Source: Deltaproteobacteria bacterium (GTDB lineage Bacteria > UBA10199 > JACPAL01 > JAHFST01). From it: a DNA stretch of 41,316 bases. The position numbers and the translations under genes are program-made. Shown in pieces: positions 1 through 41,316 of the stretch; positions within the stretch are counted from its first letter, which is position 1; each line of letters starts with the position of its first letter. The stretch spans positions 1 through 41,316 of the forward strand of contig JAHFST010000017.1 of assembly GCA_023265625.1 (NCBI GenBank), read 5' to 3'. The notes under the pieces were generated by a model. It was not told the DNA's origin. It did no database searches and saw only the letters and a program-made list of their open reading frames with translations.

Positions 1-125
1 AGCACAGAAACTCCGTTTGTACCTGCCATATGTCCCCCTTGGTTTAAGTAGGCCTAACTCGGCAGGACCACTGGGGAAGTTGCTTATTTTTTTGATTTTT
101 TTTGAGGGTATAAAATATGGGGAAA

Positions 126-153
126 TAGGGGACGTTGTTGACTAGATGAACTT
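126..153 (+). repeat. REP-like repeat, copy 1
   Basis: This copy of the motif TAGGGGACGTTGTTGACTAG is followed by a conserved AACTT tail. It lies just beyond the 3' end of the vapC-like gene. The same motif recurs at 2248-2275, 3278-3313, 3380-3407 and 3461-3486, in both orientations, and only near the RAYT transposase gene. No inverted partner is visible within 150 bases on either side, so it is a solitary copy here or its partner lies left of the window. Confidence 0.85.
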
Positions 154-160
154 GGTCTTG

Positions 161-583
161 TCAGTTCCAGACTTTCCCCGGCACCACGGTCCAGCCGAAA
201 TTGACGAAGTCACGGTCAAAAGTGAAGGACTTGCAGATCTTACGCCGACGCATGAAGGCGAACGAGGTGCAGTCGGTGTAGGAAAATGCATGGCCCGTAT
301 CGTGCCTGAAAATTTCCCAAGCCAGCTTTTCCAAGGATTTTTCCACGGTGTGGATACGTATCTGACGACTGGCCTGAATTTTTTCTCCGAAGGTGATGGC
401 TATCTTCAAGCCGCCGCGTCTCTGAAGGCGGGTGTAAACTTCATCAAGAATAAAATTTGTCGTCACGAGTGGCGCGCGAGTGGCGCGCAACGTTGCCAGA
501 CAGGCAACGGCCTCTTGGTGGTATTGATCGGCCGCGTTGGCCAGGGCGATAAAGGCTGCCGTGTCGATAAACACCGGCTTCAT
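161..583 (-). CDS. vapC: VapC-type PIN-domain toxin (ribonuclease)
   Basis: This 140-aa protein has the PIN-domain pattern of VapC toxins, Mg-dependent endoribonucleases that cleave tRNA or other RNA when freed from their antitoxin. The N-terminal strand carries D7 (FIDTAAFIAL), followed by the acidic E48 (FILDEVYTRL), D104 (SYTDCTSFAFM) and D123/D125 (TFDRDF), which match the usual four-acid metal site. The length is typical. The start ATG overlaps the stop of the upstream ribbon-helix-helix gene as ATGA, the normal translational coupling of antitoxin-toxin pairs. The family and the intact active site are visible; the RNA target cannot be told. Confidence 0.9.
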   Translation of the reverse strand: MKPVFIDTAAFIALANAADQYHQEAVACLATLRATRAPLVTTNFILDEVYTRLQRRGGLKIAITFGEKIQASRQIRIHTVEKSLEKLAWEIFRHDTGHAFSYTDCTSFAFMRRRKICKSFTFDRDFVNFGWTVVPGKVWN

Positions 584-807
584 AGGTCGTAGATGTCGTC
601 ATGCCGGGTCGAACCTTCACGGTCGTCCGAATCAGAATAAAGGGAGATGATCCCATCTAAAGGATCGGCCTTTGGTTTTTGGTGTCGACCTATCAGCTCG
701 TCAATGGCCTCGCGGATCAATTGGGAAATAGTGGTGGCATGTTCCGCCGCGATACTGCGCAGCCTTTTTTGTTGGTCGGGCTCCAAATAGATCTGTGTTC
801 GGTTCAT
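580..807 (-). CDS. vapB: Ribbon-helix-helix antitoxin of the VapC-type pair
   Basis: This 75-aa protein begins with a CopG/Arc-like ribbon-helix-helix motif: the strand RTQIYLEPDQ followed by helices ending near LIREAIDELI. Residues 1-45 would bind DNA as a dimer. The acidic tail (DPLDGIISLYSDSDDREG onward) is the usual toxin-binding region, disordered until it wraps the PIN domain. It is the first gene of a two-gene operon and overlaps vapC by four bases. The inverted repeat over its promoter (823-830/845-852) fits autoregulation. The ATG at 807 has only a weak Shine-Dalgarno sequence (GAG). Confidence 0.85.
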   Translation of the reverse strand: MNRTQIYLEPDQQKRLRSIAAEHATTISQLIREAIDELIGRHQKPKADPLDGIISLYSDSDDREGSTRHDDIYDL

Positions 808-822
808 AGCTTAACTCGGTAG

Positions 823-858
823 TATACATCATCATATTTTAAGCGATGTATATGTCAA
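823..858 (-). promoter_or_regulatory. Promoter and operator of the vapBC operon
   Basis: Reading leftward, TTGACA (858-853) and TATGAT (836-831) are separated by 16 bases, a strong sigma-70-like promoter. An inverted repeat TATACATC/GATGTATA (823-830 and 845-852) overlaps the -10 element and spacer. That is where a ribbon-helix-helix antitoxin would bind to repress its own operon. Binding by the adjacent antitoxin is inferred. Confidence 0.7.
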
Positions 859-919
859 GGAAAATACCGTTGGTGGGCTTCCTGACGGTATTAAAAACTA
901 ATTCGAATGGATTCTTTAG

Positions 920-1420
920 CTAAGGAAATACCAATCGTGCAACCGTACGCACGTATTGTTCCCGGAGTGCCGCCAGCTCTCCGATGCCATCCCAGAAGGC
1001 GATTTCGGGGCCGCGGAGTGCAAGCTGGGGGGTGTAGGGAGTGTCGCTCTCACGTGCGCTCCTTTGGCTGCCGGATAGGGTAACCTTCAAGCCTCTTTTA
1101 TCAGACGAAAATTCAGGAAATTCCACGGCGATACCGAGGCTATGACCGGCCTCATTTGTTCTCTCACCAAGGCTATGGATAAAGGAACCTTCGGTGCTTA
1201 CCTCATTAAATCCCAACCGAGCGGCGATCTGTGTGCCGATTGCAAGAAGGGAGATATCGCGCCCCAAGGCCTTTGACACCAACGGGTCCATGGAACCGTC
1301 GAGGAACAAAAACATGCTAAATGTGACAAAAGGGATGGTCCCATCCTCGTTGATATCAAGAGCGACGGAGCGTTTTGTCGGGAGATGCTCCACGTCAAGT
1401 TCCACATGTCGAGCTGCCAT
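920..1420 (-). CDS. Hypothetical protein, 5' end uncertain
   Basis: This is a 166-aa protein of unrecognised family with mixed alpha/beta character. It has the pattern VTFSMFLFLDGSMDPLVSKALGRDI near residues 32-56, and no signal peptide or membrane span is evident. The ATG at 1420 has no Shine-Dalgarno sequence. The same frame stays open upstream to about 1495 with plausible protein-like sequence but no ATG, GTG or TTG, so the real N-terminus may be missing or altered by a frameshift. It stands alone between the VapBC pair and another orphan gene in an accessory region. No function can be assigned. Confidence 0.5.
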   Translation of the reverse strand: MAARHVELDVEHLPTKRSVALDINEDGTIPFVTFSMFLFLDGSMDPLVSKALGRDISLLAIGTQIAARLGFNEVSTEGSFIHSLGERTNEAGHSLGIAVEFPEFSSDKRGLKVTLSGSQRSARESDTPYTPQLALRGPEIAFWDGIGELAALREQYVRTVARLVFP

Positions 1421-1533
1421 ATCAGTACTGGGACGACTGACCAGACGAACCGTGTGATTCGATAGTGGAAGCGTGACATGCCGTTGGAGAGTATCCTATG
1501 TGTCTCGACGCCAAGCCTTGTGGCAAACTTCTT

Positions 1534-2169
1534 TCAAGGTAAGTTGGTTAATTTTCCTGTGTAAGTGAGAGAATTTTCCCCTTCGTGGTCCCATGTGGTG
1601 TCAAAACTGTCTCCACTTAAAAATTTTGTAGAGGAAGAGTTGACTGGCTGAGAAGAATCTACAAAAGAAAGGAATAGATCTTTGTTGTTAAGGCCGAGCG
1701 AGTAAGTTGCGAGCCGATACAATGTATTATTTTTATCCTTTAAGATGAGAAAATATATTGGACCTGGGCCGGAATCAATCGTTGTGAAGCCGTGCTTGGT
1801 TACCGCAACAACGTTAGTGATGCGAAATGAGGTGCTTGTTTTAAGCGATTCCACCGTCAACCCTTTGTCGGTAAAATACTGTCTTCCCGCCGATTGATTA
1901 TTCATTGCATGAGATCCAACGATCATTCGATCAATGCTTCCAAAATTTTTGAGACAGACATATTCCCTGTCGTAGCCCACCGCTAGATAGGCATCTTTCG
2001 CGACCACTATTTCACCTTTGGCAAGTTGTTCGGGGACGGGGATGCTATTTTCCGTATAAATACAGTTTCTTGTGAGAGAGCCATAGTAGAGATAACGGAC
2101 ACCAAGATAGAGAGCGAATAAAACAAGGAGTGAAATGAGTAACAGAATGATCTCTCTTTTTGTTTTCAT
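1534..2169 (-). CDS. Membrane-anchored hypothetical protein
   Basis: This 211-aa protein begins MKTKREIILLLISLLVLF. It has a positively charged start and one strongly hydrophobic segment (about residues 6-26), then a roughly 185-residue polar, Ser/Thr/Asn-rich domain that would lie outside the cytoplasm. The ATG at 2169 is preferred over the frame opening at 2205 because it places the hydrophobic helix at the very N-terminus; no good Shine-Dalgarno sequence decides it. Its base composition is more AT-rich than the housekeeping genes in the window. It lies next to the RAYT element, which suggests accessory DNA. No known family is recognised. Confidence 0.55.
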   Translation of the reverse strand: MKTKREIILLLISLLVLFALYLGVRYLYYGSLTRNCIYTENSIPVPEQLAKGEIVVAKDAYLAVGYDREYVCLKNFGSIDRMIVGSHAMNNQSAGRQYFTDKGLTVESLKTSTSFRITNVVAVTKHGFTTIDSGPGPIYFLILKDKNNTLYRLATYSLGLNNKDLFLSFVDSSQPVNSSSTKFLSGDSFDTTWDHEGENSLTYTGKLTNLP

Positions 2170-2247
2170 ATTCTGGTGGCCCGTATGTAATGACGTTAGA
2201 ACCAATTTTGAGAAAATTCCATATAAAATTCATTTCATGCAGGAAAA

Positions 2248-2275
2248 TAGGGGACGTTGTTGACTAGACAAACTT
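2248..2275 (+). repeat. REP-like repeat, copy 2 (left flank of RAYT gene)
   Basis: The motif TAGGGGACGTTGTTGACTAG with an AAACTT tail is directly downstream of the transposase stop codon. It matches the core of copy 1 over 20 of 20 bases. Confidence 0.9.
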
Positions 2276-2276
2276 A

Positions 2277-3245
2277 CTAATTCTTCCTCATTAAAAGTTT
2301 TGCGATCCCAGTCGTTGAAATGCCAAGTTGTCGAGCAGTCTCGGCAAGAGAAAGTCCATATTCCTGTACCATTTCAACTGCCAAACGAGACCTGACCGAC
2401 GAAATACATACACGACGACTACCAGCCTGCAATTCAATCATCGAGATCCCTGCTTTTTCGCAAGACATCTGAATATGTCTCGATGACTCTTTACTTTTTT
2501 GCCTCGCTTGAATCATCCTAGTAAATTTTTTGTCTGCCTCCTGTATGATTTGCTCCACGAATACACCACTTCCTAAGATCCGTTCATCGAATGCCTCAGT
2601 TTGTTTCCTTCTTCTCATGGAGAGGACTTCCGACCATCCACCTTGCGATCGAATCAATCCACCTCCTACCAATTCCGGGCGCCTTCCTTGGAAAATCGCT
2701 TCCTCAACGTATTTGTAATAGGCCTTTCTCGCGACAGCTTCCTTTTTGCCGAACCACGACAGAACATAATCTTGTTCTTGCCACTTATTTTCGAATTGAC
2801 CCATCAAAACACCATGGCCACACCATGGATAATTTGACAAAGAGGTGAGATTTTCCACCAAGTGGGCCCTGATGGGATTCAAATGGATATACCGAACCAG
2901 TTCCATAAAATAGGCATCTTCTTCACAAAGGATTGATTTATAGCGATTCTGAAATAGGTGGCCATGTCTCTGATGGCGGTGATTGTAAGTGATAGCATAA
3001 CCGGTCAGTAATCGTCGCATGTACTTTGAAAGCCCCTGAACCCCACTTCTCAATAGGATGTGAACATGGTTAGGCATGAGGGCCCAAGCATAGAGGGCCG
3101 TTTTCCCTTCTCGAGCAAGGTTTGCCATACGAGAGACAAACTCATTCCGATCATGGTCATCTTCAAAAATCTTTCGTTTTTCTATACCTCGAACAATGAC
3201 ATGATGAAGAGTCCCTGGTGTATCCAACCTGGCTTGTCGCGGCAT
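2277..3245 (-). CDS. REP-associated tyrosine transposase (IS200-like Y1 family)
   Basis: This 322-aa protein belongs to the Y1/HUH transposase-like RAYT family, single-strand DNA nickases that maintain REP repeats. The N-terminus MPRQARLDTPGTLHHVIVRG is diagnostic. The HUH pair is H60-V-H62 within LMPNHVHILLRS. The catalytic tyrosine is Y83 or Y87 in TGYAITYNHRHQRHGHLF. The last 55 residues form a helix-turn-helix (LSLAETARQLGISTTGIAKLL) like that of many deltaproteobacterial members, probably for DNA recognition. The ATG at 3245 is chosen over the upstream TTG (3260) because AAAGGA lies eight bases before it. All key residues are present, so the gene appears intact. Confidence 0.92.
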   Translation of the reverse strand: MPRQARLDTPGTLHHVIVRGIEKRKIFEDDHDRNEFVSRMANLAREGKTALYAWALMPNHVHILLRSGVQGLSKYMRRLLTGYAITYNHRHQRHGHLFQNRYKSILCEEDAYFMELVRYIHLNPIRAHLVENLTSLSNYPWCGHGVLMGQFENKWQEQDYVLSWFGKKEAVARKAYYKYVEEAIFQGRRPELVGGGLIRSQGGWSEVLSMRRRKQTEAFDERILGSGVFVEQIIQEADKKFTRMIQARQKSKESSRHIQMSCEKAGISMIELQAGSRRVCISSVRSRLAVEMVQEYGLSLAETARQLGISTTGIAKLLMRKN

Positions 3246-3277
3246 TGTGATTCCTTTCAAAAATATTTCTGAAAAAT

Positions 3278-3313
3278 AAGTTTATAAATTTAGCTGGTCA
3301 ACAACGTCCCCTA
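3278..3313 (-). repeat. REP-like repeat, copy 3 (right flank of RAYT gene)
   Basis: Read on the minus strand this is TAGGGGACGTTGTTGAC followed, after a somewhat longer spacer than in the other copies, by AAACTT. It mirrors copy 2 across the transposase gene and lies in its 5' leader, so transposase expression could be affected by the hairpin or by binding of the enzyme. Confidence 0.8.
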
Positions 3314-3379
3314 TAGGTGTCTTCGGCGATGTGCTTAGCTTGAGTTGCTAGGATTAAAAAAATAGCTTTTTTTAGAAAG

Positions 3380-3486
3380 TAGGGGACGTTGTTGACTGAA
3401 TAAACTTATTATTCATCATGATCCCCTAACGGCTTCATTCGGAAAAGAGGAAACTTACGTAAGTTGATCTAGTCAACAACGTCCCC
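3380..3486. repeat. Inverted pair of REP-like repeats
   Basis: A forward copy (3380-3407) and a reverse copy (3461-3486) of the GGGGACGTTGTTGACT core face each other across about 55-60 bases. The 16-base arms are perfectly complementary, as in bacterial interspersed mosaic elements. The pair lies in the 260-base gap between the RAYT leader and the EF-hand gene, which holds no other recognisable feature. Confidence 0.85.
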
Positions 3487-3575
3487 AAACTTCCATTGGG
3501 GTTCGCCACCTCTTCTACTTTTCGACAAAGAAATGTCATTGCCTCCTGGATGGGTGCGTTGGAGGGGAGGTTGGA

Positions 3576-3965
3576 CTAGATTTTTTTCTCATCAGCTGTG
3601 GGTTGTTTTACCCGCCCCGCCTCGAACTCTTGCTGGCTGATCTGTCCGTCCTTGTTGGCATCAAGATCCTCAAACTTTGGCGGGCGATGTCGCCCCTGGG
3701 CGGACTGGATCTCTTCTTTTGTGACGGCCCCGTCCTGGTTTTGATCCATATCCTGGAACCACCGCCTGCTTTTCTCTTCATGAAATTGGCGATGTTCTTC
3801 CAACGTGACCTTCCCGTCTTTGTTCTGATCCATCTCCTCAAACGGTATTTGGCGCGGCCCAGGTTGTCCTCCTCCCAGGGCTGTTGGCTCAGCCCCCGCA
3901 AGGTTTGAAACCCCGATGCCCGCCAGTAGTATGGCCCCACCTATCCAGTGTAATGGTTTTTTCAT
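3576..3965 (-). CDS. Secreted EF-hand calcium-binding protein
   Basis: This 129-aa protein has a signal peptide (MKKPLHWIGGAILLAGIGVSNLAGA, cleavage near residue 25) and three canonical EF-hand loops. These start at D46 (DQNKDGKVTLEE), D74 (DQNQDGAVTKEE) and D102 (DANKDGQISQQE), each with the conserved Asp, Gly and terminal Glu. It should bind calcium in the periplasm or outside the cell. A strong AAGGAGG lies seven bases before the ATG. It is a single gene; its partner or cellular role is unknown. Such small Ca-binding proteins are common in environmental proteobacteria. Confidence 0.9.
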   Translation of the reverse strand: MKKPLHWIGGAILLAGIGVSNLAGAEPTALGGGQPGPRQIPFEEMDQNKDGKVTLEEHRQFHEEKSRRWFQDMDQNQDGAVTKEEIQSAQGRHRPPKFEDLDANKDGQISQQEFEAGRVKQPTADEKKI

Positions 3966-4027
3966 AGGTCCTCCTTGTTAGAGTCAACGGAGAGAGAACA
4001 CGGGAAGGTTTAATTATTTGAAAATTG

Positions 4028-4051
4028 ATCGTTGTTGATTGGCTAAACTAA
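4028..4051 (+). repeat. Degenerate REP-like relic
   Basis: The stretch keeps the CGTTGTTGA core and the CTAAACT tail of the REP-like repeat but has lost the GGGGA end. It overlaps the last codons and stop of the methyltransferase-like gene that ends at 4043. It is probably an old, decayed copy; chance similarity is possible. Confidence 0.45.
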
Positions 4052-5140
4052 TATCACTTCGCGGTAACTTTTGGAGATTCGGGCGGGTGCCAAACCTATT
4101 CCGGTTCGGTGGATGATCTTTGACTCCTCGGCGTCCGGTAGGCGCAGGACGCGGCCAGCCTGGGTGGAATGGGGGTTTCTTTGAAAGACCAGGACGGCGT
4201 TATTGCGGGTATTTACGGAGCTCCAAGGGGTGCGATACGGGGGCCGCGCGTTTTTTCGCGCCAACAGAATTGCGAATTCATCTTCGGGATTGTGATTGAG
4301 AAAACGGGTTGTTTCAATTTTTTGAAAGTGTGTGCCGTCCCCGCCATTGACATACACAAATAACGCCCCTGGCCGCAGGACATTGAAGGCGGTAAAGAGG
4401 TCGACATTGGAATTTGAATAGATACTGTAAAGCAAATCAATGTCACCGCAGTACCTCTGCAGGAAAGGTTCGTCTACCGCCGAAGTTTGTTCGAGAATCA
4501 ATTGACCGTCAGATAATGACGCACCATAGTGAGCCCGAATGGAAGCGCAAGCGTCCCTGTCCGGTTCCACGGCGATCACCCGATCGCCACGGTTCAACGC
4601 GAGATCAAGCAGGCATTTGTCTCTCCCCACGGCGATGACCATGGTGGTGCGGCGTCCATTTGAAGGAGGTTGTTGTTCGACGATGTCTTCGATCTGTTTT
4701 TGTTTTAGGGCCTCCGGGAGTGAAAAATTCACATCGGGGAAATGTCTGGCCAATTGTTGCAGCGTTGCCCCTGAGAGTTGAGTGGCGCAGTCATCCAAGG
4801 CGACCTTGATGGCAAAGGACAGAAAATGATTTGTTTCTCCCTTTCGCCGATTTTGTAGGTAGCCCAACATGGACATTTGGATCGCCATGCAAGATAGCGG
4901 TCGTCCAAACAATAGATGCTCGTTGGATGCCTCCACGAAGCGGGCCAATCCTCTGGAAAAATCCGGCATCCATGGAGGGCCTGCCAGCTGAAAACTGAGC
5001 ATGTCATGGACGCTGGCTCCTGGCTGGGCAAAGAATCGACTCGGGTCGTTCGTGCCGGTTTCGATGTAGGTGCCGTTTTTGGGATCCCAAGGAGGGAGGG
5101 TGACCAAGCGACCGGATGGAATTGGAGATAATGAAGCCAT
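4043..5140 (-). CDS. Predicted SAM-dependent methyltransferase-like protein
   Basis: This is a 365-aa protein. Its second half shows a class I Rossmann pattern: TMVIAVGRDKCLLDLAL (about residues 165-182, motif I-like), VIAVEPDRDAC with the acidic residue that would hold the ribose (about 187-197), and an IDLLYSIYSNSN stretch where motif IV would lie. A final hydrophobic strand (PGALFVYVNGG) fits the post-motif. The first about 160 residues match nothing I recognise. Motif I is divergent (AVGRDK rather than GxGxG), so catalysis is not certain. A short AAGGG precedes the ATG. Its 3' end overlaps a decayed REP-like motif. It is the leftmost of the large unknown genes filling 4-12 kb. Confidence 0.6.
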   Translation of the reverse strand: MASLSPIPSGRLVTLPPWDPKNGTYIETGTNDPSRFFAQPGASVHDMLSFQLAGPPWMPDFSRGLARFVEASNEHLLFGRPLSCMAIQMSMLGYLQNRRKGETNHFLSFAIKVALDDCATQLSGATLQQLARHFPDVNFSLPEALKQKQIEDIVEQQPPSNGRRTTMVIAVGRDKCLLDLALNRGDRVIAVEPDRDACASIRAHYGASLSDGQLILEQTSAVDEPFLQRYCGDIDLLYSIYSNSNVDLFTAFNVLRPGALFVYVNGGDGTHFQKIETTRFLNHNPEDEFAILLARKNARPPYRTPWSSVNTRNNAVLVFQRNPHSTQAGRVLRLPDAEESKIIHRTGIGLAPARISKSYREVILV

Positions 5141-5318
5141 TACCCTTTATCGGCGGATGGATGAAATCGGTGCTATTTTTTTTCAGGCAACCTTTTCCAC
5201 CATCAAACGATAGTCTGGTCATGACAGTCGCATCGGTGAATTTTCCCTCTATCCCGCTTGGTCCCCATCATGAATTGGGTGCTGCTGCCTTGGTGATGAT
5301 TCATGACCGCTATCATTG

Positions 5319-7895
5319 TCACATAGTGGTGTTGCGGGCGGCTTGTTGCAGGGCCTGCTGCAGTTTTGGCAGATGGCGGACCAAGAGATCCCATTCGCCG
5401 TGACCCTCAATCGCCGCTTGGATTTCTCGGAGCAGGACTCGTTGCACGACCTCTTCGTCAGTAACCTCCCGCTCGCCGCGCCCCTGGTCCCAGCGGGTCC
5501 GGCGGTTCAAGGTTTTGTGAATTTCCTTTTTTAACGCCTCCCGCTGCCCAACTTCTTTCAGGTCGTCCATGATCTCCTGCCGGAAGGCCTGGAGGACATC
5601 CTCCCGGGTCACCCGAAAATCGGGGCGGTCCGAGTCTGGGGTTGCCCAGGCCTCGGGAAGGATGCCCAGATCGGCATTCATCGCCTGGGTGGAGGTGAAC
5701 CAGCCGGCGATGCGGTCGGCCCAATAATTGATGTAACGGGGTAGCTCGCTTGGTTCTGCCGTCATCCAGTTTTCGTCATCGTGGTTGTCGTTGACCAACT
5801 CCCCCTCGATCAGGTCGAAGATAAAACCCGCCTCGGCGTTCTGGGCCAGCTCCAGGACCTTTTGTTGGAGGGCCTCGGGGGACGGTCGGGTCTCCGAGTC
5901 GAAGGTGCGGCGGCGCGATGAAATGGATTCCAGCATCCCGGCGGCCCCCATTTGTTTGCGGCTGAAATAAACCAGAGCCTTGTCGATGTAGAGCCTGATC
6001 ACATCGTCAATTTTCAAATTTTTCACCTGATCGCGAAAGGCCTGATGTTGCTCCTCATTGAATCCATTCAAAAAGACCAAATCGGGATCGTTGACAATCC
6101 CCGCCGCCACCATGTCATCGGCCGATTGAGTGAGCAGGCGGATATGTTCTTGGATATCATGGCGTAACTCCGTCGATTGATAAATGGGTCGCAGTTGTGC
6201 CTCAGGATAGGCCTGGCGCATGCGCCGGATCCGTTCGCTGGCGTTGAGCATCCGGCTTTCCATCCAGTCGCAAACCCCCTGAACCAGACCATAGAGGGCG
6301 CGGTGGTGGGGCCCCGGAACTTCGGAGAGGAACAAGATTCCCAGCATGGCCCCAAAGGTGCTCCCCAGGTCCTTGGTGAGTCCCCAGAGGTGTTTGTTTT
6401 CTTGGGAGTTGACGATCTGACGCACCTCTTGGGTTAGGTAACAGGCCTTCATCGCCGGGACGAGCGTCTCCGGAATACCGTGGGCAAAGAGTTCTTCCAG
6501 GTGACGGACCTGCTCATCCAAGACATCGGCCATCCGCTGGGCGGCGGCGACGTAGTGGCCGATCGCGACCGGGTCAAACGAATCATCCTTGCGGAGGGTT
6601 TCGATGCTGTAGGCGCCAAATTCTGGCAGGGAGTTTTCCGCATCGTCCAGACGTTTTAACCCGTGGCGAATCGAGGTGGAGACCTGGTCGACCGTCACTT
6701 GACGGAGTCGTTTTCTGTGATCGCGCAATTCTCCGATGAGGTCTTGAGGCGAGGTTTTGAAAAAATGGGTGAAAAAATGCTCCGCCGACCAAGTGTTGCC
6801 ATGCTCGATCAACTCCCGCATTTTGTGTACCCCGTCGCCGCAGATTTCCTTGGAACGCAGCCGGTAGTCCTCCCGATTTTTGACGGTTAGGGCCGCCGCT
6901 ACAGCCCCGGCGACACATTGGAAAAAGGCGCGTCGCGTATTTTCCACTTCTTCGCCGTCGCTCCGGGTTGGTTGCGGGGTGGCTCGCCGTGAGCGGCTAT
7001 CCCAATTGGGGGAGTCCCTGGGTCCCTCGAAATAATCTAGGATGGCGTCGTAACGAATCAGGGCGGCGGTCAGCGGGAGTCCCAATGTCAGGGCCACGGC
7101 GGTCTGCCATCCCAGGCTGACCTGGCTTTCATCAAAATGAACGCCGAAATGTTCGGCAAATTCCGCATCGCTGAGTTGCGCCAGCTCCAGCCCTGCAACT
7201 GCCCCTTCGATCTTCATCAATCCGTCTTGTTCCAACGGTTTGATTTGTCCCAGCACCTCTTCGTACCGTTCCTCGCGCCCCTCCTGATAGTCGAGCGAGA
7301 GCCAGGCGATATCTTGATCGATGACCAAGGTTTCGGAATCGGAGTGTCGTTTCGGTACCCTCCGGGTCTTGGTTGTGCAGCGTTCCGTGTCGCCCGGGTC
7401 ATCATGGCAGTTGACACTGTTTCCCTTGGTATCTTTGTCGCAAATCTGTCGCGGGCTGGGATTGGGTTCGCAATCTTGGTACTCTTCATCCACCATCACG
7501 GTCCATGCGACCTCGACCCTCCTGACGAACAACTGGCGGTGCAAGGCCTGGAATTGGCGGGTTTCCCCCAAGGCGCGGTCGAAAGGATTTTGCAAGGCGG
7601 CCAAGACTTGGCGTGTTTCGTCGGCCGCCTGATAGGTGGGTGCGTTCAGTGTGGCGATCGATTTGGGCAGGATCGTATCCCAAAGCGCCACGCCCGCGGT
7701 GCAGGCCATCCCGGTCCCGCCAATCACTTGCAGGACCAGACGCCGGTCGACCGGGGTGGTGGGTTTGGAAAAGGAGAAAAAATCAACCAGCGATCGCCAG
7801 GCGGAAGAGGCAGGTTGGGCCGCCGGGACATTATTATGCCCCCAGGCCGTCATGCCCAAATTGTTGTCTCCCGCCGTGCCAACCTTCCAAGCCAT
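5319..7895 (-). CDS. Large membrane-associated protein of unknown function
   Basis: This 858-aa protein is not recognised as any known family. Hydrophobic segments occur at about residues 53-77 and 263-282, and weaker ones near 324-337 and 520-530. Between the first two lies a polar domain with four cysteines (C142, C152, C163, C173) in a short Asp/Pro-rich stretch, spaced as if for disulfides or a metal site. The remaining about 500 residues are helical, charged and probably soluble. The reading frame has dense coding character over 2.5 kb and a GAGGG Shine-Dalgarno sequence six bases before the ATG. It is divergent from the EEP gene at 8122, with a 226-base gap that would hold both promoters. 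Confidence 0.7.
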   Translation of the reverse strand: MAWKVGTAGDNNLGMTAWGHNNVPAAQPASSAWRSLVDFFSFSKPTTPVDRRLVLQVIGGTGMACTAGVALWDTILPKSIATLNAPTYQAADETRQVLAALQNPFDRALGETRQFQALHRQLFVRRVEVAWTVMVDEEYQDCEPNPSPRQICDKDTKGNSVNCHDDPGDTERCTTKTRRVPKRHSDSETLVIDQDIAWLSLDYQEGREERYEEVLGQIKPLEQDGLMKIEGAVAGLELAQLSDAEFAEHFGVHFDESQVSLGWQTAVALTLGLPLTAALIRYDAILDYFEGPRDSPNWDSRSRRATPQPTRSDGEEVENTRRAFFQCVAGAVAAALTVKNREDYRLRSKEICGDGVHKMRELIEHGNTWSAEHFFTHFFKTSPQDLIGELRDHRKRLRQVTVDQVSTSIRHGLKRLDDAENSLPEFGAYSIETLRKDDSFDPVAIGHYVAAAQRMADVLDEQVRHLEELFAHGIPETLVPAMKACYLTQEVRQIVNSQENKHLWGLTKDLGSTFGAMLGILFLSEVPGPHHRALYGLVQGVCDWMESRMLNASERIRRMRQAYPEAQLRPIYQSTELRHDIQEHIRLLTQSADDMVAAGIVNDPDLVFLNGFNEEQHQAFRDQVKNLKIDDVIRLYIDKALVYFSRKQMGAAGMLESISSRRRTFDSETRPSPEALQQKVLELAQNAEAGFIFDLIEGELVNDNHDDENWMTAEPSELPRYINYWADRIAGWFTSTQAMNADLGILPEAWATPDSDRPDFRVTREDVLQAFRQEIMDDLKEVGQREALKKEIHKTLNRRTRWDQGRGEREVTDEEVVQRVLLREIQAAIEGHGEWDLLVRHLPKLQQALQQAARNTTM

Positions 7896-8121
7896 ATGTC
7901 CCTCAGTTGCAAGAGTATCGTTTTATGTGGGAAATAGTTGTGTGTGAAGTTTTTTGCCACACCGCGTCGACGCATTGTCTTCTCACGAAGTTTCTTTTAT
8001 GATAATTTAAAAAATAATCAGCCGCACTGCGTTAACAACTTTTTTCACGGGGAGACGATAATAGAGAAGTGAGTTGCGGGATTTTATTGGGGGTGAAGTC
8101 CTTTAACCAAGGAGGTTCGCC
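7896..8121. other. Divergent intergenic region
   Basis: This 226-base, AT-rich gap separates the 858-aa gene (leftward) from the EEP gene (rightward). Promoters for both must lie here or close by. I see no convincing -35/-10 pair, no repeat of the families found elsewhere in the window and no RNA gene. Confidence 0.4.
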
Positions 8122-9306
8122 ATGTCCATCGCACTCAGCGGGTTAGCAGGTCGTCAACCGACCACTTTAAGTGTTGGTTTCTACAATACCCACCTGTTTG
8201 GCAGCACGGGCAAATTCGACGGTCAAGAAACCGGTCTGCATTTTTGCGACGACGAACGCGCGGATCAGATTGAGTTGAAGATGCGGCATTGTTTGCCGGA
8301 TGTCTTCGGGTTGTGCGAGGTATGGGACAAGGCACAGGCCCGGCGTCTGGGTTGCGGGCTCCTTGACGTTTACCCCTCGCAACACACGGGGCCCTCCGCC
8401 GGAGGGATTGGCGATTTAGTGGCTCACCTGCGGCGCGCGCGTCCCCGGTTGGCCTCTTTGGTGGATCATCGTGCCGCCGACATTGTGAAGGCGATCGGGC
8501 AAACCCGCTACCAAGAAGAAGGCCGGACCGTAGGACTCATGAAACGTCTGAAAAATCTGGTGGGTGAAAACACCATCGCTTGGGTGTTGCATCAATTAGC
8601 AGGGCACCCCGTGCCCTGGGGTTCCGGGCTGATGCTCTTTAGCCGCTATCCCATGATCGCCCGATTTTTTCTCAAACATCCCAAGGTGGCGGACTATGAG
8701 CGGTTTGCCTTTAAGGGAGTGCTCGGGGCCATCCTCCAGTTGAGTCCCGAATCGTTTGTGACCGTGATGGTGACACACCTGCAGGAAGGGACGTCGCCGG
8801 CCGCCGTCGAGGCGCGCGTGGCGCAGGCGCGTCAGATCTTGCAAGTGAGTGAGGCGATCTCTGAAGTGACCCCGGTTGTCGTGATGGGGGATATGAATGT
8901 CCATGCGGATTCGGTCTTGGTCACCGGGGCCAATAACATTGTGATGGGGCCCAGTGCGGAATATGATCGCATGTTTGCCCATGTTGGCATGATCGATTCT
9001 TATCGCGCGGTTTATCCCCATGCGGCGCAACACCCGGGATTCACCTATGACCCGACCCATCCCATGGCAGAGGCCTTTGCCGGGGGTAGGGTGGCGGAAC
9101 CGCCAATGCGGCTCGATTTGATCCTGGCCTCGAAGGGGGTGGAGGTCTTGAAGAGCCGAGTTTTGGTGGATGAATTTCGTGATCCTCAAGGATCCTTTGG
9201 CCTCTCCGACCACCATGCTGTGGGTGCGGCTCTTAGCGTTCATCCCAGTCATCCTGCTAGTGAACAATTGCTTCAGCGTATTTCCCACAACTTTTATACC
9301 AGTTAG
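8122..9306 (+). CDS. Endonuclease/exonuclease/phosphatase (EEP) family protein
   Basis: This 394-aa protein has the motif order of the EEP superfamily (DNase I, AP endonuclease, sphingomyelinase and inositol phosphatase folds). N22 lies in GFYNTHLF, metal-binding E66 in LCEVW, H219 in THLQ, D257-N259 in GDMNVH and D363-H364 in the C-terminal SDHH. All catalytic positions are kept, so it should be an active Mg-dependent phosphodiesterase. The substrate (nucleic acid, lipid or phosphate ester) cannot be read from sequence. There is no signal peptide. AAGGAGG lies seven bases before the ATG. It is followed after 14 bases by the next gene, so the two probably form an operon with the 395-aa unknown. 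Confidence 0.88.
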   Translation: MSIALSGLAGRQPTTLSVGFYNTHLFGSTGKFDGQETGLHFCDDERADQIELKMRHCLPDVFGLCEVWDKAQARRLGCGLLDVYPSQHTGPSAGGIGDLVAHLRRARPRLASLVDHRAADIVKAIGQTRYQEEGRTVGLMKRLKNLVGENTIAWVLHQLAGHPVPWGSGLMLFSRYPMIARFFLKHPKVADYERFAFKGVLGAILQLSPESFVTVMVTHLQEGTSPAAVEARVAQARQILQVSEAISEVTPVVVMGDMNVHADSVLVTGANNIVMGPSAEYDRMFAHVGMIDSYRAVYPHAAQHPGFTYDPTHPMAEAFAGGRVAEPPMRLDLILASKGVEVLKSRVLVDEFRDPQGSFGLSDHHAVGAALSVHPSHPASEQLLQRISHNFYTS

Positions 9307-9320
9307 CCGATAATTTATTC

Positions 9321-10508
9321 ATGTCATTGGAAGCTTTATATCGCGTGAAGAGTTGGCTAAGTGCCTTTGAGCATTACGGCGCTAATCCCTCCAACGGCTG
9401 GTTGCCGGCGGGGCGGGCGATGGGACAGATTTTGTTGGAGTCATCCGAATTTTCCAATCTGGCACCTCCATTACTCTCGGGTGATCCTGTCCAGGTCATT
9501 ACCGGAATCAGGGCCTTGCGGGTTGTTTCTGAGGCACAGAAATATTTGACTCACGTCCTCGAGGGAACTGCGGGAGAACGGCAAGATGTCTTGATTCATG
9601 AGGGAACTCTCCCAGCCTCCATCGTAGCGCTTGCGCAAAAGGCAATATGGAATTTTACGGCCTTGCCGCAAGGGTCCCTGCCGCTCGGAATGCTCGATGC
9701 CACCCCGCAAGCCAGAAAAAAGGCCTTCCTTGGTTTTCTTGAGTCGAACGAATGCCCCGTCGATCGATTTCTGTTTCGTGGGCTTCCCGCCAACCGGCTT
9801 GGGGCATTGCTAGCCGGGGAGCGGGAGCATCCGGAGAGTGGAGGCGTCTATGCCTACGAGGCAGCCGATTTAATGGTTCCATTTGGTCTGACTCAGGACA
9901 TCGACCCTTTTTCATTTCCCTATCTGGTGTGTTACCGTCGCGATCATTTTGCAAAATTTGATACCTTGCAACGAGATTTTTGGCACTGGCATCCGGTCCA
10001 CTATTCCCGTTCGGCGCGCCATTTTGAGGAGACGGTGGCGGGCGTGGTCGATTTTTCCATGGGGCAGGTTTATCCCTCCATTGGTGATCTTCGAGCGGCC
10101 GAGGCGCATCAAAATTATGGAATGATGGTCGAGGGGATGCTGTTGGCCATTGAAGAGAGCCCTTCCTGCGTCAAGACCATACGGGGTCACTTGGTTGAAA
10201 ATCGCTCGTTTTCTCCCTTCAAAAAACAGGCGATCTTCCTGGCTGCTGGCCACTACATGCAACATCGTTTCCCCGGTGGCTGGCGCTTCCATGCCGTGCG
10301 GGAACAGGATGATTCGTATGCCTTCCTGGGTGCCTTTCATGCCTTGGTGATCCGGGGTCGGGGACCGTTTGCCGGACATATCCTCTCCGGAAAAATCATG
10401 GACCAAGCCTGGTACGATGCCGCTACCCTCGATTATGGGCCGTTGCATTGCTACAGCTGTGCGGAGGAGCGGGTGGGGAGGCGGCCGTGTAATTTTGAAG
10501 AGGGATAA
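9321..10508 (+). CDS. Conserved-looking protein of unknown function (395 aa)
   Basis: This is a soluble 395-aa protein without signal peptide or membrane span, and I do not recognise its family. Notable patterns are an aromatic/histidine-rich stretch RDFWHWHPVHYSRSARHF near residues 218-235, HYMQHRFPGGWRFH near 312-325, and a Cys-rich end (CYSCAEERVGRRPC). These could form a metal or cofactor site. It starts 14 bases after the EEP gene with only a weak ribosome binding site, which suggests translational coupling. The next gene begins about 70 bases later in the same direction. Function is open; a role alongside the EEP enzyme is only an inference from position. Confidence 0.65.
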   Translation: MSLEALYRVKSWLSAFEHYGANPSNGWLPAGRAMGQILLESSEFSNLAPPLLSGDPVQVITGIRALRVVSEAQKYLTHVLEGTAGERQDVLIHEGTLPASIVALAQKAIWNFTALPQGSLPLGMLDATPQARKKAFLGFLESNECPVDRFLFRGLPANRLGALLAGEREHPESGGVYAYEAADLMVPFGLTQDIDPFSFPYLVCYRRDHFAKFDTLQRDFWHWHPVHYSRSARHFEETVAGVVDFSMGQVYPSIGDLRAAEAHQNYGMMVEGMLLAIEESPSCVKTIRGHLVENRSFSPFKKQAIFLAAGHYMQHRFPGGWRFHAVREQDDSYAFLGAFHALVIRGRGPFAGHILSGKIMDQAWYDAATLDYGPLHCYSCAEERVGRRPCNFEEG

Positions 10509-10576
10509 AAGCGCAACTTTTTCTTGCGCGAGCCGATAACTATCATAGAATGAGCTGTTAATTGGGGTTAAAAAAT

Positions 10577-12391
10577 ATGATCACGGTCAGAAGCAATTTT
10601 CTTCAGTTAGTGCCGCCTCCACAGGTTCACGTGGAAGCGGTTGCCCCTCCCTCTTTGATGGATTCTTATTTGTCAGCGGATGGCGACGGCCCAGTGACGG
10701 AGCAAGATTGGAAGGCGGCCTTTAACATGTTGCAGCCAGAAAGAGAACAGCCGGGACCTCAGCTTTTCTTGGTGCCTAAACCCAAGTGGTTTGAACGGTC
10801 GCTCTCAACACCCACAGTGACTGCTGCCTCTCAAGAACCTTCCTCAGAACCCAGAAGCAATGTCATCGTTCCTCTGGAAGATACCACCCTTCTGTTGCTT
10901 GCCGCAACTCCCCCTGTGGGTGGCAGCGCGTTGGATCGCCTCGCTTACCGCATTTTTATGGGGCAATTAGGAGACGCGGTTGCGTCTTGGGAGGCAGATC
11001 CTTCATCGCTTTATGGTCAGCACCTGCTATTTGTAGGTGAGGCGCCTCGCTTTGATCCAAGTTATGCTGAAGATGTGCGTCATGATGCCATGCATCCTGC
11101 AGCCAGAAGGGCGAAGGCTCGATGGTTTTTACGGGAACCATCGCCTGCTATTGGCGACTCGGGAGGACCTTCATCGACTATTCTCGACGATCTGAATCCT
11201 GGGGTCTTGCGCGACCGAGTGGCGCAGGCTTGGTTTAGAGGTTCTGATCCGGTTGGTGTTTTTCCAGATATTGCAAAACAAGCCGCCGATTTGATGGCAA
11301 GACGCTCTATTCCTTACAAAGAAGATGTGCTGAGTGTTGCGGACTCTTATCGTGAGTTATTGTTTAACAATATGAAGACTGCGGTAGCCTCATTGATAGA
11401 ATTAACGAAAGGACAGCGGCTTTTTGATGAGGTTGTTAAAATTTTCTTCTCCCGTGTTTTTTTTCGGGACAACCTTGATAAGTCCTTTTTGGAGCAATGT
11501 TTTGTAAGACTGTTTCTTTTGCCGGCTTTCCATACTTTCAGTGAAACGGAATGTTTTTCTTTTATGAGGGGGTTCAGAAGTGGGTTTTTTACCGCCCAAT
11601 TTTTTGAATTGGCCTATCAAGGATTGCATGATGCGGCGGCTGCAGTTTGGGGAACGCCTATTCCCGTTTACTCCACCGAATTGCGTAATGATCAGTTTTT
11701 TAAGTTAGTCTTGCACCGTTTGTTACCTGCGCTTGAACTTGGAGAGGTGCATCCGATTATTCACTTGGTTGGTGATGGAGAAGGATCTTCTACAGTCAGG
11801 TTCCTTGAATTGCTCGGAGAGGAACGTTGGTCCGATACTACGGTGGTTTCATCAAATCTGATGCGTGACTTGACCTACCGAACCAGTGGAGATTTGAGCA
11901 CCATTCGGGGAAGTAATGGACAGTTACTTTTGACAAGGAGAGGAAATCAAGTTTTCTCCGGCAAAGAAAGCGATGGTCAATGCGATAATGGGGTGGACCA
12001 TTCTTGCACCATCCCGCTTATTGATGATCGCTTAGCAGATGGATTGCTTCGGTATCCAAACAATATTTTTTCTGCAGAGGCTGATTTGTTCGATACTAAT
12101 TCACTGGTGCGGGCCACGGGTGGTCACAAGGCCCATGTATTGCTTTTATTGAATGTATTAACAGCGGGGCGATTTTCAAAAAAACAGCTCCAGTTATCGC
12201 TTCGGAATTTAGGCCAATCCGTGGAGGAAGGTGGTTTTATCCTTATTGGAGGGCTTTCGTTTCGTGCGTGGCGGGGTTGTGAAGGGACAGTCTATCAAAA
12301 AAGAGGGACCTCTCTATTTCGTGTGGATGATCGTTTTGGCATTGATGTGATCTCAACAATTCAGTTCGATCCGGTTATTGCAGTTGATTAG
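10577..12391 (+). CDS. Large protein with divergent C-terminal methyltransferase-like domain
   Basis: This 604-aa protein has a low-complexity, Pro-rich N-terminal about 100 residues, a helical middle part and a C-terminal Rossmann-like domain. The last shows IIHLVGDGEGSSTVRFLELLG (about residues 392-412, motif I-like GDGEG) and AHVLLLLNVLTAGRFSKKQL (about 519-538), followed by LGQSVEEGGFILIGG, as in class I SAM-dependent methyltransferases. The acidic residue that normally ends strand 2 is not obvious, so this may be an inactive or different Rossmann enzyme. The ATG at 10577 is chosen over a TTG 15 bases upstream. It is the last gene of a rightward group with the EEP and 395-aa genes, about 70 bases after the latter. 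Confidence 0.6.
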   Translation: MITVRSNFLQLVPPPQVHVEAVAPPSLMDSYLSADGDGPVTEQDWKAAFNMLQPEREQPGPQLFLVPKPKWFERSLSTPTVTAASQEPSSEPRSNVIVPLEDTTLLLLAATPPVGGSALDRLAYRIFMGQLGDAVASWEADPSSLYGQHLLFVGEAPRFDPSYAEDVRHDAMHPAARRAKARWFLREPSPAIGDSGGPSSTILDDLNPGVLRDRVAQAWFRGSDPVGVFPDIAKQAADLMARRSIPYKEDVLSVADSYRELLFNNMKTAVASLIELTKGQRLFDEVVKIFFSRVFFRDNLDKSFLEQCFVRLFLLPAFHTFSETECFSFMRGFRSGFFTAQFFELAYQGLHDAAAAVWGTPIPVYSTELRNDQFFKLVLHRLLPALELGEVHPIIHLVGDGEGSSTVRFLELLGEERWSDTTVVSSNLMRDLTYRTSGDLSTIRGSNGQLLLTRRGNQVFSGKESDGQCDNGVDHSCTIPLIDDRLADGLLRYPNNIFSAEADLFDTNSLVRATGGHKAHVLLLLNVLTAGRFSKKQLQLSLRNLGQSVEEGGFILIGGLSFRAWRGCEGTVYQKRGTSLFRVDDRFGIDVISTIQFDPVIAVD

Positions 12392-12412
12392 GTAACGATT
12401 GGGATTACTCAC

Positions 12413-12510
12413 TCAAGCTACGGCATAACGTCGAATATCCACTTGAATACCTTGTTGAGAGGCCCGCTCAGCCTCCTGCCAAAGTTGTGAGGTCGATTTT
12501 ATTGTGGAAA
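12413..12510 (-). pseudogene. Possible 3' remnant of a small gene
   Basis: On the minus strand a frame ends with QLWQEAERASQQGIQVDIRRYAVA and a TGA stop. That looks like a genuine protein C-terminus but has no credible start, because upstream it runs antisense into the DUF433 gene. It may be what remains of an older toxin-antitoxin or orphan gene displaced by the present module. Family not recognised; chance coding cannot be excluded. Confidence 0.2.
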
Positions 12511-12540
12511 ATCGAGGTTTGTTAGCGTAGGATGGTTTGA

Positions 12541-12774
12541 ATGAGCGAATGGCAGGGACATATTGTTGCCGATCCAAAGATCCTGGTGGGAAAACCGGTT
12601 GTTAAGGGAACCCGGCTGGCGGTTGAATTGATTATCGATCTGTTGGCCCAGGGCTGGTCGGAAGAGCAAATTCTGAAAAATTATCCTGGTTTGACGCAGG
12701 AAGGTATTCAAGCTTGCCTAAGTTATGCTCGAGATACTCTCAAAGCTGAAAAAGTTTTTCTCCTGAACGTTTGA
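12541..12774 (+). CDS. DUF433 antitoxin-like protein
   Basis: This 77-aa protein has the full DUF433 signature: ILVGKPVVKGTRLAVELIIDLLAQGWSEEQILKNYPGLTQEGIQACLSYA, an N-terminal strand-turn (GKPVVKGTR) followed by a helix-turn-helix-like part. DUF433 proteins are usually paired with DUF5615 PIN-like proteins and are taken to be antitoxins and DNA-binding repressors. Here the DUF5615 gene follows after four bases. Shine-Dalgarno is weak (GGATGG about seven bases before the ATG). Confidence 0.88.
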   Translation: MSEWQGHIVADPKILVGKPVVKGTRLAVELIIDLLAQGWSEEQILKNYPGLTQEGIQACLSYARDTLKAEKVFLLNV

Positions 12775-12778
12775 CCCT

Positions 12779-13144
12779 ATGCGCCTTCTTGCCAATGAGA
12801 ATTTTCCCGAAGTGGCGGTTTCGGCGCTCCGGGAGCGTGGCCATGATGTTTTTTGGGTTCGAACCGAAGCCCCTGGCAGTGCGGATCGTGACATCCTGGA
12901 ACTTGCTCAAAGAGAAAAACGCATTTTGGTTACCTTTGACAAAGATTTTGGCGAACTTGCCTTTCGCTTCGGCCTTCCGGCATCCAGTGGGATTATCTTA
13001 TTTCGTATTTCTATGTCTTCTCCCGATTATGTCGCCCGGGTTGCGGTTGCCGCCTTAGACGGTCAAATCGAATGGGAGGATCATTTTGCCGTCATCGAAG
13101 AACATCAAATTCGCCTGACACGTCTGCCAAGAACCAAACATTAA
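12779..13144 (+). CDS. DUF5615 PIN-like toxin
   Basis: This 121-aa protein begins MRLLANENFPEVAVSALRERGHDV, the conserved DUF5615 start, and carries ILVTFDKDFGELAF (about residues 48-61) with the second acidic cluster. The fold is PIN-like, so a ribonuclease-type toxin paired with the upstream DUF433 protein is the usual interpretation. The first acidic position is N6-E7-N8 rather than the more common D-E-N, a variant I have seen in this family, so activity is plausible but not proven. It starts four bases after its antitoxin. Confidence 0.85.
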   Translation: MRLLANENFPEVAVSALRERGHDVFWVRTEAPGSADRDILELAQREKRILVTFDKDFGELAFRFGLPASSGIILFRISMSSPDYVARVAVAALDGQIEWEDHFAVIEEHQIRLTRLPRTKH

Positions 13145-13165
13145 AAAAATGTCGGTTTCATTCTG

Positions 13166-15169
13166 CTACTTCACTCGCGCCCCAGAGGCCAGCGGCCGGT
13201 CCAGGGTGACGATGGAGAGGCCGGTTTCATGGCTAGCGGCCAGGAGCATGCCATTGGATTCCACGCCGCGGATCTTGGCGGGCTTGAGGTTGGCGACGAT
13301 GATGATGCTCTTGCCGACGATCTGTTCCGGCGTGTAGTGTTGCGCAATCCCCGCTACGATTTGGCGTCGTTCCTCGCCAATGGCCACCTGCAATTTGAGC
13401 AATTTATCGGCCCCCTCCACTTTTTCCGCCGCCACGACCTCCGCCACACGGAGTTGGACTTTGGCGAAGTCGCCGATGTCGATCAATTCAGTCGTTTCCA
13501 TTTGATTTCCTTTTTTTGTAGGGGCGTGATTCATCACGCCCTCCGTCTCAATCCTAGGAAACATCGGCTCCCCGATCTTCACGATCAATGGCGCCGGTGT
13601 CTCCCCCCAGGCAATATTTTTAAACGTCTGTGCCGCGATGGGTAATTTATTTTCCAAATCAAGCTGCTGCCAAATCCGCTCAGAGGTGGTTGGCAAGAAG
13701 GGGCGCACCAACAGGGCGATGTTTCGGATCGTGTCCGCCGCATGGTAGAGCACCGCCTCAATCGCCGCCCGATTCCCCTCTTTGAAAAGTTTCCAAGGGG
13801 CCGAGCTGTCGATGTATTTGTCCGTCGCGGCAATGACCTTCCAAATCTCCGCCAAGGCCGCATGAAAATTAATGTCGCCGGATTGGACCGGATCCAACGC
13901 CACGCGCACCCGGTCCAGCGTGGATTCCACGAGGCCTTTCAATTCCGTTTCCCGGTCCTGTAGGGGCAGCCCTATGTGGCTGCCCAGGCTGCCCGGGCGG
14001 CCACGCAGGGCCGCCCCTACGTCCAACGTCCCCCCCAAATATTTATTCACCATCCCCAACGTCCGATTCAACACATTCCCCAAATCATTCGCCAAATCGC
14101 TGTTGTACCGTTTAATAAAATTATCCCAGGTAAAATCCCCATCCGAACCAAAGCTGGACTCGCGGAGCAGGTAGTAGCGCAGGGCGTCCGCCCCATATTG
14201 CGGGATAACATCGAGCGGGGTGACGATGTTGCCGAGCGACTTGCTCATCTTCTCGCCTTTAAGAAAAACAAACCCATGCCCAAATACCGTCTTAGGCAAC
14301 GGCAACCCCGCACTCATCAACATGGCGGGCCAGATCACGCAGTGAAACCGGGTAATGTCCTTACCGATGATATGCATGTCGGCGGGCCACCATTTCTGTA
14401 GGGGCGATCCTTGTGATCGCCCCGGGGCGAATACAAGATTCGCCCCTACGTCATCCCCGTAACCAATCGCCGACAAATAATTAACCAACGCATCAAACCA
14501 CACATACACCACATGTTTCTTATCAATCGGGAGCGGGATCCCCCAGTCAAACGAGGAACGGGAGACGCTGATGTCCTGCAGACCGCTCTCCACGAGTCGC
14601 ACCACTTCGTTGCGCCGGATCTCCGGGAGGATGAACTCCGGATGTTGTTGGTAGTGGTTGAGCAATTTTTGTTGATAGGCGGAGAGTTTGAAAAAATAGT
14701 TGTCTTCCTTGAGCCACTTCGGCTTGCTCTTGTGATTGGGACAGACCCCATCGACTAGGTCCTTCTCGGTAAAAAAGGCCTCGCAGGACTCGCAGTACCA
14801 GCCTTCATACGGGGCCTGATAAATATCACCCTTGTCGTAAATCACCTGAAAGAGCTTGGTGACCCCTTGGTGGTGACGCGGCTCCGAGGTCTGGATGAAA
14901 TCGTCACAGGAGATCCCCATTTGCTGCCAGATCGCCAAAAACTTTTCCCGCATCTGGTCGCAATAGGCCTTGGGGGAGAGACCTTGCTGGATCGCCGCCT
15001 TTTGGACATTGACACTATGCTCGTCATTCCCCATCTGAAAATGAACCTCATGCCCGTCCATGCGCATAAACCGGGCCAGGGCATCCGCCCCGATCTTTTC
15101 ATAGGCCGTCCCGATGTGGGGGATGCTGTTGACGTAGTCGATGGCGGTGGTGATGTAGAATTTGGACAT
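13166..15169 (-). CDS. metG: Methionyl-tRNA synthetase
   Basis: This 667-aa enzyme charges tRNA-Met with methionine. The class I signatures are present: HIGT at residues 18-21 and KMSKS at 307-311. A zinc-binding knuckle lies at C126/C129 and C143/H146 (CPNH, as in several bacterial enzymes). An anticodon-binding helical domain follows (about 345-500). The C-terminal tRNA-binding (Trbp111/EMAP-like) domain starts near 563 (IDIGDFAKVQLRVAEV) and makes the enzyme dimeric in relatives. Three palindromic repeats are read through in frame: residues about 241-258, 384-404 and 544-552. All lie in surface loops or linkers, which explains why the gene survives. It is last in the tmk-holB-metG group, five bases after holB. 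Confidence 0.97.
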   Translation of the reverse strand: MSKFYITTAIDYVNSIPHIGTAYEKIGADALARFMRMDGHEVHFQMGNDEHSVNVQKAAIQQGLSPKAYCDQMREKFLAIWQQMGISCDDFIQTSEPRHHQGVTKLFQVIYDKGDIYQAPYEGWYCESCEAFFTEKDLVDGVCPNHKSKPKWLKEDNYFFKLSAYQQKLLNHYQQHPEFILPEIRRNEVVRLVESGLQDISVSRSSFDWGIPLPIDKKHVVYVWFDALVNYLSAIGYGDDVGANLVFAPGRSQGSPLQKWWPADMHIIGKDITRFHCVIWPAMLMSAGLPLPKTVFGHGFVFLKGEKMSKSLGNIVTPLDVIPQYGADALRYYLLRESSFGSDGDFTWDNFIKRYNSDLANDLGNVLNRTLGMVNKYLGGTLDVGAALRGRPGSLGSHIGLPLQDRETELKGLVESTLDRVRVALDPVQSGDINFHAALAEIWKVIAATDKYIDSSAPWKLFKEGNRAAIEAVLYHAADTIRNIALLVRPFLPTTSERIWQQLDLENKLPIAAQTFKNIAWGETPAPLIVKIGEPMFPRIETEGVMNHAPTKKGNQMETTELIDIGDFAKVQLRVAEVVAAEKVEGADKLLKLQVAIGEERRQIVAGIAQHYTPEQIVGKSIIIVANLKPAKIRGVESNGMLLAASHETGLSIVTLDRPLASGARVK
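13517..13541. repeat. TGTAGGGGC palindromic element inside metG (linker)
   Basis: A single hairpin, GGGCGTGA-ttca-TCACGCCC, preceded by TGTAG. It encodes about GVMNHAPT in MetRS, exactly in the linker between the catalytic body and the C-terminal tRNA-binding domain. It is read in a different frame from the other two copies in this gene. Confidence 0.85.
13959..14020. repeat. TGTAGGGGC composite element inside metG (anticodon domain loop)
   Basis: Two hairpins, GGGCAGCC-ctatgt-GGCTGCCC and GGGCGGCC-acgcag-GGCCGCCC, lie between terminal TGTAGGGGC and GCCCCTAC. The element is translated in frame as a 21-residue Gly/Pro-rich insert that begins VGAALRGRPG and ends GLPLQ, after YLGGTLD. Confidence 0.88.
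14397..14449. repeat. TGTAGGGGC composite element inside metG (catalytic domain loop)
   Basis: Two abutting hairpins, GGGCGATC-cttgt-GATCGCCC and GGGCGAAT-acaag-ATTCGCCC, lie between TGTAGGGGC and GCCCCTAC. It is translated in frame as VGANLVFAPGRSQGSPLQ between AIGYGDD and KWWPADMHIIG, where related synthetases have a short loop. The same hairpin pair, with a spacer, occurs at 35275-35346. Confidence 0.9.
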
Positions 15170-15174
15170 GGTTG

Positions 15175-16020
15175 TTACCCAGCTAATCCCATAAAGAGCC
15201 GTTCCAGGGCCAGCGTTTTTTGCACATTCGCCTCTAAGGCCCGTTCCGTTTCGTCGATCAACGCAAAATCAGAAAAGACTCGGTCCGGTGAACGGTTGGG
15301 AGCTACGGACCGGATTCGTTCCAGCTCGTGACGCAGCAACAACCCTTGCTCCGACCCAGTTGACTGATATGCCGCCAAGTCATGCCACCAGGCGCGCAAC
15401 CACTGCATCAAGGTCGGCAGCAGGGGCGCCTCACCGGCCCAGACCTCGGCTTGTTTGGACAGTGCTGCAAACGGGGTGGGGCTCAACAGGGCCGGTAACA
15501 ATTCATTTTGCCAACGCTCGAAGGCCTCCTGGTGATCTTCCGTCAGTTGCCACACGAGGGTGGGTGGGGCGAACAGGATTTTTTGACAGCGCGAACGGAT
15601 GGTGGGGAGGAGCAGGTCCGGCGCGCTGCTGAGTAAGATAAACAGCAAATAGGGTGGGGGTTCCTCCAAAATTTTCAATAGGGCATTGGCCCCGTTGGCC
15701 GTCATTTTTTCCGCCTCGGCGATGACGCAGACCATGCGATCCCCTTCCAGCGGACGAAACAAGACCCGGTGGGAGAGGTCGCGAATCTGTTCGATCTTGA
15801 GGGTGTTTTTTTCCGGGGCGATCCAGATCAAGTCAGGCGGATTTGGTTTGGTGGTTTTCAATAAGCGCTGGCTGAACGCCAGGGCCGTGGCCTGTTTCCC
15901 AGCCCCCTGGGGTCCGGCAAACAGATAGGCCGGAGGGAGGCGACCGGATTCGAGTACCCGATCAAGCAGGGCGCCGACGGCTGAACTGTTCCCAGGATTT
16001 TTGGATTCGTTTAAAGACAT
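15175..16020 (-). CDS. holB: DNA polymerase III delta-prime subunit
   Basis: This 281-aa AAA+ protein is the clamp-loader subunit delta-prime of the replicative polymerase. The pattern AYLFAGPQGAGKQATALAFS (about residues 31-50) is the P-loop, LIWIAPEKNTLKIEQIRDL follows, MVCVIAEAEKMTANGANALLKILEEPP (about 97-122) carries Walker B, sensor-type and conserved ALLKxLEEPP residues, and LLPTIRSRCQ (about 137-146) is the SRC motif. The ATG at 16020 is preferred; a TTG lies 24 bases upstream. The gene overlaps the 3' end of tmk by 59 bases and precedes metG by five, the common bacterial tmk-holB arrangement. Confidence 0.93.
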   Translation of the reverse strand: MSLNESKNPGNSSAVGALLDRVLESGRLPPAYLFAGPQGAGKQATALAFSQRLLKTTKPNPPDLIWIAPEKNTLKIEQIRDLSHRVLFRPLEGDRMVCVIAEAEKMTANGANALLKILEEPPPYLLFILLSSAPDLLLPTIRSRCQKILFAPPTLVWQLTEDHQEAFERWQNELLPALLSPTPFAALSKQAEVWAGEAPLLPTLMQWLRAWWHDLAAYQSTGSEQGLLLRHELERIRSVAPNRSPDRVFSDFALIDETERALEANVQKTLALERLFMGLAG

Positions 16021-16624
16021 TGTTTTTGGTCCCAGAGGCGTCAATGACGACTATTCTTTTCCGATCTTTGGCGGCCAGTGTCAAGTAACCGCTCCGTACC
16101 TGATGATGAAAGGCGAGCGGGAGGGCCTCGAAACGTCCCTCTGAGCTCTTTTGCACCTTGAGCCGATTTTTGGACCGGGCCAGACCGACGGACACCGGTA
16201 GGTCAAAGAGTAGGGTGAGATCCGGCATCAGCCCCCCGGTGGCGACCTGGTTGCACGTCTCCAAAAGTTTTAAGGAGAGGCCGCGCCCGTAGCCTTGATA
16301 GGCCAAGGTGGCGTCGATAAACCGATCACACAAAACGATCTTGCCCTGCCGGAGGGCTGGGCGGATCAGCTCCATGACATGGTCGCGCCGGGCCAGCTCA
16401 TAAAGGAGTATCTCTTGCTGGGTCGAGATCTTGTTTTTTTGGTCCAGCAGGGTTTGGCGAATCCGCTCCGCCAAGGGGGTGCCCCCGGGTTCACGGGTGA
16501 CGACGACTTTTCCCCCTTTTTCTTCCAAATACTGAGCCAGGCGATAAATTTGGGTGCTTTTTCCCGAGCCCTCACCCCCCTCAAAGGTGACAAAGAGGCC
16601 ATGTTGGAGTTTTTTTTGTCGCAT
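15962..16624 (-). CDS. tmk: Thymidylate kinase (dTMP kinase)
   Basis: This 220-aa enzyme phosphorylates dTMP to dTDP for DNA synthesis. The P-loop GGEGSGKST is at about residues 16-24, the dTMP-binding TREPGGTPLAE at about 43-53, and DRFIDATLAYQGYGRG at about 101-116. A lid segment RSKNRLKVQKSSEGRFEAL (about 150-168) completes the active site. The length is normal, and no usable Shine-Dalgarno sequence is visible before the ATG at 16624. It is the first gene of the leftward tmk-holB-metG unit and overlaps holB by 59 bases, so the two are translationally coupled. Confidence 0.95.
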   Translation of the reverse strand: MRQKKLQHGLFVTFEGGEGSGKSTQIYRLAQYLEEKGGKVVVTREPGGTPLAERIRQTLLDQKNKISTQQEILLYELARRDHVMELIRPALRQGKIVLCDRFIDATLAYQGYGRGLSLKLLETCNQVATGGLMPDLTLLFDLPVSVGLARSKNRLKVQKSSEGRFEALPLAFHHQVRSGYLTLAAKDRKRIVVIDASGTKNNVFKRIQKSWEQFSRRRPA

Positions 16625-16660
16625 AGCGTTAATGAAAACACCTAATAATAAAGGCTTTTC

Positions 16661-16689
16661 TTTACAGAGTGGCCGCTTGGCGGTATGAT
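16661..16689 (+). promoter_or_regulatory. Sigma-70-type promoter for the 75-aa gene
   Basis: TTTACA (16661-16666) and TATGAT (16684-16689) are separated by exactly 17 bases, about 70 bases before the small gene at 16761. This is one of the cleanest promoters in the window and supports expression of that otherwise unknown gene. Confidence 0.7.
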
Positions 16690-16760
16690 TACAATATATT
16701 TATTTTTGACGCAACTCTGGGGTGGGGGTCCGTCGATAATCTCAATACTGGGGAGACGCT

Positions 16761-16988
16761 ATGGGCATTATATCTTCGATTAAAAATATAGTGAGCGGGC
16801 AGGCTCCGCGGGAATCAGAGTCCCCAGAGTTCGTTGCTCGGAAAGATACCGCCAACAAAAAGTCCGCCGTACAGGGCGAATCACTCGTCAACAGCCGCCC
16901 TACCGGCGGGAGCAGTTTTGTCCTAGTAGGAGCCAATCAGTTGGATGGCTTGGATAAGGCCTGGCGCCAAAAGATGGGCCTGTCATAA
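16761..16988 (+). CDS. Small hypothetical protein (75 aa)
   Basis: This 75-residue protein (MGIISSIKNIVSG... ending LDKAWRQKMGLS) has an amphipathic N-terminal helix, a Ser/Glu-rich middle and no recognised domain. GGGGAGA lies six bases before the ATG, and a good promoter (16661-16689) precedes it, so it is probably expressed. It is divergent from tmk. A palindromic element follows the stop codon within eight bases. No function can be assigned. Confidence 0.6.
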   Translation: MGIISSIKNIVSGQAPRESESPEFVARKDTANKKSAVQGESLVNSRPTGGSSFVLVGANQLDGLDKAWRQKMGLS

Positions 16989-16995
16989 AAAGGTC

Positions 16996-17023
16996 AGGGC
17001 GGCCATGGTGGGCCGCCCCTACA
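16996..17023. repeat. TGTAGGGGC-family palindrome, single hairpin
   Basis: A hairpin GGGCGGCC-atggtg-GGCCGCCC with the GCCCCTACA end on the right and a decayed left end. It lies between the 75-aa gene and the Phd/RelE pair. It has no U-run, so it is not a typical rho-independent terminator, but it could still slow RNA decay. Confidence 0.75.
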
Positions 17024-17112
17024 ATCCTTCGCATTTTAACTCTCGAAGATTTTTGTTTTCTTGTGAACAAGGTATGCTTCTGTTAGATTTGGTTCTGGGA
17101 GGGTTACCTATC

Positions 17113-17376
17113 ATGTCAAAGGTTGTGCCTGTGACCGAGTTTCGTAGCACTGTCCTCAAGGCAGTTCGTAAGGTCCAGCATGGGGGGGCAGAGTATGTCA
17201 TTACGGCAGGGGGTAAACCGGCCGCTGTGCTCATGGGATTTGAGGAATGGGAGAATCTCATCGAGACTTTGGATATCAAGCGTGACAAAAAATTGATGAA
17301 AATGATCCGCCAGAGTCGGAGATATTTTCGTTGTGGTGGCAAGGGAAAATCCTATCAAAAAATTGACTGGAATTGA
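17113..17376 (+). CDS. Phd/YefM-family antitoxin
   Basis: This 87-aa protein has the Phd/YefM fold signature: VPVTEFRSTVLKAVRKVQHGGAEYVITAGGKPAAVLMGFEEWENLIETL (residues 5-53). Members bind operator DNA through this N-terminal domain and neutralise a RelE/ParE toxin through the C-terminal tail (here KLMKMIRQSRRYF onward). The ATG at 17113 is chosen; GGGAGGG lies about nine bases upstream. The toxin gene follows two bases after its stop, so translation is coupled. Confidence 0.88.
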   Translation: MSKVVPVTEFRSTVLKAVRKVQHGGAEYVITAGGKPAAVLMGFEEWENLIETLDIKRDKKLMKMIRQSRRYFRCGGKGKSYQKIDWN

Positions 17377-17378
17377 TC

Positions 17379-17642
17379 ATGGCCTACCGGGTGGTTGTGC
17401 CCCCAACGGTTGAAAAACAGATAGCCGTTCTTCATCCTTTGTTGAAAAAACGTATCCGCTCAGCTCTCGATGAATTGGCTGACAATCCTTTTAAGGGGAA
17501 ACCATTAGTGGAAGAGCTGGCAGGATTTTTTTCCTATCGAGTGGATACTTGGCGCATTGTCTACGCTATTCGTCGAAACGTCCTTGAAGTCCAGGTTGTG
17601 GCAGTGGGACCAAGAAAAACAATCTATCAGTCGATCCTGTAA
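17379..17642 (+). CDS. RelE/ParE-family toxin
   Basis: This 87-aa protein shows the RelE/ParE pattern: YRVVVPPTVEKQIAVL, then LLKKRIRSALDELADNPF and a C-terminal FFSYRVDTWRIVYAIRRNVLEVQVVAVGPRKTIY with the typical R-x-x-x-W-R-I-V-Y strand. RelE members cleave mRNA on the ribosome, ParE members poison gyrase; the sequence does not tell which. It forms a two-gene operon with the Phd antitoxin just upstream. The ATG at 17379 is used rather than the TTG overlapping the antitoxin stop. Confidence 0.9.
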   Translation: MAYRVVVPPTVEKQIAVLHPLLKKRIRSALDELADNPFKGKPLVEELAGFFSYRVDTWRIVYAIRRNVLEVQVVAVGPRKTIYQSIL

Positions 17643-17652
17643 AGTAAAGATG

Positions 17653-17682
17653 GAGGGGCGGCCACGGTGGGCCGCCCCTACA
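17653..17682. repeat. TGTAGGGGC-family palindrome between relE and nrdJ
   Basis: A hairpin GGGGCGGCC-acggtg-GGCCGCCCC with a CTACAG right end and a degenerate left end (GGAG). It is closely similar in its hairpin to the copy at 16996-17023 and fills the gap between two convergent genes, where it may help end transcription from both sides. Confidence 0.75.
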
Positions 17683-17688
17683 GAAACC

Positions 17689-20610
<2,922 letters not shown>

Positions 20611-20624
20611 AGTTTATCCCCTTT

Positions 20625-20704
20625 TTATCCACAGGTTATCACCTGAGTTATACACAGCATATTGTACAGGAAGACTTATAAAGCACAACCTGTAGTGGTG
20701 TCAA
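20625..20704 (-). promoter_or_regulatory. nrdJ promoter with paired NrdR-like boxes and two DnaA boxes
   Basis: Reading leftward, TTGACA (20704-20699) and TTATAA (20681-20676) are 17 bases apart. A sequence resembling the NrdR box (consensus ACACWATATATWGTGT) lies in the spacer (20683-20698, about 11 of 16 matches). A second (20652-20667, about 12 of 16) covers the start-site region. Their 31-base offset equals the known spacing of paired NrdR boxes. Two perfect TTATNCACA DnaA boxes follow at 20648-20656 and 20625-20633. Both factors control ribonucleotide reductase genes in other bacteria; binding here is inferred. Confidence 0.55.
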
Positions 20705-20920
20705 GGAACCGGGGGAATGACTCGATGCATTAACGGCCGGTAGGGCCCATCTGGCCTTGCTTGCATGGAAAAAACAGGTCGGCGACTCAGCCGCGGCGTG
20801 TCAAAGCGTTTTTTTGTAAAGAACGGGTGGAAGTGATTGATGGTTGTGAATTGGATACAGCCGTACGCACACAAGCGAGAGCGGGCGGAGGATAGCCCGG
20901 GGGACAGCGAAAAAAACAAG
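20705..20920. other. Gap between pepA and nrdJ promoter
   Basis: This 216-base stretch has no gene I can support. A weak hairpin CGGGC-ggaggata-type stem (about 20887-20903) just past pepA lacks a U-run. No repeat family member and no RNA gene are visible. Confidence 0.4.
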
Positions 20921-22408
20921 CTAGGACTGCTCAAGGAAACGAATGATGGTTCGAACCATAAAACCCGCTCCGCCGCGGGGCGTGTACGCGGTATCCTTCT
21001 CAGACCAGGCGGGTCCGGCGATGTCCACATGGGCCCAGGGGATCGTGGGTTCGACAAATTCCTGTAGGAACAAACCGGCCGTGATGGTCCCGGCATAGCG
21101 GCCCCCGGTGTTTTTGACATCGGCGATCGTGCTCTTGATGTCTTCCTTGTACTCCTCAATCAAGGGAAGTTGCCAAATCCTCTCCCCGGCGACCTTGCCG
21201 GCGGCAATGAGATTATCAATCAGACCCTGATCGTTCCCCATGATCCCGGCGCACAATTCTCCGAGCGCCACCACACAGGCACCGGTCAAGGTGGCCATGT
21301 CAATCACGAGGTCGGGTTTTTGCCGAATGGCGTAGGGCAGGGCATCGGCCAGGGTGAGACGTCCCTCGGCATCGGTGTTCAGGATCTCAATCGTCTTGCC
21401 CATCATGGCCCGGACCACATCGCCCGGTTTGTCGGCACTACCCGAGGGCATATTTTCCGTGGCGGCGACAATGCCGTGGACCTCCACCGGGAGCTTCAGG
21501 GCGGCGAGGGCCTTGCAAATGCCTAGCACGGCGGCCCCGCCACTCATGTCATCCTTCATGGTCTCCATGTAGGTGGAGGGTGTCTTGAGTGAAAGACCAC
21601 CACTATCAAACGTGACCCCTTTACCCACAATCGCGACCCGGCGCTTGATCTTGCCCGTGGGACGGTAGTGGAGGTGGATCAGGCAGGGAGGTTGATCACT
21701 CCCCTGCGAGACCGCCAAAAACGACCGCATCCCCAACCGGGCAAGCTCCGATTTTTCTAAAATTTTGAGTTTAATCCCCGGCAGGCCGCGCAATTTTTTG
21801 GCCTCTTCGGCCATGCGCTTGGGTGTCATGTCGCAGGCGGGGGTGTTGATCATGTCTCGCGCCCAACACGTGGCATCCGCCAAAATGGTGCCGCGGTGGA
21901 TCCCTTGACGGATCGCCGGGTTCTTTTCTTTGCCCGCGATTAAAAAATCGACCTGAGCGACTTTTGGCTTATCCGATTTTTTATAACGGTCGAAACGATA
22001 GCTCCCGAGCCAGAGTCCCTCGGACGCCGACTGAGCGGCCTGTAGTGGATCCAAGGTGCCACCGGCAGGGAGATGAAATTCCAAGGTTAATTTTTCGGCA
22101 CGAATTTTTTCCGCGGTCTTGATGGCCGCTGCGGCCCCCTTGCGAAATGATTCGAGGGTGCAGGACTTTGCCTCACCCATCCCGACGATGAGCAGATTGG
22201 CAAAGGAGAATTTTCCCAAAGTGGGGAGGAGCTTCACGTCTCCCACCTTGCCTTTAAATTGCTGTTGTTTGATCAGTTTGCTGAGCCAGCCGTCGAGCAT
22301 GCGGTCGATAAAGGTTCCCAGTGGTGAGAACTGGTCTCCGTAGAGGGCGATGGCCAGTAGGTCGGTGCGGATTTTTCCCAGTGGGGAATCGATCAGGGTG
22401 ATTTTCAT
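20921..22408 (-). CDS. pepA: Leucyl aminopeptidase (M17 family, PepA/LAP)
   Basis: This 495-aa enzyme removes N-terminal amino acids from peptides in the cytoplasm using two metal ions. The C-terminal catalytic domain holds the metal ligands in VGKGVTFDSGGLSLK (about residues 263-277), the catalytic lysine/metal site in METMKDDMSGGAAV (about 283-296), and the signature NTDAEGRLTLADAL (about 344-357). The N-terminal about 160 residues form the macro-domain-like part that binds DNA in some relatives. The length fits the family. It is leftward and upstream of nrdJ, which has its own promoter, and divergent from ridA. Confidence 0.96.
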   Translation of the reverse strand: MKITLIDSPLGKIRTDLLAIALYGDQFSPLGTFIDRMLDGWLSKLIKQQQFKGKVGDVKLLPTLGKFSFANLLIVGMGEAKSCTLESFRKGAAAAIKTAEKIRAEKLTLEFHLPAGGTLDPLQAAQSASEGLWLGSYRFDRYKKSDKPKVAQVDFLIAGKEKNPAIRQGIHRGTILADATCWARDMINTPACDMTPKRMAEEAKKLRGLPGIKLKILEKSELARLGMRSFLAVSQGSDQPPCLIHLHYRPTGKIKRRVAIVGKGVTFDSGGLSLKTPSTYMETMKDDMSGGAAVLGICKALAALKLPVEVHGIVAATENMPSGSADKPGDVVRAMMGKTIEILNTDAEGRLTLADALPYAIRQKPDLVIDMATLTGACVVALGELCAGIMGNDQGLIDNLIAAGKVAGERIWQLPLIEEYKEDIKSTIADVKNTGGRYAGTITAGLFLQEFVEPTIPWAHVDIAGPAWSEKDTAYTPRGGAGFMVRTIIRFLEQS

Positions 22409-22494
22409 AATCTGGAGGGTCGAGCACTAGCTTAGTGATTTCCGGTCGTCAAGCAAAACGGTTGCGGTCAAACATTGTTTTGGGTTAGATGAAT

Positions 22495-22505
22495 TGTAGG
22501 GGCGC
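22495..22505 (+). repeat. Solitary TGTAGGGGC end at ridA start
   Basis: Only one end of the palindromic family is present (TGTAGGGGCGC). Its AGGGG lies about six bases before the TTG start of ridA and is the only Shine-Dalgarno-like sequence available there. Confidence 0.6.
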
Positions 22506-22508
22506 AAT

Positions 22509-22964
22509 TTGAAAATATCAGATCGTTTAACAGAACTCCAAATCACCCTCCCCGAGGTTCAGCCCGTGGGCAATTATCTTCCGGCGGTCAAGACGGGGAA
22601 TCTGGTCTTTATCTCCGGTCAACTCCCCAAGGTGGAGGGCAAGGTCGCGTTTCGCGGGCGGGTGGGCAAGGACGTCAATCTCGAGACGGCGCGCCGGGCG
22701 GCCCGGGCCTGTGTGATCAACGCCTTGGCGGTGTTGCAGCAGGAGTTGGGGCAACTGGATCGGATCAAGCAGATCGTGCGGGTGGGCGGTTTCATCAATA
22801 GCTACCCGGGATTCTACGATCAGGCCAAGGTGATGGATGGGGCCAGTGACTTGTTAGTGGAGATCTTCGGCGACCGAGGCCGGCATACCCGGGTGGCGGT
22901 GGGGGTGGTGGAACTGCCCTTGGGGGCGGCGGTGGAGATTGAGATGGTGGTGGAGGTGCGGTAG
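22509..22964 (+). CDS. RidA/YjgF-family deaminase
   Basis: This 151-aa protein belongs to the YjgF/YER057c/UK114 superfamily. These hydrolyse reactive enamine/imine intermediates of amino-acid metabolism, protecting PLP enzymes. The signature VFISGQLPKVEGK (about residues 33-45), the strand DRIKQIVRVGGFINS (about 81-95) and HTRVAVGVVELPLGAAVEIEMVV (about 125-147) match. It is of the somewhat longer RidA subfamily. The only start available is TTG at 22509, because a TAG in frame lies 12 bases upstream. Its Shine-Dalgarno sequence (AGGGG) and its stop (TAG at 22962-22964) both come from TGTAGGGGC element ends. Confidence 0.88.
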   Translation: MKISDRLTELQITLPEVQPVGNYLPAVKTGNLVFISGQLPKVEGKVAFRGRVGKDVNLETARRAARACVINALAVLQQELGQLDRIKQIVRVGGFINSYPGFYDQAKVMDGASDLLVEIFGDRGRHTRVAVGVVELPLGAAVEIEMVVEVR

Positions 22965-23034
22965 GGGCGCACCCATGTGTGCGCCCTCATCCCGGTGGCC
23001 GCGATTGGGGCAGACACATGGGTCTGCCCCTACA
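22961..23034. repeat. TGTAGGGGC composite element between convergent ridA and response regulator
   Basis: Two hairpins, GGCGCAC-ccatgt-GTGCGCC and GGGCAGAC-acatg-GGTCTGCCC, are separated by a spacer TCATCCCGGTGG... and bounded by GTAGGGGC and GCCCCTACA. The TAG of the left end is the ridA stop, and the TAG of the right end, on the other strand, is the response-regulator stop. The layout (hairpin, TCATC-type spacer, hairpin) repeats that at 35275-35346 with different hairpin words. Confidence 0.9.
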
Positions 23035-23404
23035 GTTTTTTGGACAAAGTATATTCAATCTTCCGCACCAACGAATTAATATGAAACGGTTTGGCAATAT
23101 AGTCATCGGCCCCAATTTCGAGCCCCTTGATCCGATCATCCTGACCATCCTTGGCGGATAGGATGAGCACCATGATGTCCTTCGTCTCCGGGTTCATCTT
23201 AATTTGCTGGCAGACCTCGATACCGGAGATGTGGGGCATCATTAGGTCAAGGATGACCAGGTCAGGCCGGCTCTCACGGATGGCCTCCAAGGCACTGCTC
23301 GCATCATAGACACTCTTTACTTCATAAAGGTCGGGGGTGAGCATGCGGGTGATCAACTTATGAATGGTGGGGTCGTCGTCAACAATCAGGATCTTGGCTG
23401 GCAT
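23030..23404 (-). CDS. Single-domain response regulator (CheY-like receiver)
   Basis: This 124-aa protein is a lone receiver domain. KILIVDDDPTIHKL gives the acidic pocket, DLVILDLMMPHISGIEV carries the phospho-accepting Asp (near residue 53), LILSAKDGQDD the Thr/Ser switch position, and YIAKPFHINSL the conserved Lys. It has no output domain, so it would act by protein contact, as CheY or a phosphorelay intermediate does. The ATG at 23404 is taken; upstream codons do not resemble receiver sequence. No histidine kinase is in the window. The stop TAG comes from the adjacent palindromic element. Confidence 0.9.
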   Translation of the reverse strand: MPAKILIVDDDPTIHKLITRMLTPDLYEVKSVYDASSALEAIRESRPDLVILDLMMPHISGIEVCQQIKMNPETKDIMVLILSAKDGQDDRIKGLEIGADDYIAKPFHINSLVRKIEYTLSKKL

Positions 23405-23474
23405 GAAGGTGGCAAAATACTGCGATATGGAGACACTGTCAATGACGGACGGAAGGGTGGAACGCGGAAATGAT

Positions 23475-23711
23475 TCAGATATGAACCGATGTTTCGCCCA
23501 TATCACGCACGTGAAGGATTTTTCTTCCTTCGATGAGCCTGATATCGGCCTCAGACAAGGTTAGCACCGCAACCGTTTCCCCCTGAGCCGTTACAAACTC
23601 CACCTCAAAGGCTTCTTCACCGTGCACATGAACGATGGCACCCACATCACCCTCTTTAAGGCCATGCTTCTCGATATCGTGAGTTAACACGACGGTATCT
23701 AATTCTTTCAT
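23475..23711 (-). CDS. DUF4926 domain protein
   Basis: This 78-aa protein has the DUF4926 pattern: ELDTVVLTHDIEKHGLKEGDVGAIVHVHGEEAFEVEFVTAQGETVAVLTL, a small beta-rich (SH3-like) domain. Such genes are usually found directly after a DUF6883 gene and are suspected to be part of toxin-antitoxin-like modules, though the mechanism is not settled. Here it starts two bases after the DUF6883 stop. Confidence 0.85.
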   Translation of the reverse strand: MKELDTVVLTHDIEKHGLKEGDVGAIVHVHGEEAFEVEFVTAQGETVAVLTLSEADIRLIEGRKILHVRDMGETSVHI

Positions 23712-23713
23712 GG

Positions 23714-24052
23714 TTATTGCCTCTCCCTTACTGGATAAGCCGTTATGAACCTCAAAACCTTATTTTGGGACTCCATCCAGATAGTTCTTATTATAACCTG
23801 CTTGCCACTTGGTGTGTCAAGCACACCCTCAATCACATGTTTTGCCCCATAAGGGGTGTCAATCCGTTCAATCGTCTCCTCGGATCGGGCCATAGCTTCT
23901 AGGCAGCTTTGCAGAAGGTCCACGGAATCCTCATTAAACCCGATAGCACGAAAAAACTTGGCTTTGGATCGACCCACTGGGTGGGTAAGAGAAATCAGAT
24001 AATCAACTAGCTTCTTTCTCTCAATGTCAATTTTCCATTCTACGGTGAACAT
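23714..24052 (-). CDS. DUF6883 domain protein
   Basis: This 112-aa protein matches the DUF6883 pattern: KLVDYLISLTHPVGRSKAKFFRAIGF (about residues 13-38), DTPYGAKHVIEGVL (about 67-80) and a C-terminal IRTIWMESQNKVLRFITAY (about 88-106). The R-S-K motif and the central acidic-aromatic stretch are typical. It pairs with the DUF4926 gene two bases downstream. The frame is open upstream for 86 codons, but those residues do not look like the family, so ATG 24052 is taken; its Shine-Dalgarno sequence is weak. Confidence 0.75.
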   Translation of the reverse strand: MFTVEWKIDIERKKLVDYLISLTHPVGRSKAKFFRAIGFNEDSVDLLQSCLEAMARSEETIERIDTPYGAKHVIEGVLDTPSGKQVIIRTIWMESQNKVLRFITAYPVRERQ

Positions 24053-24328
24053 TTTCGTTTCAAGCACTAACCCATGCTGGAGCGAATGGGAAATTAATTT
24101 GACAAACATCAAGAATTCAGCTACTTGGGAAAGGTTTCTAACACTAGGCTTTAATCCCTTGGGGGGATTGCAAACTAAAGATACATAAGAAGGTGGTAGC
24201 CAGAGGGCTGGTTGATCTGTCTTCTCATCTTTTTTGCGGTTCACCCGGGGACAGGCGTAACTTTTAACAATATTTATACGTGGGAGGGAACCAAGGTGGG
24301 GCCTTCTCAAGTATGAAAGGAGAGATGT

Positions 24329-25501
24329 ATGAAGAAGCTACTCGTACTAGCAGTAGCCATCGCGTTGGCGAGCTTCGTCGTATCCGATCTTCGAGCTGAA
24401 TCAGGTAGTGAGCTCGAGATTTCCGGAAACGTCACGACCGTCACCGGTTGGCAGCACGCCCGTAATGGGGCACGTCAGAACCCGGCAACAGCCGGTTTGT
24501 TAGGGGATGGTTTGGCCGCCATGGGTGGGGGTGGTGTTACTGCCGCCGCCAATGGGATTACCACCTTTGGTTTTTTCATTGACCAGGTGGAGTTGGACCT
24601 TGCCAAGAGCTTTGGCGAGAACATCCGCATCCGTGCGGACCTCGATTTCACCCCCGCTGGTCCTGGTAAGGGCGGCGCTTTGGGTGGTTCGGGTGACGTG
24701 TTGGTCGAACAGGCCTACACCACAGCCAATATCCCAGCCGGTAACGGGATTGAGTTGTTGGTGGGGCGTTTCAACTCGGGGATTGGGTTAGACCCGATTG
24801 ATCGCAACGAGATGAAGACCATCTCGCACAACATGATCCATCGGGATCTGTTGCCGCATAACCTGACCGGAACTCGGTTAGGCTATGATTTCAATGATCG
24901 CGTCCGTTGGGAAGCGTTTATCGTCAATGACCTGGGTGATCGTGCCGTGGGTGCGACCTCCGGGATGCCCTCCTTGGGTTCCAACCTCAGCTATGCCTGG
25001 GGTGATGAAGGAAACAAGAGCTGGGTGAAGTTCTCCGCAGCCGGTGGGCCAGAACGTGCCACGAAGGCGGGTTGGTCTTTCTTGGGTGATCTTTCTGCCA
25101 GCGTGGCCGCCACTGAGGCGTTCAATGTTGGTGTGGAAGGGACCTATCGTCAGGACGATAATGCCGCGCCAGGTAACGCCCAGTTCTTCGGCGGTGACCT
25201 GCAAGGCACGTATGCCTTCTCCGATGTTTGGGATGGCACACTCCGTTACAGCTATCTGTGGGATCTCGATACCGGCCAGGTTGGAACTCCGACCGTCACC
25301 GGTACCAACGAGAACCGTGGTGTTCCAGGCCTGACCTATGCCGGTCAGAATCATGAGATCACCTTGGCGACTGGTTATCAGATCACTGAAGGGGCGCGGT
25401 TCGGCCTCGAAGGTCGTCTGGACCTGGCCCCGTCCTCAACCGGTGGCGTTGCCTCCGGCATGGGCTTCGGCTTAGGTGGAACCTTCGCTTACAGCTTCTA
25501 A
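24329..25501 (+). CDS. Outer-membrane porin-like beta-barrel protein
   Basis: This 390-aa protein has a signal peptide (MKKLLVLAVAIALASFVVSDLRA, cleavage after residue 23), a Gly/Ala-rich alternating beta pattern throughout, and a final Phe (FAYSF), the BAM-recognition signature. The segments QVELDLAKSFGENIRIRADLDF, EQAYTTANIPAGNGIELLVGRF and MGFGLGGTFAYSF are typical porin strands. It resembles the putative beta-barrel porin-2 (BBP2) group, so diffusion of small solutes is likely but the substrate is unknown. AAGGAG lies seven bases before the ATG. It is a single gene closed by a strong terminator, as expected for an abundant product. Confidence 0.85.
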   Translation: MKKLLVLAVAIALASFVVSDLRAESGSELEISGNVTTVTGWQHARNGARQNPATAGLLGDGLAAMGGGGVTAAANGITTFGFFIDQVELDLAKSFGENIRIRADLDFTPAGPGKGGALGGSGDVLVEQAYTTANIPAGNGIELLVGRFNSGIGLDPIDRNEMKTISHNMIHRDLLPHNLTGTRLGYDFNDRVRWEAFIVNDLGDRAVGATSGMPSLGSNLSYAWGDEGNKSWVKFSAAGGPERATKAGWSFLGDLSASVAATEAFNVGVEGTYRQDDNAAPGNAQFFGGDLQGTYAFSDVWDGTLRYSYLWDLDTGQVGTPTVTGTNENRGVPGLTYAGQNHEITLATGYQITEGARFGLEGRLDLAPSSTGGVASGMGFGLGGTFAYSF

Positions 25502-25505
25502 TGGG

Positions 25506-25532
25506 TAAGGGCGTGTGCAATACGCCCCTACG
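25506..25532. repeat. TGTAGGGGC-family palindrome after porin
   Basis: A short hairpin GGGCGT-gtgcaat-ACGCCC with a CCCCTACG right end and a shortened left end (TAAGGGC). It lies four bases after the porin stop and just before its terminator. Confidence 0.7.
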
Positions 25533-25540
25533 ATTTTTTC

Positions 25541-25576
25541 AAAACCCCCGGGGGCCCTCCCCCGGGGGTTTTTTAT
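25541..25576 (+). terminator. Rho-independent terminator of the porin gene
   Basis: A near-perfect GC-rich stem (AACCCCCGGGG with CCCCGGGGGTT) and a small CCCTC-like loop are followed by TTTTTTATTT. This is the clearest intrinsic terminator in the window. Confidence 0.92.
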
Positions 25577-25662
25577 TTCCCCCTCCTTACAAAGGAGGGG
25601 GCAGGGGGAGGTCACTCGCCGCGGGACCTCTCCCTAACCCTCTCCTTTGTAAGGAGAGGGGA
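25577..25662. repeat. CCTCTCC/GGAGAGG palindromic repeat (second family)
   Basis: A long imperfect palindrome. CCCCTCCTTACAAAGGAGGGG is a hairpin on the left and CCCTCTCCTTTGTAAGGAGAGGG one on the right, joined by a GGGGGAGGTC/GACCTCTCCC pair. A related shorter copy lies at 35861-35893. It is distinct from both the REP-like and TGTAGGGGC families. Confidence 0.75.
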
Positions 25663-25682
25663 TAGCCTGGATCTTAAAGATT

Positions 25683-25731
25683 TTGACAAACACCCTAGGT
25701 TTAGATACCATTCCAAACATAGGTCTAAACC
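25683..25731 (+). promoter_or_regulatory. Promoter and operator of the phd-like gene
   Basis: TTGACA (25683-25688) and TACCAT (25706-25711) are 17 bases apart. An inverted repeat GGTTTAGA/TCTAAACC (25698-25705 and 25724-25731) frames the -10 element, a fitting operator for autoregulation by the Phd-type antitoxin encoded 25 bases downstream. Confidence 0.65.
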
Positions 25732-25755
25732 CAGTTCTAACCCGAGGTCAAAACC

Positions 25756-26058
25756 ATGGAAAAAATCGTTCCGATCAGCGATCTGCAGTCCAAGACCAAG
25801 GAGATTGTCGAAGGGGTCAAGAAGACGGGCAACCCGGTGATTATCACCCAGCGGGGCCGTGCGGCGGTGCTGGTGGTCAATTATGAACAATACGAAGGGA
25901 TGATGCATACCTTGGATGAGATGAGTTATCCGGATTGGCAGACCAGACTGGCGAGGGCCAAAAGAGAGTCGGAGGCGGGCCAATCAATTTCCTTGGAAGA
26001 TCTTTTAAAAAAGAGAGAGCGTCGTGTATCGTCCCGTAAGATTTCTAAAAAGCGCTGA
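25756..26058 (+). CDS. Phd/YefM-family antitoxin (orphan or with truncated partner)
   Basis: This 100-aa protein starts MEKIVPISDLQSKTKEIVEGVKKTGNPVIITQRGRAAVLVVNYEQYEGMM, the Phd/YefM DNA-binding and dimerisation domain, followed by a charged, helical tail (residues 60-100) that would hold the toxin. The operator and promoter upstream look intact. No full-length toxin follows; only a 36-codon open frame (26024-26134) overlaps its 3' end. It may be an orphan repressor, or its toxin has been lost. GAGG lies about ten bases before the ATG. Confidence 0.85.
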   Translation: MEKIVPISDLQSKTKEIVEGVKKTGNPVIITQRGRAAVLVVNYEQYEGMMHTLDEMSYPDWQTRLARAKRESEAGQSISLEDLLKKRERRVSSRKISKKR

Positions 26059-26134
26059 GGGGCAAGATGATTCGATTGAGATCGCCTACATTCGTCATTG
26101 TCGACGGCAGATGGAACTGAGACCGGTTCATTGA
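26024..26134 (+). CDS. Very short ORF after the Phd gene, possible toxin remnant
   Basis: GTG at 26024 opens a 36-codon frame (VYRPVRFLKSAEGQDDSIEIAYIRHC... ending ELRPVH) in the toxin position, overlapping the antitoxin by 35 bases with GAGAG upstream. The start resembles the first strand of RelE-like toxins, but the rest of the fold is missing. It ends one base before a TGTAGGGG palindrome, so insertion may have accompanied the loss. Weakly supported. Confidence 0.3.
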   Translation: MYRPVRFLKSAEGQDDSIEIAYIRHCRRQMELRPVH

Positions 26135-26164
26135 TGTAGGGGTTCAAAATTTTGAACCCCTACA
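26135..26164. repeat. Perfect TGTAGGGG palindrome (30 bases)
   Basis: TGTAGGGGTTCAAAA and its exact reverse complement make a perfect 30-base palindrome with no loop. A nearly identical 29-base copy lies at 33233-33261. It fills the gap between the convergent Phd region and the Omp85 gene. Confidence 0.92.
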
Positions 26165-26182
26165 GAACAAATTGATTACACA

Positions 26183-28858
26183 TTAAAACAAATACCCAAA
26201 CGCAAAATGCAACCTCCCAAACGACTCCCCAGGACGCCGATCCAGCTTAATCCCATAATCCAACCGGAGCGGTCCCACCGGGGTGATGTAGCGGAGCCCA
26301 ACGCCTGCAGCGTGTCGAAAGGAATCTAGCCCAATATCTTGGATGCGATTGGTCAGGCTGCCGGAGTCGACGAAGGCGGCTATTTTTACTCCCTTGACGA
26401 GTCGGGCCTCTAGCTCGGCGGTGTGACTAAACAATACCTGTCCCCCGATGGGACGGTTGGTGGCGGCATCGATGGCGCCGACATGGTCTTCGTCAAAACC
26501 ACGGACCGTATAATCTCCCCCCAAGAAGAGTCGTTCGTCGCGGAGCAAGTCCCCGGAGCCAAAGATCTGGATCCCTTCCCCGCGGACAAAGTTGAGCAGG
26601 GTGAAACGCCCCAGGGAATAGTAGTAAACAAACTGTCCCTTGGGCTGGATAAAATTATGGCTGATGGCGCTGATCTTGTTGGCAAAGTCGACCCCTCCCA
26701 CCATCAGGAAACCATTGGTGGGATCGGAATAGGAATTACGGCGATCGTAGCTCAGTGAGGCGCTGCTCTTGGAGGTGGTGTGGTCCTGCTCATCGGTTGG
26801 GTCGGTGACGTTGATAAAAAAGGTGCGATCGATTTGATATTTGGTCAGCAACGTTAAGCGGCTGGAAAAATCACGCAGGAAACTAATGGACCCGCCGATT
26901 TCACGGGTGGCAAAGCCGGGGCGATCCAACTCTTGGTAAAAATGGCTCAAGATCCCTTGCCATGGTGTTCCCAACAGGTAGGGATTTACAATATTGATCT
27001 CACCGCGCCTGATATCCTGTCCGATGGTTAATTTGAGATTGGCCCGTTTGGCGATCCCGAAGAGATTAAGATGTTGCAGGGTCAAGATCCCGGTAAACTT
27101 GTCATCGGTATCAAAGCTCACTTCCAGATCAGTGACGATGGCCTTGTTCTCTTCCAGTTTGACCAAGATGGGGACCGTCGTGACCTGTTCGGTGAGACCG
27201 ATGGTCTCGAGATTGATCGAACGAAAGGCCCCGAGGCGGCGTAACAGGGTCTCGCTGTCGCGCATTTTTTTATAACTAAACGGGGCTCCGGGTTTGAGTT
27301 GGATGGCCTTGCGAATCGCCTGGGCCGCGGTTCGTTGATTACCCACGATCAGGATCTCGCCGACCGTGACCAAGGCACCTTCGTTGATGTGGTACGTCAG
27401 TGACACCTGGTGATCGGTCTCGCTAATCTCATGGGTGACGACGGCATAAGGATAACCGTGATCCGCATAGTAGTTAACCAAGATGTCTTTATCGATTGCC
27501 AAACCGGCGTCGTGCCACGCGGCACCCTCGGTCATCTTGAGCTTGCGCTTCAGGTTGGGGAACACACTATTTCCGCTTAACTCAACTTTACTGACCCGTG
27601 TTTGCGGCCCTTCGGTGACTTTAAAGTGAACCGTGGCATGATCGCGGAGCGGGCTGAAATCGACGGAAACTCCGTCGGAAGTGGATTGCCAATAACCGTG
27701 GCGTCGGTAGATGTCGGGAAAGTCTTGCACATCACGAGCCAACAGTTCGGGCCGATAAGGGGCCTTGCGGAATACGGCCTCCTCTTGTGTGGCCAATTCT
27801 TTTTTTAAGACACGATTGCTGAGCTTATTTCCGGCGATGGTGATTTTTTTGACCTTGGTTTGCGGGCCTTCATTGATGGTGAAGGTGATCTTGACATGAC
27901 CGGGACCCATGACCTGCTTGGCTGCCTCGACATGGGCCTGTTGATAGCCGTGCAAGAGATAGTAACGCTGTATTTCATCCTGACTCGCCTCCATTTCAAA
28001 GTTGCCATACCCGCCCTCCGTGTAGAGGGGGATAATCTTGCGGAAGGTACGCGCCGAGACCCGTTGGTTACCAACCCATACCACGTCGACATGGTCGCCT
28101 TCCTTCACCGCGAGTTTGAGGGTGATGCGGTTGTCGGTATCTCGGGAGACCTCTTGCAGACTGACGTGTGCCCCGAGATACCCGCGCCTTTGATACCCGC
28201 GCTCGATTTTTTTCAGGCTGTTGCGTACCCGGGAGGGCTGGTAAAAGAGCCATGGATTGATCTGGGAGGTGAAGTACCCGCTGGGCAAGACGTCATTGCC
28301 CGTGACCTCGACCTTGGCAATTTGCAAGGCCGGACCCTTGTGAATGTGAAAAGTTAATTGGACGACATTCCCGCTCCGTTTTTTTTGGATCACGGTGGTG
28401 AGTTTGACCTGGGCATCGGGATAACCCCGTCGCGTGTAGAGTTGCTCAACCTTGTGGGTTTGGGCCGCCGCCTCGGCCGCATCGTAGAGCTCACCGGAAC
28501 GCAGCACAATGTTACGGCGGACGCGCGAGGAGAGTAGGGGATAGTTGCCAGAAATTTTAATATCTCCAATGGGCAGGCCTTCTTCCAAGACATAGGTGAG
28601 ATGCAGGCCATCACGGCCTCGTTCCTGTTTCAGCGCGACCTGGGAGAGTCGACCCCATTTTTTTAGATTCGTGACGGATTGTTCGACCTGCGTAGCGTTG
28701 GCGGGCTTGCCTTCTTTGAGCCCCAGGACGGCCCGCAATTCCGTTTCGGGGATCGTGAGTTTTCCCTCAAAGGTGATGTGCGAGATGGTCTCTGGACCGG
28801 CGGCCAATAGAGGATTTGTCCAACAGAGGAATAAAATGAGACCAATTCGTAACAGCAT
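26183..28858 (-). CDS. Omp85-family outer-membrane protein with seven POTRA domains (TamA/BamA-like)
   Basis: This 891-aa protein has a signal peptide (cleavage near residue 20, LLAAG), then seven repeated POTRA units. Their starts show the pattern I-x-I-x-G-N: about residues 25 (HITFEGK), 96 (DIKISGN), 180 (KVEVTGN), 258 (VVWVGNQ), 337 (KITIAGN), 421 (KVELSGN) and 498 (EILIVGN). A C-terminal 16-strand-type barrel carries YTVRGFDED, the conserved VRGF lid motif, and GPLRLDYG, ending in Phe. TamA usually has three POTRA domains and BamA five, so the unit number is unusual. It directly follows tamB (14 bases), so a TamA-like role in outer-membrane biogenesis is favoured over BamA. Confidence 0.9.
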   Translation of the reverse strand: MLLRIGLILFLCWTNPLLAAGPETISHITFEGKLTIPETELRAVLGLKEGKPANATQVEQSVTNLKKWGRLSQVALKQERGRDGLHLTYVLEEGLPIGDIKISGNYPLLSSRVRRNIVLRSGELYDAAEAAAQTHKVEQLYTRRGYPDAQVKLTTVIQKKRSGNVVQLTFHIHKGPALQIAKVEVTGNDVLPSGYFTSQINPWLFYQPSRVRNSLKKIERGYQRRGYLGAHVSLQEVSRDTDNRITLKLAVKEGDHVDVVWVGNQRVSARTFRKIIPLYTEGGYGNFEMEASQDEIQRYYLLHGYQQAHVEAAKQVMGPGHVKITFTINEGPQTKVKKITIAGNKLSNRVLKKELATQEEAVFRKAPYRPELLARDVQDFPDIYRRHGYWQSTSDGVSVDFSPLRDHATVHFKVTEGPQTRVSKVELSGNSVFPNLKRKLKMTEGAAWHDAGLAIDKDILVNYYADHGYPYAVVTHEISETDHQVSLTYHINEGALVTVGEILIVGNQRTAAQAIRKAIQLKPGAPFSYKKMRDSETLLRRLGAFRSINLETIGLTEQVTTVPILVKLEENKAIVTDLEVSFDTDDKFTGILTLQHLNLFGIAKRANLKLTIGQDIRRGEINIVNPYLLGTPWQGILSHFYQELDRPGFATREIGGSISFLRDFSSRLTLLTKYQIDRTFFINVTDPTDEQDHTTSKSSASLSYDRRNSYSDPTNGFLMVGGVDFANKISAISHNFIQPKGQFVYYYSLGRFTLLNFVRGEGIQIFGSGDLLRDERLFLGGDYTVRGFDEDHVGAIDAATNRPIGGQVLFSHTAELEARLVKGVKIAAFVDSGSLTNRIQDIGLDSFRHAAGVGLRYITPVGPLRLDYGIKLDRRPGESFGRLHFAFGYLF

Positions 28859-28872
28859 AGATAGCGCTGGTT

Positions 28873-31821
28873 TTAATTGAGGTAGAACCGCAAAGAAAGG
28901 CTAAAATGATATTTTTGGGTGGACGTGGTCCGGGTGCGTGCCCCTTTTAGCAGGACATTATCGGTCAGATAATAGTTGGTTTGAACCGTCTGCTCCGCGG
29001 ATTCGGGGGAGAGGTCGGTTTTGAATTCGACACTCCATCGATCCGTCAGGCTCTTGCCCAGGGCTAACTGAGACAGGGCGAGACGGGTTTGTTCAGGTTG
29101 GGAAGAGCCCTCAAGGCGGAAGATGTCGAGCCTAGTGGCCTTAGTCAGCGGTTTCTCCAAGATGTCGGCCACCTCGCTGGCCACAATATTGGCGGTGATG
29201 CTCTGCCGCGAACGCCCGCTGTCCTTGAGTTGTTGCCGTGTCAGCCCATAGGCGATCAGCGAGATGATGTCTTCCTTGGATTCGGGGGGATTGCTCGAAT
29301 AAGAGACGCGCAGGTTGGAGAGCTTGCCGGTTACCTCCACCCGAATGGTGTGAGTGGGAACGGGCACATTTTTGGGGATGCTCTGCTCGGCGGCAAAGTT
29401 GACGTAAGGGTCAATCTTGCCAGGATCACGGAACTCAACACGCCCCTCGGTGAGGGTGAAGTCGTTGGACAAGTAGTGAAAGGTTCCCTCGACCAGGTTG
29501 ACGGAGCCGGCAATTTTGGGGCTCTTGATTGTCCCCAAAACCTTCAAGTCGGTTTGCAGGATGATGGTGGCGATATTGTTTTTGATCTCCAACTCCCCGG
29601 GACTCCGGACCACCAGATTCAGCTGAGTGCCCCCGGCCGCGTCCCACAAGGTTTGCTTGGCATCCTCCTCCACCGGTTGAATTACAAAATTACGCACCTC
29701 AAACTTTTTAAAATAGCGACCATTGGTAATATCAATATTACCGGAGAGCAGGGGGGAGGGGAGTTTGCCTTTCAAATCGAGTTTAGTGTCAAAATCCATG
29801 TGATATTTTCCGGCTTGGGAGAGACTTAAGTTATTGCCCAGGAGATGAAGATCGACCGTCTCGGGATGCCAAGATCGCAACGTTGTTGTTCCATTCAGAC
29901 GAAAGGATCCATCCTCGACGTTTCCCTTCACATCCATGGCGATCTGTTTACCTTGAAAGGTTAGACTTCCCACCAGATTGGAGAAGGACTCGGCGAAGCC
30001 TCGGAAGGAGAGCGCATTGTTGGAGAGATGCAGGGAACCTTGCAGCGACGGATCATCGGCGGTTCCGGAAATTTGCAAATCCATCTTGGCCACGCCGGAT
30101 CCCTCCCGAAAATATTTTTTGACGAGACCCAGCAGGGAAAAATCGAGGGAACCACTGCTATGTAGCTGCATATGTTCCCCCGGGGAAAAAGTCCCTTGCA
30201 GGAGCAACTGAGTGGGGCCATTGCGGATCTGGCCCTGCTCGATCTTCAACGTCTCGGTCGTACTGAGGTAAGTGCCGCGGATGGAGAGTTGTGGCGAGAG
30301 TTCGCCGGAGAAAGGAATGTTCCCATCCCGCCCTTCCATATGCAGGGTCCCCGGCAAGGAGAGGGGATCCTCATCGCCGATCTCGAGGATACTCTTGGAG
30401 CAGGTGACCTGACCCCCTGGGGCAATATCGACCTGGGTTTGCAGGTGCGTGATGGGGATTTTATGAAAACTGCCTTGCTCGACGGTGAAGAGGCCGCTGC
30501 CTTTCAGCGAGGTGAGCACCCCCATGAGTTTGAGGCCGCCTTGCAGGGTCCCGGTGACCTTGGAGGTGGGCAGGAGTTCGGCCAGCGGGGTCTTGTCAAA
30601 ACTGACATCAATATTCTGAGGCAGGGCCTGTAATGTTTCCTTACCGAGGATGCGTCGGAATGCAATGGCCCCGCGGGAGGTGCCGGTCTTGCCGGTGCTA
30701 TGAAAAAAATCGGCGTCGTATTTTAACACGGGCCAGTTGAGGTCGAGTGTGCCGGCGGCCCGAGGGGTGGCGAGAATTTTATGGTGCAGGTCGATGATCT
30801 CCGCATTGGCATGGGCGACTAGTTCGGGCAGGCGTCCCTCGGCCTTTGCCTGCACCTTGGCCGTTCCCTTGGAGGGGCCCAATAGGAGATTTTTCATGCG
30901 GCCAAACAGCGCATCGAGTTCCAATTTATTCACCTGAAACGGGATGGAATAAGCGTAGGTGGACAGGTCAAAAAAACCGCTACCCTCCAAGGTGGCCTCC
31001 CCTAGACTCCCCTTTAAGGTCTTGATCGTGGCACGATGATTGGCGACCTTGGCGGCCAGTTGCCATTGGATGGGGGCGAGCAGTTGGTGAGGGACGGTGA
31101 CGTCTCCGGATAAATCGATGGAACCCGTTTCCAGGTCTCCCTTCCAATCACCGGTGATGGAGAGTCCTACCTTGGGGGCTTGCAATGTCAATTCCTTCAG
31201 TTGCAGGCCATGTTTCGCGAGGTTGACGGAGATCTGTAATCGATCCAGGCTGGGCTGATCCCCTCGCACCAATCCTTGCAGGTCGAGATCACAGGCAATC
31301 TCCTTGAGTAAACTGGAGGCGATCTTTAGGTTCAATTTTTCCAATTGCCATTCCTGGCCATTGGGGAGGGTTACTGACAAACCATCGACCTCGAGCGGAT
31401 CCAAGATCATCCCTTGCAGCCAGAGGGTACGCTCATATTTTTCCCACAGGGCATGCAGGGGTAACGGTTCGTTGGTTTTTTTTTCGGGGAGACTGAGGAT
31501 CACAATTTGCGGATGGGTCAGCGTGGCTCGGGTGATTAATTTCCCTCGGATCAACGACAGGGGACTGAAGGAAAAATCAAAATGGTCGGCTTGGAGTTGA
31601 AATTGATTAGGTTTTTGAACAGTGATTTTTTCCAAATCCATCCGGCCGCGCAGGATGGAGATTTTTGATTTTTCAATATGCAATTCCCAACCGGTGACCC
31701 AACTGGCAAAATGGATGAGATGTTGCTGAAAAAAATCAGCATGGACCAGGGCCGCGGCCCCGAAGGAGAAGAGTGCCAGTAAGACTAAGCCGATCGCTAA
31801 ATTTTTTTGTCCCCGATTCAT
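28873..31821 (-). CDS. tamB: TamB-like translocation and assembly module (AsmA/DUF490 family)
   Basis: This 982-aa protein has an N-terminal membrane anchor (about residues 8-28, AIGLVLLALFSFGAAALV), a very long repetitive beta-rich body, and the C-terminal DUF490/TamB domain. The latter includes LRVSYSSNPPESKEDIISLIAYG (about 813-835) and a final strand YHFSLSLRFYLN that would pair with the Omp85 barrel. TamB-type proteins form a hydrophobic groove that bridges the periplasm for phospholipid transport or protein assembly. Its start overlaps mpl by four bases (ATGA) and the Omp85 partner gene follows after 14 bases. The pairing with an Omp85 protein is the standard TamAB arrangement. Confidence 0.93.
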   Translation of the reverse strand: MNRGQKNLAIGLVLLALFSFGAAALVHADFFQQHLIHFASWVTGWELHIEKSKISILRGRMDLEKITVQKPNQFQLQADHFDFSFSPLSLIRGKLITRATLTHPQIVILSLPEKKTNEPLPLHALWEKYERTLWLQGMILDPLEVDGLSVTLPNGQEWQLEKLNLKIASSLLKEIACDLDLQGLVRGDQPSLDRLQISVNLAKHGLQLKELTLQAPKVGLSITGDWKGDLETGSIDLSGDVTVPHQLLAPIQWQLAAKVANHRATIKTLKGSLGEATLEGSGFFDLSTYAYSIPFQVNKLELDALFGRMKNLLLGPSKGTAKVQAKAEGRLPELVAHANAEIIDLHHKILATPRAAGTLDLNWPVLKYDADFFHSTGKTGTSRGAIAFRRILGKETLQALPQNIDVSFDKTPLAELLPTSKVTGTLQGGLKLMGVLTSLKGSGLFTVEQGSFHKIPITHLQTQVDIAPGGQVTCSKSILEIGDEDPLSLPGTLHMEGRDGNIPFSGELSPQLSIRGTYLSTTETLKIEQGQIRNGPTQLLLQGTFSPGEHMQLHSSGSLDFSLLGLVKKYFREGSGVAKMDLQISGTADDPSLQGSLHLSNNALSFRGFAESFSNLVGSLTFQGKQIAMDVKGNVEDGSFRLNGTTTLRSWHPETVDLHLLGNNLSLSQAGKYHMDFDTKLDLKGKLPSPLLSGNIDITNGRYFKKFEVRNFVIQPVEEDAKQTLWDAAGGTQLNLVVRSPGELEIKNNIATIILQTDLKVLGTIKSPKIAGSVNLVEGTFHYLSNDFTLTEGRVEFRDPGKIDPYVNFAAEQSIPKNVPVPTHTIRVEVTGKLSNLRVSYSSNPPESKEDIISLIAYGLTRQQLKDSGRSRQSITANIVASEVADILEKPLTKATRLDIFRLEGSSQPEQTRLALSQLALGKSLTDRWSVEFKTDLSPESAEQTVQTNYYLTDNVLLKGARTRTTSTQKYHFSLSLRFYLN

Positions 31822-33245
31822 GGATTGGGTTGTAGGGCACTCACCATCTTAGGATAGATCCCGCCAAAGCTGCCGTTGGACATCAGACAAATGACATCTT
31901 TGCCCCGCGACTCCTGAGCGACGATATGGACCATATCATCGATGGAGGTTCCGATCCGGGCGCTTTTCCCCTTGGCGACTAAATCAGTCACTAATTTAGT
32001 GGGATCCAGCCTTTCTTCGGTGGGGATTTTATCGGGGCGGAAGACCGGGGCGAGCAGGACTTCGTCGGCCAGGTCAAAGGCCCGGGCCAGTTCCTCCTGA
32101 AAAAAATTGCGCCGCGTGGTGTTGGAGCGCGGCTCAAACAGCGCCCAGAGCCGCCCTTCCGGATAAGCGGCCCGCACCGCTGAGAGGGTTTCACGGATGG
32201 CGGTGGGATGATGCGCAAAATCTTCGATCAGGATGCGATCCCCTGCCTCCAAGAGGATCTCTTGGCGTCTTTTGATCCCTTGAAACTCCGCGAGGGACTT
32301 GTTGATCTCCGCGAGTGGGATGCCCAAATCGAGTAGCACGGCAATGACGTTACAGAGATTTTGTGTATTGTGTCGCCCCATCATGGGAGAGGTCACCCTT
32401 CCCAGATTTTTCCCGCGCATCAGGAGATCAAAAGAAACCCCTCGTTTGAGATCCACCTGAGTGGGTTGCAGATCGGCCTCCGGATGAAACCCCACCCGGA
32501 TCAAGCGACACGGAGGTTGGCGACACAATTGGCGCACATTTTCCGAATCCCAATTGGCCACCAGCAATCCGTCCTTGGGGAGCAAGGTCAATAATTTTTC
32601 AAAGGCCGATAGCACGTGGGCCAGGTCCCGGTAAATATCGGCATGGTCAAATTCCACGGGATTTAGGATCAAGATTTTTGGCCGGTAGTGGAGAAATTTT
32701 GGGCCCTTATCGAAGTAGGCCGAGTCGTATTCATCCCCTTCGATGACAAAGTAATCCCCTGAGCCAAGTTGATAGGACCGCCCAAAATTTTTCAGCACCC
32801 CGCCAATAAAAAAACCCGGTGACTGCCCGGTCCGTTCCAAAATCCACGCGGCAATGCTGCATGTGGTGGTCTTGCCATGGGTGCCAGCAATGACGATCGG
32901 GTAACGTTCCACTAATATCTCCCCCAAGGCCTGGGGCAAAGACCGATAGGGCAGGCCGCGGCGCATCACCTCCAGCACCTCCGGATTGTCGCGTGAGACG
33001 GCGTTGCCAATGATCACCAGGTCAGGGTTGTCGATATTGGCCGCGTTCCACCCCTTCTTAACCTCAATCCCCAAGGCCGCCAACTGATCGCTCATTGGGG
33101 GATAGACCTCGAGGTCGGAACCGGTGACGGTAAAACCTTGCTCCTTTAGCAGCCCCGCCAACGAACCCATCCCAGTGCCGCCGATGGCGATGAGGTAGGC
33201 TGTTTTTTTCGTTTTTGTAGTCACGGTTTTTATGTAGGGGTTCAA
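31818..33245 (-). CDS. mpl: UDP-N-acetylmuramate:tripeptide ligase Mpl
   Basis: This 475-aa Mur-ligase homologue attaches recycled L-Ala-gamma-D-Glu-meso-DAP to UDP-MurNAc, returning cell-wall peptides to peptidoglycan synthesis. An N-terminal nucleotide fold AIGGTGMGSLAGLLK (about residues 20-34) is followed by the ATP loop VIAGTHGKTTTCSIAAWI (about 117-134) and FVIEGDEYDSAYFDKGPKF, the Mpl/MurC signature (about 162-180), then DFAHHPTAIRETL (about 330-342). Two starts are possible: TTG at 33245, inside a palindromic element whose AGGGG lies nine bases upstream, and GTG at 33224 with no Shine-Dalgarno. It is coupled to tamB by ATGA and begins 13 bases after the hydrolase stop. Confidence 0.92.
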   Translation of the reverse strand: MNPYIKTVTTKTKKTAYLIAIGGTGMGSLAGLLKEQGFTVTGSDLEVYPPMSDQLAALGIEVKKGWNAANIDNPDLVIIGNAVSRDNPEVLEVMRRGLPYRSLPQALGEILVERYPIVIAGTHGKTTTCSIAAWILERTGQSPGFFIGGVLKNFGRSYQLGSGDYFVIEGDEYDSAYFDKGPKFLHYRPKILILNPVEFDHADIYRDLAHVLSAFEKLLTLLPKDGLLVANWDSENVRQLCRQPPCRLIRVGFHPEADLQPTQVDLKRGVSFDLLMRGKNLGRVTSPMMGRHNTQNLCNVIAVLLDLGIPLAEINKSLAEFQGIKRRQEILLEAGDRILIEDFAHHPTAIRETLSAVRAAYPEGRLWALFEPRSNTTRRNFFQEELARAFDLADEVLLAPVFRPDKIPTEERLDPTKLVTDLVAKGKSARIGTSIDDMVHIVAQESRGKDVICLMSNGSFGGIYPKMVSALQPNP

Positions 33246-33261
33246 AATTTTGAACCCCTAC
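33233..33261. repeat. TGTAGGGG palindrome at hydrolase/mpl junction
   Basis: A 29-base perfect palindrome nearly identical to that at 26135-26164. On the minus strand its TAG (33260-33258) is the serine-hydrolase stop, its AGGGG could serve as the mpl ribosome binding site and its TTG (33245-33243) as the mpl start. Confidence 0.92.
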
Positions 33262-34307
33262 CTCCGAATGATTTCTTCATAAAGCACGTCATACAACTTC
33301 GGCCGCCAGGTCTTGATGAGTTCGTTTTCGGCGGAGGGGTGGACTCGGTTGGTGAGTAGGATGATCCAGTACTGATCCTCCGGGTTGATCCAGAAGGAAC
33401 AGCCCGAATAACCCAAATGCCCGATGCCATTTTTGGTAAAATATTGTCCCGCCTGGGAGTTTTGGAAGGCGGGCGTGTCCCAACCCAGTTTGAATCGGAC
33501 GCGGGGGCCGATAAATTCCAACAGGGGTTCTTGCGTAAAGAGGGTGCTCTTGCCCTGATACCCAAAGACAATTTCCCGGCAAAAGCGGTGGATATCATCG
33601 ACGGTGGAAAAAAGCCCGGCGTGACCGGCAACCCCACCCAAGGTGTAGGCGTTATCATCATGCACCTCACCCTGGAGCAATCGCTTTCTCCAAGAGGAAA
33701 ATTCCGTGGGGGCAAATCGAGTGGGATCGGTGGGAGGGCTGGTCTGGTAACCCGTTTGGGACATTTCCAGCGGCCCGGTGATTTTTTCCTGCAGGAGTTG
33801 GTCGAGCGGCTTGTGAAAAAAGTCCTCGAGCAGAATGCCCAACAAAATGAAGCCTAAGTCGCTGTATATTTTTTGATAAGCGATGGGGAGTTCCAAGGTC
33901 TCGCGAGAAATTTTTTGCAGGTAGAGCGAACGGCTCTCCCGCTTGCCCACCAACTCCGGTTGGTCTTTCTCAATGTCTTGAAAGAAGGGGCGCCAGGCGG
34001 GAAGTCCCGAGGTGTGTTTGAGCAAATGACGCAGCGAGATCTTGTATTTGTCTTCTTCAATCTCAGGCAAGAAATCGATCAGGTGGGTGTCGAGATTTAC
34101 GATGCCCTCTTGTTTGGCTAGCAAGAGCAGGGTCGTGGGAACAATCGGTTTGGTGAGGGAGGCGATATCGAACAGTGTTTGCTCGGCCACCGGGCCGAAA
34201 AAATTACGGTACAACACCTCTCCCTGTGAGGCGACCAACACAGCGGCGGCTGGGAAGGCCTTCTCTTCCAAGGCTTGGGCAAAGGTCTCTGCGATGCGGT
34301 TGGTCAT
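33258..34307 (-). CDS. Beta-lactamase-like serine hydrolase (penicillin-binding-protein fold)
   Basis: This 349-aa protein of the class C beta-lactamase/DD-peptidase superfamily has the catalytic SxxK at S50-L-T-K53 (FDIASLTKPI), the YxN-type tyrosine motif Y148-S-D150 (KIYSDLGFILLG) and an HxG-like motif (HLGYSG, near residue 305) in the usual order. No signal peptide is evident, so it may work in the cytoplasm or be exported otherwise. Its place between ldcA and mpl suggests a murein-peptide or beta-lactam-related hydrolase, which is inference. It overlaps ldcA by ATGA. Its stop is the TAG of a palindromic element. Confidence 0.9.
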   Translation of the reverse strand: MTNRIAETFAQALEEKAFPAAAVLVASQGEVLYRNFFGPVAEQTLFDIASLTKPIVPTTLLLLAKQEGIVNLDTHLIDFLPEIEEDKYKISLRHLLKHTSGLPAWRPFFQDIEKDQPELVGKRESRSLYLQKISRETLELPIAYQKIYSDLGFILLGILLEDFFHKPLDQLLQEKITGPLEMSQTGYQTSPPTDPTRFAPTEFSSWRKRLLQGEVHDDNAYTLGGVAGHAGLFSTVDDIHRFCREIVFGYQGKSTLFTQEPLLEFIGPRVRFKLGWDTPAFQNSQAGQYFTKNGIGHLGYSGCSFWINPEDQYWIILLTNRVHPSAENELIKTWRPKLYDVLYEEIIRR

Positions 34308-35233
34308 GAAAAAATCCCCTTTTCGATAATGAGTTGATGTCCTTCAATCCTGGCGGGTAGCCCGATGGGGACGATGAGGGGATCGGGGCAATGTCCAAAA
34401 CGGACTCCCCATAAAACCGGTCCCGGAAAATCCTTGAGACACTCTTGCACCACATTTTTAATCTTGGCTGGAAACAGTTTGTTTTTGAGGAGAAACGTCC
34501 CCAAGACGATCCCCCGAACCTGCTTTAATTTTCCGGCCTGTTTGAGTTGAGTCAACATCCGATCCACCGCATAAGGCTCTTCCTGGGTGTCCTCGAGAAA
34601 GAGAATCTTGTGGACTGTGTCGCACTCAAAAGGGGTTCCTAGGGTGGAGATGATGAGGGACAGACACCCCCCCACCAGGATGCCGCGGGTGGGGGCGTAT
34701 GGCAATACGCCCCTACAGCCCAGGATTTCCCGGGCGGTTAATTTTTGGCGCTGAAAATAATCCGGCTCGGTGAGGGCCCGTGCCAGCCGCTTGCTGTTGA
34801 TTGGGTTGCCCAGATGGGGGGCCACCAGCGGACCGTAGAGGCTGGGCAGGGAGTGTTGTTGCCAAAGATAATTGAGTAAAACCGTGAGATCACTCAGACC
34901 GACGACAACCTTGGGGCTGATGCGGTGCCCATTTAAGGTGGGCAATAAACGCTGTGTGCCGTAGCCCCCACGGGCGAACAGTAAGGCCTTCGCCGTTTTG
35001 TCTTGCAAGGCCTCGGTGAGTTCCGTGAGCCGCCGCCGGTCCGACCCGGCCAAGTAGGGGCGATCCTTGTGATCGCCCAGAGTTTGGGTGGCAAAGATGT
35101 CGGGTCGAAATTTTATCTTGAAACCCTGCTGTTGTAATTGTCGAACCCCCTTGCGAAACGGCCCCGGTCGAAAGGGTCCCGCCGGAGCGGCCACACGGAT
35201 CAAATCGCCTTTATTTAATGGGGTTAACCTCAC
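34304..35233 (-). CDS. LD-carboxypeptidase (peptidase family S66)
   Basis: This 309-aa enzyme removes the terminal D-Ala from recycled muropeptides, giving the tripeptide that Mpl uses. The catalytic Ser114 lies in VVGLSDLTVLL, with E214 in KILFLEDTQEEPYAVDRML and H281 in GVRFGHCPDPL; ARGGYGTQRLLP (about residues 88-98) is the other conserved block. The start is GTG at 35233 with no clear Shine-Dalgarno. Two palindromic elements are translated in frame, at about residues 52-60 (LGDHKDRPY) and 172-182 (GCRGVLPYAPT), where relatives have shorter loops. It is the first gene of the ldcA-hydrolase-mpl-tamB-Omp85 group. Confidence 0.93.
   Translation of the reverse strand: MRLTPLNKGDLIRVAAPAGPFRPGPFRKGVRQLQQQGFKIKFRPDIFATQTLGDHKDRPYLAGSDRRRLTELTEALQDKTAKALLFARGGYGTQRLLPTLNGHRISPKVVVGLSDLTVLLNYLWQQHSLPSLYGPLVAPHLGNPINSKRLARALTEPDYFQRQKLTAREILGCRGVLPYAPTRGILVGGCLSLIISTLGTPFECDTVHKILFLEDTQEEPYAVDRMLTQLKQAGKLKQVRGIVLGTFLLKNKLFPAKIKNVVQECLKDFPGPVLWGVRFGHCPDPLIVPIGLPARIEGHQLIIEKGIFS
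34689..34717. repeat. TGTAGGGGC-family palindrome inside ldcA, copy 1
   Basis: A hairpin GGGGCGTAT-ggca-ATACGCCCC with a CCCCTACA end and a diverged GTGGGGGC end. It is translated as part of GCRGVLPYAPTRG before the conserved ILVGGCLSL block of LD-carboxypeptidase. Confidence 0.85.
35055..35079. repeat. TGTAGGGGC-family palindrome inside ldcA, copy 2
   Basis: A hairpin GGGCGATC-cttgt-GATCGCCC with one GTAGGGGC end. It is translated as LGDHKDRPY just before the conserved LAGSD of LD-carboxypeptidase. The hairpin word is identical to the first hairpins at 14397-14449 and 35275-35346. Confidence 0.85.
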
Positions 35234-35274
35234 GTTGGGAGGTTATAAATTATTTGTGTGGGGATAGCAAGGCG

Positions 35275-35346
35275 TGTAGGGGCGATCCTTGTGATCGCCC
35301 TCATCGGGATGACCGGGGTTGGGGCGAATACAAGATTCGCCCCTAC
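35275..35346. repeat. TGTAGGGGC composite element between CBS gene and ldcA
   Basis: Two hairpins, GGGCGATC-cttgt-GATCGCCC and GGGCGAAT-acaag-ATTCGCCC, are separated by the spacer TCATCGGGATGACCGGGGTT and bounded by TGTAGGGGC and GCCCCTAC. Its right end supplies the TAG stop of the zinc-ribbon CBS gene. It is the fullest copy and shares its hairpins with the element inside metG. Confidence 0.92.
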
Positions 35347-35852
35347 GGAAACAATTTTGCCAAATATTGCAACACATCCCGCGCGGTGATGATGCCGGGC
35401 GCCTGGTCGGCGCGGAGGACTGGGATATGCCGATATCGTTTGACCGACATCTGATGAAGGGCGTAGGCCAGTGTGTCTTCTTCCTCCAGACATTCGGGAT
35501 CGGCGGTCATCACTTCTTTCACCGAGACCTTTGTCAAATCAGCATATTTTCCCATTACGCGCATCAGGATGTCTCGTTCCGTCAGAATACCACTCATCTC
35601 ATGAGCGTCATTTTCAACACACACAGACCCCGCCCGAATTTCGTTCATTTTTTGAATGGCTTGCAAGACGGTTGCATTCTCGTTGACACAAATTGCCTGT
35701 TTGGGCTTCAGATTGGACAAATGATCTTCCATCAAGACCCGCTCCACCTTTGACTTTGGAGTGACCCCGTCACAAGAAGTTAGGTCGGCCTGACAGCTAT
35801 CACAGTTGTCTTCACCCTGAATGTTTTGGTAACCGCAGCTTGGACACTTCAT
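35343..35852 (-). CDS. Zinc-ribbon and CBS-pair protein
   Basis: This 169-aa protein has an N-terminal zinc ribbon with C3-x2-C6 and C17-x2-C20 (CPSCGYQNIQGEDNCDSC), then two CBS motifs (about residues 45-100 and 108-165). CBS pairs bind adenosyl ligands such as AMP, ATP or S-adenosylmethionine and regulate partner proteins. It lies just downstream of korB, so it may sense energy state for 2-oxoacid oxidation (inference). Its Shine-Dalgarno sequence (GGGGGAG) comes from a CCTCTCC-family repeat and its stop TAG from a TGTAGGGGC element. Confidence 0.88.
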   Translation of the reverse strand: MKCPSCGYQNIQGEDNCDSCQADLTSCDGVTPKSKVERVLMEDHLSNLKPKQAICVNENATVLQAIQKMNEIRAGSVCVENDAHEMSGILTERDILMRVMGKYADLTKVSVKEVMTADPECLEEEDTLAYALHQMSVKRYRHIPVLRADQAPGIITARDVLQYLAKLFP

Positions 35853-35860
35853 AGCTCCCC

Positions 35861-35893
35861 CTCACCTCAATCCTCTCCCCAAAGGGAGAGGAA
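35861..35893. repeat. CCTCTCC/GGGAGAGG repeat, second copy
   Basis: A hairpin CCTCTCCC-caaa-GGGAGAGG (35872-35891) with a CTCCCCCTCACC flank. It is related to the larger palindrome at 25577-25662. It fills the gap between korB and the zinc-ribbon CBS gene, and its flank provides the ribosome binding site of the latter. Confidence 0.7.
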
Positions 35894-35902
35894 GTATAAC
35901 TA

Positions 35903-36931
35903 CTACTCCGCAACCGTCCAAGTTTCCGAACCATAGAGGAGATTTTTTAACTCTGACGACTTCTTCTCTTTGGCTTTTTTGATTTGTGCTGTGAGCATAT
36001 CTTCATAGGTCGGGCGTTGAATCGAGCGAAACACCCCCAGTGGGACGGGGAAATGGGGTGGTTCAAAGCGGCTCAAAAGAAAGGCATAGGTGGAATCAGC
36101 CAAGGTTTCGTCATGGACTATGAGATCTTGCTCGGTGACGCCGTTTTCGCCCAAGGTCACGACCTCGGGTGTCATCCCCTTGAGTCGAATCCCCTTGTTG
36201 CGGTCCTTGCCGAAGATCAACGGGCGGCCATGCTCCAACGTAATGGTGTTGTCGGCGCGCGTGTCCCGATCCGTCACCTCTTGAAAGGCGTTGTCGTTAA
36301 AGATGACGCAATTTTGGTAAATCTCGACGAAGGTGCTCCCCTTGTGGTGCGCGGCCTCGGTCAATATCTTACCCAAGTGCCCGGTATCGGAATCGATGGT
36401 ACGCGCGGTAAACGTGGCCTCGGCCCCCAAGGCAATCGAGATGGGGTGCATCGGATAGTCGATGGAACCATGAGGCGTTGATTTGGTCTTTTTCCCAATC
36501 TCAGAGGTGGGGGAATATTGCCCCTTGGTGAGACCGTAGATACGATTGTTGAACAACAGGATCTTGAGATCCACGTTACGGCGGAGGGCATGAATCAAAT
36601 GGTTGCCACCAATTGACAGGGCGTCACCGTCTCCGGTGATGACCCAAACGGCCAAGTCGGGGTTGGCCACCTTGACGCCCGTGGCGATCGCTGGGGCGCG
36701 GCCATGGATGGTGTGCAAGCCGTAGGTATTGACATAATAGGGTAGACGACTGGAACAACCGATCCCGGAGACAAACACAAATTTTTCCCGCGGGATGCCC
36801 AACTCGGGGAGGACTTTCTGGATCTGAGCCAGGATAGCATAATCGCCGCAACCGGGACACCAACGGACGTCCTGGTTTGAGACAAAATCTTTCCGGGTTA
36901 ATGCGGGGATGCTAGCGAGTTCTCCTGCCAT
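35903..36931 (-). CDS. korB: 2-oxoacid:ferredoxin oxidoreductase beta subunit
   Basis: This 342-aa thiamine-diphosphate subunit shows VRWCPGCGDYAILAQIQK (about residues 23-40), with cysteines of the iron-sulfur/TPP region, GIGCSSRLPYYVNTYGLHTIHGRAPAIATG (about 56-85), and the TPP-binding VITGDGDALSIGGNHLIHALRRN (about 97-119) with FNNRIYGLTKGQYSPTS (about 126-142). With KorA it oxidises 2-oxoglutarate (or another 2-oxoacid) with CoA and reduces ferredoxin; substrate choice cannot be told. GGAGA lies before the ATG, which overlaps the korA end by 34 bases, so the two are co-translated. Confidence 0.95.
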   Translation of the reverse strand: MAGELASIPALTRKDFVSNQDVRWCPGCGDYAILAQIQKVLPELGIPREKFVFVSGIGCSSRLPYYVNTYGLHTIHGRAPAIATGVKVANPDLAVWVITGDGDALSIGGNHLIHALRRNVDLKILLFNNRIYGLTKGQYSPTSEIGKKTKSTPHGSIDYPMHPISIALGAEATFTARTIDSDTGHLGKILTEAAHHKGSTFVEIYQNCVIFNDNAFQEVTDRDTRADNTITLEHGRPLIFGKDRNKGIRLKGMTPEVVTLGENGVTEQDLIVHDETLADSTYAFLLSRFEPPHFPVPLGVFRSIQRPTYEDMLTAQIKKAKEKKSSELKNLLYGSETWTVAE

Positions 36932-38799
36932 TTGGGTTCTCCTCTGGAACGAGCTATTTTAAATATCCCTTCAATCAATTCATCCGTTTTAAAGGGCTTG
37001 CCCTGCACCTTGGTGATGGACTGGATGTCAACGCCGAATCGACCCCGTAAGATCGAGGCGAGCTGGCCTAAATTAAGCTCAGCGACGATGTGGGTGTCAA
37101 AATTATCCAAAATCTTTTTCAGGTTACTGGGAAAGGGGTTGAGGTAGCGCAAGTGGATACATGAAATGGCGATCCCACGTTTTTGCAGCATTTCGACTGC
37201 CGAAGTGATGGCCCCGTAGGTGCCCCCCCAACCAATGACCAAGATATCGCCTGCCTCTTTCCCAAACACTTCCAGGAGGGGGATGCTTTGGGCGATCCCG
37301 TCAATCTTGGCCTGACGCACCAAAACCATTTTTTCGTGATTCAAGGGTTCGTAGTTGACGTTACCGGTATTCTCCTGTTTTTCAATACCGCCCAGCCGAT
37401 GTTCCAGTCCGGGAGTCCCCGGGATGGCCCAAGGACGTGACAAGGTCTTGGGATCGCGCAGGAAGGGTAGGAACGACGCGGCGTCTTTGTAATGTTCCAC
37501 ATGAATTTTAGGAATTTTATCAAAATCCGGGACCTTCCAGGGCTCCGAGCTATTGCCCAAATAACCATCGGAAAGAAAGATGACGGGCGTCATATACTGG
37601 ATGGCGATACGCACCGCCTCAATCGCCATTGAAAAACAATCTCCAGGAGTGGCCGGTGCAATTACCGCCAAAGGACTTTCACCGTGTCGGCCATACATGG
37701 CCTGGAGTAGGTCTGATTGCTCGGTCTTGGTTGGGAGTCCGGTGGAGGGTCCACCGCGTTGTACGTTGATGATCACCAGTGGCAACTCCATCATGATGGC
37801 CAGGCTGACGGTCTCGCTCTTGAGGGCTAAACCTGGACCGCTCGTACCCGTGAGACCGACGGCCCCCGTGAAGGCAGCACCGAGCGCCATCCCGGCGGCG
37901 GCAATCTCATCCTCAGCCTGACAGGTCTTGACGTTGAGGTGACGATGCCGCGAGAGCTCATGCAACACGTCGGAGGCTGGGGTGATGGGGTAGCTCGCAT
38001 AAACCAATTCCTTGTCGGCCAATTGGGCAGCGGCGATGAAACCAAATGCGGTGGCCTCGTTGCCCGTCACGTTGCGATAAATCCCGGCGGGGAGTTTGGC
38101 CTTGGCGATATAGTAATGCTTTTTGACGAGATCCGTGGTTTCTCCGAAGTTGTATCCCCCCCGGAGGGCCATCTTGTTGGCCTCGGCCAGATCCGGTTTG
38201 GCGCCAAATTTTTTATTGATCCATTCCAGGCTCACATCCATCGGTCGACCGTACATCCAGAGCATCAGGCCCAACGCAAAAAAATTCTTGCAACGCTCTA
38301 CGTCTTTTTTAGTGAGGGGCGAACCTTCCAACGCCTTGGTGTTTAAGGTCGTGATGGGGAAGGCATGCAGGCGGTATTTGGCCATGCCACCCTCCTCGAG
38401 GGGATTAGTGGCATAACCGGCCTTTTTGAGATTGTTTGCGGTGAAGGCATCGGAATTGACGATCAAGATGCCGCCTTCCTTCAAATCTCCCAGGTTGGTC
38501 TTGAGGGCCGCGGGGTTCATGGCCACCAACACATCCGGGGCATCCCCCGGGGTGCGAATATCATGGGAAGAAAAATGTACCTGATAACCGGAAACCCCGG
38601 CCAAACTGCCGGCAGGGGCCCGAATCTCAGCGGGATAGTCCGGGAGCGTGGCTAAATCATTACCAAAGATAGCCGTCGTCTGGGTAAACTGACTCCCTGT
38701 GAGCTGCATCCCATCGCCGGAGTCACCGCAAAAACGAATGGTGGCCTCGGATTGTTCTTCGATCTCCTTATAAACGGGTAAAACTGGATTCTCCGCCAT
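36898..38799 (-). CDS. korA: 2-oxoacid:ferredoxin oxidoreductase alpha subunit (gamma-alpha fusion)
   Basis: This 633-aa protein starts with a gamma-type domain (about residues 18-200: TIRFCGDSGDGMQLTGSQ and VLVAMNPAALKTNLGDLK), fused to the pyrimidine-binding alpha domain (ELVYASYPITPASDVLHEL, about 263-281, and QAEDEIAAAGMALGAAFTGA, about 293-312). This gamma-alpha fusion is typical of the KorA/OFORA group. It forms the heterodimeric or tetrameric enzyme with KorB. AGGAG lies six bases before the ATG. A CBS-domain gene ends 14 bases upstream. The gamma-alpha fusion means no separate gamma gene is expected; a ferredoxin partner may be the NuoI-like protein divergent at 39388. Confidence 0.95.
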   Translation of the reverse strand: MAENPVLPVYKEIEEQSEATIRFCGDSGDGMQLTGSQFTQTTAIFGNDLATLPDYPAEIRAPAGSLAGVSGYQVHFSSHDIRTPGDAPDVLVAMNPAALKTNLGDLKEGGILIVNSDAFTANNLKKAGYATNPLEEGGMAKYRLHAFPITTLNTKALEGSPLTKKDVERCKNFFALGLMLWMYGRPMDVSLEWINKKFGAKPDLAEANKMALRGGYNFGETTDLVKKHYYIAKAKLPAGIYRNVTGNEATAFGFIAAAQLADKELVYASYPITPASDVLHELSRHRHLNVKTCQAEDEIAAAGMALGAAFTGAVGLTGTSGPGLALKSETVSLAIMMELPLVIINVQRGGPSTGLPTKTEQSDLLQAMYGRHGESPLAVIAPATPGDCFSMAIEAVRIAIQYMTPVIFLSDGYLGNSSEPWKVPDFDKIPKIHVEHYKDAASFLPFLRDPKTLSRPWAIPGTPGLEHRLGGIEKQENTGNVNYEPLNHEKMVLVRQAKIDGIAQSIPLLEVFGKEAGDILVIGWGGTYGAITSAVEMLQKRGIAISCIHLRYLNPFPSNLKKILDNFDTHIVAELNLGQLASILRGRFGVDIQSITKVQGKPFKTDELIEGIFKIARSRGEPKWQENSLASPH

Positions 38800-38813
38800 G
38801 CGTTTCTCCTAGA

Positions 38814-39287
38814 CTAGGCCCCTTCCCGAAAATCGTTAACTTTGTGCGGGTCAGGTGGAAGATTGTAGATTTGATAAGGAAAATGTTCCGCCAGATAATC
38901 CAAGACACCCCGGACCGAGAGGACCCCCTGGATCCGTCCCTGTTCATTCACCAATGGAATATGTCGAAACCCCTTGGAACTCATCAGCCCAATGGCCGTG
39001 GCTACGAGATCATCCATCCTGAGACAGGTTGGTTCCCCCGTCATCACTTGGCCGACCGCCGTCGATAAAGGCAGCCCTGGACCCAACACTCGGGTGAGCA
39101 GATCCCGCTCCGTAAAAATACCGGCGATTTTTTCCTGGTTGTGGACCACGGCGCAACCTTGTTTAGCCTGTTGCAGTTTGGCGATGACGTCCTTAATCGA
39201 CGACTCAGGCGTCACTAAAACTGGAATATGCACCCGCATGGTCTGGATTTTATTTTTATTGAGAATATCGGAGAGTTTATTTTTCAT
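38814..39287 (-). CDS. CBS-pair protein upstream of korA
   Basis: This 157-aa protein consists of two CBS motifs: VTPESSIKDVIAKLQQAKQGCAVVHNQEKIAGIFTERDLL and VTGEPTCLRMDDLVATAIGLMSSKGFRHIPLVNEQGRIQGVLSVRGVL-like blocks, about residues 20-75 and 85-140. It has no DNA-binding or enzyme domain. Like the zinc-ribbon CBS protein after korB it probably binds adenosine nucleotides and acts on the oxidoreductase or its expression (inference). Start is ATG 39287 (MKNKL); an ATG two codons upstream is equally possible and neither has a clear Shine-Dalgarno sequence. It opens the long leftward run. Confidence 0.85.
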   Translation of the reverse strand: MKNKLSDILNKNKIQTMRVHIPVLVTPESSIKDVIAKLQQAKQGCAVVHNQEKIAGIFTERDLLTRVLGPGLPLSTAVGQVMTGEPTCLRMDDLVATAIGLMSSKGFRHIPLVNEQGRIQGVLSVRGVLDYLAEHFPYQIYNLPPDPHKVNDFREGA

Positions 39288-39387
39288 CGGCATAAGGACG
39301 AAGAGTATCATGGAAGGTTTTGATTTTCCAAGCGGTATTTTACGACCGCATGTTGACTTGACGTCTTGGGTGTGGTTTTCTGGGGTC

Positions 39388-39906
39388 ATGCCCATTCAAG
39401 TGAAGGTGATGGAACGGCGCCCTCGGACTTTTTGGGAGCAGAGTTACTTGCCGGAGATCATTCGGGGCCTCTCCACCACGATCAGTCATTTGCTCAAACA
39501 CCTGTTGCGTCTCGAAAAAATGCCGACCTATGAGTATCCGGAACAGACCAAACCCATTCCGGAGGATTACCGGGGCGAGCACCGACTGATGCTGCGTCCC
39601 GATGACACCATCCGCTGCACCGCCTGCATGCTCTGCGCGACCGCCTGTCCCGCTGAATGCATCGAAATTATCGCCGCCGAAAATCCCAATCCCGACGTGG
39701 AAAAATACCCGAGCGTCTACACCATCAATTTATTGCGCTGTGTCTTCTGCGGCCTGTGCGTCGAGGCCTGCCCCTGCGATGCTATCCGGATGGACACCCA
39801 AAAGCGCGACATGGCGGGAATGAGCCGCGAGGAATTTATCCTCGACATCAATTACCTCATGAAAAACCACCCGGAAGGCAAGAGCCCGGTTTCGATTGCT
39901 TTATAA
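39388..39906 (+). CDS. NuoI-type 4Fe-4S ferredoxin
   Basis: This 172-aa protein has two [4Fe-4S] motifs: CTACMLCATACPAEC (about residues 73-87) and CVFCGLCVEACPCDAI (about 113-128), each CxxCxxCxxxC. The preceding stretch TISHLLKHLLRLEKMPTYEYPEQTKP and the YTINLLRCVFCG linker are characteristic of complex I subunit NuoI. No other nuo gene is in the window, so it may belong to a dispersed complex I or serve KorAB as electron acceptor. Start is ATG 39388 with GGGG close upstream; ATG 39409 (MERRP), preceded by GAAGG, is the alternative. It is divergent from the CBS-korAB group. Confidence 0.88.
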   Translation: MPIQVKVMERRPRTFWEQSYLPEIIRGLSTTISHLLKHLLRLEKMPTYEYPEQTKPIPEDYRGEHRLMLRPDDTIRCTACMLCATACPAECIEIIAAENPNPDVEKYPSVYTINLLRCVFCGLCVEACPCDAIRMDTQKRDMAGMSREEFILDINYLMKNHPEGKSPVSIAL

Positions 39907-39915
39907 TTTTCTGCG

Positions 39916-39960
39916 TTGACAATCATTCCAGATATGGAATAATCATTCCAGATATGGAAT
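39916..39960 (+). promoter_or_regulatory. Promoter with two tandem palindromic operators (MNT/HEPN module)
   Basis: TTGACA (39916-39921) is followed by two perfect 20-base direct repeats (39921-39940 and 39941-39960). Each contains the palindrome ATTCCAGATATGGAAT. The -10 (AATAAT or ATAATC) falls between them, 16-17 bases after TTGACA. The arrangement strongly suggests repression by a dimer, probably the wHTH-bearing protein encoded immediately downstream. Confidence 0.75.
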
Positions 39961-39968
39961 GATTGACT

Positions 39969-40568
39969 ATGACCTTTCACATGGACATCATTAGGGAATG
40001 TCTGGCCAGTTGGGTCCAGCTGAGAATCTGTCAGCTACTGATGCGACAGCCCAAGCCGATGTCTGAGAACCAGATGTCGCGCTTGTTGGACATTCCCTTG
40101 ACGACGCTGCACAGGTCCCTAAAATCCCTTGGCAAGACACGATTGATCAAGGCTCATCGGGTGGGTACTTCCTCTTACTGGACCCTTGATGACCGCTCCT
40201 ATCTGTACGCAACGCTAAAACCGATTCTTGAAGGGCTAAATGCCCTCACGCCACCGCTGAATTTTTTGAAGGAGATGATCTTATCGCAATTGAGAATTCC
40301 AAAGGGATATCGATTGATCCTGTTTGGTTCCACCATTGAGGGGACTGACACCTCATCCAGCGATATTGATCTCTGTGTTGTCTATCCAGACTCCTTGGTG
40401 GGACCCGATGCCCGCTTCCAAGGCGACTTGGAGCGACTCCAGGAATCTTGCCTGGACAAATTTGGCAAAAGTTTGAATCCCTTGTTTGTCAAGGACTCCA
40501 TCCTTGCAAAAAACCCGAAAAAAGCACTCTATGTGAACATCTTGCAGGGCACGGAGATTAGGCCATGA
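39969..40568 (+). CDS. wHTH plus MNT-type nucleotidyltransferase (antitoxin of HEPN/MNT pair)
   Basis: This 199-aa protein has an N-terminal winged helix (about residues 15-75: QLRICQLLMRQPKPMSENQMSRLL then TTLHRSLKSLGKTRLIKAHRVG). The C-terminal minimal nucleotidyltransferase domain has GST at G120-S121 and D132-x-D134 (LFGSTIEGTDTSSSDIDLCV). In HEPN/MNT pairs the MNT enzyme AMPylates the HEPN toxin to neutralise it. The extra winged helix would bind the twin palindromes right upstream. It has no Shine-Dalgarno sequence, so a leaderless or near-leaderless transcript is likely. It overlaps the HEPN gene by four bases. Confidence 0.85.
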   Translation: MTFHMDIIRECLASWVQLRICQLLMRQPKPMSENQMSRLLDIPLTTLHRSLKSLGKTRLIKAHRVGTSSYWTLDDRSYLYATLKPILEGLNALTPPLNFLKEMILSQLRIPKGYRLILFGSTIEGTDTSSSDIDLCVVYPDSLVGPDARFQGDLERLQESCLDKFGKSLNPLFVKDSILAKNPKKALYVNILQGTEIRP

Positions 40569-40990
40569 CTCGCAAATACAGGACATCCAAAGGAGGACAT
40601 ACCCAGGTCCAGAGCTACGTTAAAAGATCCTCCGAACTTTGGCGTTACGCGCTGGAGGCCCATGAGCACGGGCATTTTGACGCCTGTGCCGTCAATGCCA
40701 TTCATTCCTGTATCTCCTTGGCCGATGCGGCCTGTATTGCCCATGGCGGGTCTCGGTATTCTGGTACTTCTCATGATGAAGCGGTTCAATACTTTCATGA
40801 TCTTCACATCTCCGATGAGAATTTTAAGAGGGCGTGCCGTCGTTTTGGACAGATGATAGGCGAGAAGACCACCGCTGAATATGGCGAACGCAACTTGTCG
40901 CAAAAAGAGGCGGAATCCATTTACAAGAACGGTGAAAGATTCCGAGAGTATCTTTTTTCGACTATTCTATCCGGTTTTCGACCCATCTGA
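40565..40990 (+). CDS. HEPN-domain protein (toxin of HEPN/MNT pair)
   Basis: This 141-aa helical protein has the HEPN layout: helix 1 near SYVKRSSELWRYALEAHEHGHFDACAVNAIHSCISLADAACIAHG (residues 17-61), a loop with R64-x5-H70 (RYSGTSH, the Rx4-6H RNase-type motif) and further helices to FREYLFSTIL. HEPN partners of MNT proteins are usually RNases that cleave host RNA when active. The ATGA overlap with the MNT gene supports co-translation. The 3' end overlaps a relic of a ParE-type toxin gene, which suggests the module landed on an older toxin gene. Confidence 0.82.
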   Translation: MTRKYRTSKGGHTQVQSYVKRSSELWRYALEAHEHGHFDACAVNAIHSCISLADAACIAHGGSRYSGTSHDEAVQYFHDLHISDENFKRACRRFGQMIGEKTTAEYGERNLSQKEAESIYKNGERFREYLFSTILSGFRPI

Positions 40991-41156
40991 GTTCCTCATC
41001 GCGGAATTGAGCGGCTTATGGAGCCTGCGAGTCGGGAAATTTAGGATTATTTACCGACCGGCGGACACGGTTTTGGAGATTATCGCCGTTGGGCCGAGGT
41101 CCACGATTTATCGTGATATCTCAACCCGGCTCTCCAGTCGTCCCACGCTTGGATAA
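40983..41156 (+). pseudogene. 5'-truncated RelE/ParE toxin remnant
   Basis: In one frame the sequence SEFLIAELSGLWSLRVGKFRIIYRPADTVLEIIAVGPRSTIYRDI reads as the C-terminal half of a RelE/ParE toxin (LxGLWxLRVGxxRIIY and VGPRxxIY). The N-terminal half is missing: upstream in that frame lies the out-of-frame 3' part of the HEPN gene. A start at 40881 would give a 91-aa chimera, which I think is not real. Confidence 0.7.
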
Positions 41157-41316
41157 TTCTTTCCCCAATCGAAAATATTCCGCAACCTTTTCCATTGAGT
41201 GCGTTAATTTAGTGGGGGAGGATTCTTAAAGGAGCAGGAACTATTTTTAATTGTTTGACCTCTGTTGGCACTTGATTTGCCTGTACCATAAAAGCTGAAC
41301 TCACGCGCCGGTAATA
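41157..41316. other. Right-end intergenic sequence
   Basis: The last 160 bases hold no recognisable gene, promoter pair or repeat family member. Confidence 0.4.

Follow-up and report, generated by a model that had tools for sequence, protein, structure and literature searches.

The methionyl-tRNA synthetase gene (metG) of this Deltaproteobacteria bacterium carries three palindromic repeats within its reading frame. These are GTAG-tagged REP/REPIN elements: two REPIN-like inverted pairs and one single unit. At the level of sequence, the three segments are a genuine and well-supported example of REPs incorporated into a protein-coding frame; they are presumably translated in the cell, and the effect of the encoded peptides is probably near-neutral. 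In-frame intragenic GTAG REPs are an already known phenomenon; the less ordinary parts here are the intensity with which they occur, the loops they share across genomes, and a near-constant loss of native residues. We consider it highly likely that these repeats are REPs that a RAYT (REP-associated tyrosine transposase) probably mobilized and that selection has filtered to frame-preserving copies in tolerant loops. Under this explanation, GTAG REPs would have arrived in metG in independent events, most likely as single-stranded hairpins moved by RAYT. Copies that broke the frame or struck structured parts of a needed protein would have been lost, and frame-keeping copies with a stop-free frame in a flexible loop would have persisted, read as part of the enzyme.

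The metG repeats and the modeled synthetase

The window (the whole stretch of DNA analyzed, 41,316 nt) encodes an intact 667-residue MetRS, identified as such by both Pfam and NCBIfam. The gene and its repeats are as follows:

13166..15169, minus strand: metG, methionyl-tRNA synthetase, 667 aa, frame intact, three REP insertions
14397..14450, unstranded: GTAG REP inverted pair in metG (insert 1), 52 nt from GTAG to CTAC, coding for residues 241-258, VGANLVFAPGRSQGSPLQ
13959..14021, unstranded: GTAG REP inverted pair in metG (insert 2), 61 nt from GTAG to CTAC, coding for residues 384-404, VGAALRGRPGSLGSHIGLPLQ
13517..13541, plus strand: single GTAG REP unit in metG (insert 3), in the linker that precedes the tRNA-binding domain, coding for EGVMNHAPT, residues about 543-552

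An earlier note, made from the letters of the window, had described three palindromic repeats that leave the metG frame open, two of them sharing one reading frame and the third using another. All of this is borne out: the repeats lie at these positions in an open frame of 667 residues, and the translations of inserts 1 and 2 both run VGA...PLQ, while insert 3 is read in the other open frame, ending in ...APT. Two small ORFs adjoin metG at 12541-13144 and by eye resemble a DUF433/DUF5615-type pair.

The note had also placed all three repeats at loops or linkers where relatives are short, and had proposed an alignment of MetRS relatives and a structure model. In the alignment, inserts 1 and 2 are missing from all 29 relatives. 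Between invariant anchors, the distance across insert 1 is 24 residues (mode 11 in relatives) and that across insert 2 is 62 residues (median 45 in relatives). The placement therefore stands for these two; for insert 3 it does not, since the linker before the tRNA-binding domain, at 27 residues, falls within the 25-70 of the relatives, and net lengthening is not demonstrable there. None of the genomes searched yielded a relative closer than another family, nor, accordingly, an exact empty site or an age for the inserts. In loop 1 of two relatives, each from a different other family (L010 and L011), the MetRS gene carries in-frame tandem 8-bp repeats, AAAAATCA and AAAAAGCA.

An AlphaFold model of the enzyme, built from 30 sequences (this one and its 29 relatives), has a mean pLDDT of 84 and a TM-score of 0.90, normalized by target, against a solved MetRS. 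Segments with pLDDT below 50 comprise residues 241-252, 309-313 (the KMSKS loop), 390-392, 396-398, and 544-568; the KMSKS loop aside, all of them fall in or overlap the three repeat-coded stretches. The model thus predicts that the MetRS fold is kept and that the repeat-coded stretches form low-confidence loops, though with a 30-sequence alignment the low pLDDT may also stem from the inserts having no homologues.

The genome is a 2.93 Mb draft in 37 contigs, a state in which assembly error, or a pseudogene, might produce such an arrangement. This is extremely unlikely: the metG frame is unbroken and its product aligns with relatives from end to end, the elements are short and mutually different, and the arrangement recurs in many genes both here and in a related genome (G001).

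Identity of the repeats and candidate transposases

All three metG elements begin with the GTAG tag, which marks the family genome-wide (the search patterns required it). The repeat architecture consists of an unpaired GTAG and a stem starting GGGC, with head-to-head pairing common. A perfect stem of at least 6 bp, the minimum set by the search, is present in 160 half-elements, within the approximately 5-13 bp stem with short loop that defines the superfamily. Head-to-head pairs make up 57 of 95 element groups, and 15 of the 57 are intragenic. Two of the metG sites have this inverted-pair (REPIN) structure and may, judging from their sequence, represent mobile units.

Members of the GTAG REP superfamily have been reported in frame within genes, including those for tRNA synthetases, with uvrA genes hit twice, and are able to supply TAG stop codons (Di Nocera, De Gregorio and Rocco 2013, PMC3733652). 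The elements described here share with those the GTAG tag, a short GC-rich stem, a small loop, head-to-head pairs, TAG stops, and in-frame copies in enzymes. They differ in belonging to another lineage (the text of that study makes no mention of Nitrospirae-type or other uncultured groups), in occupying three sites in one gene, in the roughly one third of surveyed elements that lie in coding frames, and in the reuse of loops across related genomes and the measured loss of native residues. REPINs are inverted REP pairs with a spacer, foldable into one hairpin and tied to RAYT (Bertels and Rainey 2011, PMC3116915); the pairs described here are alike in spacer, predicted folding, and RAYT link. 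In P. fluorescens SBW25, however, just 14 of 1,067 REP 16-mers overlap genes (PMC3116915), in contrast with the 34 of 95 elements found in frame in ORFs here.

The earlier note had likened the metG repeats to Rickettsia palindromic elements with a different end sequence. The likeness holds for how they work: as with RPE-4 and RPE-6, which form in-frame coding insertions (PMC3733652), the 34 in-frame palindromes here, those in metG lying at loops and a linker, would be read as peptide. It does not hold for kind, since RPE-4 and RPE-6 are CGTC-superfamily repeats, which have no associated transposase (PMC3733652). Their tags are CGTC or TGTC/CCTC, whereas the tag here is GTAG and RAYT-type genes with GTAG repeats are present. 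Although both kinds insert in frame within coding sequence, the metG repeats have a vanishingly small likelihood of belonging to the CGTC family.

Ten Y1-transposase matches are present in the genome. Among them are two RAYT-like genes, L069 and L070, whose 3' ends carry GTAG REPs; their matches are to Y1_Tnp or, below cut-off, to the NCBI REP-associated transposase model, and the sub-threshold match of L070 to the NCBI model is split in two. By sequence, both genes are compatible with RAYT mobilization of the REPs, and the REPs were probably moved by a transposase of this type. L070 (G000:C36, near 14149) itself contains an in-frame internal REP pair and a REP overlapping its stop codon. A gene in the window, at 2277-3260, encodes a transposase of the Y1/RAYT type that has a C-terminus resembling sigma-70 region 4 and is flanked by an inverted repeat family of its own, GGGGACGTTGTTGACTAG. 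As a candidate for the cognate enzyme it was rejected, its inverted repeats (AATAGGGGACGTTGTTGACTAG) differing from metG-type REPs. Their positions are:

Near 121-157, 2243-2279, 3284-3314, 3375-3411, and 3460-3494: inverted repeats of the 2277-3260 transposase, unlike GTAGGGGC REPs

In-frame repeats across the genome

The window contains 22 copies of GTAGGGG where 3.6 are expected, an approximately six-fold excess that none of 100 shuffles reached. Besides those in metG, the following elements occur in it:

34307..35242, minus strand: ORF for an S66 LD-carboxypeptidase, containing two REP units in frame
34693..34716, minus strand: REP unit in the S66 ORF, coding for CRGVLPYAP
35054..35078, plus strand: REP unit in the S66 ORF, coding for LGDHKDRPY
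22961..23033, unstranded: intergenic REP inverted pair, 73 nt
35276..35346, unstranded: intergenic REP inverted pair, 71 nt, sharing both hairpins with the 14397 pair
26136..26163, unstranded: GTAG-family perfect palindrome of 28 nt, intergenic
33234..33261, unstranded: GTAG-family perfect palindrome of 28 nt, located where a gene ends
16997..17022, minus strand: single intergenic REP unit
17656..17681, minus strand: single intergenic REP unit

One of the two units in the S66 ORF directly precedes the conserved YLAGSD motif.

Genome-wide, two disjoint patterns recovered 185 and 47 half-elements (about 230); reversed control patterns gave no matches in the same genome. The count of copies in coding frames, which the earlier note had also proposed, was made in the surroundings of pattern matches up to contig C25 (about 1.57 Mb, or about 54% of the genome), and its figures are lower bounds for elements starting TGTAGGGGC. 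In this survey, the 160 half-elements grouped into 95 elements, of which 34 lie in frame in 26 ORFs; a codon model derived from these loci gave coding signal to either side of each of the 34, and an open frame was part of the definition of an in-frame call. Family searches matched 25 of the 26 ORFs to known families. Apart from metG with its three REPs, two each are carried by mutY, folC, bioA, mutL, one biotin carboxylase, and the S66 carboxypeptidase. ORFs with one REP are acs, a glycosyltransferase, dusB, a phosphodiesterase, prmC, an M15-type peptidase, phosphoglucosamine mutase, an ABC ATPase, moeA, ligA, a second biotin carboxylase, two TPR-glycosyltransferases, rsmA, trpE/pabB, a MaoC hydratase, rdgB, and metH. 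Although REPs are named for lying outside genes, about one third of the surveyed copies appear here to be read as protein. Probable mobile DNA would thus have been taken into flexible loops of seemingly working proteins in metG and at least 25 other genes, making the genome a natural insertion experiment that shows where essential enzymes tolerate added residues in their loops.

Seven ORFs have two or more REPs, as compared with 0.6 expected under random placement of 36 insertions (slightly above the observed number) over an assumed 1400 genes. Under the same placement, the probability of any gene receiving three is approximately 0.009, in keeping with the earlier view that three in one gene is unusual.

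Nine of 10 intragenic pairs have lengths of 1 mod 3, compared with 13 of 31 elsewhere (p = 0.011, fixed 28-mers excluded), a bias independent of the open-frame definition. This bears on whether the segments enter the protein at all. Palindromes can fold in mRNA, and bypassing elements within genes exist elsewhere, so that RNA-level removal or ribosome bypassing might spare the protein; neither, however, would need stop-free frames or frame-keeping lengths. Every intragenic copy is open (by definition, leaving the length bias as the independent argument), and removal or bypassing is accordingly very improbable.

Thirteen elements have flanks in different frames and were considered as candidate gene disruptions. 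All proved to be gene ends, with the REP contributing its TAG as the stop codon of the upstream gene; these genes resemble, for example, purQ, folD, bioA, atpG, and lysS. The survey therefore revealed no clear disruption of a gene by a REP, although decayed pseudogenes may have escaped it.

Reused loops and loss of native residues

The GTAG repeat is present in 26 of the 60 genomes searched, this one counted, including all five others of the same order; the same in-frame behavior of REPs has been described in other phyla, which counts in favor of selection having filtered mobile REPs. Of 25 elements in G001, eight were assigned to gene interiors, with at least two of these assignments doubtful: L176 and L188, antisense or weak by appearance, were set aside.

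Certain loops are occupied repeatedly. Ahead of RGHAIECRI in biotin carboxylase lies a loop in which two paralogues from this genome carry different 28-bp REPs, G003 has a REP pair at the same position, and G005, G002, and G004 have other palindromic sequence; the loop in G001 contains no palindrome. A single MoeA loop likewise holds different REPs in this genome and in G001. Some of these shared-loop REPs may conceivably descend from a common ancestor and have changed stem since. A further palindrome type in the window, inverted repeats at 25579-25601 and 25638-25660 (CCCCCTCC...GGAGGGGG), is similar in style to the palindrome in the AccC loop of G005.

The re-hitting of the same loops in related genomes, together with multiple insertions per gene above random placement, might indicate that the repeats are kept for a function, with the mRNA hairpin or the peptide under selection (for example, through translational pausing at a domain boundary). 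Loop tolerance accounts equally well for the recurrence, however, and the elements occupy many unrelated genes with many different hairpins, while MetRS inserts 1 and 2 are absent from relatives; retention for function is improbable.

Across 13 sites, the gain in protein length averages 5.1 residues below the coding length of the element (sd 1.2, slope 0.92, r 0.97). Element length was taken from GTAG to CTAC plus two bases, and with degenerate ends at some sites single values are uncertain by about one residue. Because the gain falls short by about five residues, native sequence has apparently been replaced at REP sites, as far as can be read from these comparisons. The loss is real in AccC and MoeA, since the native loop length there is almost constant (17 and 14, respectively); in MoeA, the native xG.PL of relatives is occupied here by REP-coded VG...PL.

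The loss might reflect trimming by selection or a mechanism of replacement. Plain insertion of the IS200/IS605 type does not predict a shortfall of about five residues, which counts against filtered insertion as the whole account. In its place, the arrival of a REP could have removed about 15 nt, or native sequence with REP-like tips could have been converted into a REP where it stood. The uniform shortfall, the nearly fixed AccC and MoeA lengths, and the coincidence of VG...PL with xG.PL all speak for such replacement; yet later trimming could produce an equal shortfall, the fetched loci yielded no convincing candidate for a short precursor palindrome, and native lengths at several sites were taken from distant homologues. 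We regard replacement as possible, if on the unlikely side. A broader version, in which certain loops throughout the order are repeated landing sites for unrelated palindromes, each arrival replacing a near-constant 15 nt or so instead of purely inserting, is a rather doubtful proposition; if true, REPs would spread by replacement and would be a steady supply of new loops in essential enzymes. Filtering of mobile REPs by selection remains our preferred reading, and the reuse of the AccC and MoeA loops, with the near-constant native loss of about five residues, turns the mechanism of REP insertion, so far unsettled, into something that closely related strains could test directly.

A glycosyltransferase ORF (L157, G000:C21, approximately 15600-15780) contains, beside its REP, a second and unrelated in-frame repeat-like stretch, CHPEPKAKDL...RSFTDVQDDK; its paralogue L158 has a REP of different stem at the same site.
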